64,000 nucleotides of DNA from the NCBI RefSeq assembly GCF_900099935.1, contig NZ_FNEK01000011.1, positions 1 through 64,000 on the forward strand. The letters are read 5' to 3'. The position numbers and the translations under genes were made by a program. Below are positions 1-64,000 of the stretch, in pieces. The stretch's first letter is position 1, and each line of letters begins with the position of its first letter. The notes beneath the pieces were generated by a model. It saw nothing but the letters and a program-made list of their open reading frames with translations. It was not told where the DNA came from and did no database searches. This stretch comes from Aliiruegeria lutimaris. Its GTDB lineage: Bacteria > Pseudomonadota > Alphaproteobacteria > Rhodobacterales > Rhodobacteraceae.

Positions 1-8
1 AGCGGGGC

Positions 9-287
9 TCAGAAGTTTCCCCGTGCAGCTTCCTTCAGGATGAGCTTGTCCAGCGTCAGGTCTGACACGGCTTTTCGAAGCCGTTCGTTCTCTTTCTGAA
101 GCCGCTTGAGCTCCTTCAGTTGGTCGGTTCCCATCCCGCCGTACTGCTTGCGCCAGCGATAGTAGGTCTGCTCCGTTATGCGCACCTCGCGGATCGCATC
201 CACACGCGCAATTCCTTGCCCGACAAGCACATCAACCTGCCGTAACTTCTGAACTATCTCTTCCGGCTTGTGCCGCTTGTTCGCCAT
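9..287 (-). CDS. IS3-family transposase OrfA (IS407-like)
   Basis: A 92-residue DNA-binding subunit of an IS3-family transposase. The N-terminal part (KPEEIVQKLRQVDVLVGQG, then an EQTYYRWRKQYGG segment) is the helix-turn-helix typical of IS407-group OrfA. It is followed by a leucine-zipper-like coil (residues about 55-85, KRLQKENERLRKAVSDLTLD), ending in LDKLILKEAA. OrfA normally binds the inverted repeats, and OrfA-OrfB made by frameshifting is the active transposase. OrfB would begin just beyond position 1, so whether this copy is functional cannot be judged. Confidence 0.85.
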   Translation of the reverse strand: MANKRHKPEEIVQKLRQVDVLVGQGIARVDAIREVRITEQTYYRWRKQYGGMGTDQLKELKRLQKENERLRKAVSDLTLDKLILKEAARGNF

Positions 288-338
288 TCTCAGTCCTCCG
301 TTCCCTAAACATAACGGTGGACCAGTTCAGACGGGGCA
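9..338 (-). mobile_element. IS3-family insertion sequence, one end only
   Basis: The element runs off the left edge of the window. What is visible is one terminus and the first transposase frame, reading leftward. Upstream of that frame, the minus strand reads TGCCCCGTCTGAACTGG from about position 338. This has the TG start usual for IS3-family inverted repeats, so the end is placed near 338. The second frame (DDE integrase, normally made by -1 frameshifting) and the other terminus would lie outside the window, so a target duplication cannot be checked. Family from orfA similarity; exact boundary inferred. Confidence 0.7.
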
Positions 339-554
339 CTCCAGCAGGAGGTATTCGTAACCGATCATGCTTGCCTCAGAACTGCTCTTCCGGAACTGTT
401 ACAGTTCTCAATGAGGAATTCCTTAATAACGTTGGGTAATGTCCGATGCGGGCATAAACTGATGTTTTGCCAACACATTACAGGTCCTGACGTCCATATC
501 GAGGAGGCCAGGACCTTTATTATCCTGTCATTTTCGGCAAACGCCCCTGCGCTT

Positions 555-1421
555 TCAGGCAACATCCTGCAAGGTCGCATCCTGCACGATGCCGATCGCA
601 TGGCAGATGTCATGCGTCAGGTGCGGCTTGTTCAACGTGTAGAAATGCAGGTGGCCGGCACCGCCTTCGATCAGATCGGAACACAGCTCCGTCGCGACGG
701 CAATGGCGAGCAACTCCTCGCGCCCGTCGCGCTCGGCATTCGCAAATGCCTCGTCGAGCCAGGCCGGAACATTGGCGCCGCAGCGCTGGGCAAAACGTTT
801 CGTGTTGCCCCAATGCTCGATGGGCAGGATGCCCGGCAGTATGGGCGCGTCGATACCGGCCTTCTCGCAGGCATCGCGGAAGCGGAAGAACGTTTCCGCC
901 TCGAAGAAGAACTGGGTGATCGCTTCATGCGCACCGGCGTCGATCTTGCGCTTCAGCCACTCGACATCGGCCAGATCGCTGGTCGCTTCGGGGTGGCGGT
1001 CCGGGTAGGCGCCGACGCGAATGGTGAAATCGCCGCTGTCGCGCAGCGCCGAGATCAGCTCGCACGTATCGGCGAAGCCTTCGGGATGCGGCTCGAAACG
1101 GGTCGCGCCTTTCGGCGGGTCGCCACGAAGCGCAACGATATCTGTCACGCCTTCGGCGGCGTAGGTCCTGGCGATTTCCAGCGTTTCTTCACGGGTTGCA
1201 TCGACGCAGGTCAGGTGCGCGGCGACCCGCAGATCGGTCGTGCGATGGATCGCGGAGACCGCCTCGTGGGTCAGCCGGCGCGTGGTGCCGCCGGCGCCAT
1301 AGGTCACCGAGACGAATTCGGGCTTGAGCGGGGCAAGCGCTTTCACGGTCTCGTGCAGCCGGAAGGAAGCTTCGACCGAGCGGGGCGGAAAGAATTCGAA
1401 GGAGACGTGCGGGGCGGGCAT
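555..1421 (-). CDS. metF: methylenetetrahydrofolate reductase MetF
   Basis: A 288-residue TIM-barrel flavoenzyme that reduces 5,10-methylene-THF to 5-methyl-THF for methionine synthesis. Family hallmarks include the N-terminal VSFEFFPPRS motif, SVTYGAGG, the VALRGDPP loop, the QFFFEAETFFRF segment and PILPGILPI. Length matches bacterial MetF (about 280-300). It is transcribed divergently from a LysR regulator starting 93 bases away, the classical metF/metR-type arrangement. A candidate MetR-like dyad lies in the shared spacer. No metH or other methionine gene follows on the left, where the gene faces an IS element after about 215 bases. Confidence 0.95.
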   Translation of the reverse strand: MPAPHVSFEFFPPRSVEASFRLHETVKALAPLKPEFVSVTYGAGGTTRRLTHEAVSAIHRTTDLRVAAHLTCVDATREETLEIARTYAAEGVTDIVALRGDPPKGATRFEPHPEGFADTCELISALRDSGDFTIRVGAYPDRHPEATSDLADVEWLKRKIDAGAHEAITQFFFEAETFFRFRDACEKAGIDAPILPGILPIEHWGNTKRFAQRCGANVPAWLDEAFANAERDGREELLAIAVATELCSDLIEGGAGHLHFYTLNKPHLTHDICHAIGIVQDATLQDVA

Positions 1422-1472
1422 GGCGGTTTTTCATCCTCTTGTGTCGGTATTCGACCTCGCATATTCCGCGTC

Positions 1473-1496
1473 GTGAGGCAATTTCATAATTCTCAC
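1473..1496. promoter_or_regulatory. candidate MetR-type operator between metF and the LysR gene
   Basis: The 93-base divergent spacer holds TGAGGCAATTTCA at 1474-1486. This differs at one position from the E. coli MetR consensus TGAA-N5-TTCA. It also holds an inverted repeat GTGAG (1473-1477) and CTCAC (1492-1496). The position, close to the LysR start and upstream of metF, suits autoregulation and control of metF. No binding data; the match is by eye. Confidence 0.45.
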
Positions 1497-1514
1497 AAAG
1501 ATCATGAGTCAGAC

Positions 1515-2438
1515 ATGCATGTAGAACTCCGCCATCTGCGTACGATCAAGGCAATCCACGAGGCTGGCGGGCTTGCTCGGGCGGCCGATATGCTCAACAT
1601 CACGCAGTCGGCGCTGAGCCACCAGGTAAAAGGCCTTGAAGATCAAGCGGGTATGGAGCTCTTCGTGCGGCGTTCCAAGCCGCTCAAGCTCTCGGCGGCG
1701 GGGCAGCGCATGTTGCGCACCGCCGAGCGGGTGCTGCCCGAGATGGCGGCGCTGGAGGAGGAGTTCGACGGCTTGCGCGCCGGAAAGTCCGGGCGGCTGC
1801 ATATTGCCATCGAATGTCATGCTTGTTTCGAGTGGCTCTTCCCGGTGCTGGAGGAGTTCCGCAAGGCCTGGCCGGATGTCGATGTCGATATCCGCCCTGG
1901 CCTCGCCTTCGATGCGTTGACCGCGCTTTGGAAGGAAGAGGTGGACGTGGTCATTTCTTCGGATCCCGAGAAGATCGAGGGCGTGACCTTCAACCCGCTC
2001 TTTGACTACTCGCCGGTATTCGTGGCGTCCTCCCGGCATCCCCTGGCCGATCGCCCTTTCATTGATGCCGAGGATTTCCGCAGCGAAACGCTTATCACTT
2101 ACCCGGTGGAGCGCTCCAAGCTCGACGTGTTCAGCCAGTTGTTGATGCCGGCACGGGTCGAACCGCGCGGCGTTCGGCAGGTGGAACTGACGGCCGTCAT
2201 CCTGCTCCTCGTCGCTTCCAATCGCGGTGTCGCGGTGTTGCCGGACTGGGTTGTGCGCGAGGTGCGTTACAATTCCGACTATGTCACCCGGAAGCTCACA
2301 GAGAACGGACTGACACGCCGCCTCTATGCGGCCAGCCGCACGGAGGATATCGAGAAGCCCTTCATGGCACATTTCCTGCGGCTGGCGCGCACCATTCCGT
2401 CCCGGCTGCAACGGGCGCAGGATCAACCGATCGGCTGA
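1515..2438 (+). CDS. metR: LysR-family regulator, probable MetR
   Basis: A 307-residue LysR-type activator. The start chosen is the ATG at 1515 (MHVELRHLRTIKAI), because the open frame further upstream is only antisense to metF. Residues 1-60 form the winged helix-turn-helix (GGLARAADMLNITQSALSHQ). Residues about 90-295 form the periplasmic-binding-like effector domain, with the IAIECHACFEWL stretch typical of MetR, whose co-inducer is homocysteine. Divergent placement from metF supports the MetR assignment. The symbol rests on context plus family resemblance, not on a tested function. Confidence 0.88.
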   Translation: MHVELRHLRTIKAIHEAGGLARAADMLNITQSALSHQVKGLEDQAGMELFVRRSKPLKLSAAGQRMLRTAERVLPEMAALEEEFDGLRAGKSGRLHIAIECHACFEWLFPVLEEFRKAWPDVDVDIRPGLAFDALTALWKEEVDVVISSDPEKIEGVTFNPLFDYSPVFVASSRHPLADRPFIDAEDFRSETLITYPVERSKLDVFSQLLMPARVEPRGVRQVELTAVILLLVASNRGVAVLPDWVVREVRYNSDYVTRKLTENGLTRRLYAASRTEDIEKPFMAHFLRLARTIPSRLQRAQDQPIG

Positions 2439-2556
2439 GCGGGGAAACGGGCGGCAGCGGCATCCGGCCGGCCGGTTTTCCGGCGGGCGCGACGTGGCTT
2501 CCCTTCTGCAGTTCAGGCCAGTATACGACCGGCTTGAATCATCAGGAGCCGGACCG

Positions 2557-3348
2557 ATGCAGGGCAGCGCAAATCTCAACGTCATGATCAAGGCCGCCCG
2601 CATGGCAGGCCGTTCGCTGGTCAAGGATTTCCGCGAAGTGGAAAATCTCCAGGTTGGCACCAAGGGGCCGGGAGATTTCGTTACCAAGGCTGACCTGCGC
2701 GCCGAGGAGATCATCCACGCAGAGCTGACGGCCGCGCGCCCGAGCTATGGCTGGCTTGGCGAGGAAACCGGCGAAGTGGCTGGCAAGGACCCGACCCGCC
2801 GCTGGATCGTGGACCCGCTGGACGGAACCACCAATTTCCTGCACGGCTTGCCGCATTGGGCGGTGTCCATTGCGTTGGAGCACAAGGGCGAGATCGTGGC
2901 CGGCGTCGTGTTCGACGCGGCCAAGGACGAGATGTTCTATGCCGAGAAAGGCGCGGGCGCCTGGCTCAATAACGACCAGCGGATCCGCGTTTCCGGCCGG
3001 ACCCGCATGATCGAGTCGGTTTTCGCCACCGGTATCCCCTGGGGCAGCATGCGCACCCTGCCGGCCATGATGCAGGATCTTGCCCGCCTGATGCCACAAT
3101 GTGCTGGCGTCCGCCGCTGGGGATCTGCCGCGCTCGACCTCGCCTACGTCGCCGCCGGCCGATATGACGGCTACTGGGAGCGCGAAGCCAAAACGCATGA
3201 CATTGCAGCGGGTTTGGTCATCGTGCGCGAGGCCGGCGGTTTCGTCGAGCCGCTCTACGAGGGACGCGATATTTTCGAGGACCAGATGCTGATTGCGGGC
3301 AATGGCGGCGTGTTCACCAAGTTCGCTCAGACAATTCGAAGCCGCTGA
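2557..3348 (+). CDS. suhB: inositol monophosphatase family protein (SuhB-like)
   Basis: A 263-residue Mg-dependent phosphatase of the IMPase/FBPase superfamily. Metal-binding motifs are visible: GEETGE near residue 67, WIVDPLDGTTNF near residue 83, and the C-terminal KTHDIAAG motif holding the last metal aspartate. Start is the ATG at 2557 after AGGAG; longer in-frame starts overlap the LysR 3' end and lack a ribosome site. Members hydrolyse myo-inositol phosphate, and SuhB also acts in rRNA transcription complexes; which role applies here is not visible. It reads in the same direction as the LysR gene but 118 bases away. Confidence 0.9.
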   Translation: MQGSANLNVMIKAARMAGRSLVKDFREVENLQVGTKGPGDFVTKADLRAEEIIHAELTAARPSYGWLGEETGEVAGKDPTRRWIVDPLDGTTNFLHGLPHWAVSIALEHKGEIVAGVVFDAAKDEMFYAEKGAGAWLNNDQRIRVSGRTRMIESVFATGIPWGSMRTLPAMMQDLARLMPQCAGVRRWGSAALDLAYVAAGRYDGYWEREAKTHDIAAGLVIVREAGGFVEPLYEGRDIFEDQMLIAGNGGVFTKFAQTIRSR

Positions 3349-3389
3349 TCCGTCGATTTTGCGCCACATTTGCTCGACAATGTGGAGTA

Positions 3390-3599
3390 ATGAAACCGAA
3401 TGCTCTCCTCCGGCGGCTATTTGCCCGTTTCCAATCCGAAGACCGCGGAGCGGTCACGGTGGATTGGGTCGTACTGACTGCGGCTGTCGTCAGCATGGCG
3501 CTCGGTTCCATTCACTTGTGGCGTGCCAATGTCGTAATAGTCGCGACCGACATTGCGGATACGACCACGGATTACGAAATCAAGACATCTTTCGATTGA
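3390..3599 (+). CDS. small pilin-like single-pass membrane protein
   Basis: A 69-residue peptide with a basic N-terminus (residues 1-14), then the acidic turn SEDRGAVTVDWVVLTAAVV leading into one hydrophobic helix (about 20-40), then a polar tail. The charged-G-x-x-T-V-D/E pattern before a hydrophobic helix recalls Flp/TadE-type pilins, and such short proteins recur in Rhodobacterales. No prepilin peptidase, tad cluster or other pilus gene is nearby, so it is an orphan. Function unknown. The gene lies 41 bases after the inositol phosphatase and converges with the rhomboid gene. Confidence 0.7.
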   Translation: MKPNALLRRLFARFQSEDRGAVTVDWVVLTAAVVSMALGSIHLWRANVVIVATDIADTTTDYEIKTSFD

Positions 3600-3615
3600 T
3601 GCGCCAACCGGCGGA

Positions 3616-4374
3616 TCATTTGCGCCGATGCACAGGCGGGATATGGCCGCGTTTCCGTCGGACCCGTGGAATGCTGCTGCGATCGTAGCGGGCAACCGGG
3701 TGCGGTGGCGCCCCATGCGTCCTGTTCCAGAAAGCCGGCCCGCCGCGTTTTAACCAAACTGGCAATGCGAAAACAGCCCCGACCACGAAGCCGCCCGCAT
3801 GGGCCGAGTAGGCAACCCCGCCCGTATCGGGGTCGGAGCCGGCTGCGCCCAGCAGCTGCAAGCCGAACCACAGCAGCAGCATCGCCCAGGCCGGCACGGA
3901 GATGACCCGGATCAGGATGATGATGATCAGCAGTACGTCTACACGGGCGCGGGGAAACAGCAGCAGGTAGCCCCCCATGACGCCTGCAATCGCACCGGAA
4001 GCGCCAACGGTTGGCACCGTAGAGCCGGGGGAAAGCATGACGTGCACAAGGCCGGCCGCGACGCCGCTGGCCAGGTAGAAGAGCGCGAATCCGCCATGCC
4101 CCATTTCGTCTTCGAGGTTGTCGCCGAAGATCCACAGGAACAGCATGTTGCCCAGCAGGTGCAGAATCCCGCCATGCAGGAACATCGAGGTGAGATAGCT
4201 GCCCAGGCTCGGCCGCGCCGGAATCAGCGCATAGTGATCGTAGAAGATCATGAGATCCCGCGGGTAGTTCAGGAGATCCCAATAAGACAGGAAGATCAGC
4301 ACATTGGCCGCGATCAGCAAATAGGTGATGAAGGGCGTGCGCCCCGAGGGGTTATGATCGCGGATCGGAAACAT
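3616..4374 (-). CDS. rhomboid family intramembrane serine protease
   Basis: A 252-residue polytopic membrane protein with about six hydrophobic helices. The rhomboid catalytic dyad is present: Ser126 in VGASGAIAGV and His192 in SAHAGG. Asn76 in LHLLGNMLFLW is the usual oxyanion residue. The FLHGGILHLLGN and GASG motifs place it firmly in the family. Substrates are unknown. The final 40 residues are polar, basic and probably cytosolic. The gene ends 17 bases after the small pilin-like gene and is divergent from a TPR protein (94-base spacer). Confidence 0.93.
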   Translation of the reverse strand: MFPIRDHNPSGRTPFITYLLIAANVLIFLSYWDLLNYPRDLMIFYDHYALIPARPSLGSYLTSMFLHGGILHLLGNMLFLWIFGDNLEDEMGHGGFALFYLASGVAAGLVHVMLSPGSTVPTVGASGAIAGVMGGYLLLFPRARVDVLLIIIILIRVISVPAWAMLLLWFGLQLLGAAGSDPDTGGVAYSAHAGGFVVGAVFALPVWLKRGGPAFWNRTHGAPPHPVARYDRSSIPRVRRKRGHIPPVHRRK

Positions 4375-4468
4375 GGACGGAGGCTAGCGGGCCGTTCCGC
4401 CCGGTCAAGCAAAAGGCTCTGACGCAGCCGTGAATTGACCGAAGCGGTGAAACGCGCATCGTTGAGGT

Positions 4469-5035
4469 ATGAATCGTGCAACACTCACGGGGCTTTCGTC
4501 CCTCTGGATCGCTTTTGGAGCCACCGCCGGCCTCGCTTGCCCCGAGGTTTCTGAAACCGATCCTCTCCACAACGAGCTGATGGAACAGGTGCGCGTTGCG
4601 CCCGATGCCCGCTCCGCGCAGCTTCTGACCAACCAACTCTGGGAGATCTGGGCCAAGGCGCCGGATGCGCATTCCCAGGACCTGCTCGATGCCGGGATCG
4701 AACGGCGGTCTGTCTTTGATCTCGATGCCGCGATGGCGGCATTCGATGCGCTCGTTGGCTATTGCCCGACCTATGCCGAAGGCTACAACCAGCGGGCTTT
4801 CGTGCTTTTCATCCGGCAGGATTACGAGCCCGCGCTGAAGGACCTGGACCGCGCCCTTGCGCGCGCGCCCGACCATCTGGGCGCCTTGACCGGCCGGGCC
4901 ATGGCGCTGATGGCGCTCGGCAGGGATGTCGAGGCGTTGCAGGACCTGAAATCGGCCCTGTCGCTCAACCCGTGGTTGAAGGAGCGCGACCTTGTTCCGG
5001 TTCTCGAAGGCCGGATTTCCGACTCGGAACTTTGA
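4469..5035 (+). CDS. secreted tetratricopeptide-repeat protein
   Basis: A 188-residue protein with a likely Sec signal peptide (residues 1-23, cleavage after a GLA segment). The C-terminal half holds TPR-like helical pairs (DLDAAMAAFDALVGYCPTYAEGYNQRA, then PALKDLDRALARAPDHLGALTGRAMALMALG and EALQDLKSALSLNP, about residues 80-170). TPRs mediate protein contacts, so a periplasmic scaffold role is plausible, but no partner is indicated by the neighbours. It is followed 63 bases later by tRNA-Leu. Confidence 0.8.
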   Translation: MNRATLTGLSSLWIAFGATAGLACPEVSETDPLHNELMEQVRVAPDARSAQLLTNQLWEIWAKAPDAHSQDLLDAGIERRSVFDLDAAMAAFDALVGYCPTYAEGYNQRAFVLFIRQDYEPALKDLDRALARAPDHLGALTGRAMALMALGRDVEALQDLKSALSLNPWLKERDLVPVLEGRISDSEL

Positions 5036-5098
5036 GATCCGCCGAGAGGACGCTCCCCTCTTGCCGCCCGCGCGCGCAAGGCCTATTCCGGGCATGTT

Positions 5099-5183
5099 GC
5101 GGGCGTGGTGGAATGGTAGACACAAGCGACTTAAAATCGCTCGGGCGTGGCCCGTGCGGGTTCGACTCCCGCCGCCCGCACCA
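5099..5183 (+). tRNA. tRNA-Leu (anticodon UAA)
   Basis: An 85-base class II tRNA. The acceptor stem GCGGGCG (5099-5105) pairs with CGCCCGC (5173-5179), followed by A and an encoded CCA (5181-5183). The anticodon stem AGCGA/TCGCT encloses the loop CTTAAAA with anticodon TAA. A long variable arm (TCGGGCGTGGCCCG region) and the T loop GGTTCGACTCC are present. No attachment-site duplication or integrase is seen downstream. Confidence 0.96.
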
Positions 5184-5321
5184 CCTTCCGCCGCGAGCGA
5201 AACAATGGCCCCGCGCTATATCCACTGTTTCCAAATTCTCCCCTTGATACCCACCGGTGCGGACACTTACCTCTAAGCGAGATCGAAAAAACAAGCGCTT
5301 GGGGCGCTGAGAGGTATTTGC

Positions 5322-5690
5322 ATGCGCAACGCGGCGCTGACGCTTGGGTTGATCGGGGGGCTTATCGCCCTGGTGATCGGGTTCTTTGGTTTTGGCTATA
5401 CAGAGGTCATTCGGAATTACGAGGAGGTCGGCGAGGTCTTCGGCCGGCCGCAGAATGCCGAACTGATCCGCGTGGCGAGTTTCCTCGCCCCGCTGCTGGC
5501 CATTGCCGGGGGCGCGATGGCCAAGAGCCGGGCGCTCTGGGGCGGGCTGATGATGCTCGTTGCGGGCGGGTTGATGTATTACACCTTCGGCTTTGGCGTT
5601 TTCACCATGTTCCCGATCGGATTTTGCCTCACGGGTGGCCTGCTCGCCGTGGCCGCTGGCAAGCCGGACGAGCCCAAACAGCATTTCTGA
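5322..5690 (+). CDS. small four-helix membrane protein, function unknown
   Basis: A 122-residue hydrophobic protein with four probable membrane helices (about 5-27, 47-66, 70-90, 92-112). A conserved-looking loop between helices 1 and 2 contains charged EVIRNYEEVGEVFGRP. The ATG at 5322 follows a GAGAGG stretch. No family is recognised with confidence, and neighbours (tRNA-Leu upstream, protease 370 bases downstream) give no functional hint. Confidence 0.7.
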   Translation: MRNAALTLGLIGGLIALVIGFFGFGYTEVIRNYEEVGEVFGRPQNAELIRVASFLAPLLAIAGGAMAKSRALWGGLMMLVAGGLMYYTFGFGVFTMFPIGFCLTGGLLAVAAGKPDEPKQHF

Positions 5691-6058
5691 CCTTCGCGCC
5701 GACGACGGCCGGTTTCCCATACAAAGTCCGGCTCTCCAGCCCGGTGAATCGTCCTGGCGCCAATCGTGTCAGGGATGCGGGGGTGTTTCCCAATGAAGGC
5801 CCCATTGCGGCGGGCTGGTCTGCCGCGGGGACGGTTTTCGTGGACTCATACATGCCCCCGAGTCAGCATGACCTGGGGGTAGCTCGTCTGATTCTGAAAC
5901 TGCCATTGATTTTCAGCGGGTTACGAAATGTCTGCCGGGAGCCGGGTTGCGGCCCGTATCGAATCCAGGCCTCAGAAAGCGACGCAAAAGGTGCGTATTT
6001 CGCCTGAATGTCGCCGCAGCGGTCGGGTCTTTTGGCTCCAAAGACCATCGGAGGCCGA
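5691..6058. other. intergenic stretch without a recognisable gene
   Basis: 368 bases between a small membrane protein and the trypsin-like protease. Both strands hold only short frames with no initiation signal or family resemblance. Presumably it carries the promoter of the protease gene; no clear sigma-70 or hairpin signal was found. Confidence 0.6.
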
Positions 6059-6766
6059 ATGCGCGCTGCGAAAACGATATTGCTTGCCCTGACCCTGCTG
6101 CCGGTCATGGGCGGGGGGATTTCCGCGAAAAGCACGCGGCAGTTCGACTCCTTTCCGGGCGAGACGGCCGTCGGTCGGCTGATCGTTTCCGGTAACGCGA
6201 TGTGCACGGGGGCGCTGGTTTCGCCGGACACGGTACTGACAGCGGCTCATTGCCTGTATGATCCCCGGAGCGGGCGGCGGGTGGATCCGAAGAAGATAGA
6301 GTTCCAGGCCGGACTGAAGCAGGGCCAGGCCAGCGCGGTGCGCAAGGTAGCCAGCGCGAAGGAACATCCCGACTACCGCCACCGCAAGGGGAATGCCCAG
6401 CTCGGCAACGACCTTGCGCTGCTACGCTTGCAAAGCCCGATTTCCAGCGAGACCGTGCTGCCGCTCGATTTCAATCCCGGCCTTGAGAGGGGCGACGCGC
6501 TTGCGGTGATGTCCTACACGCTCGGGAACAAGAGCAACCCGATCATGGAATATCCCTGCATGGTTCTGGCGCGGGAATTGCAGACCCTGGTCATGTCCTG
6601 TGAGGTGGATTACGGTGCCTCCGGTGCGCCGGTGATCGCGCTGAACAAGGGCAACCGTCCCGCTGTGGTTTCCGTCGTGTCAGCCAAGGCGGCGATGAAC
6701 GGCAAGAAGGTGTCGGTTGGAACCACGCTGAGCGCCAGCACCTTGCGGCTCATGTCGGGCGGCTAG
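6059..6766 (+). CDS. secreted trypsin-like serine protease
   Basis: A 235-residue S1-family protease with a signal peptide (residues 1-23). The triad is visible: His64 in LTAAHC, Asp118 in GNDLALLRL and Ser188 in DYGASGAPV. Start is the ATG at 6059 after a GGAGG; a longer frame from 6008 would spoil the signal peptide. Predicted periplasmic or extracellular. It ends 3 bases from the convergent end of the type I secretion operon. A role in processing the adhesin of that operon is conceivable but is only a guess from proximity. Confidence 0.9.
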   Translation: MRAAKTILLALTLLPVMGGGISAKSTRQFDSFPGETAVGRLIVSGNAMCTGALVSPDTVLTAAHCLYDPRSGRRVDPKKIEFQAGLKQGQASAVRKVASAKEHPDYRHRKGNAQLGNDLALLRLQSPISSETVLPLDFNPGLERGDALAVMSYTLGNKSNPIMEYPCMVLARELQTLVMSCEVDYGASGAPVIALNKGNRPAVVSVVSAKAAMNGKKVSVGTTLSASTLRLMSGG

Positions 6767-6769
6767 GCC

Positions 6770-7951
6770 CTACGGCTCCCGAAACGCTTCTTTCGACTTG
6801 TAGAGCGGCTTCATCAGGTAATGCAGGATCGTCTTCGATCCGGTATGCAACTCGACCAGTGCGCGCATGCCGGGGCGGATCTCGATCGCCTTCTGCCGCT
6901 CGGTCAGTGCATTCACATCCACCGTCACGGTGACCCGGTAAAACGGCGGGGCGGAGGGGTCGCGCTCGTCCTCGAACGTGTCGGCGGAGATGAAATCCAC
7001 CTTGCCCTTGAGCGTTCCATAGATCGTGTAGTCATAAGCCGTGAGATTGATCGAGGCATCCTGCCCGGTCACCACGTCGGCGATATTCTCGGGGCGCACG
7101 CGGGCTTCGACGAACAGCTCCTCGCCCAAGGGGATGATCTCGAAGATCTCCTCGCCCGGCCGGATAACGCCGCCGATGGTCGTCACCCCGAGATTGTTGA
7201 CGATGCCGCGCATCGGCGCGGTGATCACGGTGCGGCTCAACTGGTCCTGCGCCAGCCGGATTTCCTGACGGAGCGAGGTGATCTCCTTGAGCGTTTCGGA
7301 GTAATCCTCGGCCAGTTCCAGTTCCGCCTGGGTCAGGATGTCCTTGTAGCGAATATCGGCCTCGGTTGCCTTGTCTCGGGCCTTGTTGACCTCCAGCAGG
7401 GCGACGAATTCCTTCTTGTAGAGCTTCTCCATGTTGGCCAGTTCGGACTTGGCCTGCTCCAGCTGCGCCAACGCGCCCTCGCTCCGGCTTTCCAGATCCG
7501 TCTGGCGAGCCCGCAACAGCGCCCTTTCGGAGGAAAGGATGCGCGGGGAGCGCTCGGCGAGATCCTCGGGAACGATGAATTCCGCCGCGCCGTCGATCTC
7601 GGCTTCCAGCCGGATCCGGCGGATCAGCAGCGCGTCGATCTGGTCTTGAAGATCGTCGAAGGCAGTGCGGAAGCGAGTATCCTGCAGCGTCGCCAGAACC
7701 TGTCCGGCCTCGACAAGGTCGCCCTGTTTGACCGCCAGCTCCGCAAGGATGCCGCCTTCGAGGTTCTGGACACTTTGCGAGCGCGAGGACGAGACGACCT
7801 GCCCATCCGCGCGCACGATCTCGTCCACCCAGGCAAAGGCCGACCAGAGCACGAACAGCCCCACCGCCAGCGCGATCAGCCGGATCGTCAGCCGCGAGGC
7901 GCGGATCTGCTGTTCAAGCCCGGTTTCGGTCTCATGGGTCAGAACGCTCAT
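6770..7951 (-). CDS. type I secretion membrane fusion protein (HlyD family)
   Basis: A 393-residue periplasmic adaptor. One N-terminal membrane helix (about 22-42, LIALAVGLFVLWSAFAW) is followed by a lipoyl-like half (VQNLEGGILAELAVKQGDLVEAG), a long coiled coil (about 110-250) and a beta-barrel/second lipoyl region (TAPMRGIVNNLGVTTIGGVI, VITA motif). The C-terminus (IRPGMRALVELHTGSKTILHYLMKPL) is characteristic of HlyD/LapC proteins. It bridges the ABC exporter and TolC. Last gene of the operon, overlapping the ABC gene by 4 bases (ATGA). Confidence 0.93.
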   Translation of the reverse strand: MSVLTHETETGLEQQIRASRLTIRLIALAVGLFVLWSAFAWVDEIVRADGQVVSSSRSQSVQNLEGGILAELAVKQGDLVEAGQVLATLQDTRFRTAFDDLQDQIDALLIRRIRLEAEIDGAAEFIVPEDLAERSPRILSSERALLRARQTDLESRSEGALAQLEQAKSELANMEKLYKKEFVALLEVNKARDKATEADIRYKDILTQAELELAEDYSETLKEITSLRQEIRLAQDQLSRTVITAPMRGIVNNLGVTTIGGVIRPGEEIFEIIPLGEELFVEARVRPENIADVVTGQDASINLTAYDYTIYGTLKGKVDFISADTFEDERDPSAPPFYRVTVTVDVNALTERQKAIEIRPGMRALVELHTGSKTILHYLMKPLYKSKEAFREP

Positions 7952-10164
7952 CGGCGGTCTCCCGAGGCCAGATGCGCCAGGACCTGTTCACGCGGCCCGT
8001 CCACGGCGAGGCGACCGGCCTGCAGGATCAGCGTGCGGTCGGTCAGTGCGAGGATCGGCGTGCGGTGGGTGGCGATCAGCGCCGTGCGCCCGTCGAGCCA
8101 CTTGCCCAGCCGGCTGACCAGCGTGCGTTCCAGCGTCTGGTCGAGCGCAGCGGTCGGCTCGTCCAGCAACGCGATCTGCGGATTCTGCAGCCAGAGCCGC
8201 GCCCAGCCGATGGATTGGCGCTGCCCGACGGAGAGCCCCTCCCCGCCGTCGCGGATCTGCAGGTCCAGCCCTTGCGGGTGGCTGCGCAGGAAGGCGCCGA
8301 GCCCGGCGAAATCCAGCGCCTTCATCAGCCGGTCATCGTTGCGTTCGAGCTGGGTGAGGTTGTCCCGAAGACTGCCGGCAAACAGGCGCACATCCTGCCC
8401 GAGATAGCCGATGCCGCGGCGCAGGTCGCGCGGGTCGATCTGGGACATTTCGGTGCCGTCGAGCAGGATCCGCCCGCGGCTCGGCCCATAAAGCCCGGCC
8501 AGCAGCTTCAGAAGCGTGGATTTTCCCGAGCCATTGGCGCCGAGAATGGTGACATGCTGGCCCGGCTTGATGACCACGCCGGAGATATCCAGCGTTGGCG
8601 CGGCATCTTCGTCGTAATGGAAGGTCAGGTCGCTCAACTCGAATTGTCCACGCAGCGACTCCCGGCGCAGATAGCTCCGTTCGCTATCCTTTTCCTGCTC
8701 GGCCAGCGCGATCTGTTCGAGATTTTCCAGCGCGCCGCGCACATTGCTCCAACGCGCCAGAACACCCGCGAACTGTGTCAGAGGCGCCAGCGTGCGGCTG
8801 GTCAGGATGCCGGTGGCGATGATCGTGCCGACCGTGAACTGCCCGGCAAAGACGAGATAGGTGCCGATCACGACGGTTGAGATATAGGTGCATTGCTGCA
8901 CGCCCTGCGACCAGAAGGTCAGCGTGCTCGACAGGCGGCGTTGCTCGGCGGAGCTGTAGGAGGAAGCCTCGTTCAGCTCGTTCCACAGCCGCAGTACACG
9001 TTCCTCGCCGCGCTGCGTCTTGACCGTGTCGGCCTCGGTGATCACTTCCTGCAGCAGTCGGCCGAGCTTGGCCGAGGTGCCCTGGTTTTCGCGCGAGAGC
9101 GCCACCATCCTGCGCTGCAGGAAATAGGCTGGCAGAACCATCAAAATCCCGCCCAGCATCAGCACCCAGACGACATTGCCCGCTATCGAGGCGACGAGCG
9201 CAAGGAAGAGGACAATGAAGGGGACATCGGCCAGCACGGAGATGGTGGAGGAGGTAAAGAAATCCCGCACCATACAGAAATCGCGCATCGCGGCGAACAG
9301 GCCCGACGGGGGCAGGGGGCGCTTGTCCGAGCGCATGCCCAGCAGGCGGCGCATCAGTTTTTCCTGGATGGACAACTCCATCCGCTGCCCTGTCGCGTCG
9401 CTCATCCGGGCGCGGGCGATCTTGAGCATGCCCTCAAGCGTGATCGCCGCGAGCGCGCCAATGGCCAGCACCCAGAGGGTCGATTGGGACTGATGCGGAA
9501 TGACCCGGTCATAGACCTGCAGCGAGAACAGCGCCACGGCCACGGCCAGCATGTTGGCCACCAGCGAGCCCAGCATGATCTCGGCCACGTGGCGGCGGTA
9601 ATGCTGGAACTCGCCCCAGAACCAATGCCCGCGCGTCGCCTGCCCGACATGGCGATCCGCCAGTTGCCGCAGAGTGACCCGCGCCTTCAGCACCGTTCCA
9701 GAGAAGAAGGGCGCGAACTCTGCGACGGGGACCTCGGTGCGGTTGTCGGGGCAAGTCTCGTCGAAGATCGTGAGGCTGTGCTCCCGCTGCTCCAGAACCA
9801 GCACCGATTGCCCGTTCGCCATGAAGGCGATGGCGGGCCAGCAAGCGGGCGCGACTTTCTGGTTGCGCACCACGCGGGCATCAAGGCCTGTCGAGGCCAG
9901 CGCCAGCGCCAGCGCCTGCGCCTCAACGGAGACCTTGCCCGGTGCGTGTTTCCACATGAATTCCGATAGGTCGCGCGCCGGGGTTTCAACCCCGTGCAGG
10001 CCGGCCATCGTCGAGAGGAGCTTGGCGCGATGCTCGACCCTCGCGGCCAGCGCACTGGTGTCTGCCTTTCTGGGCGGCGCTCCCGCCGGTTCGGCGGAAT
10101 TGGCCGCGTCGGCCGGCTGGACGGTCTCGATGGAGACGATGACCGGGGTGTGCACCTTGTTCAA
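7948..10164 (-). CDS. type I secretion ABC transporter, LapB-like permease/ATPase
   Basis: A 738-residue fused exporter. Residues about 35-170 resemble the C39-like domain of RTX exporters but lack an obvious catalytic Cys-His pair, as in LapB/HlyB types that do not cleave their substrate. Six membrane helices follow (about 190-470). The nucleotide-binding domain has Walker A GANGSGKST near 542, signature LSVGQRQS near 644 and Walker B IALLDEP near 665. Energises export of the large adhesin encoded upstream. Overlaps the TolC-like gene by 4 bases and the HlyD gene by 4 bases. Confidence 0.94.
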   Translation of the reverse strand: MNKVHTPVIVSIETVQPADAANSAEPAGAPPRKADTSALAARVEHRAKLLSTMAGLHGVETPARDLSEFMWKHAPGKVSVEAQALALALASTGLDARVVRNQKVAPACWPAIAFMANGQSVLVLEQREHSLTIFDETCPDNRTEVPVAEFAPFFSGTVLKARVTLRQLADRHVGQATRGHWFWGEFQHYRRHVAEIMLGSLVANMLAVAVALFSLQVYDRVIPHQSQSTLWVLAIGALAAITLEGMLKIARARMSDATGQRMELSIQEKLMRRLLGMRSDKRPLPPSGLFAAMRDFCMVRDFFTSSTISVLADVPFIVLFLALVASIAGNVVWVLMLGGILMVLPAYFLQRRMVALSRENQGTSAKLGRLLQEVITEADTVKTQRGEERVLRLWNELNEASSYSSAEQRRLSSTLTFWSQGVQQCTYISTVVIGTYLVFAGQFTVGTIIATGILTSRTLAPLTQFAGVLARWSNVRGALENLEQIALAEQEKDSERSYLRRESLRGQFELSDLTFHYDEDAAPTLDISGVVIKPGQHVTILGANGSGKSTLLKLLAGLYGPSRGRILLDGTEMSQIDPRDLRRGIGYLGQDVRLFAGSLRDNLTQLERNDDRLMKALDFAGLGAFLRSHPQGLDLQIRDGGEGLSVGQRQSIGWARLWLQNPQIALLDEPTAALDQTLERTLVSRLGKWLDGRTALIATHRTPILALTDRTLILQAGRLAVDGPREQVLAHLASGDRR

Positions 10165-11465
10165 ATCGCCTCTCCATTGGCTAGAAGGCCAAGATCCCGG
10201 GCAAGCTGCAGCTCGGCCAGCAGCGTATCGTATTTCGCGTTCAGCCCTTCCATCTCGCGCTGGATGGACTGTTCGTAGATATCGACCACTTCGAGGACTG
10301 AGCGCTGCCCGGCCCGGAACTGAGCCTCGAACAGGCGGTAAGTTTCCTGGCCTTCGCGGGCCAGCCCCTCGGCCTCGGCCTGTTGGCGCTTCAGGCTCTC
10401 GATGCGGTTCTGCAACCGGCTGCGGGCGCGGGCGGAATCCTCGCGCGCCTCGTCGACCTGCAAGAGCGCGGTCTCCTTGGTGGATTCGATCGCCTTGATC
10501 CGGGCGGCGGTGCCAAAGCCGAGGCCGGTTTCGCTCACCAGTTGCAGCGCGGCCGAGCCGCTGCTTGCAACAGCGCCGATCCCCGGAAGCTGGCCGGCGC
10601 GTTCCACCTTGGCGCGGGCGATGTTGCGCCCGGCCTCGGCCTTTGCCTTGACGACGGCGAGCGCCTCGACCTCGGGCAGGGCGGAAATGCCAAGCTTGCC
10701 GACATCTGCGATCTGGAAGCTCGTTCCCGTCATCGCGGTCAGCTCGGAAAGCGCGGTCTGTGCCGCCTCGCGGGCGGTATCGCGCTGCGTGCGCAGCGAA
10801 CTGGACCGGGTGTCGACCATCCGCAGGTCTCCCTTGTCGGATACTCCGCCTTCGACACGGCCGTAGACGATCTTGCGGAACCGGTTCATCTGCGCGAGCG
10901 CCCGGTCTGCCAGCGCGGCGCGGTGCTGGTTCTTGACCGCTTCCACGAAGAGAGATTGCGCGGTGTAGACGCGGTCGTTCATGTCCTGCGAGAGAGTGAC
11001 GGCGGCCACCTCCACGTCGGCGGCGGCATATTCGCGCTCGGCTTTCTTGCGACCGTGATCATAGAGCACCTGCTCGACGATGAGCCCGGTCACCACGTCG
11101 CCCAGGCTGGTCAGCGAGACGGTGGGTTCCAGCGTCGGCAGCCAGTTCTTGTCTTCCGCCTCGGCACGCAGTTTGGCGGTGCGCAGTTCGGCCTCGGAGG
11201 CGCGTGCCCCGGAGGCCAGCGCGATATCGGCGACTTGCGAAAGCGTGCTGTCCTCGGGAATGACCGAGCGGCGGGCCAGAAGCGTGTCGAAGATCTCCGA
11301 CCCGTCGGAGCGGTCCTCCTGCACGAAGTTGCCCGCGCCCTGGCTCACCTGTTCCTGCTCCTGCCCGAAGGGCAGCTTGAGCCGGGATTGGATCGCTTCG
11401 CTGTCCATCTCCATGCAACCGCCCAGCACGACGAGCGCGGCGGCCGGAAGCAGTCTGCAAAACAC
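10161..11465 (-). CDS. TolC-family outer membrane lipoprotein of type I secretion
   Basis: A TolC-like outer membrane channel. The open frame extends upstream to an ATG at 11573 (470 residues), but that would put 53 residues before a clear lipobox (VVLGGC). I prefer the GTG at 11465, giving a 17-residue lipoprotein signal and a 434-residue protein. The helical repeats (SEAELRTAKLRAEAEDKNWLP; ARAKVERAGQLPGIGA) match the outer membrane efflux family. It exports the adhesin together with the ABC and HlyD partners downstream. The start choice is inference; the ribosome site is weak for either. Confidence 0.88.
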   Translation of the reverse strand: MFCRLLPAAALVVLGGCMEMDSEAIQSRLKLPFGQEQEQVSQGAGNFVQEDRSDGSEIFDTLLARRSVIPEDSTLSQVADIALASGARASEAELRTAKLRAEAEDKNWLPTLEPTVSLTSLGDVVTGLIVEQVLYDHGRKKAEREYAAADVEVAAVTLSQDMNDRVYTAQSLFVEAVKNQHRAALADRALAQMNRFRKIVYGRVEGGVSDKGDLRMVDTRSSSLRTQRDTAREAAQTALSELTAMTGTSFQIADVGKLGISALPEVEALAVVKAKAEAGRNIARAKVERAGQLPGIGAVASSGSAALQLVSETGLGFGTAARIKAIESTKETALLQVDEAREDSARARSRLQNRIESLKRQQAEAEGLAREGQETYRLFEAQFRAGQRSVLEVVDIYEQSIQREMEGLNAKYDTLLAELQLARDLGLLANGEAI

Positions 11466-11538
11466 GGCAGTCCCGGCGACGCGTCCGCGTTCCCCGGGGA
11501 GTGTCGGGGCGGACGAGCCGCCCCGCTGCCTGTCACCT

Positions 11539-14534
11539 TTAGATGACAACGTTGATGTCTTGATCGATGACAACCGTCACTCCATCATCGCCAACCGTGT
11601 AGATATCGTAGGTTTCGCCTTCGATATCGACGGTTTGCGTTGTCTTGGCTGCATTCTCGATCGTGACGGTATCGTCCGAACCGCCGTGGACCGTGACCGT
11701 ATCGGAGGTGCTCGACAGATCCCGGATCATGTCTTCCGTGAGGGTCAGATTGGCGTCCGATGCATAGTCCAGCTCGATACCTTCAATATTGAAGCCGTCG
11801 ATCTGATTGTGCTCCAGCGTGCCGGTATTGGTCACGTTGTCATCCAGAACGAGCAGCGTATCGGAGGTATTCCCGGCATCGTCCGTCGCGGCGATGACAA
11901 GATGCGTTCCGTCTGAGGCGCTCGGGTTGAGAACGACCAGCGACTCCTCGGGACTCAGCGCGAATTCGGTCGTGCTCAACTCGGTGGCGGTCCCATCCGG
12001 GTTGAGCGCGTAGAAGTCGAACGCCTGGTCATCGGTCGAGATCGAGAGCGACGTGACGTCGTCATCGGCAAAGGTCACCGACTTGATCAACGGGTTGGTC
12101 ACTTCCGTGTCCACCAGGAAGGTGGCACTGGTCGTGGCGGTGTTGCCGGCAATGTCGGTCACTTCCACGTTGGCCGAGGCGTTATACGTCCCTTCCGGCA
12201 GGCTGCCATCCTCGTAGGTCACCATCCAGTGGCCGTTCTCGTCGGCGACCGTCTCGCGCACGACCCCGTCCACCGTGACCAGCACCACTGCGCCGGCCTC
12301 GGCCGTTCCGTCCAGTTCGACACCGTTCTGAAGCTGCTCGGCATTGACGGGCGTCACGAACATGCCCGTATCCATCGACACATTCGTGCTGGTGTCGATG
12401 CGCAGGATCGCGGAGGAACTGGCCGCGTTGCCGGCGTCATCGGTCGCGATCACCGTGACGGTGGCATCGTATTCCCCCTGCGCGATCTGCGAGGAGGCGA
12501 AGGTGCTGCTCCAGTTGCCGTCGGCATCGGCAGTCACATAGTCGGTGGCGCCTGCCAGCGACACCTGAACCTGCGATCCGGCCTCTGCCGTCCCGGTCAG
12601 GGTGACGCCGTTGGTGACTTCCTCGGCATTGGCGATGTCGTCGCCCCCAGCCTGGCCGCTGTCGATGCCCACGTTGATCTCGGTGTCGACATGCACCGTG
12701 CCCGTCGTGGTGCTGGAGTTGCCCGCCGCGTCGGTCGCGGTGACGGTCACGGTCGCATCGTAGGTTCCTTGCGGGATCTCGTTCGAAGCGAAGCTGGCGG
12801 ATCAGTTTCCATCCGCATCCGCAACCACGCTGTGCGAGGTGCCCGCAAGTTCGACGAGCACCGTTGCCCCGGCTTCGGCGGTGCCGGTCAGGCCCACCCC
12901 GGAGGCGACCTCCGCCGCGTTCGCCGTGTCGTCGCGCCGGCCTGACCGGCATCGTAGGTAACGAAGGTTTCGGTATCCACGCCAATGACATGGTTGGCCG
13001 TCGCGCTGTTGCCCGCGGCGTCGGTCGCGACCACCGAGACGGTCGTCTCGTAGGTGCCTTGCGGGATCTCCGAGGAGGTGTAGGAGGCCGACCACGTGCC
13101 GTCCTGGCCTGCTGTGACTGTCTTGGTGACCCCGACAAGGGTCACTTCCACCGTCGCGCCGGCCTCGGCGGTTCCTGTCAGCGTGATGCCGGCGGATTGC
13201 TCGGCCGCGTTGGCAACGTCATCGCCGCCCAACTGGCCGGAATCGATCCCGGCGCCGGTCTCGGTATCCACCTGAAGGGAGAATGTCTCGGTCGAGGAAT
13301 TGCCCGCGCCATCGGTCGCGGTGATCGTCACCTCGGACTCGTAGGTGCCCGGGGTGATCTCGGAGGCCGCGTAGTCGATGGACCACGCGCCGTCCTCGCC
13401 GATCGTGGTCGTCCGGGTCTGGCCCTGGAACTCCACGGAAAGCGTGCTGCCCGCCTCGCCGCTGCCGCTGAGCGTGACGCCGTCGGAGGCTTCCGCGGCA
13501 TTGATCACGTCGTCGCCCTCGACCGTGCCGAGGTCGACCTCGGGCGGGATCGTGTCGACGTCGAGCACCTCGTTAATGACGGTCGTATTGCCGCGCGCAT
13601 CGCTCGATGTGATCGTCACGGCCGTTTCATATTCGCCGGTCGCGATCTGGTCGGACTCGAAGGTCACGCTCCAGGAGCCATCCTCGCCCACGGTCGTGCT
13701 CTGCGTGTTGCCGTCGATCTCGACCGTTAGAGACGCGCCGGGCTCGCCCGTGCCGGTGATCGTGACGCTGCCGTCGCCATTGCCGCCGACGTCGTATTCG
13801 CCATCGGGATTGTCAACGGTCGGAATGATGGGCGTGCTGCCGGACCCGTTGCCGTCGCCTCCGGAGCCGCCGCCGTCGCCCGTGCCATCGCCTCCATCAC
13901 CGGAGCCGCCATCGCTGGCGGTCCCTCCGCCAGTGCCACCCGGGGTGCCGCTGCCTCCAGTGTCTTCGGGCGCTGCTTCGCCGTCACCGGTCTTGGCGGG
14001 ATCTTCTCCATCCGAACCGCCATCGCCATCGCCATCTTTGCCGTCATCGCCGCCAGAAGTAGCGAATGCCGCCGCTGCGCCGCCGGCGCCGAGAACGCCA
14101 AGGCCGCCCATTCCCAGGGCTGGCGCGACAAGCGGCGCGATGACCGGCTCGACATCGTCGAGATCGAGGAAGGTCATCTGGTCATACGAGCTCCATTTTC
14201 CCGTGATATCGACCGCCGTGTATTGTGCAAAATACTCGTCGCCGACATTGTCGGTGAAGGCCACCAGGTGCAGCTCTCCGTCCCGGCTGAGCAGCAGCTC
14301 CCGGTCCTCGGCCTGCGTTCCGGCAAAATACCCCTGAAGGGTAATGGTCTCTCCATTCGACAGGTGCAGGACCAGATCGGACCCCTGCCGTGTGTATGAA
14401 GAGACGTTTCCGGGAGAAATATTGAGAGAAACTTCGGAGGCCTCGCCGACCGCAATTGTCGCGTTTGCAGCGTCCGATGTTTCGCCACGAAAAACCCCTC
14501 CGGAATCCCGGACGGCATACTTGTAAACATTCAT
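11539..14534 (-). pseudogene. BapA-like Ig-repeat adhesin, broken by frameshift and stop
   Basis: Reading leftward from the ATG at 14534, residues 1-75 resemble the BapA prefix-like domain (LVLHLSNGETITLQGYF). A Gly/Ala hydrophobic stretch and a Gly/Ser/Asp linker follow, then six Ig-like repeats of about 95 residues (GTAEAGA...GTWS...IPQGTYETTVSV.ATDAAGNS). The C-terminus ends in VTVVIDQDINVVI, like type I secretion signals. The frame breaks near 12932-12940, where a GGCGGC that encodes Gly-Gly in sister repeats has lost one base. After restoring frame, codon 12804-12802 is TGA where other repeats have TGG (DADGNW). The remainder (12801-11539) is open. It is either a decayed gene, a switchable state or a sequencing error. 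Confidence 0.85.
12280..13830 (-). repeat. tandem Ig-like domain repeats, about 290 bp period
   Basis: Six successive copies encode the same core: (G)DD.ANAAE...G(V/I)TLTGTAEAGA, a conserved GSW/GTW/GNW turn, then a strand ending ATDAAGNS. Starts of neighbouring copies are about 290 bases apart (for example near 13210, 12920, 12625 and 12330). Repeats 3-5 are most alike. Such tandem copies can recombine or be mis-assembled. Both reading-frame lesions of the adhesin fall in repeat 4. Edges are approximate. Confidence 0.8.
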
Positions 14535-14908
14535 TTGAACCCACCGCTCGATGAATTTTGGGGCTTTTGCCCTTGCTTGATTGCGGGAAACTATACGCGA
14601 ATATCGGTGTCAATCCAGAAGTATTAACCCCTGTGGAAGAATTGTGGCAATGGTGCAAAAAATGTGGAAAAAGTTAACGAATCATTGAGATTAGCGGGTG
14701 ACGCAAACGTAGCTTTGGCCTCCGCTAGTCCCGGGGGAAAGCTGATTTGAGCGGGCAAACCCATGCGCCGATGCAGTGCCCGCAGAGGAAAATCGAGTTT
14801 GGGCATGGACATTTGCAAGCTGAAACCCGCAAAGGTGAGAGATCGGATTTTCGGTGCCCGCCGCCCTGACCGGGCCGGGTTCCGGTTGGTCCAGTTGGGA
14901 GGCCTAGG
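14535..14908. other. AT-richer divergent spacer between adhesin and MoeB-like gene
   Basis: 374 bases separating two divergent genes. The half next to the adhesin (14540-14700) is clearly lower in G+C than the flanking genes and should hold the adhesin operon promoter. No well-spaced sigma-70 pair, hairpin or small gene could be established. Confidence 0.5.
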
Positions 14909-15946
14909 ATGATACTGGTTCTGGCGCTGGCCGCTGTGCTTTGGGGTGTCGGTCACGCAATGGGTGCATCCGGCAGGGTGCGCTGGACGATGATCGCATT
15001 TCTGTACGCGGTCGTCGTCCTTGAGCAGCTTGTCCTGCCCGATGGGCATCCTCTGCGGGAGGCAACCGGGGAGTCGCCGGCCTTCTGGCTGCTGCTGGGG
15101 GGCTTTGGCGTGCTTGTGGCGCTCTATTTCAAGGGGGTCAACTGGCTCAAGGCGCGGGCGCAACCGGTCGAGGCGGTGCCCGTCGCGAAACCGGGCAGCT
15201 TTGCCGAGGGAGAGCTGGAGCGATACGCGCGCCATATCGTGCTGCGGGAGTTGGGCGGTCCGGGGCAGAAAAAGCTGAAACAGTCCCGTGTTTTGGTGGT
15301 CGGGGCCGGTGGGCTCGGCTCGCCCGCGCTGTTTTACCTCGCAACGTCGGGCGTGGGGACGATCGGCGTGATCGACGGCGACACGGTCGACGGCAGCAAC
15401 CTGCAACGCCAGATCCTGCACCGCGAGGAAGATATCGGGACGCCCAAGGTGTTTTCGGCGATGCGGGCCATGAAAGCGCGCAATCCGTTTGTCGAGGTGA
15501 AACCCTATCACCGCGAACTGACCGAGGAGATCGCGCGGGACCTGATTGCCGAATATGACCTCGTGCTGGATGGAACCGACAATTTCGACACGCGCTATCT
15601 CGTGAACCGCGCCGCGGTGGCCTGCGGCGTGCCGTTGGTCTCTGGCGCGCTCAGTCAGTGGGAGGGGCAGATCTCGGTCTTCGACCCCGCCAATGGCGCG
15701 CCCTGTTACCAATGCGTCTTCCCGCAGGCACCCGCGCCGGAACTGGCGCCGTCCTGCGCGGCGGCGGGTGTACTCGGGCCCCTGCCGGGGGTCGTGGGGA
15801 CGATGATGGCTGTCGAAGCGGTGAAGGTCCTCTCTGGCGCGGGCGAGCCCTTGCGCGGACGGATGCTCATCTATGACGCGCTCTATGCCGAAACCCGGCA
15901 ATTCATGCTTTCGCAGCGTCCCGATTGCCCGATCTGCACGGGCTGA
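14909..15946 (+). CDS. moeB: membrane-anchored MoeB/ThiF-family adenylyltransferase
   Basis: A 345-residue E1-like enzyme that adenylates the C-terminus of a small sulfur-carrier protein (MoaD/ThiS type). Residues 1-80 carry two to three hydrophobic helices, an N-terminal extension that ordinary MoeB (about 250 residues) lacks. The ThiF core follows: [16 protein letters not shown], nucleotide loop [10 protein letters not shown] near 133, [13 protein letters not shown], and zinc cysteines in CYQC and CPIC. No rhodanese domain or sulfur-carrier gene is adjacent. Exact pathway (molybdopterin, thiamin or another) is not resolved; the symbol is by family. Confidence 0.85.
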
Positions 15947-16002
15947 CTGGACAGTGCGCCCGCGCCGGCCATACTGCGCACGGACCCAAAGGAGACACTC
16001 TC

Positions 16003-16794
16003 ATGAAGTTGATTCATACCATCGCCGCGGCTGCATTCGTCGGTCTGGCCGCCGGCCCGATCCAGGCCGAAACGCCCGATCTCGGCGGCAAGGAAGTCAC
16101 GGTTGTCACCGAGAACGCCTATCCGCCGCTGCAATTCGTCGATCCCGCCTCCGGTGAGGCCGTCGGCTGGGAATATGACGCGATGGAAGAGATCGCCAAA
16201 CGGCTCAACATTACCGTGGTCTACGAGAACATCTCCTGGGATGCGATGATCCCGGCCGTGTCCGAAGGCCAGTACGATCTTGGCATGACCGGCATCACCA
16301 TCCGCGAAGACCGTATGGAGAAGGTCGATTTCTCGGATGCCTATATGCGTTCCGAGATGCGGATGATCGTGGCCGGCGATGAGGACCGCTTCACCAACCA
16401 CACCGAGTTCGCCGCCAATGACGATTTGCTGATCGGTGCGCAGCCAGGCACGACGCCTTTCTATGTCGGCATCTATGATATTCTCGACGGCAACGAGCAG
16501 AACCCGCGCATGAAGCTCTTCGAGACCTTCGGCGCCGCCATCCAGGCGCTGCGCACCGGCGATGTGGACCTCGCGCTTTCCGACGGTACTGCTGCAAATG
16601 GCTATGTCGCGGCCTCCGAGGGCACGCTGAAGATCATCGGCGAGCCGCTCGGAACCGAGGATTTTGGCTTCATCTTTCCCAAGGGATCCGATCTCGTGGC
16701 GCCGTTCAACGCCGCCATCGCCGAGATGAAGGAAGACGGCACCATGGAGGCGCTGAACAAGAAATGGTTCCTCGATTTCAAGATGGGCGGCTGA
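16003..16794 (+). CDS. polar amino acid ABC transporter substrate-binding protein
   Basis: A 263-residue family-3 periplasmic binding protein. A signal peptide (residues 1-22, ending IQA) precedes two Rossmann-like lobes. Typical motifs are [51 protein letters not shown] and the C-terminal MEALNKKWF. Start is the ATG at 16003 with AAGGAGA upstream. A permease gene of matching type begins 137 bases downstream. Ligand is not deducible. No ATP-binding subunit is encoded nearby, so the system must share one from elsewhere. Confidence 0.92.
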
Positions 16795-16931
16795 GCGCCA
16801 TTTGAAACAGCCCCCCGCGCTGCCCGCGCGGCGTGGGGCGCCAGCCTTGGGCCGAGTGCTACCGGAGCCGACGTTGCGGCCTGCCGCGAATTGCTGCTAA
16901 AGGGGCATGAACGCCGTCCCGAAAGGCCTTC

Positions 16932-17729
16932 ATGACACCGCAAAACGACGAATACGCCGGAGAATTCCCCTGGTGGCTGTTGGCCGCTTGCGGGCTGGGT
17001 GGGTTTTTCCTCTACCGGATTATCTCGGACGATCTCTACACGCAGGTTCTGGGCACGCTCAGCCGGGGCGTGGGCATCACGCTCTTCGTCACGGCGATCG
17101 GTTTTTCCACGGCCTGCCTGATCGGACTCTTGTTGGCCGTTGCGGGGCTTTCACGCTACCGCGTCCTGCGGCAAGTCGCGCGTTTTTATATCGAGATCGT
17201 GCGCGGCCTGCCGATCCTCGTTCTGCTGCTCTACGTCGCCTTCGTCATCGCGCCGGCGCTGGTGGCCGCGATCAACTGGTTGCTGGAGGGTATGGGGCGG
17301 GAGACAATACGAACCCGCGAATTTCCCCTGCTCTGGCGGGCCATCCTGGCGCTGACCATCGGCTATTCCGCCTTCATCGCCGAGGTGTTTCGCGCCGGCC
17401 TGCTCTCGGTGGACGAGGGGCAGGTGGAGGCCGCCAAGGCGCTCGGGCTGAATGGCTGGCAGCGCTTCCGCTTCATCGTCTTTCCACAGGCGATCCGGAC
17501 CATCCTGCCGCCGCTTGGCAATGATTTCATCGCGATGATCAAGGATTCCTCGCTCGTCTCGGTGCTTGGCGTGCTCGACATCACCCAGTTGGGCAAGGTC
17601 ACGGCCGCCGGAAACTTCCACTATTTCGAGACCTATAACGTGGTGGCCTTCCTCTACCTGACGATGACGGTGACGCTCTCGCTCCTGCTGCGGCGGCTCG
17701 AAAGGCACATGCGCCAGAAACCGGGCTGA
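16932..17729 (+). CDS. amino acid ABC transporter permease (HisM/GlnP type)
   Basis: A 265-residue inner-membrane permease. The first 45 residues contain one helix. The rest is the BPD transmembrane fold with the family signature EAAKALGLNGWQRFRFIVFP followed by QAIRTILPPLGNDFIAMIKDSSL, which contacts the ATPase. RGLPILVLL is the other conserved motif. Usually two permeases or a homodimer act with an ATPase of the GlnQ type. Here only one permease and one binding protein are present, and the next gene is a monooxygenase-like protein. Confidence 0.92.
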   Translation: MTPQNDEYAGEFPWWLLAACGLGGFFLYRIISDDLYTQVLGTLSRGVGITLFVTAIGFSTACLIGLLLAVAGLSRYRVLRQVARFYIEIVRGLPILVLLLYVAFVIAPALVAAINWLLEGMGRETIRTREFPLLWRAILALTIGYSAFIAEVFRAGLLSVDEGQVEAAKALGLNGWQRFRFIVFPQAIRTILPPLGNDFIAMIKDSSLVSVLGVLDITQLGKVTAAGNFHYFETYNVVAFLYLTMTVTLSLLLRRLERHMRQKPG

Positions 17730-17824
17730 GCCCGCGCCGGAAAGAGTGCCCCGAAACGTTGGTGGGAATTGAAAGGCGCAAGTCGCACGCCTACGTGACC
17801 CATCTGACAAACAAGGAGAGCAGT

Positions 17825-18127
17825 GTGAAACCGCCCGTCTATTCGCTCGTCGATTTCAAGGTTCGCACCGAGAAGCTGGGCTATGCCCGCAGGCGCATGC
17901 GCAAGGCCGAGCAGTTCGCGCGCTCCAAGCCCGGCGTGCTGCAATTCCACTTCCTGCAGGATCACGCGGACCCAACGGTTTTCACCGGCTACGGGATCTT
18001 CGCGTCCAACGACGATCTCGACAGCTATCGCAGCTCGATGCAGGAAATGTCCGAGAACGATTCCGAATTCAACGACATGCTCGATCCGAAGCTACCGATG
18101 TCGGTGCGCGTGCTGGACCGGATCTGA
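17825..18127 (+). CDS. ABM-like (antibiotic biosynthesis monooxygenase fold) protein
   Basis: A 100-residue protein whose hydrophobic pattern fits the dimeric alpha/beta-barrel ABM fold (VDFKVRTEKLG..., PGVLQFHFLQDHADPTVFTGYGIFASNDDLDSY). I take the GTG at 17825 as start because AAGGAG lies 8 bases upstream; the ATG at 17759 gives a 22-residue extension without family character. Members include quinol monooxygenases and heme-degrading enzymes, but many are uncharacterised. No substrate can be named. Confidence 0.7.
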   Translation: MKPPVYSLVDFKVRTEKLGYARRRMRKAEQFARSKPGVLQFHFLQDHADPTVFTGYGIFASNDDLDSYRSSMQEMSENDSEFNDMLDPKLPMSVRVLDRI

Positions 18128-18197
18128 CGTAACGTCATTGATAGGTTGGGAATGCTCCCTATGCTCGTGAATGCGTGAACAGAGGAGTCATTGCATC

Positions 18198-18629
18198 ATG
18201 AGGACCATTTTCTTCGCCGCCCTTCTGGCGGCCGCCCCTGCATTTGCCGATACCACGCCTGCGCCGGAAGGGGCGCGGGTGTTCTTTTCCAATATCGAAA
18301 GCGGTGCGACGGTTTCCGCCCCGGTTGAGATCACCTTCGGGATCGAGGGAATGAACGTCGCCCCGGCCGGCACCGAGGAGGCGGGCACCGGGCATCATCA
18401 CCTCCTGATCGACCGGCCCCCCTTGGGTGAGGGCGAAGGCGGTACGGATGAACTGATCTATGGCTTGCCCTCCGACGAGCATCACATGCATTTCGGCAAG
18501 GGCCAGACCGAGGTCTCGCTCGATCTGGCCCCGGGCGAGCACACGTTGCAGTTGGTGCTGGGCGATCACTCCCATGTGCCGCATGACCCGCCCATTGTCT
18601 CGGACGTGATCACGATCACGGTGGAGTAG
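18198..18629 (+). CDS. secreted DUF4399 protein
   Basis: A 143-residue periplasmic protein with signal peptide (residues 1-18, ending AFA). The DUF4399 pattern is clear: VFFSNIESGATVSAPVEITFGIEGMNVAPAG at the start, HHHLLID in the middle, and the C-terminal LQLVLGDHSHVPHDPPIVSDVITITV. The many histidines (HHH, DEHHMHFGKG, GDHSHVPH) suggest metal binding, but this is an inference. Start is the ATG at 18198, with AGAGGAG upstream; an ATG at 18171 in frame would add a non-signal extension. Confidence 0.85.
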   Translation: MRTIFFAALLAAAPAFADTTPAPEGARVFFSNIESGATVSAPVEITFGIEGMNVAPAGTEEAGTGHHHLLIDRPPLGEGEGGTDELIYGLPSDEHHMHFGKGQTEVSLDLAPGEHTLQLVLGDHSHVPHDPPIVSDVITITVE

Positions 18630-18691
18630 GGCTGGCAAGTTCGGGCGGGGCACCCTAGTTTCTGTCCAAGCCATTTTCCGGAGCCCCGCCC

Positions 18692-20719
18692 ATGACAAAC
18701 CCGCTTCTTGCCGAGCGTACGCAACCTTTCGAACTTCCGCCCTTTGCCGCGATTTCCGACGAGGATTTCGAGCCTGCTTTCGCGGAAGCACTTGCCGCGG
18801 CACGGGCCGAGATCGACGCCATCGCCCGGTGTCCCGAAGCGCCGAATTTTGAGAACACAATCGAGGCGCTGGAACTGGCGGGCAAGGAGCTTTCCGACGT
18901 ACTGTCGGTGTTCTTCCTGTTGGCCTCTGTCGAGTCCAATCCCAAGCGCGAGGAATTGCAGCGTAGCTTCTCGCCGCTTCTGGCGGAGTATTCCAGCGAC
19001 GTGATGATGAATGTGCCGCTCTTCGATCGGGTGGACAGCCTCTGGCAGCAGCGCGACACGCTGGATCTGACCGCCGAGCAGGCCCGCCTGCTTGAACTGA
19101 GCCATCGCGGCTTCCGCCGCTCCGGCGCGGCGCTGGACGAGGACGGACGGGCGCGGCTGCGCGAGATCAACACGCGGCTTGCCAGGCTCGGCACCTCCTT
19201 CGCGCAGAACCTTCTGGCCGATGAGCGCGATTGGTTCATGCCGCTGGCCGAGGCGGATCTCGAAGGCCTTCCCGGCTTCGTCGTCGACGCTGCCCGCGCT
19301 GCGGGGGCCGAGAAGGGCGCCGATGGGCCGGCTGTCACGCTGTCGCGCTCGGTGATCGTGCCCTTCCTGCAATTCTCGCACCGTCGGGACCTGCGCAAAC
19401 GCGCCTATGAGGCCTGGACCTCGCGCGGGGCGAACGGGGGCCAGACAGACAACCGCGAACTGGTGGCCGAGATGCTGGCGCTGCGTCACGAGCGGGCGCA
19501 GCTTCTGGGCTACGAGAATTTCGCCGCCTACCGTCTGGAGCCGGAAATGGCCAAGACGCCGCAAGCGGTGCGCGATCTGCTGATGCAGGTCTGGGAGCCG
19601 GCGCTTGAGCGGGCGAAGGCCGATGCGTTCTACCTGGAGCGCGAACTGGTGATCGAGGGCGCGGACATGCCGATCGAGGCGTGGGACTGGCGCTATTATT
19701 CGGGGATCTGGAGCCGAAAGAAGCACGATCTCGACGAGGCCGAACTGAAGCCCTACCTTCAGCTCGACCGCATGATCGAGGCCGCTTTCGACTGCGCGAC
19801 CCGTCTGTTCAACCTCGAATTCACCCCGCTGGAAATCGACCTGCACCACCCCGATGCCCGCGCCTGGGAAGTGACGCGGGACGGGCAGCACATGGCCGTC
19901 TTCATCGCCGATTACTTCGCTCGTTCAGGCAAGCGCTCCGGTGCCTGGTGCTCGGCGATGCGCAGCCAGGAGAAGCTCGCGGGCGACATCCGCCCGCATG
20001 TGCTCAATATCTGCAATTTCGCCAAGCCCGCCGAGGGCGCCCCCGCGCTGCTCTCCTATGACGATGCGCGTACGCTCTTCCACGAGTTCGGCCATGCACT
20101 CCACCAGATGCTGAGCGACGTGACCTATCAGACGCTCTCCGGAACCTCCGTACCGCGCGATTTCGTGGAGCTTCCCAGCCAGCTCTACGAGCATTGGCTG
20201 GAAGTGCCCGACGTGCTCCAGCGCTTTGCCACCCATGCCGAGACCGGCGAGCCGATGCCGCAGGAGATGCTCGCCCGTGTCCTCGCGGCGGCGACCTATG
20301 ACATGGGCTTCCAGACCGTCGAATTCATCGCTTCCGCTCTGGTCGACCTCGAATTCCACGACGGCCCGCCCCCGGCGGACCCGATGCAGAAACAGGCCGA
20401 GATCCTGGAGGGGATCGGCATGCCGTCGGCCATCCGCATGCGCCACGCGACGCCGCATTTCGCCCATGTCTTCTCGGGGGGCGGCTATGCCTCGGCCTAT
20501 TACAGCTACATGTGGTCTGAAGTGATGGATGCCGATGCCTTCGAGGCCTTCGAGGAGGCGGGCGACCCGTTCGATCCGAAAACCGCCGAGGCCCTGGAGA
20601 AGAACATCCTCGCCGTCGGCGGTCTGCGGGAGCCGGACGAGCTTTACACGGCCTTCCGTGGCCGCTTGCCCGGTGTCGAAGCGCTGCTCAAGGGGCGTGG
20701 GTTGATCGCGGCGGAATGA
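18692..20719 (+). CDS. M3-family oligopeptidase (Dcp/PrlC-like)
   Basis: A 675-residue zinc metallopeptidase without a signal peptide, so cytoplasmic. The zinc site HEFGHALH is at residues 464-471 (H464, E465, H468). The third zinc ligand lies about 25 residues on in the VPRDFVELPSQLYEHW motif. GGYASAYYSYMWSEVMDADAF near the C-terminus is the M3 substrate-binding signature. Members trim short peptides (oligopeptidase A or dipeptidyl carboxypeptidase). Length and motifs fit a complete enzyme. It is followed by a strong hairpin terminator. Confidence 0.94.
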   Translation: MTNPLLAERTQPFELPPFAAISDEDFEPAFAEALAAARAEIDAIARCPEAPNFENTIEALELAGKELSDVLSVFFLLASVESNPKREELQRSFSPLLAEYSSDVMMNVPLFDRVDSLWQQRDTLDLTAEQARLLELSHRGFRRSGAALDEDGRARLREINTRLARLGTSFAQNLLADERDWFMPLAEADLEGLPGFVVDAARAAGAEKGADGPAVTLSRSVIVPFLQFSHRRDLRKRAYEAWTSRGANGGQTDNRELVAEMLALRHERAQLLGYENFAAYRLEPEMAKTPQAVRDLLMQVWEPALERAKADAFYLERELVIEGADMPIEAWDWRYYSGIWSRKKHDLDEAELKPYLQLDRMIEAAFDCATRLFNLEFTPLEIDLHHPDARAWEVTRDGQHMAVFIADYFARSGKRSGAWCSAMRSQEKLAGDIRPHVLNICNFAKPAEGAPALLSYDDARTLFHEFGHALHQMLSDVTYQTLSGTSVPRDFVELPSQLYEHWLEVPDVLQRFATHAETGEPMPQEMLARVLAAATYDMGFQTVEFIASALVDLEFHDGPPPADPMQKQAEILEGIGMPSAIRMRHATPHFAHVFSGGGYASAYYSYMWSEVMDADAFEAFEEAGDPFDPKTAEALEKNILAVGGLREPDELYTAFRGRLPGVEALLKGRGLIAAE

Positions 20720-20730
20720 TCCCGATCGGA

Positions 20731-20753
20731 AGCCGGCGGTATTCCCGCCGGCT
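20731..20753. terminator. bidirectional hairpin terminator
   Basis: A perfect 9-base-pair stem, AGCCGGCGG / CCGCCGGCT with loop TATTC, lies between the convergent M3 peptidase and VOC genes. It is flanked by GGA on the left and TTCC on the right, so it can serve both strands. Confidence 0.75.
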
Positions 20754-20758
20754 TTCCA

Positions 20759-21145
20759 TTAGTCGTAGCTGACAACCTCGATCTCGATCCCGTCGCGCGT
20801 GTCGAAATAGAAACGCCGACCAGGCTCATAGTCGGCGTGATTGTGCGGCGTGTACCCCGCCGCTGCGACGCGCGCCTCTGTCGCCTCGAAATCCGGCACG
20901 ACGATACCGACATGGTTCAGCCCGCCCAGCGTGCTGTAGCTCGACCCGGTCTTCGCGTGGGTTTGCTTTGGCGGGGCATAGACGGCCATGTAGCTCGTCC
21001 CGTTACCGACATGCACCGAGTACCCGCCGCTGATGGCGTTCCCTTCCCAGCGGATCTTCCAGTCGAACAGCGCGCAAAGTTCCTCCGCCGTGGCTTTCGG
21101 ATCCTTCACGGTGATGTTGACATGTTCCAGAAAGGCCTGTGTCAT
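20759..21145 (-). CDS. VOC (glyoxalase/dioxygenase superfamily) protein
   Basis: A 128-residue single VOC module pair. EHVNITVKDPKATAEELCALFDW starts the first beta-alpha-beta unit, and LNHVGIVVPDFEATEARVAAAGY with RRFYFDTRDGIEIEVVSYD forms the second. Likely metal ligands are His9, His78-type (LNHVG) and the Glu in IEIEVV. Substrate unknown: such proteins act in glyoxal detoxification, ring cleavage or antibiotic resistance. It is divergent from soxR with a 90-base spacer, so SoxR may control it. Confidence 0.88.
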   Translation of the reverse strand: MTQAFLEHVNITVKDPKATAEELCALFDWKIRWEGNAISGGYSVHVGNGTSYMAVYAPPKQTHAKTGSSYSTLGGLNHVGIVVPDFEATEARVAAAGYTPHNHADYEPGRRFYFDTRDGIEIEVVSYD

Positions 21146-21235
21146 TTCCTGTCTCCTGTGACGCGTTTTCGTGGACAGGCGGCGGTATAATTTCTAAACC
21201 TCACTTTAGATCAATATATTTTGCGAGGTGTCCCA

Positions 21236-21694
21236 ATGCCGCTCGGGCGCGAAATTTCCATCGGCCAGCTTGCCGCCCGCACCGGGCTGGCCGTGTCCGC
21301 CATCCGCTATTACCAGGCGCAGGGGCTGATCTCCTCGGAACGCAATGCGGGCGGGCACCGGCGCTTTCCTCGCAGTGTCATCCGGAGGCTATCCTTCATC
21401 CGGATCGCCCAGCAATTCGGATATTCGCTCGACCGTATCCGCGCGGAACTGGCCTCCCTGCCAGAGAACCGAACGCCGAATCAGGCGGACTGGTCCCTCA
21501 TCGCCGGAGGGTTGCGGGGCGAGCTGGATGCCCAGATCGCGGGGCTCATGGCGATGCGGGACCGTCTCGATGGCTGTATCGGCTGTGGCTGTCTCTCGCT
21601 GGAAAAATGCGCGCTCTACAACCCGGAGGACAAGGCGGCTAAGCGCGGCAGCGGACCGCGTTACTTGATGGGCGACAGTTCCGACGAGATCTGA
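21236..21694 (+). CDS. soxR: redox-sensing transcriptional regulator SoxR
   Basis: A 152-residue MerR-family activator. N-terminal winged helix: SIGQLAARTGLAVSAIRYYQAQGLI. A dimerisation helix follows, then the [2Fe-2S] ligands Cys114, Cys117, Cys119 and Cys125 in CIGCGCLSLEKC, with SoxR spacing. It senses redox-cycling compounds by cluster oxidation. Start is ATG 21236; a TTG at 21221 is a less likely alternative. No soxS is nearby, as in most non-enteric bacteria, where SoxR controls enzymes and pumps directly. The divergent VOC gene is a candidate target. Confidence 0.94.
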   Translation: MPLGREISIGQLAARTGLAVSAIRYYQAQGLISSERNAGGHRRFPRSVIRRLSFIRIAQQFGYSLDRIRAELASLPENRTPNQADWSLIAGGLRGELDAQIAGLMAMRDRLDGCIGCGCLSLEKCALYNPEDKAAKRGSGPRYLMGDSSDEI

Positions 21695-21698
21695 CGGG

Positions 21699-22238
21699 TC
21701 ACTCCCGCGTTTCGTCGGCCTTCACGCCCCAGAGGGCCGACTTGCGGACCCATCCGCGCTCTCCGCCCGCGGTGATCCGGCACCATGTCGCGGTGCATTC
21801 GCCCAGCCGGGCCACGACGCCGATTTCCGCCTGTGCCAGGGTCTCCGCGTCTTCCGAGGGCTGGGCGTGCATCTCGACCATGTCCTGTTCGATGAGCACG
21901 GTGCGCACGCCGGACAGAAGCGAGTAATGCACCCAGCCGCCAGCGCCGTCGCGATCCCGCACCCGTCGCCAATGGCCGAATTCGGCCGTTACCTCCAGCG
22001 GCAGACCCCGCCGCGTATACACCCAGTCGATCCGCTGGCTGAGCGAGGGGCCGCGGCGGGCATTGCCCTCGGATGTCTTCAGAGACACGAAACGCGGCAG
22101 GGGTAGGTTGGTCACCGGCCCGCGAGTCGCCGGCTGATCCGCCGCCTGGGCAGGCGCCATGATCGCGCTGCCAATTGCCAGCGCTGCGATTGCAATGATT
22201 CTGGGGACAAGACGAAACGTTATTGCCTGTACCGTCAT
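21699..22238 (-). CDS. secreted bacterial SH3-domain protein
   Basis: A 179-residue protein starting at the ATG at 22238, which gives a good signal peptide (about residues 1-32, ending PAQAA). Two SH3b-like modules follow: FVSLKTSEGNARRGPSLSQRIDWVYTR...GHWRRVRDRDGAGGWVH, and a second with VEMHAQPSEDAETLAQAEIGVVARL...WCRITAGGERGWV. Such proteins may bind peptidoglycan or proteins in the periplasm. It converges with soxR (4 bases apart) and is divergent from the 2-hydroxyacid dehydrogenase. Confidence 0.85.
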   Translation of the reverse strand: MTVQAITFRLVPRIIAIAALAIGSAIMAPAQAADQPATRGPVTNLPLPRFVSLKTSEGNARRGPSLSQRIDWVYTRRGLPLEVTAEFGHWRRVRDRDGAGGWVHYSLLSGVRTVLIEQDMVEMHAQPSEDAETLAQAEIGVVARLGECTATWCRITAGGERGWVRKSALWGVKADETRE

Positions 22239-22339
22239 GCTATTTTGTCGCTTATTGCTCGATGCTGCTTGTGCAGCATTCCTTTGAAGGGCAGTGTGCC
22301 AGCGAGGGAGATATCTAGGAAGATGCCAGGAGGGGTTAC

Positions 22340-23326
22340 ATGCCAAGAGAGCGGCTGAGTGTTGTCGTTACGCGACGGTTGCCGGAGGTTGTCGAAAAGC
22401 GCCTGTGCGAATTGTTCGATACCGAACTGCGCGAGGACGACCGGCCGATGAGCAATGACGAGTTGATCGCGGCCATGTGCAGGGCGGATGTGCTTGTTTC
22501 GACAATCACCGAACACATCGACGCGGCGATGCTGGCGCATGCGGGGGAGCGGGTGAAGCTGATCGCCAATTACGGCGCGGGCGTGGACAATATCGACGTG
22601 GCAACCGCGCGGCAGCGCGGCATCCTCGTGACCAATACGCCGGGTGTCACGACCGACGATACCGCCGACATGGCGATGGCGCTGATTCTCGCGGTGACGC
22701 GGCGCATCCCCGAGGGGCTCGCGGTGATGCAGAACGGCAAATGGAGCGGCTGGGCGCCGACCGCTTACCTTGGTGGGCGCGTGGGCGGGCGCCGGCTGGG
22801 CATTTTGGGCATGGGCCGGATCGGCCAGGCCGTGGCACGCCGGGCGCGGGCATTCGGCATGGGGGTGCATTACCACAACCGCCGCCGGCTGCGTCCGGAA
22901 GTCGAGCAGGAGCTTGGCGCGACATGGTGGGAGAGCCTCGACCAGATGGTCAGCCGGATGGATGTGATGTCGATAAACTGCCCGCACACGCCCTCCACCT
23001 ATCACCTGATGAACGCGCGGCGGCTGAAGCTGATGAAACCCTCGGCGGTGCTGGTGAACACCTCGCGTGGCGAAGTGGTGGACGAGAACGCTCTGACCCG
23101 GATGCTGCGCGCCGGCGAGATCGCGGGGGCGGGGCTTGATGTCTACGAGCACGGGGCGGAGATCAACCCGCGCCTGCGCCATCTCGACAACGTGGTGCTG
23201 CTGCCGCAGATGGGCTCGGCGACGGTCGAGGGCCGGATCGAGATGGGCGAGAAGGTGATCGTCAACATCAAGACCTTCGACGACGGGCACCGCCCGCCGG
23301 ACCTGATTGTTCCGTCGATGCTGTGA
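22340..23326 (+). CDS. D-2-hydroxyacid dehydrogenase (glyoxylate reductase-like), His to Gln at catalytic position
   Basis: A 328-residue NAD(P)-dependent dehydrogenase. The Rossmann signature LGILGMGRIGQAVARRARAFG (about 153-173), NTSRGEVVDE with catalytic Arg, and GAGLDVYE with the Glu are intact. At the position of the usual catalytic His in LPH(I/M)GSAT, the sequence reads LPQMGSAT: codon CAG at 23207-23209, residue Gln290. Family members reduce glyoxylate or hydroxypyruvate. Loss of the His would be expected to impair or alter catalysis. Gene is complete and otherwise well conserved; the next gene starts 7 bases on. Confidence 0.9.
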   Translation: MPRERLSVVVTRRLPEVVEKRLCELFDTELREDDRPMSNDELIAAMCRADVLVSTITEHIDAAMLAHAGERVKLIANYGAGVDNIDVATARQRGILVTNTPGVTTDDTADMAMALILAVTRRIPEGLAVMQNGKWSGWAPTAYLGGRVGGRRLGILGMGRIGQAVARRARAFGMGVHYHNRRRLRPEVEQELGATWWESLDQMVSRMDVMSINCPHTPSTYHLMNARRLKLMKPSAVLVNTSRGEVVDENALTRMLRAGEIAGAGLDVYEHGAEINPRLRHLDNVVLLPQMGSATVEGRIEMGEKVIVNIKTFDDGHRPPDLIVPSML

Positions 23327-23333
23327 TAAGCCG

Positions 23334-24221
23334 ATGAGATCCGCGTTGCGCAACCTCGTACTGCCCATGCTCGCCGCGCTTTGCGTTGTCCTGGCGCTGA
23401 ACCCCACCGGGCCGGTCAATGCGCCGGCCGAACGGGCCGCTCGGGAGGCGGCGACGGCGAGCCTGGGCGTCTATGTTGCGTTGCGGTCGATCAATGCCGC
23501 CCTGTCCTTTGCGCAGGAAATCGAGGTCGGGGGGAGCGTGGGGCTGTCGGCCAATGCGCAGCCGCTCAAGTTCCTGGAGCCCATTGACGACACCGTCGAG
23601 CGGGTGGCGGCGCTGGTTTTCGGTGTCTCTCTGGTCTCGGCGACAATGTCGATCGGGATCGGCCCGGTTGCGAGCATCGGATTCCTGGTGCTTGCCGCTG
23701 GACTGGGTGTGCAATGGCTCAGAGGTCCACTCGAGCGGCATGCAGGCCGCGCGGCCGGACCCGTCTGCCGGGCGGGATCGGCCTGCACATTCACCGGCAC
23801 GATGCTGGCGTTGGCACTGCCGCTTTCGCTTGCGCTTGGCAACCTTCTGGGGGAGGTCGTGACCGATGCGAAATGGCAGGAAGCGAACGCGAAACTACAG
23901 GAAGTCGCGTCCTATGCACAGTCGCTCGTGGGCGCCGAAGAGGCCGCTGCGCTTCCCGAGACAGAGGAGGTAGACGATCCCGCCGGTGGCTGGATCGGGT
24001 GGTTGCAGGAGTCGCTCAGCGCGGCGGGCGAAGGGCTTTCCGGTGCGGTGGCACAGACAGATGGCTACCTCGAAGCAGCTGGGTATTTCATGTCCAATGC
24101 CGACGACCTACTCGGAGCGTCGCTGACGCTCGTTTCGATCTTCCTGCTTCGCACGCTGGTCCTGCCATTGGCGTTCCTTGCGGTTGGGGTCGCCCTGCTC
24201 AGGCAATCGTGGCGCGCGTGA
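23334..24221 (+). CDS. multi-pass membrane protein, function unknown
   Basis: A 295-residue protein with an N-terminal hydrophobic segment (6-22), two to three helices around 90-130, one around 150-170 and a long hydrophobic pair at the C-terminus (about 255-292). Between them lies an alpha-helical acidic region (EEAAALPETEEVDDPAGG). I recognise no family. It starts 7 bases after the hydroxyacid dehydrogenase and is probably co-transcribed with it. It converges with panB, 7 bases apart. Confidence 0.72.
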   Translation: MRSALRNLVLPMLAALCVVLALNPTGPVNAPAERAAREAATASLGVYVALRSINAALSFAQEIEVGGSVGLSANAQPLKFLEPIDDTVERVAALVFGVSLVSATMSIGIGPVASIGFLVLAAGLGVQWLRGPLERHAGRAAGPVCRAGSACTFTGTMLALALPLSLALGNLLGEVVTDAKWQEANAKLQEVASYAQSLVGAEEAAALPETEEVDDPAGGWIGWLQESLSAAGEGLSGAVAQTDGYLEAAGYFMSNADDLLGASLTLVSIFLLRTLVLPLAFLAVGVALLRQSWRA

Positions 24222-24228
24222 GCCCGGC

Positions 24229-25038
24229 CTAGCGATAGGTCTGATCTTCCGTCGGAAAGGCGCGGCTGCGGACCTCTTCGGCATAATCCGAAACGGCCTT
24301 TTCAATCCGCCCGCCAAGATCGCCATAGACCTTGACGAATTTCGGCGGCCTGGGGTTCAGCCCCAGCATGTCCTCGAGCACGAGGATCTGTCCGTCGCAT
24401 TCGGCGCTGGCACCGATGCCGATGGTCGGGATCGCCACTTGCCGGGTAATCCGGGCGGCCAGCGGCTCGACCATGCCTTCGAGCACCAGCGCGAACGCAC
24501 CCGCCTCGGCGCCCGCCTGCGCATCCGCTTCGTGAAGCGGCCAGCTCTCCTCGTCCCGCCCCTGGGTCTTGAAGCCGCCCATGACATTGGTCGATTGCGG
24601 CGTCAGCCCGATATGCGCCATCACCGGGATGCCGCGTTCGGTCAGGAAGTGGATCGTCTCCGCCATCCGCGCCCCGCCTTCAAGCTTCACCGCTCCGCAG
24701 CCGGTGTCCTGCATGATCCGCGCCGCGTTGCGAAATGCCACCGAAGGGCTCTCCTCGTAGCTGCCGAAGGGCATGTCCACGACCACAAGCGCCCGCTGTG
24801 TTCCGCGCACGACCGCCTTGCAGTGGGTGATCATCATCTCGACCGTCACGCCGACCGTGCTCTCCATCCCGTGCATCACCATGCCGAGACTGTCGCCCAC
24901 GAGGATGAAATCGGCATACTTATCCACGATGGCGGCGGTATGCGCGTGATAGGAGGTCAGCGAGACGATCGGTTCGCCCCCCTTGCGCGCGGCAATCCGG
25001 GGCGCGGTCATGCGGCGGACGGGTTTCTGGACGCTCAT
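24229..25038 (-). CDS. panB: ketopantoate hydroxymethyltransferase PanB
   Basis: A 269-residue TIM-barrel enzyme adding the hydroxymethyl group of 5,10-methylene-THF to 2-oxoisovalerate, the first committed step of pantothenate synthesis. Motifs: [27 protein letters not shown] (Mg-binding Asp), [18 protein letters not shown] and [14 protein letters not shown]. Start ATG at 25038 overlaps the panC stop (ATGA), so the pair is translationally coupled. The rest of the pathway (panD, panE) is not in the window. Confidence 0.95.
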
Positions 25039-25880
25039 GGTGTCACCTCTATCTGGTCGATCAACAACACGCCGCCGAACTCGGCCGAGATCATCAGCGC
25101 CAGCGGGCCGGACGGTTTGCCGGAGACGTGCCGCAAGCTCACCGCCTCGGTCACGTCCACGGCGCGCAGATGGGAGCGCGGTTCGGACTGGATCATGGTG
25201 GTTACCTCGGCCGTGATCTCCTCGACCGTCGCGCCCGCCGCGCAAAGCGCCTCCGCCCTGTCCAGCGAGCGGTGCAATACCAGCGCCGCCGCGCGATCCT
25301 CGGGCGAGAGCCGCACGTTGCGCGAGGACATGGCCAGCCCGTCGGGTTCTCTCACGGTCGGGCAGGCGATGATTTCCAGCGGGAAATGCAGGTCCCGGAC
25401 CATCTGCCGGATCACTTGAAGCTGCTGGTAATCCTTCTCGCCGAAACAGGCGAGATCGGGCTGCACGAGGTTGAAAAGCTTCGCCACAACCGTCGCCACC
25501 CCGCGAAAATGCCCCTCGCGAACCTCGCCATGCAGCACATTGGCCAGCCGCATCGTCTCGACGATGGTCTCGGAGCCTTCCGGGTAGACGACCTCGACCG
25601 ACGGCAGGAACACTGCTTCCACCCCGGCCTCGCGCAGCATTGCCAGGTCGCGTTCCGTGTCGCGCGGATATTTCTCCAGGTCGGCCGGGTCGCCGAACTG
25701 TGTCGGGTTCACGAAAATGGACACCACCACGCGGTCCGCGTCCCGCGCGGCGCGCTCCACCAGCGCCATGTGACCGGCGTGGAGATAGCCCATCGTGGGC
25801 ACGAGGCCGATGCTGAGACCCTGTCGCCTCAGCCATGCGATATGGCTGCGAAGCTCAGCCGAAGTCCTGCAGATTTCCAT
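25035..25880 (-). CDS. panC: pantothenate synthetase PanC
   Basis: A 281-residue ATP-dependent ligase joining pantoate and beta-alanine. Class I synthetase-like motifs are present: [20 protein letters not shown] with the HxGH signature near residue 37, [28 protein letters not shown] and the KMSKS-like [11 protein letters not shown]. Length is standard. It precedes and overlaps panB by 4 bases. The spacer to the divergent FAD-GcvT gene (248 bases) should hold promoters for both. Confidence 0.95.
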
Positions 25881-26128
25881 GGGGGCGCTCCGTAACGATA
25901 TTGCGTGGATCGTGCAAACATTCTTTTGGGTGTTGCGCGAGCTTGGGCGTGAGGCGCGAAAGTGTAGAAGCGCTTTGGGAAATGACGCCCAAAAGGCAAG
26001 GCCGGCAGCCCTTTCCTTCCGCCCCTGTACGTCGCTTTCTGCCCTTCAAGGGTCGGGTCGGAATTGCGTTGATCGGACCGGTTCGGCTTTACTGCGCACA
26101 AAAGCGTCCAGCATCGAGGATTCCCGCC

Positions 26129-28618
26129 ATGAAAACCCATGTGAAAGCTCTCGTCGTCGGTGGCGGATGTGTCGGCACTTCAATCGCCTACCATCTTGGA
26201 AAGGCGGGATGGGACACAATGCTACTGGAGCGCGACGAGCTGACCTGTGGCTCGACCTGGCATGCCGCCGGTCTTCTTCCGCTCTTCAACATGTCCTTCG
26301 CCACCTCCCATATCCACGACTACTCGGTGAAATGGTACAAGACGCTGGAAGCCGAGACGGGCCTCAACCCCGGCTTCTCGGTCGTCGGCAACCTGCGTAT
26401 GGCCCAGACACAGGCGCGCATGGACGAATACATGCTCTATGCCACCACCGCCGAGACGGTAGGGGTGCCCTATCAATGGCTCAGCCCGGCGCAGATCAAG
26501 GAGCGCTGGCCGCTGGTGCGCACCGAGGACTTGGTCGGCGCGCTGTTCCACCCCACGGACGGCTATATCAACCCCGCCGACGTGACCATGGCCATGGCCA
26601 AGGGGGCACGGCAGCTGGGCGTTGCCATTGAGCGCAAATGGCAGGTCGATGGTTATGAGTGGACGGGCTCGGAGTGGAAGGTCACCTGCACCAAGATGGC
26701 GGAGAAGGGCGGCAACCTGATCGCCACCGAGGAGCAGGTCGTCATCACCGCCGAACATGTCGTCACCGCCACGGGCAACCATTCGCAACGCACCGCGCAG
26801 CTTCTGGGCATCAAGATGCCGGCCATCCCGGTCGAGCACCAGTTCATCGTCACCGAGCCGGACCCGGCGTTGCTGGCCTATCGCGCGGCGGGCGGGGCCG
26901 AGCACCCGGTGCTGCGCGATGCCGACGCCAAATGGTATGTCCGCGAGGAACGTGGTGGCTGGATCCTTGGGCCTTACGAGCAAGGCGCGCCGGCACGGTT
27001 CAAATACGCCGTGCCCGACAGTTTCCGTGCCGACCTGTTCCAGCTCGATCTTGAGCGGATCGAGGAAGAATACATGTCCATGATCCACCGGATTCCGACT
27101 TCGGAAACGGTCGGTCTCAAGGACGATTTCAACGGCCCGATCTGCTACACGCCCGATGGCAACCCGCTGGTCGGCCCGGCGCCGGGGCTGCGCAACATGT
27201 GGCTGGCGGAGGGCTTCTCCTTCGGCATCACCGCTGCGGGCGGTACCGGCTACTACCTCGCACAGATGATGGTCGAGGGCGAGGCCGAGATCGACATGGC
27301 GAGCCTCGACCCCAAGCGCTACGGCAACTGGATGACCACCGAATACGCGGTGCAGAAGAACGAGGAATGTTACTCCCACGTCTTCATCCTACACCACCCG
27401 GACGAGGAGCGCGAAGCAGCCCGCCCGCTGCGCACCTCGCCCGCCTATGACCGGCAGAAGGCCGCGGGTGCGCAGTTCGGGCATGTCAACGGCTGGGATC
27501 GACCGAATTACTATGCACCTCAGGGTTTTGACGATCACGCGTCCCGCAGCTTCCGCCGGGGCGGCTGGTGGCAATATGCCGTCGAGGAGGCCAAGGCGAT
27601 CCGCGAAGGCGTCGGCCTGATCGATGCAACCGCCTTCACCAAGCATATCGTCAAGGGGGCGGGCGCGACCGCCTTCCTCGACTGGTTCACCTGCAACAAG
27701 TTGCCGAAGGTGGGCCGCATCAACCTGACCTATGCGCTGACCGCCGCCGGCACGACCCGGACGGAATACACCATCGTCCGGCTGGCCGAGGACGAATATT
27801 ACCTCGTCTCCGCCGGTGCATGGACGGCTTATGACCAGGACTTCCTGAAAAAGGCGATCGAGGACAAGGAAGCAGAGTTCGGCCGGATCGAGCTGCAGGA
27901 CGTGACCACCCAATGGGGATGCTTTGCCATTGCCGGACCGAAGTCGCGCGATGTCCTGAACGAACTGGTGCGAGATGCGGAGCCGGAGACGGTGCTCTCC
28001 AACAAGCGCTTCCCGTGGCTTTCGATGCGCAAGATCGAGCTTGGCATGGTGCCCTGCATGGCGATCCGCGTCGCCTATACCGGCGAGCTGGGCTGGGAAC
28101 TTCATCACCCGATCGAGATGCAGAACCATCTCTGGGACAGGCTCATGGAAGCAGGAGAGAAGCATGGCCTGAAGCCGGTCGGCGCCAGGGCGCAGAACTG
28201 GCTGCGGCAGGAGAAATCCTACCGCGCCTTCGGCACCGAGCTTGGCCGCGATGCGACACCGCTCGAAGCCGCGCTCGACCGCTTCGTGGATCTGGAGAAG
28301 GACTATCACGGCAAGCAGGCCATGCTGGACAAGGGGATCCGCAGCAAATGCGTCACCCTGCTGATCGACGGGCCGGAAGATGCCGATCCGTGGGGGCGCG
28401 AGGCGCTCTATGACGGTGACACCAAGATCGGACGCCTGACGTCGGGCGGTTACTCGGTCGCCTTCGGAAAGAGTATCGGCATGGGCTATGTCCGCCCGGA
28501 TCTCGCGGTTCCCGGCAAGACGCTCAAGGTGAAGATGCTCAACCAACTCTGGGACGCCGAGATCACCGAAGACAGCCCCTACGATCCGAAAAACGAAACC
28601 ATCAGGAAGAACGGGTGA
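26129..28618 (+). CDS. FAD-dependent dimethylglycine/sarcosine dehydrogenase-like protein (DAO + GcvT)
   Basis: An 829-residue two-module enzyme. Residues 1-370 form a D-amino-acid-oxidase-like FAD domain: dinucleotide motif VVGGGCVGTSIAYHLG, then GSTWHAAGLLP with His45 at the place of the covalent flavin attachment in mitochondrial DMGDH/SARDH. A linker domain follows, then a GcvT-like THF-binding region (about 430-820; GVGLIDATAFTKH, VAYTGELGWELH, RAQNWLRQEKSYRAFGTELG). Members oxidatively demethylate N-methylated glycines and pass formaldehyde to THF. The exact substrate is not fixed by sequence; creatinase elsewhere in the window would produce sarcosine. Start at ATG 26129, preceded by GAGGA. 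Confidence 0.88.
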   Translation: MKTHVKALVVGGGCVGTSIAYHLGKAGWDTMLLERDELTCGSTWHAAGLLPLFNMSFATSHIHDYSVKWYKTLEAETGLNPGFSVVGNLRMAQTQARMDEYMLYATTAETVGVPYQWLSPAQIKERWPLVRTEDLVGALFHPTDGYINPADVTMAMAKGARQLGVAIERKWQVDGYEWTGSEWKVTCTKMAEKGGNLIATEEQVVITAEHVVTATGNHSQRTAQLLGIKMPAIPVEHQFIVTEPDPALLAYRAAGGAEHPVLRDADAKWYVREERGGWILGPYEQGAPARFKYAVPDSFRADLFQLDLERIEEEYMSMIHRIPTSETVGLKDDFNGPICYTPDGNPLVGPAPGLRNMWLAEGFSFGITAAGGTGYYLAQMMVEGEAEIDMASLDPKRYGNWMTTEYAVQKNEECYSHVFILHHPDEEREAARPLRTSPAYDRQKAAGAQFGHVNGWDRPNYYAPQGFDDHASRSFRRGGWWQYAVEEAKAIREGVGLIDATAFTKHIVKGAGATAFLDWFTCNKLPKVGRINLTYALTAAGTTRTEYTIVRLAEDEYYLVSAGAWTAYDQDFLKKAIEDKEAEFGRIELQDVTTQWGCFAIAGPKSRDVLNELVRDAEPETVLSNKRFPWLSMRKIELGMVPCMAIRVAYTGELGWELHHPIEMQNHLWDRLMEAGEKHGLKPVGARAQNWLRQEKSYRAFGTELGRDATPLEAALDRFVDLEKDYHGKQAMLDKGIRSKCVTLLIDGPEDADPWGREALYDGDTKIGRLTSGGYSVAFGKSIGMGYVRPDLAVPGKTLKVKMLNQLWDAEITEDSPYDPKNETIRKNG

Positions 28619-29001
28619 CGGAACTTGCCGGGGCTATCGGTGGGGCGGCCCTGGCATGGCTCGCCCTGTTCCAGCTCCTGCTCGCGGGGGGCGCGCCGCT
28701 TGGTCACTTGGCCTGGGGGGGCGCGCAGCGCGTCCTGCCCACCAGCCTCCGTATCGCGAGTTTCGCCGTGGCGCTGCTGGCGGTACTGGGCGCGATCGCG
28801 CTTGCCCAGGCGGGCGGTTTGCTTTCTCCATTGCTGCCGCCCACTTGGCTACCCTGGCTGCTTTGGGGCTTTGTCGGGCTGTTCGGACTGAGTTTCGTGG
28901 GCAACATGGCGACAAGCAGCCGCCTCGAACGGCTCCACGGCGCGCCACTCACTGTTGTCATCGCTTCGTGCAGCCTGTGGCTGGCGCTCTCTGGCGGCTG
29001 A
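28615..29001 (+). CDS. small membrane protein co-transcribed with the dehydrogenase
   Basis: A 128-residue hydrophobic protein with four likely helices (about 4-27, 45-67, 75-97, 107-126). It starts with GTG overlapping the stop of the FAD-GcvT gene (GTGA), which argues for a real, translationally coupled gene. No family recognised. It may assist transport or membrane association of the dehydrogenase, a guess from coupling only. Confidence 0.72.
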   Translation: MTELAGAIGGAALAWLALFQLLLAGGAPLGHLAWGGAQRVLPTSLRIASFAVALLAVLGAIALAQAGGLLSPLLPPTWLPWLLWGFVGLFGLSFVGNMATSSRLERLHGAPLTVVIASCSLWLALSGG

Positions 29002-29112
29002 CATTCTGTTGCCGGACCGACCTGCGACATGTCATCGTTGCCGTTATTTTTGGCTTGTCCCTCCACCTCGGCTCACGGGATGGTGCGCCGAAAAGCTACG
29101 AGGGAGAGAAAA

Positions 29113-30318
29113 ATGGGGTATCTGACATCCAATCCGACACGTGATGGATGGTTCGGCGACTATGGCGGGGCGATGTTGCCGCCGCCGTTGGAGCCGCATT
29201 TCAAGGAAATCCGGGAGGCCTATGACCAGCTGTCGAAATCCTCCGAATTCCTGACCGAGCTGCGCCTGATCCGGAAGCATTTCCAGGGCCGACCGACGCC
29301 GGTCTCCTACCTCAAGAACCTTTCCGAGCTTTGCGGCGGGGCGCAGATCTATGCCAAGCGCGAGGATCTCAACCATACCGGCGCGCATAAGCTCAACCAC
29401 TGCATGGCTGAGGCGCTGTTGGCCAAGCATATGGGCAAGACCAAGATCATGGCCGAGACCGGGGCTGGCCAGCATGGCGTGGCGCTGGCCACCGCGGCGG
29501 CCTATTTCGGGCTCGACTGCGAGATCCATATGGGCGAGATCGATATCGAGAAAGAAGCGCCCAATGTCACCCGCATGAAATTGCTGGGCGCCACGGTCGT
29601 GCCGGTCGGTTTCGGCGGCCGCTCGCTCAAGGAGGCCGTGGACAGTGCCTTCCAGAGCTATGTTGCCCAAGCCGACACGGCGCTCTTCGCCATCGGCTCG
29701 GTCGTTGGCCCGCACCCGTTTCCCAAGATGGTGCGCGATTTCCAGTCCATCGTCGGCATCGAGGCGCGCGAGCAATTCGCCGAGATGACCGGTGGCCAGT
29801 TGCCGGACATGGTCGCGGCCTGTGTCGGCGGTGGCTCCAACGCCATGGGGCTTTTTGCCGGGTTCATCGACGAAGACGGGGTAGACCTCTACGGCGTCGA
29901 GCCGCTAGGCACGTCTTCCAAGCTGGGCGAACACGCGGCGACAATCACCTTCGGGCATGACGGCGATATTCATGGTTTCCGGACGCTCGTGTTGACCGAT
30001 GAGGAGGGCGAGCCGGCGCCGGTCCACACGATCGCGTCCGGGCTGGATTACCCGGGAGTCGGGCCGGAACACGCGCATCTGCACAAGACGGGCCGGGTGA
30101 GCTATGTTGCCGCCAATGACAAGGAGGCACTTGATGCCTTCTACAAGCTTTCGCGTCTCGAGGGCATCATCCCGGCGCTCGAAAGTGCCCATGCGGTTGC
30201 CTTCGCCCTGCGCGAGGCCGGCAAGAACCCCGGCAAGTCGATTCTGCTGAACCTTTCGGGGCGCGGCGACAAGGATATCGATTACGTCACCGAGACGTTC
30301 GGTTTCGGCGACGAGTAA
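29113..30318 (+). CDS. trpB: divergent tryptophan synthase beta chain
   Basis: A 401-residue PLP enzyme. The active-site Lys93 is in HTGAHKLNH, the catalytic Glu115 in [10 protein letters not shown], and the phosphate/Ser-binding loops in [10 protein letters not shown] and SGRGDKD. These match TrpB, which condenses indole with serine. The N-terminus ([22 protein letters not shown]) differs from the usual FGxFGGRFV(P/A)E, and HKLNH replaces HKINN. This suggests a paralogous TrpB lineage. trpA lies 3.3 kb away and not adjacent; a canonical trpFB pair may exist elsewhere. Start ATG 29113 follows AGGGAGAG. Confidence 0.88.
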
Positions 30319-30343
30319 TCGGTTGCAGCGATCACCGTGCGGA

Positions 30344-30366
30344 GCGGGGGGCTGTCTGCCCCCCGC
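30344..30366 (+). terminator. G/C hairpin after trpB, first module of the dispersed repeat
   Basis: Perfect 9-base-pair stem GCGGGGGGC / GCCCCCCGC around loop TGTCT, 26 bases after the trpB stop. It is followed by CCGAGGATATTTCCC and GTCAGAAGAAG, the left arm of the repeat seen near 34.5 and 49.0 kb. The right arm is missing here. Confidence 0.6.
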
Positions 30367-30400
30367 GCCCCCCGAGGATATTTCCCGTCAGAAGAAGAGT
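30344..30400. repeat. dispersed intergenic hairpin repeat, copy 1 (left half)
   Basis: G/C hairpin (30344-30366), then GGATATTT (about 30376-30383) and GTCAGAAGAAG (about 30387-30397), in the same order and spacing as copies at 34.5 and 49.0 kb. The matching CTTCTTCTGAC arm is absent, because the element abuts the 3' end of rbsK. This is a truncated copy. Confidence 0.65.
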
Positions 30401-30408
30401 AGCGACGG

Positions 30409-31329
30409 TCAGGACCGGGCGAGAAGGTCTTCGACTTCCTCGCGTGTCGGAGCAGAAGCAGAGGCGCCCCGCTTCGTGGTCGACAGGGCGCCGCAGGCCG
30501 CGGCGAAATGGACGGCCTCTGCGAGCGGTCTGCCCTCGGAGAGGGCCGTCGCCAGCCCGCCGTTGAAGCAATCTCCGGCGGCGACGGAATCAATGCTGTC
30601 GACCTTGAACGGCTCGACGAAGCCTTCGCTTTCGGCATCCTGGAAATAGACGCCGGACGCGCCGAGCTTGACCACGGCGGCGGCGACGCCCTGTTCACGC
30701 AGTTTGGCTGCGGCTTGCGCGGCTTCCTTGGCATTGGTGGGTTTCAGCCCGGTCAGAAGCTCCGTCTCCGTCTCGTTCGGCGTGATCACGTCGATGCGGG
30801 CAAGGACGCCCGGGGCGTAACCGTTGGCGGGGGCAGGGGCGGGATCGAGGATCACGCGGCCACCCGATTGCCGCACGAGATCCGCAGCCATGAGCGCGGG
30901 CTCCAGCGGGATCTCCATCTGCAGCAGCAGGATATCGGCGGCGGCCAGGCGTTCGGCGGCGCGGGCGACGTCGCTGCCGTCAATGGCCATGTTGGCGCCG
31001 CCAATGACGGTGATGCAGTTCTGGGCCGTGGAATCGACGCCGATCACGGCAATGCCGGTGTCGCTGTCGGGATCCTGGAAAATGTCCCGTGTCGGCACGC
31101 CCATCGCTGCAAGCTCGGCGCGGGCGCGGGCACCGAACTCGTCCTCGCCGATCCGGCCGATCAGGGTTGTTACGGCCCCGAGGCGGCGCGCGGCGACCGC
31201 CTGGTTGCAGCCCTTGCCGCCGAGCCCGAGCGCATAGCGTTCGCCGTGCAGCGTTTCGCCGGGGCGGGGCAGGCGGTCGGCATAGGTGGTCAGGTCGATA
31301 TTGATGCTACCGAAAACGGCGATAGGCAT
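30409..31329 (-). CDS. rbsK: ribokinase RbsK
   Basis: A 306-residue PfkB-family sugar kinase that phosphorylates D-ribose to ribose 5-phosphate. Motifs: FGSINIDLTTYADRLPRPGETL, the GGKGCNQAVAARRLG sugar-binding loop, PNETETELLTG, and the C-terminal anion-hole/catalytic AAGDCFNGGLA with the base Asp. Length fits ribokinase. Third gene of an operon with rbsD and a LacI-type regulator (12 bases from the regulator). No ribose ABC transporter is in the window. Confidence 0.94.
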   Translation of the reverse strand: MPIAVFGSINIDLTTYADRLPRPGETLHGERYALGLGGKGCNQAVAARRLGAVTTLIGRIGEDEFGARARAELAAMGVPTRDIFQDPDSDTGIAVIGVDSTAQNCITVIGGANMAIDGSDVARAAERLAAADILLLQMEIPLEPALMAADLVRQSGGRVILDPAPAPANGYAPGVLARIDVITPNETETELLTGLKPTNAKEAAQAAAKLREQGVAAAVVKLGASGVYFQDAESEGFVEPFKVDSIDSVAAGDCFNGGLATALSEGRPLAEAVHFAAACGALSTTKRGASASAPTREEVEDLLARS

Positions 31330-31341
31330 GGCGGTGGCTTT

Positions 31342-32334
31342 CTAGAGCAGGGAGTCGCGGTTGATAAGCTCCGGCGGCTTGCGGATCAGGGCGGGAAGCT
31401 CGTCGCCTCGTTCAAGGTGGCCGATCAGGAGTTCGGCGGCCTCCAGCCCGAGACCGAAGCCCGGCTGGCGAATGGTCGTAAGGGTCGGGTAGAGATAGGA
31501 GGCGATCTCCACGTCGTCATAGCCGATCACAGAGATGTCTTCGGGGATGCGAAGCCCCCGCTCGGTGATGGCCCGGTAGGCGCCCATGGCCATCAGGTCG
31601 TTGAAGGCAAAGACCGCCGTGGGCGGAGACGTGCTATCCAGCATCTGCGCCATGGCCTCGTAGCCGCCTTGGGCGGAAAGGTCGCCGGTGATGACTAGCT
31701 CCGGGTCGAGCGATAGCCCCGCCGCGTCGAGCGCCTGAGTGAAACCCAGCAGGCGGTCCGTGGAACGGGCGTGGTTGATCGGGCCGGTCAGGCAGCCAAT
31801 CCGGGTGTGACCATGCGCAACCAGAGCCTCGCCGGCCAGTTCGCCCCCCTTGATGGAGTCGTCGCCGATGGCGCAGACATTCGGCATCGGCTCGGAATCC
31901 AGCATGGCGCGGGGCAGGGAGGTCAGGCGGTCAAGCTCTGTCTGGAAATCCTCGTCGCGGTTGACGGTCATGACGACGAGAGCGTCGATGCGTTTCTGCA
32001 TCAAGGTCTGAAGATAGGTCAGCTGTCGCCCGGGCTGGTCACCGGAATTGCACAGGATCAGGGAATACCCGGCTCGAAAGCAGCCCTCTTCCACTCCGCT
32101 GATAATCTCGGCGAAGAAGGGGTTGGTCGAAGATGTTACGAGCATGCCCAACGTTCGCGTGCGCTTGCTCTTGAGCGCACGCGCCAGGAAGCTTGGTTGA
32201 TAGCCAAGCTCCAAGACGGCCTTTTCTACCGCGGCCCGTGTGTCGGGGGCAACGAAACGGGTCTTGTTGACGACATGAGAGACAGTGGAGACCGAAACGC
32301 CGGCGGCCTTTGCTACGTCCTTGATACTCACCAT
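31342..32334 (-). CDS. rbsR: LacI-family repressor, probable ribose regulator
   Basis: A 330-residue repressor. N-terminal HTH: SIKDVAKAAGVSVSTVSHVVN, then the hinge region and a periplasmic-binding-like core (about 60-325) with LGMLVTSSTNPFFAEIISGVE, GHTRIGCLTG and FAFNDLMAMGAYRA. It sits between rbsD and rbsK, which points to ribose as effector. A near-perfect palindrome upstream of rbsD (32865-32886) is a likely operator. The symbol is from context. Confidence 0.9.
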   Translation of the reverse strand: MVSIKDVAKAAGVSVSTVSHVVNKTRFVAPDTRAAVEKAVLELGYQPSFLARALKSKRTRTLGMLVTSSTNPFFAEIISGVEEGCFRAGYSLILCNSGDQPGRQLTYLQTLMQKRIDALVVMTVNRDEDFQTELDRLTSLPRAMLDSEPMPNVCAIGDDSIKGGELAGEALVAHGHTRIGCLTGPINHARSTDRLLGFTQALDAAGLSLDPELVITGDLSAQGGYEAMAQMLDSTSPPTAVFAFNDLMAMGAYRAITERGLRIPEDISVIGYDDVEIASYLYPTLTTIRQPGFGLGLEAAELLIGHLERGDELPALIRKPPELINRDSLL

Positions 32335-32397
32335 GGTACCTCACGTTCCGTTGGCGAGGAGCGGCATTCTGTCATCGCTTGTCCTTTCCCGGCTCAC

Positions 32398-32817
32398 TCA
32401 GAAGGGGACACCGGAGTACAGCAGGATATTCGCGTAGGGCGTGAATTCGCCCGTCCGAATGACCGCTTTCGAGGACCGGGTCAGACGTTTGAACTCTTCA
32501 TGTGGCACAGTAGTGACTGTGATCGAGTTCCCCTGCGCCTGCTCCAGGTTGCGGAGCTGCCTGAGCAGCTTGGCGTGAAAGGCGGGTTGCCCATCCGACA
32601 GTTCCTGCGCGATCGCGGCGCGTTCGACGAAAAGCTCGCCAAGTACGGCTGGCAGGACATCGAGAAACCCCGGCAGACCGGTGGAAACGGCAAGGTCGAT
32701 GCGTTCCACGCCGTCGGGGACCGGCAGGCCGGCATCGCCGATACACAGGCTGTCAGTGTGTCCCATGAGCGAAACGACACGGGCGATAGGTGCATTGAGA
32801 AGGTCAGCCTTTCTCAT
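32398..32817 (-). CDS. rbsD: D-ribose pyranase RbsD
   Basis: A 139-residue enzyme interconverting beta-pyranose and furanose forms of ribose to feed ribokinase. Family motifs: LNAPIARVVSLMGHTDSLCIGDAGLPVPDG with the catalytic His20 and Asp, and the C-terminal FTPYANILLYSGVPF. Start is the ATG at 32817 with GGAGGG just upstream; a longer frame to 32943 would run across the operator. First gene of the rbsD-regulator-rbsK operon. Confidence 0.94.
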   Translation of the reverse strand: MRKADLLNAPIARVVSLMGHTDSLCIGDAGLPVPDGVERIDLAVSTGLPGFLDVLPAVLGELFVERAAIAQELSDGQPAFHAKLLRQLRNLEQAQGNSITVTTVPHEEFKRLTRSSKAVIRTGEFTPYANILLYSGVPF

Positions 32818-32864
32818 GATCCCTCCATCATGTGGCTGTGAGTCGTGGGATAGCATAATTTGGG

Positions 32865-32886
32865 AAAACGTTTGCGCAAAGCTTTT
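32865..32886. promoter_or_regulatory. candidate LacI-type operator of the ribose operon
   Basis: A 22-base palindrome centred on TTTGCGCAAA (32871-32880), flanked by AAAACG on the left and GCTTTT on the right, so only the CG/GC pair breaks symmetry. The central CG and A/T-rich outer arms are typical of LacI-family operators. It lies 48 bases upstream of rbsD, whose operon encodes a LacI-family protein. Confidence 0.65.
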
Positions 32887-32973
32887 CTTTGAAATTTCTT
32901 CGTACCTCGTGTTTTGCAGGTTGCGTGCAGCGCTATCGGGCAAGGATCGCTTGAAATTTTCGTCACCTACGCC

Positions 32974-33002
32974 TTGTCGACGGATGGAAGCGCTATTATG
33001 GA
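32974..33002 (+). promoter_or_regulatory. candidate sigma-70 promoter of the cytochrome c gene
   Basis: TTGTCG (32974-32979) and TATGGA (32997-33002) are separated by 17 bases, about 140 bases before the ATG. Match is moderate and by eye. Confidence 0.35.
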
Positions 33003-33141
33003 CCTCGCACGTTAGATTGGGCTAGCTTGTCGAAAAGACGGGGTGGGGCCGGTTTGCATTTCGCGGCCAGATCTGCACTGTTTGCATGAGTGCGTCGGCG
33101 CAACGAAGGGGGCGCCTGAGAATAAACGGAAAGGGAATGAA

Positions 33142-33522
33142 ATGAAGAGAACTCTTACCTATCTCGTGATGGCAATGGGCGTTGCCGCTGCTTCGCCGGT
33201 GCTCGCCGAAGGCGATGCCGCTGCCGGTGAAAAAGTGTTCAAGAAGTGCAAGGCCTGCCACGCAGTTGGAGAAGACGCCAAGAACAAGGTCGGTCCGGTG
33301 CTGAACGGTGTCGTCGGTGCGGCGGCAGGCCAGAAGGAAGACTTCAAGTATTCCTCGAACCTGCTGGAGCTGGCCGAAGGTGGCCTGACTTGGGACGAGG
33401 AAACCCTCGCTGCCTACCTGACCAAGCCGAAAGACGTGATCCCGAAAGGCAAGATGTCCTTTGCCGGCCTGAAGAAGGAAGAAGACATCGCCAACGTGAT
33501 CGCCTATCTCTCGGGTTTCTGA
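33142..33522 (+). CDS. periplasmic c-type cytochrome (cytochrome c2/c550 family)
   Basis: A 126-residue class I cytochrome c. Signal peptide (residues 1-22, ending VLA). Heme-binding CKACH (Cys36, Cys39, His40). The second axial ligand is probably Met105 in IPKGKMSFAG. AKNKVGPVLNGVVG is the conserved Pro-containing loop. It shuttles electrons in the periplasm, for example from the bc1 complex to an oxidase. Stand-alone gene with its own candidate promoter and a strong intrinsic terminator. Confidence 0.94.
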   Translation: MKRTLTYLVMAMGVAAASPVLAEGDAAAGEKVFKKCKACHAVGEDAKNKVGPVLNGVVGAAAGQKEDFKYSSNLLELAEGGLTWDEETLAAYLTKPKDVIPKGKMSFAGLKKEEDIANVIAYLSGF

Positions 33523-33545
33523 TCCGACCGGGATCGAAGGTTTCG

Positions 33546-33571
33546 GGGCCGTCCTGACGGGCGGCCCTTTT
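33546..33571 (+). terminator. intrinsic terminator after the cytochrome c gene
   Basis: Stem GGGCCGTCC (33546-33554) pairs with GGGCGGCCC (33559-33567) with one T-G wobble and loop TGAC, followed by TTTT (33568-33571). It lies 24 bases after the stop codon. Confidence 0.8.
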
Positions 33572-33668
33572 GCTTGGCATTATGAGCTTTTGTTTCGGCC
33601 GGCTGTAACCGCCTTGATTTTCCTCTCCGCATTCTGCAAGTGAGTCCGGACCATTTGCGAGGACCGAC

Positions 33669-34460
33669 ATGACCCGGATCGACGATACTTTCGCGCGGCT
33701 CAAGGCCGAAGGAAAAAAGGCCTTCGTGGCCTATGTTATGGCAGGCGATCCCGATTACGAGACCTCGCTGGAGGTCGTGAAGGGCCTGCCTGGGGCGGGC
33801 GTGGACATCATTGAACTCGGCATTCCCTTCACCGATCCGATGGCGGATGGCCCGACGATCCAGCTCGCCGGCCAGCGTGCGCTTGCAGGCGGCATGACGC
33901 TTGAAAAGACGCTGCAACTTGCTACCGAGTTCCGCAAGGGCGACAACAGCACGCCGATCGTGGCGATGGGCTACTACAACCCGATCTACAATCGCGGTGT
34001 CGATCGTTTCCTCGAAGATGCCAAGGCCGCCGGGATCGACGGGTTGATCGTGGTGGATCTTCCCCCCGAAGAAGATGAAGAGCTTTGTATCCCGGCGCAA
34101 AAGGCCGGCCTGAACTTTATCCGACTTGCCACGCCGACAACGGACGACAAGCGTTTGCCGAAGGTTCTGACCAATACATCCGGCTTTGTCTATTACGTCT
34201 CCATCACCGGCATTACCGGCGCGGCAGAGGCGCAGGCCAGCGATGTGGCGCCGGAAGTGGCGCGGATCAAATCCTCCACGGATTTGCCGGTGATCGTCGG
34301 CTTCGGCGTCAATACGCCCCAAAGGGCCGAGGCGATTGCCGGCGTGGCCGATGGCACCGTGGTCGGCTCCGCGATCGTCAAGCTGATCGGGGAGGCGCGG
34401 CCGGTTCCCGAGATACTGGAATTCGTGAAGAGCCTCGCGGACGGCGCGCATCACGGCTGA
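33669..34460 (+). CDS. trpA: tryptophan synthase alpha chain TrpA
   Basis: A 263-residue TIM-barrel enzyme cleaving indole-3-glycerol phosphate to indole for the beta chain. Catalytic Glu in [17 protein letters not shown] and Asp in [12 protein letters not shown], plus [10 protein letters not shown] and VIVGFGV, are all present. Full length. It is not adjacent to trpB: the divergent trpB in this window is 3.3 kb upstream with the ribose operon and cytochrome gene between. It ends before a dispersed hairpin repeat. Confidence 0.96.
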
Positions 34461-34790
34461 ACGAAAAAGCGGTTTTCCGAAACGTCGAGAAGGCTCACCG
34501 CTACGCGGACTGCTGCGCGTTGTGGGGTCTGAAGCAATTGGGGGTTTCACCCCCAAACCCCCAGGATATTTGTCGTCAGAAGAAGGCTGATGTCGTTTTT
34601 GGCTTCTTCTGACTGGAAATATCCCAGGGGAGCGCCTTTGGCGCGGGGGCAGCGCCCGCAAGGCGGCGTTTGCCACCGAGGCGACGTCTTCTGATCCGAA
34701 CTCTTTCATGGCTTGCGGCATCCTTTCTATTGCTCCCAAAATGCCGGATTGGTACGGGAACCTAACCAATGTCGCGTGGGAGGCGCAGCA
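34461..34790. other. intergenic region between trpA and lldD
   Basis: 330 bases. The first half holds dispersed repeat copy 2. The second half (34641-34790) should hold the lldD promoter, but no convincing element was found. No gene is seen on either strand. Confidence 0.5.
34538..34640. repeat. dispersed intergenic hairpin repeat, copy 2 (complete)
   Basis: Module A: TTGGGGGT / ACCCCCAA hairpin with loop TTC (34538-34556). Module B: GGATATTT (34564-34571) and TCAGAAGAAG (34576-34585), with exact complements CTTCTTCTGA (34603-34612) and AAATATCC (34617-34624). This makes a long interrupted dyad. It follows trpA and probably ends its transcript. Same architecture as the elements near 30.4, 49.0 and 56.1 kb. 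Confidence 0.8.
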
Positions 34791-35954
34791 ATGCCCGTCA
34801 TTACCAATATCGACGACCTCAAGGCCATCTATCGGCGCCGCGTCCCGAAGATGTTTTACGACTACGCAGAGGCGGGAAGCTGGACGGAACAGACCTTCCG
34901 CGAAAACTCCACGGATTTTGACAAGATCCGCCTGCGCCAGCGTGTCGCCGTCGACATGACGAATCGTTCGACCGTCGCTGAAATGGCCGGAGAGCGGGTT
35001 GCGATGCCGGTCGCGCTTGCGCCGGTTGGATTGCTGGGTATGCAGCATGCCGATGGCGAGATCGCGGCGGCGCGCGCAGCGGAGCGCTTCGGTGTGCCCT
35101 TCACGCTCTCCACCATGTCGATCTGTTCCATCGAGGATGTGGCCGAGAATACGACCAAGCCTTTCTGGTTCCAGCTCTACACGATGACCGACGCGGATTT
35201 TGTCCGTCGTCTGATGGAGCGCGCGCGCGATGCCGGCTGCAAGACGCTTGTGATCACGCTGGACCTGCAGATGATCGGGCAGCGCCACAAGGATCTCAAG
35301 AACGGCCTCTCGGCTCCGCCGAAGCCGACGCTGATGGGGTGGCTGGACCTTGCAACCCGGTGGTCCTGGGGGCTGGGCATGCTCGGCACCAAGCGGCGGG
35401 CGTTCGGCAACATCGTCGGCCATGTGCAGGGTTTGGACGATCCGTCCCGGCTGTATGAGTGGACCGCGAAGCAGTTCGATCATTCGCTGGACTGGAAGAA
35501 GGTCGCCAAGCTGATCGAGATGTGGGACGGCAAGGTGATCCTGAAGGGTATTCTCGATCCGGAGGACGCCCGGATGGCAGTCAAGGTCGGCGCTGACGCG
35601 ATCGTCGTGTCCAACCACGGTGGTCGGCAGATTGACGGCGCGCTGTCCTCCATCCGGATGCTGCAGCCGATCCTCGACGCGGTGGGCGGCGAGATCGAAG
35701 TGCATCTCGACGGTGGCATCCGCTCCGGACAGGACGTGCTCAAGGCCTTGGCCATGGGAGCGGACGGCACCTATATCGGGCGCGCATATGTCTATGGGCT
35801 CGGGGCGAATGGCGAGCAGGGAGTAATATCCGCGCTCGAAGTGATCCATAAGGAATTGGACACGAATATCGCTCTTTGCGGTCGCCGAAAGGTTTCCGAA
35901 CTGGACCGGGATGTGCTGCTCATTCCAGAGGATTTCGAGGGACGCTGGCAATAG
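34791..35954 (+). CDS. lldD: FMN-dependent alpha-hydroxy-acid dehydrogenase (L-lactate dehydrogenase type)
   Basis: A 387-residue TIM-barrel flavoprotein. The signature SNHGGRQIDGALSS holds the active-site His and Arg. Other motifs are MPVALAPVGLLGMQHADGE, FWFQLYTM, TLDLQMIGQRHKD, LKGIL and HLDGGIRSGQDVLKALAMGA (FMN phosphate). Length and motifs suit LldD, which oxidises L-lactate to pyruvate and passes electrons to quinone. Related glycolate or mandelate oxidases cannot be excluded. Start ATG 34791 follows GGGAGG; an earlier in-frame start at 34713 lacks support. Confidence 0.9.
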   Translation: MPVITNIDDLKAIYRRRVPKMFYDYAEAGSWTEQTFRENSTDFDKIRLRQRVAVDMTNRSTVAEMAGERVAMPVALAPVGLLGMQHADGEIAAARAAERFGVPFTLSTMSICSIEDVAENTTKPFWFQLYTMTDADFVRRLMERARDAGCKTLVITLDLQMIGQRHKDLKNGLSAPPKPTLMGWLDLATRWSWGLGMLGTKRRAFGNIVGHVQGLDDPSRLYEWTAKQFDHSLDWKKVAKLIEMWDGKVILKGILDPEDARMAVKVGADAIVVSNHGGRQIDGALSSIRMLQPILDAVGGEIEVHLDGGIRSGQDVLKALAMGADGTYIGRAYVYGLGANGEQGVISALEVIHKELDTNIALCGRRKVSELDRDVLLIPEDFEGRWQ

Positions 35955-36596
35955 CCGGGCCGGGCGCGTCGACAAACCCATGAAACCGCTCGCTGGCGGA
36001 TGCCGGTGTGGATGGTTGCACCCGTGTGCCGGCTCCTCTGAGCAGGCCATGTTTTCCGTGGCCAGGAGCGGACCCGGCCGCGGTGATGGCGCGGCTTGGT
36101 CTGCGGCTTCGGCCTGGTCTCGCGCGATGCCGGCGCGGTGGAATCGCGACCGCGCGCCCTCCGTTCAAATAGAGCTTCCTCGGGAGAATCCAGCGGCGTG
36201 ATTCCCTCGCCCAAATGGGTGTGTCGGGCAAGATTATTTCGTTATCTGGTGCCCCTGACGTATTTGTCGCAGGGAAGCGGGGAGTGATCGGGAATGATTG
36301 CACCTGTGACCCGAGATTCGTGATCACGCCTTTTCACGCGCGATGCCCTCCGTAGCACTTTGATTTTCATGATGTTTGCGTTCTCAATTGAAAAACAATT
36401 TACACATATGTGCACCGTTTCGTTAAGTGATTTACAAAAAAATCCATTTCAAAAAAAGACTTACCCGTTTTTTGACGGATGGCGCTATGCTGTGCGCAAG
36501 CCGTGGCCAGGGGAGGGGCGCGTCTTGTTGGTAATTTCGACCATAAGACCAGTTTCTCCCGCAATGCCGCAGAAGCCATTTCAGGGAGGGAGATCC
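35955..36596. other. long intergenic region upstream of acs with A-tract DNA
   Basis: 642 bases without a supported gene. The left half is ordinary GC-rich sequence with only antisense or short frames. The right part (about 36360-36480) is strikingly AT-rich, with phased A/T runs (AAAAAAA near 36434, AAAAAAA near 36452 and TTTTTT near 36468), suggesting curved DNA or UP-element activity ahead of acs. A 10-base palindrome CACATATGTG is at 36403-36412. No clear -35/-10 pair with normal spacing was found. Confidence 0.55.
36403..36412. promoter_or_regulatory. palindrome in the acs upstream region
   Basis: CACATATGTG is a perfect 10-base palindrome within AT-rich DNA, 185 bases before the acs start. 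It could be a regulator site; no specific protein can be named. Confidence 0.3.
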
Positions 36597-38561
36597 ATGA
36601 CTGCAAAAGCCAAAGCCGAAGAGATCGGCGCTATCCCCGCCGAGTTCAAGAAAAACGCTCATATCAACGAGAAGCAGTATGAAGAGATGTATGCTGCCTC
36701 GGTCAATGACCCCGACGCGTTCTGGGGCGAGCATGGCAAGCGTCTTGAATGGATCAAGCCGTATACCAAGGTGAAGAACACTTCGTTCGAGCCGGGTAAC
36801 ATCGACATCAAGTGGTTCGAGGATGGCACGCTCAACGTCGCCGCCAACTGTATCGACCGCCACCTCGCGAAGCGCGGCAACCAGACCGCGATCATCTTCG
36901 AGCCGGACGATATTCACGAGCCCGCGCAATACATCACCTATCGCCAACTGCATAACCAGGTTTGCAAGCTCGCCAACGTTCTGGAAGATCTCGGCATCCG
37001 CAAGGGCGATCGCGTCGTCATCTACCTGCCGATGATCCCGGAGGCCGCCTATGCGATGCTGGCCTGTGCCCGTATCGGCGCCATTCATTCGATCGTCTTC
37101 GCCGGCTTCTCTCCCGAGGCGCTTGCTGCCCGCGTCAATGGCTGCGACGCTAAGCTGGTGATCACTGCCGACTACGCTCCGCGTGGCGGCCGCAAGACCC
37201 CGCTCAAGTCCAACACCGATGCCGCGCTCCTGCACTGCATTCACGACCCGCAGGTCCTCATGGTGCGCCGCACCCGCGAGCAGACCACCTGGGTCGACGG
37301 CCGTGACCACGATTACGGCGAACTGATGCTGGAAGCCGACGAGCACATGACCCCGGCCGAGATGGATGCCGAGGATCCGCTCTTCATCCTCTACACCTCC
37401 GGCTCCACCGGTCATCCGAAGGGTGTTGTGCACACCACCGGCGGCTACCTCGTCTATGCCGCGATGACGCATGAATACACCTTCGACTATCGCCAAGGTG
37501 ATGTCTTCTGGTGCACCGCGGATGTCGGTTGGGTCACCGGTCACAGCTATATCGTCTATGGTCCGCTCGCCAATGGCGCCACCACCGTGATGTTCGAAGG
37601 CGTGCCGACCTACCCCGATCCGGGCCGTTTCTGGGAAGTCGTCGAGAAGCACAAGGTGAACCAGTTCTACACCGCGCCGACGGCTATTCGGGCGCTGATG
37701 GCCAAGGGCACCGAGTGGGTCGAGAAGCACGACCTGTCCTCGCTCAAGCTGTTGGGCTCGGTCGGTGAGCCGATCAACCCGGAAGCCTGGAACTGGTACA
37801 ACGAGAATGTCGGCAAGGGGAAATGCCCGATCGTCGACACCTTCTGGCAGACCGAAACCGGCGGCCACATGATCACCCCGCTGCCCGGCGCCCACAAGGC
37901 GAAGCCCGGCTCGGCGACCAAGCCCTTCTTTGGCGTTCAGCCGGTCATCCTCGATCCGCATTCCGGTGCCGAGGTGACGCAGACGGAAGCCGAAGGCGTG
38001 CTCTGCATCAAGGATAGCTGGCCGGGCCAGATGCGTGGCGTCTGGGACGATCACGGCCGCTTCGAGAAGACCTATTTCTCGGACTACAAGGGCTATTACT
38101 TCTCCGGCGACGGCTGCCGCCGCGACGAAGATGGCTACTACTGGATCACCGGCCGGGTCGATGACGTCATCAACGTCTCCGGTCACCGGATGGGCACCGC
38201 GGAAGTCGAATCCGCGCTGGTGGCCCACGTCAAGGTCGCCGAGGCCGCGGTTGTCGGTTACCCGCATGAGGTGAAGGGCCAGGGCATCTATTGCTACGTG
38301 ACGCTCATGAACGATGTCGAGCCTTCGGACGAGCTGGTGAAGGAGCTGCGCATGTGGGTCCGCCACGAGATTGGCCCGATTGCCAGCCCCGATGTCATCC
38401 AGTGGGCCCCTGGCCTGCCTAAGACACGCTCGGGCAAGATCATGCGCCGCATCTTGCGCAAGATCGCCGAGAACGATTACGGATCCCTTGGAGATACCTC
38501 CACGCTCGCCGACCCGTCCGTGGTCGACGAGCTGATCGAAAACCGTAAGAACAAGGGATAA
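36597..38561 (+). CDS. acs: acetyl-CoA synthetase Acs
   Basis: A 654-residue AMP-forming ligase converting acetate, ATP and CoA to acetyl-CoA, AMP and PPi. Motifs: [18 protein letters not shown] (P-loop-like A3), the [17 protein letters not shown] acyl pocket, [21 protein letters not shown], and [11 protein letters not shown] with Lys614, the residue acetylated to inactivate Acs in other bacteria. Start ATG 36597 follows GGGAGGGAG. An adenylate kinase begins only 4 bases after the stop, so AMP made here may be recycled by its neighbour. A symporter and signalling genes follow. Confidence 0.97.
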
Positions 38562-38565
38562 CGTC

Positions 38566-39243
38566 ATGAGCGACGCACAAACCCCGCCAGTCCTGATCCT
38601 GCTCGGCCCCCCCGGGGCCGGCAAAGGGACGCAGGCCCGTATGCTCGAAGAGAAGTTCGGGCTGGTTCAGCTTTCCACCGGTGACCTTCTTCGGGGCGCC
38701 GTGGCAGCAGGAACCGAGGCTGGCAAGGCCGCCAAGGCCGTGATGGAGGCGGGGCAGCTCGTCAGCGACGAGATCGTGATCGCGGTTCTGAAGGATCGTC
38801 TCGGCGATGATGACACCGCGAATGGCGTCATCCTCGACGGCTTTCCGCGCACCACGGCCCAGGCCGAGGCGCTGGACGGGCTGCTGGCCTCTTCTGGCCA
38901 GAAGATCAACGCCGCTATCTCGCTCGAGGTCGAGGACGAGGCGATGGTCGAGCGGATCTCGGGTCGCTACACCTGCGCCGAATGTGGCGAGGGCTACCAC
39001 GACAGCTTCAAGAAGCCGGACGTGGACGGCACCTGTGACAAGTGTGGCGGCACGGAGTTCAAGCGCCGCGCTGACGACAATGCCGAAACCGTGCGTTCGC
39101 GCCTTGCTGCCTATCACGAGCAGACCGCGCCGCTGATCGATTTCTACAAGGGCCGGGGCGTTCTTCAGGAGGTCGCCGCCATGGGCGCGATCGAGGAGAT
39201 CGCCACCAAGCTCAGCGAAATCGTCGAACAGGCCAAGGCCTGA
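38566..39243 (+). CDS. adk: adenylate kinase with zinc-binding LID
   Basis: A 225-residue kinase for AMP + ATP to 2 ADP. P-loop GPPGAGKGT (14-22), the AMP-site FPRTTAQAEAL, and a long LID with four cysteines (Cys137, Cys140, Cys157, Cys160) that would bind zinc. It directly follows acs (4-base gap) instead of sitting in a ribosomal-protein operon, where adk often lies. Acs releases AMP, so co-expression makes metabolic sense. Whether this is the only adk of the genome or a second copy cannot be seen. Confidence 0.95.
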   Translation: MSDAQTPPVLILLGPPGAGKGTQARMLEEKFGLVQLSTGDLLRGAVAAGTEAGKAAKAVMEAGQLVSDEIVIAVLKDRLGDDDTANGVILDGFPRTTAQAEALDGLLASSGQKINAAISLEVEDEAMVERISGRYTCAECGEGYHDSFKKPDVDGTCDKCGGTEFKRRADDNAETVRSRLAAYHEQTAPLIDFYKGRGVLQEVAAMGAIEEIATKLSEIVEQAKA

Positions 39244-39261
39244 TCGCCGAAAAAAGAGTCT

Positions 39262-39287
39262 GCCGGACAGTGTAGCGCCTGTCCGGC
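39262..39287 (+). terminator. hairpin between adk and the DUF4212 gene
   Basis: Perfect 9-base-pair stem GCCGGACAG / CTGTCCGGC with an 8-base loop, followed by GAAAA but no T run. It may end or attenuate the acs-adk transcript before the symporter genes, which start 160 bases later. Confidence 0.5.
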
Positions 39288-39449
39288 GAAAAGGGATTGC
39301 CGACCAGGCTCGCGCTTGATCGGAGGGATGCGTGCGTCCTCTAGCACCCATCCCGAAACCGGTTCGCTTGAAAATGGACTGGACTGATAAGGTCGCGGCG
39401 CGCGGGAGGCACGTCGTGGGAAAAGGGAAACCAACTCGGGAGGACCGCA

Positions 39450-39689
39450 ATGTCGGACAAACCTGAAGCCAATGCGTATTGGGCGGCGAATATCAAGATC
39501 GTCACCTGGTGCCTCGTAATCTGGGCCGTCGTGCCCTTCCTCTTCGGCATCCTGCTGCAGCCAGTCATGCCGGGCTTTGCATTCTGGGTTGCCCAGCAAG
39601 GCTCCATTCTCGTCTTCCTGGCAATCATTTTCTTCTACGCCTGGCGGATGAACAAGCTCGACGCCGAACACGGCGTGGACGAGCAGTAA
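39450..39689 (+). CDS. DUF4212 small subunit of a sodium:solute symporter
   Basis: A 79-residue protein with two membrane helices (about 15-37 and 44-65): ANAYWAANIKIVTWCLVIWA, then FAFWVAQQGSILVFLAIIFFYAWRMN. This is the DUF4212 pattern, always found just before SSS-type symporters and thought to be their small partner. The large subunit gene starts 20 bases later. ATG 39450 follows GGGAGGA. Confidence 0.92.
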   Translation: MSDKPEANAYWAANIKIVTWCLVIWAVVPFLFGILLQPVMPGFAFWVAQQGSILVFLAIIFFYAWRMNKLDAEHGVDEQ

Positions 39690-39709
39690 GAATATAGGGA
39701 CAGGGAAAC

Positions 39710-41500
39710 ATGGATCAGTTTGTACTTAACTGGATCTTTATCGGTGCGAGCTTCGCGCTCTACATCGGTATCGCGATCTGGGCCCGCGCGGGCTCTACTT
39801 CCGAATTCTATGCCGCCGGCCGGGGTGTTCATCCCGTCGTCAACGGCATGGCCACCGGCGCTGACTGGATGTCGGCCGCCTCCTTCATCTCGATGGCGGG
39901 TCTGATTGCCTTCACCGGCTACGACAACTCGACCTTCCTCATGGGCTGGACTGGCGGCTACGTGCTGCTGGCGCTGATGCTCGCGCCCTACCTGCGCAAG
40001 TTCGGCAAGTTCACCGTTTCGGAATTCATCGGCGACCGTTTCTACAGCCCGACTGCGCGCCTCGTGGCCGTGATCTGCCTGATCGTCGCCTCGATCACCT
40101 ACGTGATCGGCCAGATGACCGGCGTCGGCGTTGCCTTCGGCCGTTTCCTCGAGGTTGACAATACCACCGGCCTGCTGATCGGTGCCGCGGTCGTCTTCGC
40201 CTACGCGGTGTTCGGCGGCATGAAGGGCGTGACCTACACCCAGGTTGCCCAGTACGTGGTGCTCATCACCGCCTACACCATCCCGGCGATCTTCATCTCG
40301 CTGCAGCTGACCGGCAACCCGATCCCGGCGCTCGGCCTGTTTGGCGATCACGCCGCTTCCGGCGAGCCGCTGCTTGCCAAGCTGGACCAGATCGTCTCCG
40401 AGTTGGGCTTCAACGAGTATACCGCGCACCACGCCGACACGCTGAACATGGTTCTGTTCACCTTGTCGCTGATGATCGGTACCGCCGGCCTGCCGCACGT
40501 CATCATGCGTTTCTTTACCGTGCCGACCGTTGCCTCCGCGCGCTGGTCTGCCGGCTGGGCGCTGGTGTTCATCGCGCTGCTGTACCTCACGGCCCCGGCC
40601 GTTGGTGCGATGGCCCGCCTGAACATCTCCGAACTGATGTGGCCGAACGGCACCGATGGTGAGCCGGTCTCCATGGAGATGATGGAGAACCAGGAAGAAT
40701 ATGCTTGGATGGCCACCTGGCAGAAGACCGGCCTGCTCGGCTGGGAAGACAAGAACGGCGACGGCAAGATCGCCTACTTCAACCAGGGCAATGCCGACAA
40801 GGCTGCCGCCATGGAAGCCGCCGGTTGGGGTTCCGAGAACGAGCTGACCAACTTCAACCGCGACATCCTGGTTCTGGCCAACCCGGAAATCGCCAACCTG
40901 CCGGGCTGGGTTATCGCGCTCGTCGCCGCCGGTGGTCTCGCCGCCGCGCTCTCGACCGCTGCCGGCCTGCTTCTGGCGATCTCCTCGGCTGTCTCGCACG
41001 ACCTGCTCAAGGGTCAGCTGACCCCGAACATGTCGGAAGCCAACGAGCTGATGTCCGCTCGGGTCGCCATGGCCGCTGCCATCGTGGTCGCCACCTACCT
41101 GGGCCTCAACCCTCCGGGCTTTGCCGCCCAGACGGTTGCGCTCGCCTTCGGTCTGGCTGCTGCCTCGATCTTCCCGGCCCTGATGATGGGGATCTTCTCC
41201 AAGCGTGTGAACAACGTGGGTGCCGTCTCCGGTATGCTCGTCGGCCTGGTGGTCACGCTGGTCTACATCTTCCTGCACAAGGGCTGGTTCTTCATCCCGG
41301 GCACCAACAGCTTCGACGACAGCGACCCGCTGCTGCTGACGATCAAGTCGACCTCGTTCGGCGCGGTCGGTGCTGCCCTGAACTTCGCCACGGCGATCAT
41401 CATCTCCAAAGCGACCAAGGCGCCGCCGCAGGAGATCGTCGATCTGGTCGAAAGCGTCCGGGTGCCGCGTGGCGCCGGTGCTGCCGCCGCGGATCACTGA
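39710..41500 (+). CDS. sodium:solute symporter family protein (VC2705/ActP-like)
   Basis: A 596-residue SSS transporter with about 13 membrane helices. Typical segments: the N-terminal EFYAAGRGVHPVVNGMATGADWMSAASFISMAG, LPHVIMRFFTVPT, and SAAGLLLAISSAVSHDLLKG. A polar insert at about 305-385 (ENQEEYAWMATWQKTGLLGWEDKNGDGKIAYF) carries an EF-hand-like DKNGDGKI loop, a feature I recall for the DUF4212-associated subfamily. With acs just upstream, acetate or another short carboxylate is the likely cargo; this is inference. Confidence 0.93.
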   Translation: MDQFVLNWIFIGASFALYIGIAIWARAGSTSEFYAAGRGVHPVVNGMATGADWMSAASFISMAGLIAFTGYDNSTFLMGWTGGYVLLALMLAPYLRKFGKFTVSEFIGDRFYSPTARLVAVICLIVASITYVIGQMTGVGVAFGRFLEVDNTTGLLIGAAVVFAYAVFGGMKGVTYTQVAQYVVLITAYTIPAIFISLQLTGNPIPALGLFGDHAASGEPLLAKLDQIVSELGFNEYTAHHADTLNMVLFTLSLMIGTAGLPHVIMRFFTVPTVASARWSAGWALVFIALLYLTAPAVGAMARLNISELMWPNGTDGEPVSMEMMENQEEYAWMATWQKTGLLGWEDKNGDGKIAYFNQGNADKAAAMEAAGWGSENELTNFNRDILVLANPEIANLPGWVIALVAAGGLAAALSTAAGLLLAISSAVSHDLLKGQLTPNMSEANELMSARVAMAAAIVVATYLGLNPPGFAAQTVALAFGLAAASIFPALMMGIFSKRVNNVGAVSGMLVGLVVTLVYIFLHKGWFFIPGTNSFDDSDPLLLTIKSTSFGAVGAALNFATAIIISKATKAPPQEIVDLVESVRVPRGAGAAAADH

Positions 41501-41560
41501 TCCCGCAGGTCCGCAGGCAGGGTTACCCAATGGCCTTGCCTGCAACCTGAGACAACAACC

Positions 41561-41590
41561 GGCGCGTCCCTTTGCCCGAAGGGGCGCGCC
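41561..41590 (+). terminator. hairpin after the symporter gene
   Basis: A 12-base-pair stem GGCGCGTCCCTT / AAGGGGCGCGCC with one wobble and a 6-base loop, 60 bases after the symporter stop. No T run follows, so it may reduce rather than stop transcription into the DUF294 gene, which starts 36 bases later. Confidence 0.5.
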
Positions 41591-41625
41591 GCCTGCCTTT
41601 CAGGACCCCTTAAAACGGTGAGACG

Positions 41626-43467
41626 ATGACCGACGCCGCCCTCGACCGAGACACACGGATCCTCCGGTTCCTCGAAAACGTCCACCCCTATGACAGCCTC
41701 AAGCGCGAGACGCTGACCCGCATCGCCAGCGTGTTTCTCGAGCGCAAGCTTGCTGCTGGCGAGGTGATCTATTCCGCCGGCGCATTGCTCGAAGGCCTCT
41801 ACCTGATCGAGCACGGCACGGTTGAAATCACCGACCAGAGCGGAGCGCAGGTTTCCATCCTGCATGGCCGCAACTCGTTCGGCGAGCGTGGCCTCACCCG
41901 CGACGGGATGGCGATGACCAATGCCAGGGCGGTCGAGGAAACCCGCCTCCTGCTGCTGCCGGCCGACGAGTTCCACGACCTCATCCAGACGTCCCAGAGC
42001 TTCTCCCGTTTCTTCGACCGTGGCCGCAGCCCGGAAAAGGAACGCCGCAGGGATCTGAGCGCGCAACGCGTAGCCGACCTGATGGCGCGCAACCCGATCA
42101 CTGTTTCGCCGGATACCGGCATCCAGACCGCGGCCGGAATGATGCGCGACACGCGCGTCTCCTGCCTCGCCGTGACCGAGGGCGACAACCAGCTTGTTGG
42201 CATCGTGACCCTGCGTGACATGGCGACCAAGGCGGTGGCCGCGGGCCTGTCCGGGGACACGCCGGTCAGCCAGATCATGACCGCCAACCCCGCGAGCCTT
42301 GCCCCCTCCGCGCTTGGCTCGGACCTGTTGCACATCATGCTGGAACGCAAGGTTGGCCATGTGACGGTGACCGAGGGCAACCGCATCGTCGGCATCCTGA
42401 CCCAGACCGACCTGACCCGCTTCCAGGCAATCAGCTCCGCCTCGATGGTGCAGGAAATCGCCGAGGCCTACACGGCCCAGGAAATGGCCAAGGTCACCGC
42501 GCGCCTGCCAAGGCTGCTGATGCAGCTTGTCGGCGCTGGCAACCGGCACGAGGTCGTCACGCGGTTGATCACCGATATTGCGGATGCGGTCACCCGCCGC
42601 CTCCTGGCGCTTGCCGAGGCCGAGTTCGGCCCGCCGCCCGTGCCCTATCTCTGGCTTGCCTGCGGCAGCCAGGGGCGGCAGGAACAGACCGGTGTTTCGG
42701 ATCAGGACAATTGCATGATCCTCGACGACGCCGTGACCGAAGCTGACATGCCCTATTTCCGCAAGCTGGCGAAGTTCGTCTCCAACGGGCTCGATACTTG
42801 CGGCTATTTCTACTGCCCCGGCGACATGATGGCGACGGCCGAGCGCTGGTGCCAGCCGCTCGCGGTCTGGAAGCGCTATTTCCAGGGCTGGATCGACAAG
42901 CCGGATCCGGAAGCGCAGATGCTGGCGTCGGTAATGTTCGACCTTCGCCCGATCGGCGGCACGCACAGCCTGTTCGAGAACCTTCAGGAGCAAACGCTGG
43001 AGGCGGCCCGCAGGAACACGATCTTCGTTGGCCACATGATCGTGAATTCGCTCAAGCACACGCCGCCGCTAGGCCTGTTCCGCGGCTTTGCCACGGTACG
43101 TTCTGGCGAGCACAAGAACGAGTTGGACATGAAGATGAACGGCGTCGTGCCGGTTGTCGATCTCGGCCGCATCTACGCGCTTCAGGGCGGGATCACCGAG
43201 GTAAACACGCGCGCGCGGCTGGAAGCGGCCGAGGCGCTTGGCACGATCTCGCATTCGGGCGCACATGACCTGCTAGACGCCTATGACCTGATCGCCGAGA
43301 CCCGCCTGAAGCGGCAGGCCGACGAGATCAAGGCCGACCGCAAGCCCGACAATTTCATGCCGCCCTCGGATCTGAGCGATCTGGAACGCAGCCACCTGCG
43401 CGACGCTTTCGTGGTGGTCCGAACGATGCAATCGGCCATTGGCCAGGGCAAGGGCATGTTGAGTTGA
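41626..43467 (+). CDS. cNMP-binding / CBS / DUF294 nucleotidyltransferase-like regulator
   Basis: A 613-residue cytosolic protein. Residues 10-125 form a cyclic-nucleotide-binding-like barrel (AGEVIYSAGALLEGLYLIEHGTVEI). CBS motifs lie at about 149-205 and 214-270. DUF294 nucleotidyltransferase spans about 300-440, with GSQGRQEQTGVSDQDN at 347-362, as in GlnD-type enzymes. The DUF294 C-terminal domain follows. Such proteins could sense adenylate ligands through CBS and transfer a nucleotide to a partner, but no target is known to me. It is in line with the symporter upstream and the receiver and exonuclease downstream. Confidence 0.92.
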   Translation: MTDAALDRDTRILRFLENVHPYDSLKRETLTRIASVFLERKLAAGEVIYSAGALLEGLYLIEHGTVEITDQSGAQVSILHGRNSFGERGLTRDGMAMTNARAVEETRLLLLPADEFHDLIQTSQSFSRFFDRGRSPEKERRRDLSAQRVADLMARNPITVSPDTGIQTAAGMMRDTRVSCLAVTEGDNQLVGIVTLRDMATKAVAAGLSGDTPVSQIMTANPASLAPSALGSDLLHIMLERKVGHVTVTEGNRIVGILTQTDLTRFQAISSASMVQEIAEAYTAQEMAKVTARLPRLLMQLVGAGNRHEVVTRLITDIADAVTRRLLALAEAEFGPPPVPYLWLACGSQGRQEQTGVSDQDNCMILDDAVTEADMPYFRKLAKFVSNGLDTCGYFYCPGDMMATAERWCQPLAVWKRYFQGWIDKPDPEAQMLASVMFDLRPIGGTHSLFENLQEQTLEAARRNTIFVGHMIVNSLKHTPPLGLFRGFATVRSGEHKNELDMKMNGVVPVVDLGRIYALQGGITEVNTRARLEAAEALGTISHSGAHDLLDAYDLIAETRLKRQADEIKADRKPDNFMPPSDLSDLERSHLRDAFVVVRTMQSAIGQGKGMLS

Positions 43468-43516
43468 AACAGAAATTTTCCACGGCAGCACGACTGCCTG
43501 GAACAGGGGAGGGGCC

Positions 43517-44044
43517 ATGTTCCTCGAATTGATCGCCGCCGTATTCGCCGCTGTCGCAGCGGCCGGGGTCGTCTATCTGTTGAACCGCCTTCTGGGTGGT
43601 CGCCTGCCGGGCTGGCTGATGCCCGTCGCGGCCGGCGCGATGATGATCCTGTTTACCATCCGCATGGAATACACATGGTTCGAACGCACCTCCGCGGAGT
43701 TCCCGGAGGATGTGGTTGTCACGAAAGTCCATGAATCCACGGCTTTCTTTCGCCCTTGGACCTATGTCACGCCGCTGGTGAACCGTTTCGCCGCTGTCGA
43801 GACCAGCGCCATTCGCAGCAACGAGGCCGTGCCGCATCTGCGCATGTTCGACATGCTGCTCTTTGGCCGATGGCAGCCGCCGCAGGTCGTGCCGATGATC
43901 GTCGATTGCGACGCACAGCTCGGCGCGCCGCTGCTCGACACGGTCACCTTCGATGCCTCCGGCGCTGTCGAGAACGCCCAGTGGGCGCCAATCCCGGAGG
44001 ATGACCTGACGCTCGCTACTGTCTGCAAGGAGATCCGACCATGA
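43517..44044 (+). CDS. small membrane protein in the symporter/exonuclease cluster
   Basis: A 175-residue protein with two N-terminal membrane helices (about 3-25 and 32-50), then a soluble domain with HESTAFFRPWTYVTPLVNRF and VPMIVDCDAQLGAPLLD. No family I can name. It starts 49 bases after the DUF294 gene and overlaps the receiver gene by 4 bases (ATGA), so it belongs to the same operon and may face the periplasm or the membrane sensor. Confidence 0.78.
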   Translation: MFLELIAAVFAAVAAAGVVYLLNRLLGGRLPGWLMPVAAGAMMILFTIRMEYTWFERTSAEFPEDVVVTKVHESTAFFRPWTYVTPLVNRFAAVETSAIRSNEAVPHLRMFDMLLFGRWQPPQVVPMIVDCDAQLGAPLLDTVTFDASGAVENAQWAPIPEDDLTLATVCKEIRP

Positions 44045-44445
44045 CCGGCACAGATCACCCGGCCAGAATCCTGATCGTCGAGGACGAGGACAATATCGCT
44101 CTCGCGCTGAGCCATGTGCTCGGGCGGGAGGGCTGGACGGTCGAGCGTGTCGCCGATGGCGATGCCGGGCTGGCGGCCGTGCGGGACCTTCACCCGGATC
44201 TTGTCTTGCTTGACGTGATGCTACCGGGCATGACGGGCTACGAGGTCTGTCAGGCCGTGAGGCTTGAGCCGGAGCTGGCGGAGGTGAAGATCCTGATGAT
44301 GACGGCGCGCGGGAACGCGATGGAGCGGCGCAAGGGACTTGCGCTCGGCGCGGACGGTTTCATTGCCAAGCCCTTCGACCTTTCGGACCTGCTGGAACAG
44401 GCGCGCGCGCTTCTGTCCGGCCCTGCGGAGCCAAGCAATGCATGA
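44041..44445 (+). CDS. single-domain response regulator (CheY-like receiver)
   Basis: A 134-residue receiver domain without an output domain. Acidic pocket Glu14-Asp15-Asp17 region (LIVEDEDN), phospho-acceptor Asp58 in LVLLDVMLPGMTG, Thr88 in MMTAR and Lys110 in GFIAKPF are all intact. It overlaps the downstream sensor-exonuclease gene (ATG at 44438 lies before its stop), so the two are translationally coupled. The natural kinase partner would be that sensor, but its kinase core looks inactive, so the phosphate source is unclear. Confidence 0.92.
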   Translation: MTGTDHPARILIVEDEDNIALALSHVLGREGWTVERVADGDAGLAAVRDLHPDLVLLDVMLPGMTGYEVCQAVRLEPELAEVKILMMTARGNAMERRKGLALGADGFIAKPFDLSDLLEQARALLSGPAEPSNA

Positions 44446-46543
44446 GTGGCTGGCGCGCAAGCTGAGCCTGCGACTGCGGGTCTTCCTGTTCTTCGCACTG
44501 GTTGCATTCGGCGGGATAGCCGCGGTCTTCGCGGGCCTGTGGCTGGGCTACCGGCGCGTGCCGGAATCCGGGCTCGAAGGCGGTTTCGTCTTTGCCGGCC
44601 TCGTGTCCAGTTTCGGTGTTCTGGCAATGGTGGTCTGGGTCTGGTTCCTGTTCGACGAGAATGTCGCCAAGGCGATCCAGAAACTGGCCGGCGGGATGCG
44701 GGCCCGCGCCCATGCCGACATCGCAGAGGAGCTCGATCACCAACCGGCGCGGTACCTTGGCGACCTCGCCCCGGCAGCACAGGCGATCACCGGCTCGCTC
44801 TCTGAGACCAAGAACGCCCTCGCCGAAGCCGTGGAACGGGAAACGACCCGGCTGGCGGTCGAGAATGCCCGGCTGCAGGCCCTGTTGGCCGACGTGCCCG
44901 CCGGCGTGCTGCTGTGTACCTGCGAGCACCAGATCGTCTTCTATAACGGGCAGGCGCAGGAGATCCTGTCGGGAGAAATCTCCGCCGGCCTCCACAGGTC
45001 GCTGCTCGATTATCTGCGCGAGGGCCCGCTCCAGAATGCTTACCGGCGCCTACTGACCTCCGAAGATGCCGATGCGTCTAGCGATATCCTCTGCGCCTCC
45101 GTCCAGTCCGGCGAGGTGCTGGCCGGACGGATGCGCCTCGTGAACCTGCCGCAGCGCAGTGCGGACGAGCCGGGCTACGTGCTGACGCTGCGCGATGTCA
45201 CCTCCGATTTGGCGCTGCATGCCGGGCGCGAGGAGCTGCTGGAAGAAGTCTTCGAACGGGTTCGCCGCCCCGCCGCGAACCTACAGACGGTGCTGGATTC
45301 CGGCTCCATGGACAATGGCAACAGCCGTGCGGCCTTGCTGGGAGAGGTTGGGGCGCTGACCCATGCCATCACCGATCTGGGCGCGCGCTACGATGCGGCG
45401 CGTGGCGGCTGGTGGCCGATGGAAGACATTCGTGCCAGCGAGTTGGTGGATTCCGTCGTGGCACTGCTGGAGCGCGAGGGGATCCACCTGACCGCCGAGG
45501 CGGAACGCCTGATGCTGCGTTGCGATGCGTTTCAACTCGTCGCGCTGCTGACGCATCTTTGCGAGCGGCTGTCGACCGTGATCGGCGCCACGGCGCTCTC
45601 GCTGCGCATCGCTGAGGAGGAAGATGGCGGTGCGCTCGTCACCATCGGCTGGTTCGGGGACGTGCTGCAGGTGGGCCTTCTGGACGGGTGGTTGGACCTT
45701 CCGCTCGAGGTGGGCATGGCGAACGTGACCGGACGCACGGTGCTGTCGACCCATGCAACCGATGCCTGGCCCGAATCCGGCGCGGTGGGCAGGGCGCTGT
45801 TGCGCCTGCCGTTGCGGAAGGCCTGTCCCATCGGGGCGCCGCATGTCGGCGCACGCCGGTCTGCCGTCTATGATTTCGACCTAATGGATCGCGAGCCGAG
45901 CGGTGAACTGGCCGAGACCCCGCTGCGCGAGCTGACTTGCGTGGTGTTCGATACCGAAACGACCGGCCTGCTGCCGTCCTCCGGAGACGAGATCGTCCAG
46001 ATCGCGGCTTTGCGGCTGGTCGGCGGCAAGCGGATTCCGGGCGAAAAGTTCGAGAGCCTCGTGAACCCGGAACGCCCGATCCCGGCCTCGGCGACCGAGG
46101 TGCATCACGTGACAAACGAGATGGTAGCGAAGGCTCCGGTCATCGCCGATGTCGGTCGGCGTTTCCACGCCTTCGCCCATGACGCGGTACTGGTGGCGCA
46201 TAACGCGCCTTTCGACCTGGAATTCCTGCGTCGGCACGAGGCCGATATCGGCAAGCGCTTCGATCACCCGGTGCTCGATACCGTGCTGCTCTCGGCGGTG
46301 GTGTTTGGCCAGTCCGAGACACACACGCTCGACGCGCTGACCGAACGGCTCGGTATCGTCATCCCGCCCGAAGCGCGCCACACCGCCATGGGCGACACGA
46401 TCGCCACAGCCGCGGCGCTCGAGATGATGATCCCGATGCTGGAAGGGCAGGGCTATCGCACCTTCGGCGAAGTCATCACGGCGGTGCGTCGCCACAGCCG
46501 CTTGCTAAAGGATGCCAACAGCCCGGAGAAAGTGCCCGGATGA
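44438..46543 (+). CDS. membrane PAS/degenerate histidine-kinase fused to DnaQ-type 3'-5' exonuclease
   Basis: A 701-residue fusion. Two membrane helices (13-38 and 48-72) with hardly any periplasmic loop precede a linker/coil (about 75-150), a PAS-like domain (about 150-258; VPAGVLLCTCEHQIVFYNGQ), and a region shaped like a histidine-kinase DHp and ATPase (259-450). The usual H-E-L-R-T-P motif reads FERVRRPAAN, without the phospho-accepting His. N and G boxes are not recognisable. Residues 499-690 are a DEDDh exonuclease with all five residues: Asp505, Glu507 (FDTETTG), Asp593 (HNAPFD), His648 and Asp653 (HTAMGD). Nucleic acid substrate unknown. Coupled to the receiver gene upstream. Confidence 0.88.
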   Translation: MHEWLARKLSLRLRVFLFFALVAFGGIAAVFAGLWLGYRRVPESGLEGGFVFAGLVSSFGVLAMVVWVWFLFDENVAKAIQKLAGGMRARAHADIAEELDHQPARYLGDLAPAAQAITGSLSETKNALAEAVERETTRLAVENARLQALLADVPAGVLLCTCEHQIVFYNGQAQEILSGEISAGLHRSLLDYLREGPLQNAYRRLLTSEDADASSDILCASVQSGEVLAGRMRLVNLPQRSADEPGYVLTLRDVTSDLALHAGREELLEEVFERVRRPAANLQTVLDSGSMDNGNSRAALLGEVGALTHAITDLGARYDAARGGWWPMEDIRASELVDSVVALLEREGIHLTAEAERLMLRCDAFQLVALLTHLCERLSTVIGATALSLRIAEEEDGGALVTIGWFGDVLQVGLLDGWLDLPLEVGMANVTGRTVLSTHATDAWPESGAVGRALLRLPLRKACPIGAPHVGARRSAVYDFDLMDREPSGELAETPLRELTCVVFDTETTGLLPSSGDEIVQIAALRLVGGKRIPGEKFESLVNPERPIPASATEVHHVTNEMVAKAPVIADVGRRFHAFAHDAVLVAHNAPFDLEFLRRHEADIGKRFDHPVLDTVLLSAVVFGQSETHTLDALTERLGIVIPPEARHTAMGDTIATAAALEMMIPMLEGQGYRTFGEVITAVRRHSRLLKDANSPEKVPG

Positions 46544-46549
46544 TCCGCC

Positions 46550-47083
46550 TCAGATGCGCATCAACGTGCCGAAGATCCTGTCGCGATGCTCTTCGAGATA
46601 TATGCGCAGCCAGGGCGTGAACCGCTCGGGCCGGCGCGCCACCTCGGCGGTCAGGTCATAGAAGCCGACCCATTCGACCTGTGCCACCTCGGCCGGGTTG
46701 GGCGTGACCTTCATCTTGGTCTGGGCGGTGGCCATGAAGATATCGACCACCTCGTGCTCGATCATTCCGTTGCCGACATCCGCCCGGTATTCGACCCGGT
46801 CGCGATGTGCGGGCCAGAGCCCGACAATTCCAAGCTCCTCGCGCAGCCGGCGCACCGCACAATCCGCCGCCGGTTCGTTCCAGCGTGGGTGGGTGCAACA
46901 GGTGTTCGCCCACAGGCCGCCCGAATGATACTTGTGATGGGCGCGGCGCTGCAGCAGCACGTTCTGGCCATCCATCACGAACACCGATACCGCCTTGTGG
47001 CGCAGCCCCTTGCGGTGCACCTCAAGCTTTTCGACCGGTTGCAGGGTTCCATCGACCCATGCGGGAATCAATTCGTCGGTCAT
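46550..47083 (-). CDS. idi: isopentenyl-diphosphate delta-isomerase, type 1
   Basis: A 177-residue Nudix-fold enzyme interconverting IPP and DMAPP. Hallmarks: RRAHHKYHSGGLWANTCCTHP with the active-site Cys and metal His residues, the Nudix-like AVRRLREELGI, and EVVDIFMA. Complete length. It converges with the exonuclease gene (6 bases apart), so it is outside that operon. In photosynthetic relatives idi lies near carotenoid/bacteriochlorophyll genes; none are seen here. Confidence 0.94.
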   Translation of the reverse strand: MTDELIPAWVDGTLQPVEKLEVHRKGLRHKAVSVFVMDGQNVLLQRRAHHKYHSGGLWANTCCTHPRWNEPAADCAVRRLREELGIVGLWPAHRDRVEYRADVGNGMIEHEVVDIFMATAQTKMKVTPNPAEVAQVEWVGFYDLTAEVARRPERFTPWLRIYLEEHRDRIFGTLMRI

Positions 47084-47144
47084 CGACTTTTCGTCCGGGA
47101 GTGGCCCTGGCGACCCCGTGGCGGCTGAAAGGTTTTAGGCGGAG

Positions 47145-47166
47145 TGCCCGCGCTGCAACGCGGGCA
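47145..47166. other. strong hairpin upstream of idi
   Basis: Perfect 8-base-pair stem TGCCCGCG / CGCGGGCA with loop CTGCAA, 62 bases upstream of the idi start (minus strand), in the spacer with the divergent binding-protein gene. No T run on either side. It could be a leader-RNA structure or a repeat fragment. Confidence 0.45.
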
Positions 47167-47400
47167 GGTTCGCCTCCGATGTAAGCGCCGATCGAAAAAC
47201 ACTTCACCTCGACAAGGTGCCACAGGGGAAGTTTGCCTATGAAATTGGCCCTGAAATGCCGGTTTGGTGTGGTTGGACGAGGCAAATACCCCCAGGAAAA
47301 CGATTTCGTGACCTGTCCTGTGGTTTGTCTGCGTCGATTTGCCCAATCTGTAGGCTGAAGGGAAATCGCCCCCGGGTGGAGCGGAAACCACCGAGATCGC

Positions 47401-47428
47401 TTAACAAACCGATCTCTCTGCCTATAGG
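47401..47428 (+). promoter_or_regulatory. candidate sigma-70 promoter of the family-5 binding protein
   Basis: TTAACA (47401-47406) and TATAGG (47423-47428) are 16 bases apart, 31 bases before the ATG. AT-rich sequence (TATATAAAAT) follows the -10. Confidence 0.35.
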
Positions 47429-47459
47429 CTGTCAGCTATATAAAATCAGGGAGCCGACC

Positions 47460-48932
47460 ATGTTTACCCGCCACTTTCTCGGCACGGCCGTTCTGGCGCT
47501 TGCAGCCAGCGGAGCCCTTGCCGCGCAGGATCATATCACCATCGGTATGGCGCTGGAGCCGCCCAATCTCGATCCGACAGGAGGGGCCGCAGCGGCCATC
47601 GACGAGGTGGTCTATGCAAATATCTTCGAGGGGCTGACGCGTTTCGCCCCCGATGGCGCCATTGTGCCGGGGCTGGCGGAAAGCTGGGACGTGTCCGGGG
47701 AGGGTGCGGTCTATACCTTCCATCTTCGCGATGGCGTGAGCTTCCATGACGGCTCGAAAATGGATGGCGAGGATGTCGTCTTCTCGCTGGAGCGTGCCCG
47801 CACCGAGGACAGCACCAACGCGCAGAAGGCGCTTTTTGCCGGGATCGAAACGGTCGAACTCGTTGATCCGCTGACCGTCAAGGTGACACTCGCCAACCCG
47901 GATGGCGCCTTCCCGTTCAAGATGGCCTGGGGCGACGCGGTCATTCTCGCGCCCGAAACCGCCGAACAGGCGGCGACGGCACCCGTGGGAACCGGTCCTT
48001 TCGCCTTCGACAACTGGACCCAAGGCGATTCCGTCGATATCGCCCGCTATGACGGCTACTGGGGCGCGGCCCCGGCGCTCGCCAGCGCCACGTTCAAGTT
48101 CATCTCGGACCCGAACGCGGCCTTTGCCGCGATGATGGCCGGCGATGTCGATGCTTTCCCGAACTTCCCGGCGCCGGAAACGCTGATGCAGTTCGAAGCC
48201 AACCCGATGTTCAAGGTGATCGTGGGATCGACCGAGGGCGAGACCATCCTGTCGATCAACAACAAGTCCGGCCCCCTGGCCGATGTGAAAGTGCGCAAGG
48301 CCATTGCCCATGCCATCAACCGTCAGGAGATCATAGACGGAGCCATGCATGGCTACGGCACCCCGATCGGCACCCATTTCGCGCCGCATAACCCCGACTA
48401 CCTCGATCTGACCGGGCAGTCCGCTTATGATCCCGCGATGGCCAAGAGATTGCTGGAAGAGGCCGGCCAGGCGGATCTGAAACTGCGTCTGGCCCTGCCG
48501 CCCCCCGCCTATGCCCGCCGCGGTGGCGAGATCGTCGCCGCACAGTTGCGCAAGGTTGGAGTCCAGACCGAGATCTCGAACCTGGAATGGGCGCAATGGC
48601 TGGAGCAGGTCTTCAAGGGCAAGGATTTCGACCTGACCATCGTCAGCCATACCGAGCCTGCCGATATCAACATCTATGCCCGGCCGGATTACTACTTCCA
48701 GTATGACAATCCCGAGTTCCAGGCATTGATGGTGGAGCTGGAAAAGACCGCCGAACCTGCCCGGCGCACCGAGATCCTGCACGCTGCGCAGAAGATGATC
48801 GCCGATGACTACGTGAATGGCTACCTGTTCCAGCTGGCAAAGACCGGTGTGGCCAACAGCAAGATCGAGGGGCTTTGGGAGAACGCACCAACCCAGGCGA
48901 ATGACCTGACCGGGGTCCGTTGGATCGACTAA
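47460..48932 (+). CDS. ABC transporter substrate-binding protein, family 5 (peptide/opine type)
   Basis: A 490-residue periplasmic binding protein. Signal peptide (residues 1-21, ending ALA-A). SBP_bac_5 motifs: ALEPPNLDPTGG, IVPGLAESWDVSGEGAVYTFHLRDGVSFHDG, VGTGPFAFDNWTQGDSV, and VRKAIAHAINRQEIIDGAMHGYGTP. Binds oligopeptides, opines or other small cationic molecules; ligand not deducible. Its permeases and ATPase are probably those at 52.7-56.0 kb on the other strand, separated by the sigma/VWA and DMT genes. Start ATG 47460 follows GGGAG. Confidence 0.92.
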   Translation: MFTRHFLGTAVLALAASGALAAQDHITIGMALEPPNLDPTGGAAAAIDEVVYANIFEGLTRFAPDGAIVPGLAESWDVSGEGAVYTFHLRDGVSFHDGSKMDGEDVVFSLERARTEDSTNAQKALFAGIETVELVDPLTVKVTLANPDGAFPFKMAWGDAVILAPETAEQAATAPVGTGPFAFDNWTQGDSVDIARYDGYWGAAPALASATFKFISDPNAAFAAMMAGDVDAFPNFPAPETLMQFEANPMFKVIVGSTEGETILSINNKSGPLADVKVRKAIAHAINRQEIIDGAMHGYGTPIGTHFAPHNPDYLDLTGQSAYDPAMAKRLLEEAGQADLKLRLALPPPAYARRGGEIVAAQLRKVGVQTEISNLEWAQWLEQVFKGKDFDLTIVSHTEPADINIYARPDYYFQYDNPEFQALMVELEKTAEPARRTEILHAAQKMIADDYVNGYLFQLAKTGVANSKIEGLWENAPTQANDLTGVRWID

Positions 48933-49000
48933 GCAAGCGTGGTCTTTGGCTTCTGCCCGGACGGTTCAGGCCAAAGTCAGGTTCTGGCTTGTACGGGGAA

Positions 49001-49116
49001 TTGGGGGCGCTGCCCCCAAACCCCCGGGATATTGAAGGTCAGAAGAAAATGGGGCCGGACTTTCATCTTCTTCTGACCGGAAATATCCCCGCCGGAGGCA
49101 CGATCCAAAGGATCGT
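49001..49116. repeat. dispersed intergenic hairpin repeat, copy 3 (complete)
   Basis: Module A: TTGGGGGC / GCCCCCAA hairpin, loop GCT (49001-49019). Module B: GGGATATT (49026-49033) and GGTCAGAAGAA (49037-49047), with complements TTCTTCTGACC (49068-49078) and AATATCCC (49082-49089). Module C: GCCGGAGGCACGATCC and AAGGATCGTT (about 49091-49116), containing hairpin CGATCC/GGATCG. Module C recurs at 56.2 kb with one change. The element lies after the binding-protein gene and probably ends it. Confidence 0.8.
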
Positions 49117-49227
49117 TTCCGCAGTCCCGGACGGTACGGTTTCCGGCAATCCTGAATTATTGCCCATGCAAGAAAAGTTCGTCGCTTTTCCAAGGATCCG
49201 CGACCCGAGCCCGTCTCACCCCGTGAC

Positions 49228-49767
49228 ATGCGCATGACAACCGATGACGAAGCCTTGGCCCGCGCTGCGGCAAGTGGCGACCGAGACGCCTTCGCGGCGC
49301 TCGTGAACCGGCATTACGACCGGCTTTTTGCCTTTGCCTTCCGTCTGACCGGCGCCCATGCCGAGGCGGAGGATCTGACGCAGGATATCTGTGTGGCGCT
49401 GCCCGCCAAGCTGAAATCCTTTCGTGCCGAGGCGCGTTTCACGACCTGGCTCTACCGGGTCGCGGTGAATGCTGCCCATGACCGCCGTCGCCGCGCCGCC
49501 ACCCATGCTCGGGCCGCCGATGGCTGGGGTGACTGGGAGACCGCACGCCGCGCCGCCGATGCGGAAACGCAGCAGGCCGTTGGCTGGCTGGAGCAGGCGA
49601 TGGACCGACTCAAGCCGGAGTTGCGCGACACCGCTGTATTGATCCTGGCAGAAGAACTGACACAGGCAGAGGCAGCCAGTGTTCTCGGCCTGTCCGAGGG
49701 AACCATCGCGTGGCGCATGTCGGAAGTGAAGAAAGCCCTGCGTGCGATCGCGGAGGAAGAGCAATGA
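49228..49767 (+). CDS. ECF-type RNA polymerase sigma factor
   Basis: A 179-residue sigma factor. Region 2 (about 12-80): AFAALVNRHYDRLFAFAFRLTGAHAEAEDLTQDICVAL and FTTWLYRVAVNAAHDRRRR. Region 4 (about 115-170): LKPELRDTAVLILAEELTQAEAASVLGLSEGTIAWRMSEVKKAL. An alternative start is ATG 49234. Its stop overlaps the start of the VWA protein (ATGA), whose N-terminal part may act as its membrane anti-sigma factor. Target promoters unknown. Confidence 0.92.
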   Translation: MRMTTDDEALARAAASGDRDAFAALVNRHYDRLFAFAFRLTGAHAEAEDLTQDICVALPAKLKSFRAEARFTTWLYRVAVNAAHDRRRRAATHARAADGWGDWETARRAADAETQQAVGWLEQAMDRLKPELRDTAVLILAEELTQAEAASVLGLSEGTIAWRMSEVKKALRAIAEEEQ

Positions 49768-51740
49768 CAGATGATCTCGAACGGCTCCGCGCCGCCCTGA
49801 AAACCGCCCCGCCGGCCGCTGATGCGAGCCGCAAGGCGGCGGATATTTCCGCCGCCATGGCCGCTTTCGACCAGGAAACCGAAAATCCCCTCCAAGGATC
49901 GCCCGCCGAGCCGCGTCCATCCAACAGCCGCCCCATGATGGGGCGCCTGATTGATGGAGGAATTTCGATGATCCATGCCCTGACCAGCCGCGCCGGCCTC
50001 GCCGCCACCACCGGGCTTGTTACCGCCGGCCTCGCCGTCCTGATCGTTCTGCCGCAGGATATCGGTTTCGGGCCAAATCCCGATGACGCATTTCCCGAAA
50101 CTCGCAACGAGAGCGCTGACATGACCGTTGCGACCGTGGCGTCCGACGCACCGGTCGAACGCGACCTGGCCGAGGCTGTTGAACCGATGCTGGAACTGGC
50201 CAGCCCGTCCCCGGCCGCGCCGCTCGTGCGACAGGCGGCTCGCGCCAAGATGGCGCCAGCCGCAGGCGTCGCATTGGACAGCATGGCTTTGTCCGATGCC
50301 CCGATGGCCTTCGGCCGGGCGCCGCAGGCCGAACTGGCAACCGAAGAATTCGCCAACGATGAGGCCGCCGGTGTGACTGCCGTGACGGATCAGCCCGTCT
50401 CGACCTTCTCGGTGGATGTCGATACCGCCTCCTGGTCTGTTCTCCGTTCTTCGTTGATGAACGGGTATCTGCCGCCTTCCGATGCAATCCGCATCGAGGA
50501 AATGGTGAATTACTTCCCCTATGCCTATCCGGCCCCCAAGCCGGGCGGGGATCCGTTCGAACCGACCGTGAACCTGAGCCAGACACCCTGGAACCCGAAC
50601 ACGCAGATCCTGCATATCGCGCTACAAGGCGAGATGCCGGCCGTTCAGGACCGCCCGCCGCTCAATCTCGTCTTTCTCATCGACACCTCGGGTTCGATGC
50701 AGGACGCGAACAAGCTGCCGCTTCTGAAACAATCCCTGCGGCTGATGCTGGGAGAGCTGCGCCCCGAGGACGAGGTCGCCATGGTCGCCTATGCCGGCAG
50801 CGCCGGGCTGGTGCTGGAGCCGACACCGGCCGGTGAGGCCAGCAAGATCCTCGCCGCGCTGGACCGGTTGGAGGCTGGCGGATCGACTGCCGGGCAGGAA
50901 GGGCTGGAGCAAGCCTATGCCATCGCTGCCGACATGGCGGGCGAGGGCGAGTTGTCCCGTATCCTTTTGGCCACCGATGGCGATTTCAATGTCGGTATCC
51001 ACGATCCGGACGCGCTCGAAGATTTCATCGCCGCGAAACGCGAAACCGGCGCCTATCTGTCGGTGCTTGGCTTTGGGCGTGGGAACCTGGACGATGCGAC
51101 CATGCAGGCGCTGGCACAGGCCGGTAACGGGCAGGCCGCCCATATCGACACGATCGCCGAGGCGCAGAAGGTGCTGGTGGACCAACTTACCGGCCAGCTC
51201 TTCCCCATCGCGCAGGACGTGAAGGTGCAGGTGGAATTCAACCCGGCCGTGGTGGCCGAGTACCGCCTGATCGGCTACGAGACCCGCGCGCTGCGCCGCG
51301 AGGATTTCGCCAATGACAAGGTGGATGCCGGCGAGATCGGTGCCGGCCACCAGGTGACCGCGCTTTACGAGGTCACGCCGGTTGGCTCTCCCGCGGTGCT
51401 GAACGAGCCGTTGCGCTACCAACCGGGTGCCGGCACGCGCGAAGCGAGCGATGAGCTTGGCTTCCTGCGGCTGCGCTACAAGGCGCCGGGCGAAAGCGAG
51501 AGCCACCTGATCGAGACGGCGATTCCCGCAGGTGTCTCGGAGGCGTCGGTCGAAACCCGCTTTGCCTCCGCCATTGCCGGGTTCGGGCAACTCCTGCGCG
51601 GTTCCGTCTATACCGGCGAGTGGAACTATGCCGATGCCATCGCATTGGCAAACAGCGCCCGTGGCGAAGACGCCTTCGGCTACCGCGCCGAGGCCGTCCG
51701 TCTCATGCGCCTTGCCGAGACGCTCGCGGCGCCACGCTGA
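49764..51740 (+). CDS. VWA-domain membrane protein with anti-sigma-like N-terminus
   Basis: A 658-residue protein. Residues 1-60 are cytosolic and reminiscent of short anti-sigma regions. One helix (about 75-97, GLAATTGLVTAGLAVLIVL) crosses the membrane. The outer part has the N-terminal segment TFSVDVDTASWSVLRSSLMNGYLPPSDAIRIEEMVNYF, then a von Willebrand A domain with MIDAS residues DTSGSM, Thr in GGSTAG and Asp in ATDGDFN, and a C-terminal DUF3520-like part. This is the YfbK-type family. Coupled to the ECF sigma gene by a 4-base overlap, so it may regulate that sigma. Confidence 0.9.
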   Translation: MTDDLERLRAALKTAPPAADASRKAADISAAMAAFDQETENPLQGSPAEPRPSNSRPMMGRLIDGGISMIHALTSRAGLAATTGLVTAGLAVLIVLPQDIGFGPNPDDAFPETRNESADMTVATVASDAPVERDLAEAVEPMLELASPSPAAPLVRQAARAKMAPAAGVALDSMALSDAPMAFGRAPQAELATEEFANDEAAGVTAVTDQPVSTFSVDVDTASWSVLRSSLMNGYLPPSDAIRIEEMVNYFPYAYPAPKPGGDPFEPTVNLSQTPWNPNTQILHIALQGEMPAVQDRPPLNLVFLIDTSGSMQDANKLPLLKQSLRLMLGELRPEDEVAMVAYAGSAGLVLEPTPAGEASKILAALDRLEAGGSTAGQEGLEQAYAIAADMAGEGELSRILLATDGDFNVGIHDPDALEDFIAAKRETGAYLSVLGFGRGNLDDATMQALAQAGNGQAAHIDTIAEAQKVLVDQLTGQLFPIAQDVKVQVEFNPAVVAEYRLIGYETRALRREDFANDKVDAGEIGAGHQVTALYEVTPVGSPAVLNEPLRYQPGAGTREASDELGFLRLRYKAPGESESHLIETAIPAGVSEASVETRFASAIAGFGQLLRGSVYTGEWNYADAIALANSARGEDAFGYRAEAVRLMRLAETLAAPR

Positions 51741-52590
51741 CCATCAGGGCAGCCAGCGCGATCGCCGTCACCCCGGCCAGCCCCAGCGGGCCGGGGAAAG
51801 TGGCAAAAAGCAGGATGTCGAAACCGAGCGCCCACGCCATGCCGGTGAAATCGAAGGCCGCCAACGCGGCGACGGAGGCCCGCGCCGTGGCCTCCGTTGC
51901 CGCGATATGGGCCAGCCCGCCCAACAGACCGGCGCCGATCAAGCCGACCAGCAGGGCGCCCTCGACCGGCACCCAGCCGAAAGGCGCGGTCGCCAGCCCG
52001 ACCAGCGTTCCTGTCACCGCAAAGGTCAGGGCGATGGACGCTGGCGCCTCGGTCTTCGTCATTGCCTTGATATGAACCCGGACGAAACTCGTCGTCAGCG
52101 CGAAGGCGAGCCCGGCGGCAATTCCCCACAACGCTTCCGTTCCCGGCATCTCCAGCGCTTCCCAAAGCATCGCCAACACACCTGCAAAGCCCAACCCGAC
52201 GGCCATCACGAAACGCGGTGCGATCCGTTCGCCCAGGGTCCACGCCGCCAACGGCAGCGACAGAACTGGCGCCAGGAACCCGAGCGCGGTCGCATTTGCC
52301 ACCGGCAACCAGGCCAGCGAGAGGAACGACAGCGCCATGGAAATCACGCCCAGAAGCCCGCGTGTGAAATGCAGACCCAGGCGGTGCGGTATCAGCTCTC
52401 CCGGGAAATTCCCGCGCAGGGCCACGTAGGACATGATCGGAATGAGCGCGAACGCCGAGCGACAGAAGATGATCTGCCCCACGGGCACCGACTCGGCCAG
52501 CGCATGCACCAGCGCCGACATGGCCGTGATCAGGAAAGCGGCCAACAATCGGAGCGCGACACCTGGTGCAAGATGGACGGGAGCGGACAT
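51703..52590 (-). CDS. DMT-superfamily transporter (EamA type)
   Basis: A 295-residue membrane protein with about ten helices in two EamA repeats (residues 10-140 and 155-285). Typical elements are VGQIIFCRSAFALIPIM, LGFLAPVLSLPLAAWTLGERI and LGFAGVLAML in the first repeat. Possibly an exporter of amino acids or nucleosides; substrate unknown. Its 3' end overlaps the convergent VWA gene by 38 bases, an unusual extent for this compact region but seen in both frames without a better start or stop. Confidence 0.88.
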   Translation of the reverse strand: MSAPVHLAPGVALRLLAAFLITAMSALVHALAESVPVGQIIFCRSAFALIPIMSYVALRGNFPGELIPHRLGLHFTRGLLGVISMALSFLSLAWLPVANATALGFLAPVLSLPLAAWTLGERIAPRFVMAVGLGFAGVLAMLWEALEMPGTEALWGIAAGLAFALTTSFVRVHIKAMTKTEAPASIALTFAVTGTLVGLATAPFGWVPVEGALLVGLIGAGLLGGLAHIAATEATARASVAALAAFDFTGMAWALGFDILLFATFPGPLGLAGVTAIALAALMVSVAPRASRQGA

Positions 52591-52635
52591 GGCGCAGCGT
52601 TATCGCAAACAAGTTTGACGGGAAAGCTGCCAATC

Positions 52636-52674
52636 CGCCGCGAAGCGGCGCCACCGCCGCTCGGCCTTCGGCCG
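52636..52674. terminator. paired hairpins between DMT and ABC ATPase genes
   Basis: Two short perfect stems in tandem: CGCCGC / GCGGCG with loop GAA (52636-52650), and CGGCC / GGCCG with loop TTC (52662-52674). They lie just after the ABC operon's last gene on the minus strand and before the DMT start. No T run, so the terminator call is tentative. Confidence 0.45.
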
Positions 52675-52693
52675 GCGGCACGCCCCCCTGCGC

Positions 52694-54256
52694 TCAGGCC
52701 GCCGGCAGGGCCGGTGCGGCGTCCAGCAAGGCGCGCGTGTAGGAATCCGTCGGAGCGGAAAACACCGCCTGCGTTTCTCCCTCTTCCACGATCCGCCCCG
52801 CTTGCATGACCAGCACCCGGTCCGTGATCGCCCGCACGACCGTAAGGTCATGTGCGATGAAAAGGTAGCTCAGCCCGAACCGCCCTTGCAGATCCGCCAG
52901 AAGATCCATGATCTGAGCACGGATCGAAACATCGAGAGCGGAGACCGCCTCGTCCAGGATAATCAGTTCCGGACGGGTGATCAGCGCGCGGGCAATCGCG
53001 ATCCGCTGGCGCTGCCCGCCGGAAAATTCGTGCGGGAACTTGTCCCGGTCCGAGGAGGCCAGCCCGACATTCTCCAACGCCTCGCCAATCCGCTCCTTCA
53101 GGTCCGGCGGCCGCCCGGTCAGGTGAAACGGCTCGGTCAGCAGGCGCGCAACCCGGTGGCGAGGGTTGAAGGAACCGTAGGGGTCTTGAAAGACGACCTG
53201 CATGCGGCGGCGCAACTCGGCCGGCATCCGGGTCGAGACCGGCTGGCCATCGAGCAGGATTTCGCCTCCCTGAAACGCTTCCAGCCCGAGGATGGCGCGG
53301 GTCAGGGTCGACTTCCCGCAGCCGCTTTCGCCGACCAGCCCGAGGCTTTCCCCGCGTTTGACCGCGAAGCTCACTCCGTCGACGGCGCGAAACGAGGGGC
53401 GCGGCCCGAACAGGCGCTGCCGCCGGAGCGTGTAATCCCGCACTGCCCCGCGCACTTCCAGCAATGGCGCCTCGCTCTTTGCCGATGCGCGCTCAGGCTG
53501 ATGGCGTGAGGCATCGAACAACGCGCGCGTGTACGGGTGGCGCATCTCGCGCAGGAGCGTCGCGGTCGGCGCGCGCTCCACCACCGCGCCTGCCTTCATC
53601 ACGGCAATCTCGTCGGCCATCTCGGAGACGACAGCAAGATCATGGGTGATGAAAAGGCAGGCCATCTCCTCCTCGCGCACCAACTCGCGGATGAGGTCCA
53701 GGATCTGCGCCTGCGTGGTCACGTCGAGCGCCGTCGTCGGTTCGTCCGCGATCAGCAGCTTTGGCCGCAGCGCGATCGCGAGCGCAATGCAGACCCGCTG
53801 CCGCTGTCCGCCTGACAGCTCATGCGGGTAGCGGTCCAGCGGGAACCGCTCCGGCACCAGCCCGACCCGCGCCAGCCGTTCCCGCGCGATGGCCCGCGCT
53901 TCGGACCGGCTGGCCGTCCCATGGACCAGCAGCGTCTCCGCCACCTGGTCGCCAATGGTCTGGACGGGGTTCAGGGCCGTCATCGGTTCCTGGAAGATCA
54001 TCCCGATCTCGGCCCCGCGCACCGCGCACATCTGCCGCTCGGACAGCTCGTTCAACTCGCGGTCTTCCAAATGCACTTTCCCGCGCATCTGTGCCCCATG
54101 TGGCAGCAGCCGCATGATCGAAAGCGCCGTCATGGATTTGCCCGAGCCGCTCTCGCCCACAAGCCCGAGCGTCCGCCCCGCTGCGATGTCCAGCGAGACA
54201 TCCCGCAGCACGGGAATGCCCGACAGGGTCAGGGAGAGCTTTTCGATGCCGATCAC
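52694..54256 (-). CDS. ABC transporter, two fused ATP-binding domains (DppDF/YejF type)
   Basis: A 520-residue tandem ATPase. Domain 1 (about 1-250): Walker A GLVGESGSGKS, signature LSGGQRQRVCIALAIAL, Walker B LLIADEPTTALDV. Domain 2 (about 270-515): GLVGESGCGKSTLTRAILGLE, FSGGQRQRIAIARALI, LIILDEAVSALDVS. Corresponds to a fusion of DppD and DppF-like subunits of peptide/nickel-class importers. It overlaps the second permease by 4 bases. The last gene of a three-gene operon without its own binding protein. Confidence 0.94.
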   Translation of the reverse strand: MIGIEKLSLTLSGIPVLRDVSLDIAAGRTLGLVGESGSGKSMTALSIMRLLPHGAQMRGKVHLEDRELNELSERQMCAVRGAEIGMIFQEPMTALNPVQTIGDQVAETLLVHGTASRSEARAIARERLARVGLVPERFPLDRYPHELSGGQRQRVCIALAIALRPKLLIADEPTTALDVTTQAQILDLIRELVREEEMACLFITHDLAVVSEMADEIAVMKAGAVVERAPTATLLREMRHPYTRALFDASRHQPERASAKSEAPLLEVRGAVRDYTLRRQRLFGPRPSFRAVDGVSFAVKRGESLGLVGESGCGKSTLTRAILGLEAFQGGEILLDGQPVSTRMPAELRRRMQVVFQDPYGSFNPRHRVARLLTEPFHLTGRPPDLKERIGEALENVGLASSDRDKFPHEFSGGQRQRIAIARALITRPELIILDEAVSALDVSIRAQIMDLLADLQGRFGLSYLFIAHDLTVVRAITDRVLVMQAGRIVEEGETQAVFSAPTDSYTRALLDAAPALPAA

Positions 54257-55074
54257 CGCACCGCCCTCCGCAATCGCGGATCAAGCAGGTCGCGCAGCCC
54301 GTCTCCCATCAGGTTGAGGCCGAGTACCGTCAGCACGATCGCCAGCCCCGGCAGGAGCGCAAGCCGCGGATAGCCGTAGAAAAACGTCTGCGCATCGGCG
54401 AGCATCCGTCCCCAAGAGGGGGTCGGCGGCTGCGCCCCGAGGCCGACATAGCTGAGACCCGCCTCGGCCAGGATGCCCATCGAGAACTGGATTGTTCCCT
54501 GCACCACCAGCAGGTTGGCGATATTGGGCAGGATATGTTCGGTCGAGATCAGCACCTTTCCCTTGCCGGCCACGCGTGCGGCAAGGATGAATTCCCGCGG
54601 CCAGATGGTCAGCGCCGCGCCACGTGCCACGCGGGCGAAAACGGGGATGTTGAAAATCCCGATGGCGAGGATGGCGTTGAGCGCCGAGGGGCCGAAGACG
54701 GCGGTGATCAGGATGGCGATGACGAGGCTCGGGAAGGCAAAGATCAGGTCATTGCCGCGCATGATGATCTCGTCGAGAAACGAGCCGCGATTGGCGGCCG
54801 CCGAGAGGCCCAGCGGCACCCCGAGCGCGATGCCGATACCCACCGCCACCAGCGCCACGGCGATAGAGGTCCGCGCGCCGGCCATGAGCATGGAGAGCAT
54901 GTCGCGCCCGAGATGGTCTGTTCCCAGCCAATGCGCCGCCGAGGGCGCCGAAAGCTTGGCCGCGATTTCCAGCTCGGTGACGTCGTAGGGTGTCCAGACC
55001 AGCGAGAGCAGCGCGGCCAGCAGGAACACCCCGAACAGCGCGCTGCCCAGCCGGAGTTGGATTGGCCAGTTCAT
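54253..55074 (-). CDS. ABC permease, DppC-like
   Basis: A 273-residue permease. N-terminal helix (about 12-30), then the DppC pattern HWLGTDHLGRDMLSMLMAGARTSIAVALVAVGIG and the ATPase-contact loop FILAARVAGKGKVLISTEHILPNI (EAA-like), ending LNLMGDGLRDLLDPRLR. Start ATG 55074 overlaps the stop of the DppB-like gene. Larger frames upstream are shadows of that gene. Confidence 0.93.
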   Translation of the reverse strand: MNWPIQLRLGSALFGVFLLAALLSLVWTPYDVTELEIAAKLSAPSAAHWLGTDHLGRDMLSMLMAGARTSIAVALVAVGIGIALGVPLGLSAAANRGSFLDEIIMRGNDLIFAFPSLVIAILITAVFGPSALNAILAIGIFNIPVFARVARGAALTIWPREFILAARVAGKGKVLISTEHILPNIANLLVVQGTIQFSMGILAEAGLSYVGLGAQPPTPSWGRMLADAQTFFYGYPRLALLPGLAIVLTVLGLNLMGDGLRDLLDPRLRRAVR

Positions 55075-56018
55075 CGCGAATGCCTCAGGCGCGGGTCGAC
55101 CAGCGCATAGGCAAGATCGACGAGAAAAGTCACAAGTATGACCGCGAAAACGAGTAGCATCACGACCGACTCCACGACGACGAGATCGCGTTGCGTGATC
55201 CCCTGGAAGATCAGCAGGCCGAGCCCCGGCAGGAAGAACACCTTCTCGATGATGATCGCCCCGGCCAGCAGGAAGGAGAATTGCAGTCCGACAATGGTCA
55301 GCACCGGGATCATCGCGTTGCGCATTCCGTGGCGGCGGATCGCCTGTCCTTCCGACAGGCCCTTGGCGCGGGCGGTACGGATGTAATCCTGTCCGAGTGT
55401 CTCGATCAGGGCAGAGCGCATCACGCGGGCAAGGATCGAGGCCTGCGGCAAGGCCAACGCGACGGCGGGCAGCGTCAAGGCCTTCAAGGCGGCGAACGCG
55501 CCCGCATCCCAGCCGGGGAAGCCGCCTGCGGGGAAGATCGGCAACGTGATCGCCAGCAGTACGACGAGCAGCATGGCGAACCAGAAATTCGGCACCGCGA
55601 TACCGAGCTGTGTCAGGCCCATGATTCCATAGTCGAACATCCTGCCGCGTCGCGCCGCGGCAACCATTCCGATCGGCAATGCCAGCAGGACCGAGAGCAG
55701 CAGGGCATAAAAGGCCAGTGGTATCGAGATCCAGAGCCGTGCCGCCACGAGGTCCGCAACCGGCACGCGATAGGTATAGGAGGTCCCGAAATCGCCGGAG
55801 AGCATTCCGCTTACCCAGTCGAAATAGCGCGCGCCCAGTGTTCCGGTAAGCCCCAGTTCTTCCCGCAGGGCGGCGACGGTGTCTTCCGAGGCGTTCAGGC
55901 CAAGCATGAAGGCGGCAGGGTCGCCCGGGATGATCTCGACAACGGCAAAGATCACCAGGCTCGCCGCCACGAGCGACAAGCCCAACGAGACCAGGCGGGT
56001 GATCACGTAACGCAACAT
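55071..56018 (-). CDS. ABC permease, DppB-like
   Basis: A 315-residue permease. Typical DppB features: RLVSLGLSLVAASLVIFAVVEIIPGDPAAFMLG at the N-terminus, SLRYRVPVADLVAAR-like TYRVPVADLVAARLWISIPLAFYALL, the EAA-like YIRTARAKGLSEGQAIRRHGMRNAMIPVLT, and ALVDPRLRHSR at the end. First gene of the operon. It is divergent from creatinase with a 374-base spacer, so the transporter may import creatine, creatinine or a related compound; that is inference. Confidence 0.93.
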   Translation of the reverse strand: MLRYVITRLVSLGLSLVAASLVIFAVVEIIPGDPAAFMLGLNASEDTVAALREELGLTGTLGARYFDWVSGMLSGDFGTSYTYRVPVADLVAARLWISIPLAFYALLLSVLLALPIGMVAAARRGRMFDYGIMGLTQLGIAVPNFWFAMLLVVLLAITLPIFPAGGFPGWDAGAFAALKALTLPAVALALPQASILARVMRSALIETLGQDYIRTARAKGLSEGQAIRRHGMRNAMIPVLTIVGLQFSFLLAGAIIIEKVFFLPGLGLLIFQGITQRDLVVVESVVMLLVFAVILVTFLVDLAYALVDPRLRHSR

Positions 56019-56392
56019 GCAGCGACGTTAGCCTCCGCTGCGACGCGGCGCCAGTGCGAAGGGAAAGCCAGTTGCCGCGCTGTGCCGGGCAGGAAGAGGG
56101 GGGCTTTGCCCCCCGCGCTCTTTCGAGCGCTCCCCCCAGGATATTTGGGGAAAGATGATGGACATAGCCGTCTGGTTTCATCTTTCCCCAAACATCTCCG
56201 CCGGAGGCACGATCCGAAGGATCGTTCAGGCGCAGCCAGCGAAAACGGGCATCTGGTATCTCCCGGGTGTTTCTGCCACGCTATCCGATGCCGGGGCGAT
56301 GGCGTCGCCCCTTCAATGGCTTTCCCGTCCTGAACGCCGGGACCTTTCTTTCGAGGGGTCCGGAATGCTGCGGCCCCGAAACGGAGGTCGAC
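56019..56392. other. divergent spacer between the ABC operon and creatinase
   Basis: 374 bases. The central part is dispersed repeat copy 4 (56098-56226). The flanks must hold both promoters; no convincing -35/-10 pair was found. No gene. Confidence 0.5.
56098..56226. repeat. dispersed intergenic hairpin repeat, copy 4 (variant stem)
   Basis: Module A: GGGGGGC / GCCCCCC hairpin, loop TTT (56098-56114), plus a second hairpin GCGCTC / GAGCGC (56115-56130). Module B: GGATATTTGGGGAAAGATGA (56139-56158), with TTTGGGGAAAGATGA exactly complementary to TCATCTTTCCCCAAA (56178-56192). Module C: GCCGGAGGCACGATCC and GAAGGATCGTT (about 56200-56226), nearly identical to copy 3. The arm sequence differs from copies 1-3 but remains fully paired. 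It lies in the spacer of two divergent genes, so it cannot be serving as a 3' terminator for either of them. Confidence 0.78.
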
Positions 56393-57601
56393 ATGACGAC
56401 GCGCCCGCAATCCTATCGCTTTCACAACGGCGAAAAGGCCAGCCTTCCCTTTACTGTGTCCGAATATGAGGCTCGCCTCAGCGGATTGCGCGCCATCATG
56501 GCGCAAGCAGGCGTGGAGGCAGCGGTTGTTACGTCGATGCATTCCATCGCCTATTATTCGGGCTTTCTCTATTGCAGTTTTGGCCGGCCATACGGGTTGG
56601 TCGTGACCGCGACGGATTGCGTGACGATTTCCGCCGGTATCGATGCGGGCCAGCCCTGGCGGCGCTGTTTGGGTGACAACATCACCTATACCGACTGGAG
56701 TCGGGACAATTTCTGGCGCGTGGTGGCGCAGGTCGCCGGGACCGGGCGCGTTGTTGGCGTGGAAGAAGACCACCTGACGATCGACGCCGCCGGCAAGCTC
56801 GCGACTTTTCTCTCCCCACGGCAGACCATCAACATTGCCCCCGCCTCCATGCAACAGCGGATGCGCAAGAGCCCGGCCGAGATCGCGTTGATACGTGCCG
56901 GCGCGGCGGTTGCGGATGTCGGCGGGTACGCCATCCGGGATTCGATCCGCGAGGGTGCCCGCGAGATCGATGTCGCCATGGCCGGGCGCGATGCGATGGA
57001 GTTGGAAATCGCGAGGCGTTTTCCGGAGGCCGAGTATCGCGACACCTGGGTCTGGTTCCAGTCCGGCATCAATACCGATGGTGCGCATAACCCTGTGACA
57101 GGGCGCAGGCTGAAGCGCGGAGATATCCTGTCGCTCAACACCTTTCCCATGATCTCGGGCTACTACACCGCTCTGGAGCGTACGCTTTTCGTCGGCGAGC
57201 TCGATGAAGCCTCGCGCGCGATCTGGGAGGCGAATATCGGCGCGCACGAGTTGGGCATGTCGCTGCTCAAACCCGGTTCCTCCTGTTCCGAGGTCACCGC
57301 CGGCGTGAATGCCTTTCTCGAAGAGCGCGATCTGCTGCAATTCCGGACCTTCGGCTATGGCCACTCCTTCGGGGTGCTGTCGCATTACTATGGCCGGGAG
57401 GCTGGGCTGGAGTTGCGCGAGGATATCGACACGGTGCTGGAACCGGGCATGGTGATCTCGATGGAACCGATGTTGACCCTGCCCGAGGGCATGCCGGGCG
57501 CGGGCGGTTACCGGGAACACGATATTCTCGTGATCACCGAGGATGGCTGCGAAGATATGACCGGCTATCCCTACGGTCCGGATTTCAACGTGGTCGGATA
57601 G
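56393..57601 (+). CDS. creatinase (creatine amidinohydrolase)
   Basis: A 402-residue M24-fold hydrolase splitting creatine to sarcosine and urea. It tracks the Pseudomonas enzyme over its length: YYSGFLYCSFGRPYGLVVT, WFQSGINTDGAHNPVTGRR with catalytic His232, YYTALERTLF with Glu262, FGYGHSFGVLSHYYGREAGLELREDIDTVLEPGMV and Glu358. Numbering of these residues coincides with the P. putida enzyme as I remember it. The metal ligands of true M24 peptidases are not needed by creatinases. Start ATG 56393 after ACGGAGG. Divergent from a peptide-class ABC operon; sarcosine would need oxidation elsewhere. Confidence 0.93.
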   Translation: MTTRPQSYRFHNGEKASLPFTVSEYEARLSGLRAIMAQAGVEAAVVTSMHSIAYYSGFLYCSFGRPYGLVVTATDCVTISAGIDAGQPWRRCLGDNITYTDWSRDNFWRVVAQVAGTGRVVGVEEDHLTIDAAGKLATFLSPRQTINIAPASMQQRMRKSPAEIALIRAGAAVADVGGYAIRDSIREGAREIDVAMAGRDAMELEIARRFPEAEYRDTWVWFQSGINTDGAHNPVTGRRLKRGDILSLNTFPMISGYYTALERTLFVGELDEASRAIWEANIGAHELGMSLLKPGSSCSEVTAGVNAFLEERDLLQFRTFGYGHSFGVLSHYYGREAGLELREDIDTVLEPGMVISMEPMLTLPEGMPGAGGYREHDILVITEDGCEDMTGYPYGPDFNVVG

Positions 57602-57690
57602 TCGCACTTGCCCGACCGGGCGTTGCGGCATAAGTTCGGGGTGGAGACAGGGATGTCTCCGCTTCCCGACAATTGAAAACGGAGAATGCC

Positions 57691-58224
57691 ATGACCGATC
57701 TGGTTCTGGCCGCCCGCAGCTTTGCCGAGACCCGCCATGCGGGTCAGTTGCGCAAGGATGCCGAGGGCAGCCCCTATTTTATCCATCTCGAGGAAGTCTC
57801 CGCCCTGACCGAACGGTTCGGTGGCGACGAGACGGCCATCTGCGCGGCCTGGCTGCATGACACGGTCGAGGACTGTCCGCCGACTTCTGTCGAGGAGATT
57901 GCCGCGGCCTTCGGTGCCGAGGTTGCCTCGGTGGTGGCTGAACTGACCGACGACAAGGCCCTGCCGAAAGCGGAGCGCAAGCGGATGCAGATCGTCAACG
58001 CCGTGAAGAAATCGCCGCGTGCCTGCCTCGTTAAGGTTGCCGACAAGAGCAGCAATTGCCGTTCGGTGCTCGAAACGCCGCCCTCGGACTGGAGCGACGC
58101 GCGCAGACTCGAGTATATCGATTGGTCCGAACGGGTGGTTTCCGGTCTTGCCCATTGCCCGCCAGAAGCGCTCGATCATTTCGAGGCGCTGGTGATCCGT
58201 GCGCGCCGCGAGATCCGGCTCTAG
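57691..58224 (+). CDS. small HD-domain hydrolase (SpoT/MESH1-like)
   Basis: A 177-residue single HD domain. Motifs resemble the (p)ppGpp hydrolase part of RelA/SpoT: ARSFAETRHAGQLRKDAEGSPYFIHLEEV (HD motif 1-like), CAAWLHDTVEDCPPTSVEEI with the His-Asp pair and Glu-Asp, and LVKVADKSSNCRSV. A small alarmone hydrolase is possible, but nucleotide hydrolases of other specificity share these motifs. Upstream hairpin GGAGAC/GTCTCC at 57643-57660. It overlaps the convergent MFS gene by 4 bases. Confidence 0.85.
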   Translation: MTDLVLAARSFAETRHAGQLRKDAEGSPYFIHLEEVSALTERFGGDETAICAAWLHDTVEDCPPTSVEEIAAAFGAEVASVVAELTDDKALPKAERKRMQIVNAVKKSPRACLVKVADKSSNCRSVLETPPSDWSDARRLEYIDWSERVVSGLAHCPPEALDHFEALVIRARREIRL

Positions 58225-59381
58225 GCTCGTCTCAAGACTCGAGCGAATACCGTGATGGTGAGAGCCAGCACGGCCAGCAGGGCAAAGGCCAGGCGCAGGG
58301 AACTGGCCTCGGCCACGAAGCCGATCACCGGTGGGCCCAGCAGCAGCCCGCCATATCCCAGCGTTGCCACCGAGGCGATGGCCTGTCCGGGCGGTATGTT
58401 CGCGTCGATGGCGGCACGGCTGAAAGCGAGCGGCATGACCGCGGCGTAGCCAAGCCCCATCAGGACGAAGCCGGCAAGCGTCATTGGCAGCGTGGCGAAG
58501 CTGACCACAAGCAGCAATCCAGACGCCGACAGCACCCCACTGGCCTGTGCCATGCGGACCGGGCCGAATCGCAGGACCAGTTGGTCCACGACGAGCCGCA
58601 TCGCCACCATTGTCACTGAGAAGACAGTGAAGCCGAGCGCGGCTTGGGACAGGTCCGTGCCGACGACATCGGCGAGGTAGATTGCGCTCCAGTCGGCAAC
58701 GGCGCCTTCGCCCACGGCCGCCGAGAGCGCCATTATTCCAACCATAACCAACGCGCCACGCGGGATGGCGAAGATCGGCGCGTTCGGATCGTGCGGTCGC
58801 GTCGCGGATGTCCAGGGCAGGCTCAGGAAGGGCAATAACAGACCGGCCGAGAGCAGCGAGCCAAGGGTGAAATGCAGCTCGATCGACCAGCCAAGGCGTG
58901 TCGCGGCATAGCCGGTTGCGGCCCCGAGCCCGGCGCCGAGGCTCCACATCGCGTGGAAGGACGACATGACCGAGCGCTTCATAAGTTTCTCGACCTCGGT
59001 CGCCCATGTGTTCATCACCACGTCCATCGAGCCGTGCGCCATTCCGAAGACGAAGAGCGCCGCGCCGAGCCAGGCGGGCGAGGGCGCAAGCGCAATGAGC
59101 AGCAGCGTGAAGACATAGGCCGCCGAAACCGCTCGCGTGATCCGGACCGCCCCGAGCCCATCGGCGAGCCGGCCCGCCAGGGGGAACGAGACCAGTGCCC
59201 CAAATCCCATGAACAACAACAGCAGTCCAAGCTGTGCTTCGCTCAGACCGTGGCGGTCCACGATTGCCGGAATCCGGGAGGCCCAGATGCCGAGAAGGAT
59301 CCCGTTGAAGGCAAAGGCCGCGGCAACGGCGCGCCAGGGGCTGCGCAAGGCGGTGACGCGGGGGAGGCGAATGTCAGACAT
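58221..59381 (-). CDS. MFS transporter
   Basis: A 386-residue permease with about 12 helices. The ATG at 59381 is preferred over 59408 as it overlaps the DeoR stop by 8 bases, a normal coupling. The loop GRLADGLGAVRI between helices 2 and 3 is the MFS A-motif; MNTWATEVEKLMKRSVMSSFHAMWSLG suggests the sugar-type (fucose permease-like) group. Substrate unknown; the coupled DeoR regulator fits a sugar or sugar alcohol. Confidence 0.88.
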   Translation of the reverse strand: MSDIRLPRVTALRSPWRAVAAAFAFNGILLGIWASRIPAIVDRHGLSEAQLGLLLLFMGFGALVSFPLAGRLADGLGAVRITRAVSAAYVFTLLLIALAPSPAWLGAALFVFGMAHGSMDVVMNTWATEVEKLMKRSVMSSFHAMWSLGAGLGAATGYAATRLGWSIELHFTLGSLLSAGLLLPFLSLPWTSATRPHDPNAPIFAIPRGALVMVGIMALSAAVGEGAVADWSAIYLADVVGTDLSQAALGFTVFSVTMVAMRLVVDQLVLRFGPVRMAQASGVLSASGLLLVVSFATLPMTLAGFVLMGLGYAAVMPLAFSRAAIDANIPPGQAIASVATLGYGGLLLGPPVIGFVAEASSLRLAFALLAVLALTITVFARVLRRA

Positions 59382-60135
59382 GGCGGATTTCCAGGCCGGT
59401 TTCAGCAATCGGGGCGGTAATCTCGGGCGGGGCGTCGGTCACGAGCAGGTCCAGTTCATCGCAGCGGCAAACGCGGTGGCGCGCGCGGCGGCCAAGCTTT
59501 GCCGCGCCTGTCAGCACCACGGCTCGGTTGCTTGCGGCCCGCATGGCGCGGCTCACCGCCGCCTCGTCGGCATCGTCACCGCCGAGGCCGAACGCCGCGT
59601 CCAACCCGCAGGCACCGAGCAGGCAGAGATCGGCGGCAATGTCCGAGATCGCCGCGACCGCTTCATGCCCGACGGATATGCCGCCGAAGGCCGAGAGCCG
59701 CCCGCCGATCAGGATGGTTTCCGTGCCCCGCGCGAGCAATTCGGTTGCCACCACGGGCGAGGGCGTGACAGCCAGCGCCCGTGGCAGGGGCGGCAAGGCG
59801 CGCGCCAGCCGCGCCAGCGTCGTGCCGCCATCGAACATCACCACCATGCCGTCCCGCACCAGATCGAGGGCCGCATCCGCGATACGGTCCGCCACTTCCT
59901 GGCTGGCCTGCAGACGTTCGCGCAGCGGCGGGGCGGGGCGCGAGACGGGCAGGGCGCCGCCCCGCACCCGTTGGACTGCCCCTTCGGCTTCCAGCGCCAG
60001 CAGGTCACGGCGGATCGTGTCCGCAGAGACGCCGAACTCTTCGGCCAGCCGGACCAGCACCAGAGGCGCGCCCGACGCGGCGCGGGTTTTCAAAATACCC
60101 TGCCGGGCTTCGGGGCTGTTGAGTATCGGGTCCAT
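59374..60135 (-). CDS. DeoR/GlpR-family transcriptional regulator
   Basis: A 253-residue repressor. HTH at residues about 10-60 (LVRLAEEFGVSADTIRRDLLALEAEGAVQRVRGGAL, the DeoR signature). The DeoRC sensor domain follows (VVMFDGGTTLARLARALPP, TVIIGG-like TILIGGRLSAFGG, and FLGACGLDAAFGL-like LLGACGLDAAFGLGG). Effector is normally a sugar phosphate. Start ATG 60135; the longer frame to 60300 lacks similarity. First gene, with the MFS gene overlapping by 8 bases. Confidence 0.92.
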   Translation of the reverse strand: MDPILNSPEARQGILKTRAASGAPLVLVRLAEEFGVSADTIRRDLLALEAEGAVQRVRGGALPVSRPAPPLRERLQASQEVADRIADAALDLVRDGMVVMFDGGTTLARLARALPPLPRALAVTPSPVVATELLARGTETILIGGRLSAFGGISVGHEAVAAISDIAADLCLLGACGLDAAFGLGGDDADEAAVSRAMRAASNRAVVLTGAAKLGRRARHRVCRCDELDLLVTDAPPEITAPIAETGLEIRHV

Positions 60136-60379
60136 GGGGCGAGTCGTATTCTGCTGCGTTTTGCACTGGTATGCGCATCTGTGCAGTAAATTGCAATATA
60201 CCGCAAGGCACCCGTCAGCCGGAAGTCGCGGGCAGGCTTCCGCGCTTCGCGGCAACGGTGCTCTTGATGCGAGAGCCTGTAGGAATGACGCAGGTCTCAC
60301 TGCGCGTGAATGCCGGTCAGCGCGCTTCGGTCTGGCCTCATCTACGTTTCTATCCGCACGCGCGGCGTATCGGCCTTCG

Positions 60380-61168
60380 TCAGCGCAGGATTCGGAAGAG
60401 GCTCACGCCCGCGTCGGTCAGATCCGCCAGCCGCGCCAGTGCATGTTCCCGCGCAAGGACCGGCCCGACCGAATCATTTGCTTCCAGGTTGTTGAGCAGT
60501 CGCGACAGGCGGCGGCGGTGAATGCCAAGATGCACCTGGATCGGATCGGCGACGATGCCGGCGAAGGTCGTCACCAGCGAGGCGATTGCCGCGAGGCTCA
60601 CCCCGACGGTGATCACGTAGGTTATGGAGCGTTCCGGCGGAAAGACCCCGTACCACAGGTTTCCGAGACCCTGTCCGAGCGGGAAATGTGCGATTGCCGA
60701 GCTTTGTGTCATGTAGTCGGACACGAACGGGGTCAGCGAGACGACGCCCGGAGTCGGGTTCCGGAACATGAAATAGCCAAGCGCCAGCACCACAAACGTG
60801 GTGAAGATCTCGGAGACCGAGGTCCGGACGCTGGTATAGTCCCGCAGCAACCGCCTCTGGCGGTCGTTCATCGGCGTATTGGGTGGCCAAAGCTCCGTTT
60901 CGACCCGCTGCTCGACGGCACGCGCGACGGCCGAGTGAAGGAAGATCGGTTGCCGCAGGATCCACTGGCTGCCGCGGTGAAGGCGGAGAACGGACAGAAA
61001 AAGCGCGGCAAGGCGGGACAGAAGGAATATCGGCGCGAGCATCACGTTGAGCGGCGCAAAGAGCAAGTCCCAGCCGAGCGCGCTTCGGTGCAGCCGAAAC
61101 GTTCCGGCAATGCCGAAATGTTTCCGGACAAAACCGTTCACTTTCTCATGGTCGCCGTCGTCTTGCAT
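60380..61168 (-). CDS. membrane protein (possibly DUF6635)
   Basis: A 262-residue protein. A hydrophobic segment at 32-62 (DLLFAPLNVMLAPIFLLSRLAALFLSVLRL), another at about 122-140 (FTTFVVLALGYFMF) and a third at about 180-207 (SITYVITVGVSLAAIASLVTTFAGIVAD). The N-terminal segment MQDDGDHEKVNGFVRKHFGIAGTFRLHRSALGWDLL recalls proteins annotated DUF6635 in Rhodobacterales, but I am not certain. Function unknown; neighbours give no hint. Confidence 0.72.
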   Translation of the reverse strand: MQDDGDHEKVNGFVRKHFGIAGTFRLHRSALGWDLLFAPLNVMLAPIFLLSRLAALFLSVLRLHRGSQWILRQPIFLHSAVARAVEQRVETELWPPNTPMNDRQRRLLRDYTSVRTSVSEIFTTFVVLALGYFMFRNPTPGVVSLTPFVSDYMTQSSAIAHFPLGQGLGNLWYGVFPPERSITYVITVGVSLAAIASLVTTFAGIVADPIQVHLGIHRRRLSRLLNNLEANDSVGPVLAREHALARLADLTDAGVSLFRILR

Positions 61169-61620
61169 CTCGTCCTAACCTGTCCGGAGAACTCGCCCGC
61201 TCATCGCCCGGGTGTAGCGCGCCAAGGTGGCCTCGCTGCGAAGATCGGCAACCCATGTTGCCGACCGGCGAGCCCTGAACAAAGCGGCCTCTGCTGATCG
61301 ACTAACTTAATGGCGATGCCCCCGCCATCCAACCTCTTTCGCCGGATATTGTCTTTGACGAAATGTCCGCCAATTCCCAAATCCACGTCTGTTCCTGTGC
61401 TCTGCTTGGCCGGACCCTTGCGCAAATGGCGCCTTGTCCCGACACCCAGTGTGGAGTGGATCCTGAGACGGGATGCTTCGGACAGCCCTTCAGACGCCGA
61501 CCGAGGCGTCCTGCACGTGGCTACCACCGAGGCGGCAGCTTCAGCGGTCCGCGGTTTGCCGGTTTTTGTGATCCGATTGTCCGCCTGATCCGTATGTGAT
61601 TGCGAACAGGAGGACACGGG
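61169..61620. other. intergenic stretch without a recognisable gene
   Basis: 452 bases between a membrane protein and glutathione peroxidase. Several short frames on both strands lack start signals or family character. TGATCC occurs twice just before the peroxidase (near 61567 and 61584) but without a matching TAA -10, so no promoter is claimed. Confidence 0.55.
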
Positions 61621-62142
61621 ATGTTTCGTATCATGTTGCTCACATTTCTGATCGGGTTCGGCCATCAGGTGAACGCGGGTGCCGTGTCTGGAGAGTTCCC
61701 TTCCATCGACGGCGGAACCATTTCGCTCGAGGAGTGGCGCGGTGGGCCGGTTCTCGTTGTCAACACGGCCTCTCGCTGTGGCTTCACCCATCAATATGAC
61801 GATCTCCAGGCGCTCTATGATCGTTACCGGAAGCGCGGTTTCCAGCTGCTCGCGGTCCCTTCGAACGACTTCAAGCAGGAACTCGCGACCGCCGAGGAGG
61901 TCAAGGATTTCTGCGCGGTGAATTTCGACCTCGACCTACCGATGACCGAAATAACCCATGTGCGGGGCGCGAATGGGCACCCATTCTACAAGCAAGTCCG
62001 CGAGGCGACCGGATTTGTTCCACGGTGGAATTTCAACAAGATTCTGATCGGTCCCGATGGGGAAGTCGTGAAAACGTGGCGCTCGCGGGTGAACCCGTTG
62101 TCGGACCAGATCACCGGCGAGATCGAGGCTCTGTTGCAGTGA
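61621..62142 (+). CDS. glutathione peroxidase
   Basis: A 173-residue thiol peroxidase with an N-terminal hydrophobic signal (residues 1-20), so probably periplasmic. Catalytic Cys53 in VVNTASRCGFTHQY replaces the selenocysteine of animal enzymes. The second family motif (usually FPCNQFGGQEP) is altered to VPSNDFKQELA. RWNFNKILIGPDG with the conserved Trp and Asn is intact. ATG 61621 follows AGGAGG. Probably reduces lipid or hydrogen peroxides; the electron donor may be thioredoxin rather than glutathione. Confidence 0.88.
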   Translation: MFRIMLLTFLIGFGHQVNAGAVSGEFPSIDGGTISLEEWRGGPVLVVNTASRCGFTHQYDDLQALYDRYRKRGFQLLAVPSNDFKQELATAEEVKDFCAVNFDLDLPMTEITHVRGANGHPFYKQVREATGFVPRWNFNKILIGPDGEVVKTWRSRVNPLSDQITGEIEALLQ

Positions 62143-62208
62143 CCGACGGCAAAAGAATCGCAATAACAACGCGGGTCGGCGTCCGGCAAAACGGGCGAAA
62201 GCGTCCGT

Positions 62209-62931
62209 TCAGCCTAGGCGAAAGGCCACGAAATCGGGCAAGAACTGAAGCCCGCGAATGATCCACGAAAACGGGGCCGGAAAGTCGGTGCGAAAACGTC
62301 GGGATTTCATGGCGCGCACCACGTGTCCGGCGGCCTGATCGGGCGACATCAGCATCGGCATCCGAAACGTGTTCTTTTCCGTCAACCGCGTGCGGATGAA
62401 GCCCGGATTGACGAGGCGGACAGTGACCCCACTTCTTTTCAGGTCATAGCGCATCGTCTCCGCGAGGCTGATCAATGCCGCCTTGCTGGCGCCATAACCC
62501 ACCGCCGCGGGAAGCCCGCGATATCCGGCAAGCGACCCCACGAGGGTGATGTCCCCCGAACCCTGCTTGACGAATCCCGGCACGACCTCGCCAAGCATCC
62601 TTAGGGCGCCGAGATAGTTGACGTCGCACATGTTCAGCGCCTGATCCGTGTTCCAGTCGCCTGTCCGCATAGGGTCATAGGCGCCCGCATTGTATATAAC
62701 GCCGTCGAGTGGCCCGACGGCTTCGGCGGAACGTCTCACAGAGTCTGAATCCGTCACATCCATTGCAACTGCGCGGGCGTTGGGAAGCTCGGCCACCAAC
62801 GCCTCCAGCCGCGCAGCGTTTCGGGAGGAAACGACCAACGTGGCGCCTTCCTGTGCCAACTGCCGTGCAAGGGCGCGGCCCAGTCCTTCACTGGCGCCAA
62901 CGAGCCAGTAGGTCTTTCCCTGAAATGTCAT
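62209..62931 (-). CDS. short-chain dehydrogenase/reductase
   Basis: A 240-residue SDR. Nucleotide loop VGASEGLGRALARQL (variant of TGxxxGxG) near residue 10, NAG in VIYNAGAYD, catalytic Ser in VGSLAG and YxxxK in YGASKAALI. RLVNPGFIRTRLTEKN is the usual C-terminal active-site region. Start ATG 62931 overlaps the DUF1365 stop (ATGA). From memory, the R. sphaeroides RpoE-regulated cluster RSP1087-RSP1091 also has an SDR; correspondence is inference. Confidence 0.9.
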   Translation of the reverse strand: MTFQGKTYWLVGASEGLGRALARQLAQEGATLVVSSRNAARLEALVAELPNARAVAMDVTDSDSVRRSAEAVGPLDGVIYNAGAYDPMRTGDWNTDQALNMCDVNYLGALRMLGEVVPGFVKQGSGDITLVGSLAGYRGLPAAVGYGASKAALISLAETMRYDLKRSGVTVRLVNPGFIRTRLTEKNTFRMPMLMSPDQAAGHVVRAMKSRRFRTDFPAPFSWIIRGLQFLPDFVAFRLG

Positions 62932-63701
62932 GCCTCGTTCTCCGACAGGGCATGACCATTGGAGACAAGCGTCTCTGGCGGCGGCTGCCGTTTCAGGAAG
63001 GGCGCGCGTTTCAGATAGAGGATCAACGCCTGCCAATGGATCAGCGCCAGTACACGCGCGGCACCGAAGGGCCGGCGCAGGGCGGACCAGGCCAGCGAAT
63101 TGTTCGTCGCCGGGCGGCGGTTGCCCTTCAGCGTGGCGATCACTCCCTCGCGCCCGTTTTCATAAGTGATGCGGATATCCACCGAGCTGTCGGTCAGTCC
63201 GAAATTGAAATGGTACTCCCCGGCAATCTTCTGAAAGGGCGAGACATGCATCAGTTTCGTGGCTGTCAGCCTGTCCGTTCGTAGGATCGGACGAAAATCG
63301 TCATGGGCGCAGACGTAGCAGTGGCGCTGGCCGAAAGTGCTGTTGACCTCTGCCACGAAGGCGCAGGGCTGGTCGTCGCGCAATGCGATCCAGAAGCTCA
63401 CGGGGTTGAATTGGAACCAGAGAAAGCTCGGCTGGGTCAGCAGCACAAGTCGAGCCCCCTCGAGAGGGAAGCCGCGCGCTGCAAGTATGTCCCTGAACCA
63501 ATCGACGCCCCGACCGTGGCCGCGCGGCCCGCCGTGGTCACGGTCGGAAATATGCCAGAGGTTGAAGCGGTTGAACGACAGCAGTCCGGGCCCGTCCGCC
63601 GCAGGCAGATCGGCAAGCACGAAATCCACGCCATACTGAAAGGCGTTCTTCAGTTGCCCGCGTCGGGCGTGGAATGTCTGTCCGGCGATATGATCGATCA
63701 T
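62928..63701 (-). CDS. DUF1365 protein
   Basis: A 257-residue protein if read from the ATG at 63701 (MIDHIAGQTFHARRGQLKNAFQYGVDFVLADL), the usual N-terminus of this family; an ATG at 63785 is in frame but adds an atypical basic extension. Conserved features: SFNRFNLWHISDRDHG, LLTQPSFLWFQFNPVSFWIAL, EVNSTFGQRHCYVC and HVSPFQKIAGEYHFNF. DUF1365 genes often sit beside an FAD oxidoreductase and a cyclopropane-synthase-like methyltransferase. Exact reaction is unknown to me. Probably membrane-associated lipid modification. Confidence 0.9.
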   Translation of the reverse strand: MIDHIAGQTFHARRGQLKNAFQYGVDFVLADLPAADGPGLLSFNRFNLWHISDRDHGGPRGHGRGVDWFRDILAARGFPLEGARLVLLTQPSFLWFQFNPVSFWIALRDDQPCAFVAEVNSTFGQRHCYVCAHDDFRPILRTDRLTATKLMHVSPFQKIAGEYHFNFGLTDSSVDIRITYENGREGVIATLKGNRRPATNNSLAWSALRRPFGAARVLALIHWQALILYLKRAPFLKRQPPPETLVSNGHALSENEA

Positions 63702-63816
63702 GTTTCCATTACGCAGGATGCCGGCCAGCGGATCGATCTTTTTTCGAAATCCGTAACGGGCAAGCCTTTTCCGGCCCTGTGGCACCGATGTCCGGGAGAT
63801 TTCGCAAGAGAATTAT

Positions 63817-63844
63817 TGATCCGATGCAACGCACCCTCCGTAAT
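63817..63844 (+). promoter_or_regulatory. candidate RpoE (ChrR-controlled ECF) promoter
   Basis: TGATCC (63817-63822) and TAAT (63841-63844) are separated by exactly 18 bases, 26 bases before the ATG of the FAD oxidoreductase. This fits the TGATCC-N18-TAA(G/A) promoter known for the singlet-oxygen sigma factor of Rhodobacter sphaeroides, apart from T at the fourth -10 base. Confidence 0.55.
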
Positions 63845-63870
63845 GCCTCGAAACACTGCTTGAGGGTCTC

Positions 63871-64000
63871 ATGTTCGATTGCCAGCCAAATCCACGGAAA
63901 AGGATCGCCATCGTCGGCGGTGGAATCTCGGGCCTTTCGGCGGCCTATTACCTCTCACCGCACCACGATGTGATCCTCTTCGAGGCGGGCAGCCGGTTGG
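63871..64000 (+). CDS. FAD-dependent oxidoreductase (amine-oxidase-like), 5' end only
   Basis: The first 43 codons are in the window. After a short polar leader comes IAIVGGGISGLSAAYYLS, the GxGxxG dinucleotide-binding motif, and then the acidic ribose-binding residue in VILFEAGSRL. In many bacteria a gene of this type precedes DUF1365 and a cfa-like methyltransferase. Here it is divergent from DUF1365, and a candidate RpoE-type promoter lies just upstream. The remainder is outside the window. Confidence 0.85.
   Translation, partial: MFDCQPNPRKRIAIVGGGISGLSAAYYLSPHHDVILFEAGSRL

Follow-up and report, generated by a model that had tools for sequence, protein, structure and literature searches.

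What does a protein do when it is shaped like a sensor histidine kinase, lacks the phosphorylatable histidine and ends in a nuclease? The question is raised by a frame of 701 codons in the 64,000 nucleotides of Aliiruegeria lutimaris DNA analysed here (the window: contig NZ_FNEK01000011.1, positions 1 to 64,000). An earlier note, made from the sequence letters, had read it as a membrane sensor whose output may be nuclease activity, which a lone receiver encoded just upstream could toggle. The frame is the last of five genes in a row, all on the + strand (39710-46543):

39710-41500, + strand: VC_2705-family sodium/solute symporter (NCBIfam TIGR03648, E 6.5e-244; Pfam SSF, E 7e-50)
41626-43467, + strand: 613-aa protein with a cNMP-binding domain, two CBS domains, a DUF294 nucleotidyltransferase and DUF294_C (Pfam)
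43517-44044, + strand: conserved membrane protein of 175 aa with two hydrophobic segments (hydropathy)
44041-44445, + strand: single-domain receiver of 134 aa (Pfam Response_reg, E 4.9e-27), with phospho-Asp58 at 44212-44214 and, as other key residues, Lys110 and Thr88
44438-46543, + strand: membrane PAS / pseudo-histidine-kinase / DEDDh exonuclease fusion of 701 aa

The symporter gene is the first of a conserved cluster and keeps this position in nearly all family loci. The DUF294 gene is a conserved neighbour as well, and its product has a readable nucleotidyltransferase motif, GSxGRxE..DxD (GSQGRQEQTGVSDQDN). The 175-aa membrane protein gave no Pfam family above cut-off; almost every family locus, those with the short form of the fusion described below included, has its gene between the DUF294 gene and that of the receiver or exonuclease. 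The membrane protein, receiver and fusion genes overlap by a few bases each, the receiver stop (44445) overlapping the fusion start (44438); the earlier note had read the receiver and the fusion as translationally coupled. A convergent NUDIX hydrolase gene (46550-47083, - strand) adjoins the fusion in some same-genus genomes only. Searches of the fusion and the receiver with Pfam, NCBIfam and PADLOC put a name to the exonuclease, to a weak PAS and to the receiver, and to nothing else. A role in defence was set aside: the PADLOC matches were generic ones to DEDDh and receiver proteins, and the neighbouring genes are metabolic.

Within the fusion, the following parts were recognized (all on the + strand):

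44468-44716, + strand: two transmembrane helices, residues 11-40 and 47-93 (AF2; hydropathy peaks at residues 24 and 59), the second extending into the cytoplasm
44891-45196, + strand: PAS domain, residues 152-253 (weak Pfam PAS and AF2 topology)
45200-45412, + strand: DHp-like helical hairpin, residues 255-325 (AF2, Foldseek, VIA-align and sequence columns), with Glu273 in place of the phospho-His at 45254-45256 and the H-box Arg276 at 45263-45265
45422-45829, + strand: CA/HATPase-like domain, residues 329-464, without N box, G1 Asp and G2
45923-46447, + strand: DEDDh (RNase_T/DnaQ) exonuclease domain (Pfam RNase_T, E 1.5e-33), with catalytic residues Asp505, Glu507, Asp593, His648 and Asp653

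The frame has no stop and its N-terminus fits that of its relatives, which align from residue 1-8 onward. An AF2 model of the full-length protein (pLDDT 88.8, pTM 0.80) placed the parts in the order TM1, TM2, coiled coil, PAS, DHp, CA and exonuclease. The Pfam PAS match, over residues 144-256, was below cut-off in the window protein; PAS_4 matched 38 of 67 relatives. The single protein, the pair of membrane helices and the PAS-like domain announced by the earlier note are thus all recovered, the helices by agreement of AF2 and hydropathy and the PAS by the AF2 stretch.

The domain order was then sought in other genomes. All nine genomes that were examined from the genus have it, the window's own being one of them (the other eight match at 73-86% identity), and in our first sample five further genera carry it at full length (46-56% identity); since the frame is also open in the eight same-genus genomes, a false joining of two genes was rejected as an explanation. 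Beyond these, the fusion is found in the Rhodobacteraceae, other Proteobacteria, Desulfuromonadales and single Acidobacteriota and Nitrospirota MAGs. Many relatives (e.g. in Ruegeria, Thalassovita and Sagittula) have instead a short form, TM-PAS-exonuclease, without pseudo-kinase or receiver. One clade (L014, L057-L061 and L063) has a shortened DHp and has lost the receiver, but keeps the CA-like domain. The cluster is also carried by the genome of Rhodobacter capsulatus DSM 1710 (L108).

The kinase-like region is a histidine kinase in fold. An AF2 model built on a 67-row alignment (pLDDT 88) has a pair of long helices and then an alpha/beta domain. Searched against the PDB with Foldseek, residues 255-464 gave 234 matches at E<=0.001, with histidine kinase DHp-CA cores throughout the matches listed; the best was 4q20, the Caulobacter pseudo-kinase DivL (E 8e-10). 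With VIA-align, the CA part aligned with PrrB (Z 15.1, 130 residues, 2.7 A), and DHp plus CA with DivL (Z 13.8) with a large rmsd, which we take to reflect a different DHp-CA angle. A profile of the region also matched a genuine kinase by sequence (E 2.7e-14), with Asp/Glu falling on the phospho-His of VAHDLRTPLT: in this register F-E-R-V-R-R-P-A-A of the window protein aligns with A-H-D-L-R-T-P-L-T, so that the His position is Glu273.

The kinase boxes are lost. Among 144 fusion ORFs, a set that includes close relatives and therefore counts sequences rather than independent events, the phospho-His column holds Asp in 60, Glu in 58 and His in none; the N-box Asn is present in three (Arg377 in the window protein), and the G1 Asp in none, 132 having Trp there (Trp405 in the window protein). 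Pfam HisKA and HATPase_c were matched by 0 of 67 long-form relatives at E<=0.01. No active kinase was found within any fusion lineage, since no exonuclease-bearing relative has His at the acceptor site. Judged by its sequence, the kinase part is dead, has long been so, and cannot phosphorylate. It hardly ever occurs on its own: 144 of 147 pseudo-kinase ORFs carry the exonuclease, and the other three are one genuine kinase and two cut or frameshifted loci.

The exonuclease, by contrast with the lost kinase boxes, is intact. It scored 117 bits against Pfam RNase_T (cut-off 24), and residues 505, 507, 593, 648 and 653 are shared by 94-95 of the 95 rows in the family alignment and by 53-54 of the 54 in a wider one. 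The closest solved relatives of the domain are the PolC/DnaQ-type DEDDh exonucleases (PDB 2p1j and 1j53), with which it shares the catalytic set; the nearest is the PolC-type 2p1j (E 5e-24). Unlike them, the fusion is membrane-tethered, has PAS and pseudo-kinase in front and lies outside any polymerase context. The exonuclease is also the part retained when other parts of the fusion are lost.

The receiver is equally well preserved. Among 104 aligned receivers (including a paralogue from contig C89 of the window's genome), the phospho-Asp58 and Lys110 are present in all and Thr/Ser88 in 102. Its presence follows that of the hairpin: in a Rhodobacteraceae sample of 95 fusion rows, 57 had both DHp and receiver, 35 had neither (26 short forms and nine long forms with the DHp cut down), three had the DHp only and none had the receiver only. 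At one of the three DHp-only loci (L076), a receiver-like ORF without the phospho-Asp (about 5310-5650, + strand) lies upstream of the fusion; it is possibly a pseudo-receiver paired with the pseudo-kinase. The tree calls for at least nine changes of the receiver label and eight of the DHp label. Well-supported branches carry three to four independent concordant changes and no discordant one; because there are so few, a phylogeny-aware sign test was not significant (p 0.125-0.25).

The H box gives a second measure of this tie. Of the 101 loci with a receiver, 100 keep Arg276; of the 29 that have none next to the fusion, 12 do (the Fisher test on these counts ignores relatedness, and for three of the 29, L137, L150 and L151, receiver absence is uncertain because they lie at contig ends). 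Where the receiver is missing, Gln stands at this position in most Desulfuromonadales and the motif is lost in one Rhodobacteraceae clade. In the alignment, loci with the receiver show clear constraint on the H-box region, which decays in those that lack it. As gene content and these columns indicate, the receiver belongs to the pseudo-kinase and goes together with its DHp part.

A few regulators, DivL among them, are already known to be dead histidine kinases that read a receiver. DivL needs no kinase activity for its work, which is to read a phosphorylated receiver, DivK~P, whose binding is disrupted by the R553A mutation (PMC4211667). The fusion resembles DivL in having PAS followed by a histidine kinase core, a replaced phospho-His, an intact single-domain receiver as partner and equivalents of the H-box Arg and Pro (R276/P278 here, R553/P555 in DivL), Arg276 being Glu273+3 just as Arg553 is Tyr550+3. 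It differs in that the His has become Glu/Asp rather than Tyr; in that DivL keeps its N, G1, F and G2 boxes, with weak ATP binding (PMC4211667), whereas those of the fusion are gone; and in that DivL ends with its CA domain and acts on CckA, whereas the fusion carries a nuclease. With the other kinase boxes lost, the fusion may work like DivL and yet is not a DivL. On the precedent of DivL, the receiver would dock on the fusion's hairpin around residues 273-310, the step on which our proposal centres.

The phosphate for the receiver may come from a separate kinase. Outside the Rhodobacteraceae, about 20 of some 35 long-form loci encode a large genuine histidine kinase right next to the receiver and the fusion (L118-L120, L124, L125, L129, L133, L136, L143, L148, L149, L153, L155, L156, L159, L163 and L166-L168); in the window's own family, a kinase-receiver-fusion row is found at L077 of genome G046. 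The kinase gene is upstream of the pair in betaproteobacteria and some gammaproteobacteria, and downstream in Rhodospirillales, Halomonas and others. At L153 a 1062-aa ORF that could pass for a kinase-receiver fusion was discarded as an overlapping frame, the kinase there being 2497-5253. The adjoining kinases that were checked have HisKA and HATPase domains behind 10-12 hydrophobic segments, as do SLC5 kinases of the CrbS/MxtR and CbrA type; unlike those, they neighbour a single-domain receiver and a nuclease. From this anatomy and a general resemblance, we take them to be symporter-type kinases; the name is a lead, because Pfam SSF and STAC gave no match in the membrane part up to E 1.

The window's genome has a full-length homologue of this kinase on another contig (C89:57429-60095; 42%, E 7.6e-207). 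The receiver beside it is the best paralogue of the window receiver among 31 others in the genome (39%, E 4.8e-25), which makes this kinase the first candidate for phosphorylation in trans. Its mere presence is no pointer to the cluster: as a marker the symporter-type kinase was rejected for Rhodobacteraceae, being near-universal there (261 of 296 genomes). The signal probably enters through a separate symporter-type kinase, like those encoded beside the pair in other lineages.

What the nuclease might act on is suggested by Pseudomonas putida, where PP_0353 and PP_0354, an exonuclease and a CBS protein, are targets of the symporter-type MxtR/ErdR system (PMC9927547; PMC8402216). Mutants in PP_0353 and actP-I grow poorly on pyruvate, and mRNA decay was the role guessed for PP_0353 by its authors (PMC9927547). 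Our locus likewise has an RNase_T exonuclease adjoining a CBS-DUF294 protein, clusters with an SSF symporter as the other does with actP-type symporters, and has a link to a symporter-type kinase; this likeness is taken from the text of PMC9927547 rather than from sequence. The difference is that PP_0353/PP_0354, part of the MxtR/ErdR (CrbS/CrbR) regulon, are controlled transcriptionally via ErdR, with no pseudo-kinase or receiver reported, whereas the link here would be a protein contact. We think an RNA-acting nuclease linked to organic-acid use the likeliest role.

The reading that we prefer, with a probability of roughly 0.6, is a phospho-signal relay with a membrane-tethered 3'-5' exonuclease as output, passing from sensor kinase to phosphorylated receiver, pseudo-kinase reader and nuclease. 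A separate sensor kinase with symporter-like input (here probably the C89 one) would phosphorylate the receiver on Asp58; the receiver would dock on the DHp-like hairpin, the dead kinase merely reading its state as DivL reads DivK~P; and docking would alter the activity of the C-terminal exonuclease, in combination with whatever the PAS senses. The target, probably RNA or else a different nucleic acid or a nucleotidyl substrate, would be tied to the import of acetate, pyruvate or a similar acid by way of the symporter and the DUF294 nucleotidyltransferase encoded alongside. Sequence and structure prediction show the domain order, the histidine kinase fold, the lost kinase boxes, the intact nuclease and receiver residues, the co-occurrence of the receiver with the DHp and the H-box Arg, and a genuine symporter-like kinase next to the pair elsewhere; that the receiver binds, which way control runs, which kinase serves it here, the substrate and the physiology are what we infer in this scheme. 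Among the observations that count against it, the kinase-like part is absent from many close relatives, and Arg276 is present without an adjacent receiver in the long forms L141, L144, L145, L157 and L173. As to the earlier note, its pseudo-kinase fold without boxes, found by the structure prediction that it had proposed, its missing phospho-His, its exonuclease with five catalytic residues and its lone receiver with an intact Asp58 were all confirmed, the fusion being one gene, and the tracking of DHp by receiver was added; none of the three findings that it had named as speaking against it (a fold without kinase similarity, a canonical His and ATP-binding boxes on alignment, two separate genes in close relatives) was made. 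Its membrane part as signal input and its nuclease output toggled by the receiver are, like our scheme, proposals.

The most interesting rival to an RNA-nuclease role, we think, though an unlikely one, is that the two enzymes of the cluster are writer and eraser of one modification: the DUF294 protein would attach a nucleotide to a protein or a tail, as has been proposed for GlnD-like enzymes, and the DEDDh enzyme, regulated by receiver and pseudo-kinase, would remove it, so that the output would be reversible nucleotidylation, perhaps of the symporter, instead of RNA or DNA decay. The DUF294-exonuclease pairing is indeed the steadiest feature of the neighbourhood, with or without the pseudo-kinase and down to stand-alone exonucleases, and the nucleotidyltransferase motif is readable. 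Against this, the exonuclease domain is closest to the proofreading domains of PolC/DnaQ, and we know of no DEDDh enzyme that removes nucleotides from protein. The literature cuts both ways: regulation of proteins by DUF294 nucleotidylation is predicted in a passage of PMC5715377 that cites Aravind and Koonin 1999, and the phenotype of the P. putida exonuclease mutant is metabolic, but the DUF294-type mutant has none (PMC9927547). In two Syntrophomonadaceae loci (L178 and L179), a stand-alone exonuclease of about 280 aa directly follows the DUF294 gene, which suggests that this pair is older than the pseudo-kinase fusion.

It is also doubtful that the pseudo-kinase is a mere dimerisation or membrane-tether relic, the receiver having another target and staying in the operon by descent. 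Drift is frequent in pseudo-enzymes, the part is dispensable in many relatives, and the CA domain persists where the DHp is cut down (the L014, L057-L061 and L063 clade); yet the H box is constrained with the receiver and decays without it, the change from His to an acidic residue is consistent across phyla, and the receiver keeps all its phosphorylation residues. A reversed flow, in which the membrane PAS/pseudo-kinase would respond to a ligand by sequestering or releasing the receiver, with the nuclease as a constitutive passenger, seems distinctly improbable: the domain order is that of a sensor kinase, but the kinase part cannot phosphorylate, and the exonuclease, whose catalytic set is invariant and which outlasts the loss of other parts, has the look of the functional end.

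In its wider form, the relay reading makes the row a post-translational switch, from kinase through stand-alone receiver and dead-kinase reader to membrane exonuclease, that would operate in several phyla and set RNA or nucleotidyl turnover to organic-acid supply; we consider this an even bet. The histidine kinase fold, the exonuclease family and the receiver-reader principle are known; a search of the open-access literature (subscription papers being outside its scope) found no paper on a nuclease fused to a dead kinase that reads a receiver, on how widely this fusion occurs or on its tie to a receiver and a symporter-type kinase. There is a realistic chance that this is more than a variant of a known principle. 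It hints at bacteria that put a signalling relay in direct charge of a nuclease, which would be out of the ordinary for such relays. Since the dead kinase is joined to the nuclease in several phyla, and nearly never occurs without it, the fusion provides a natural, testable case of a phospho-relay controlling an enzyme of nucleic-acid turnover without transcription, and a mechanistic lead for the unexplained role of PP_0353-type exonucleases and DUF294 proteins in acetate and pyruvate use.

A last observation concerns the C89 row (L209:6394-11505, - strand), which consists of the receiver, a 123-aa protein and the symporter-type kinase. It adjoins a short-chain fatty acyl-CoA regulator (ScfRs/HTH_3) and is possibly an acetate/propionate signalling locus.
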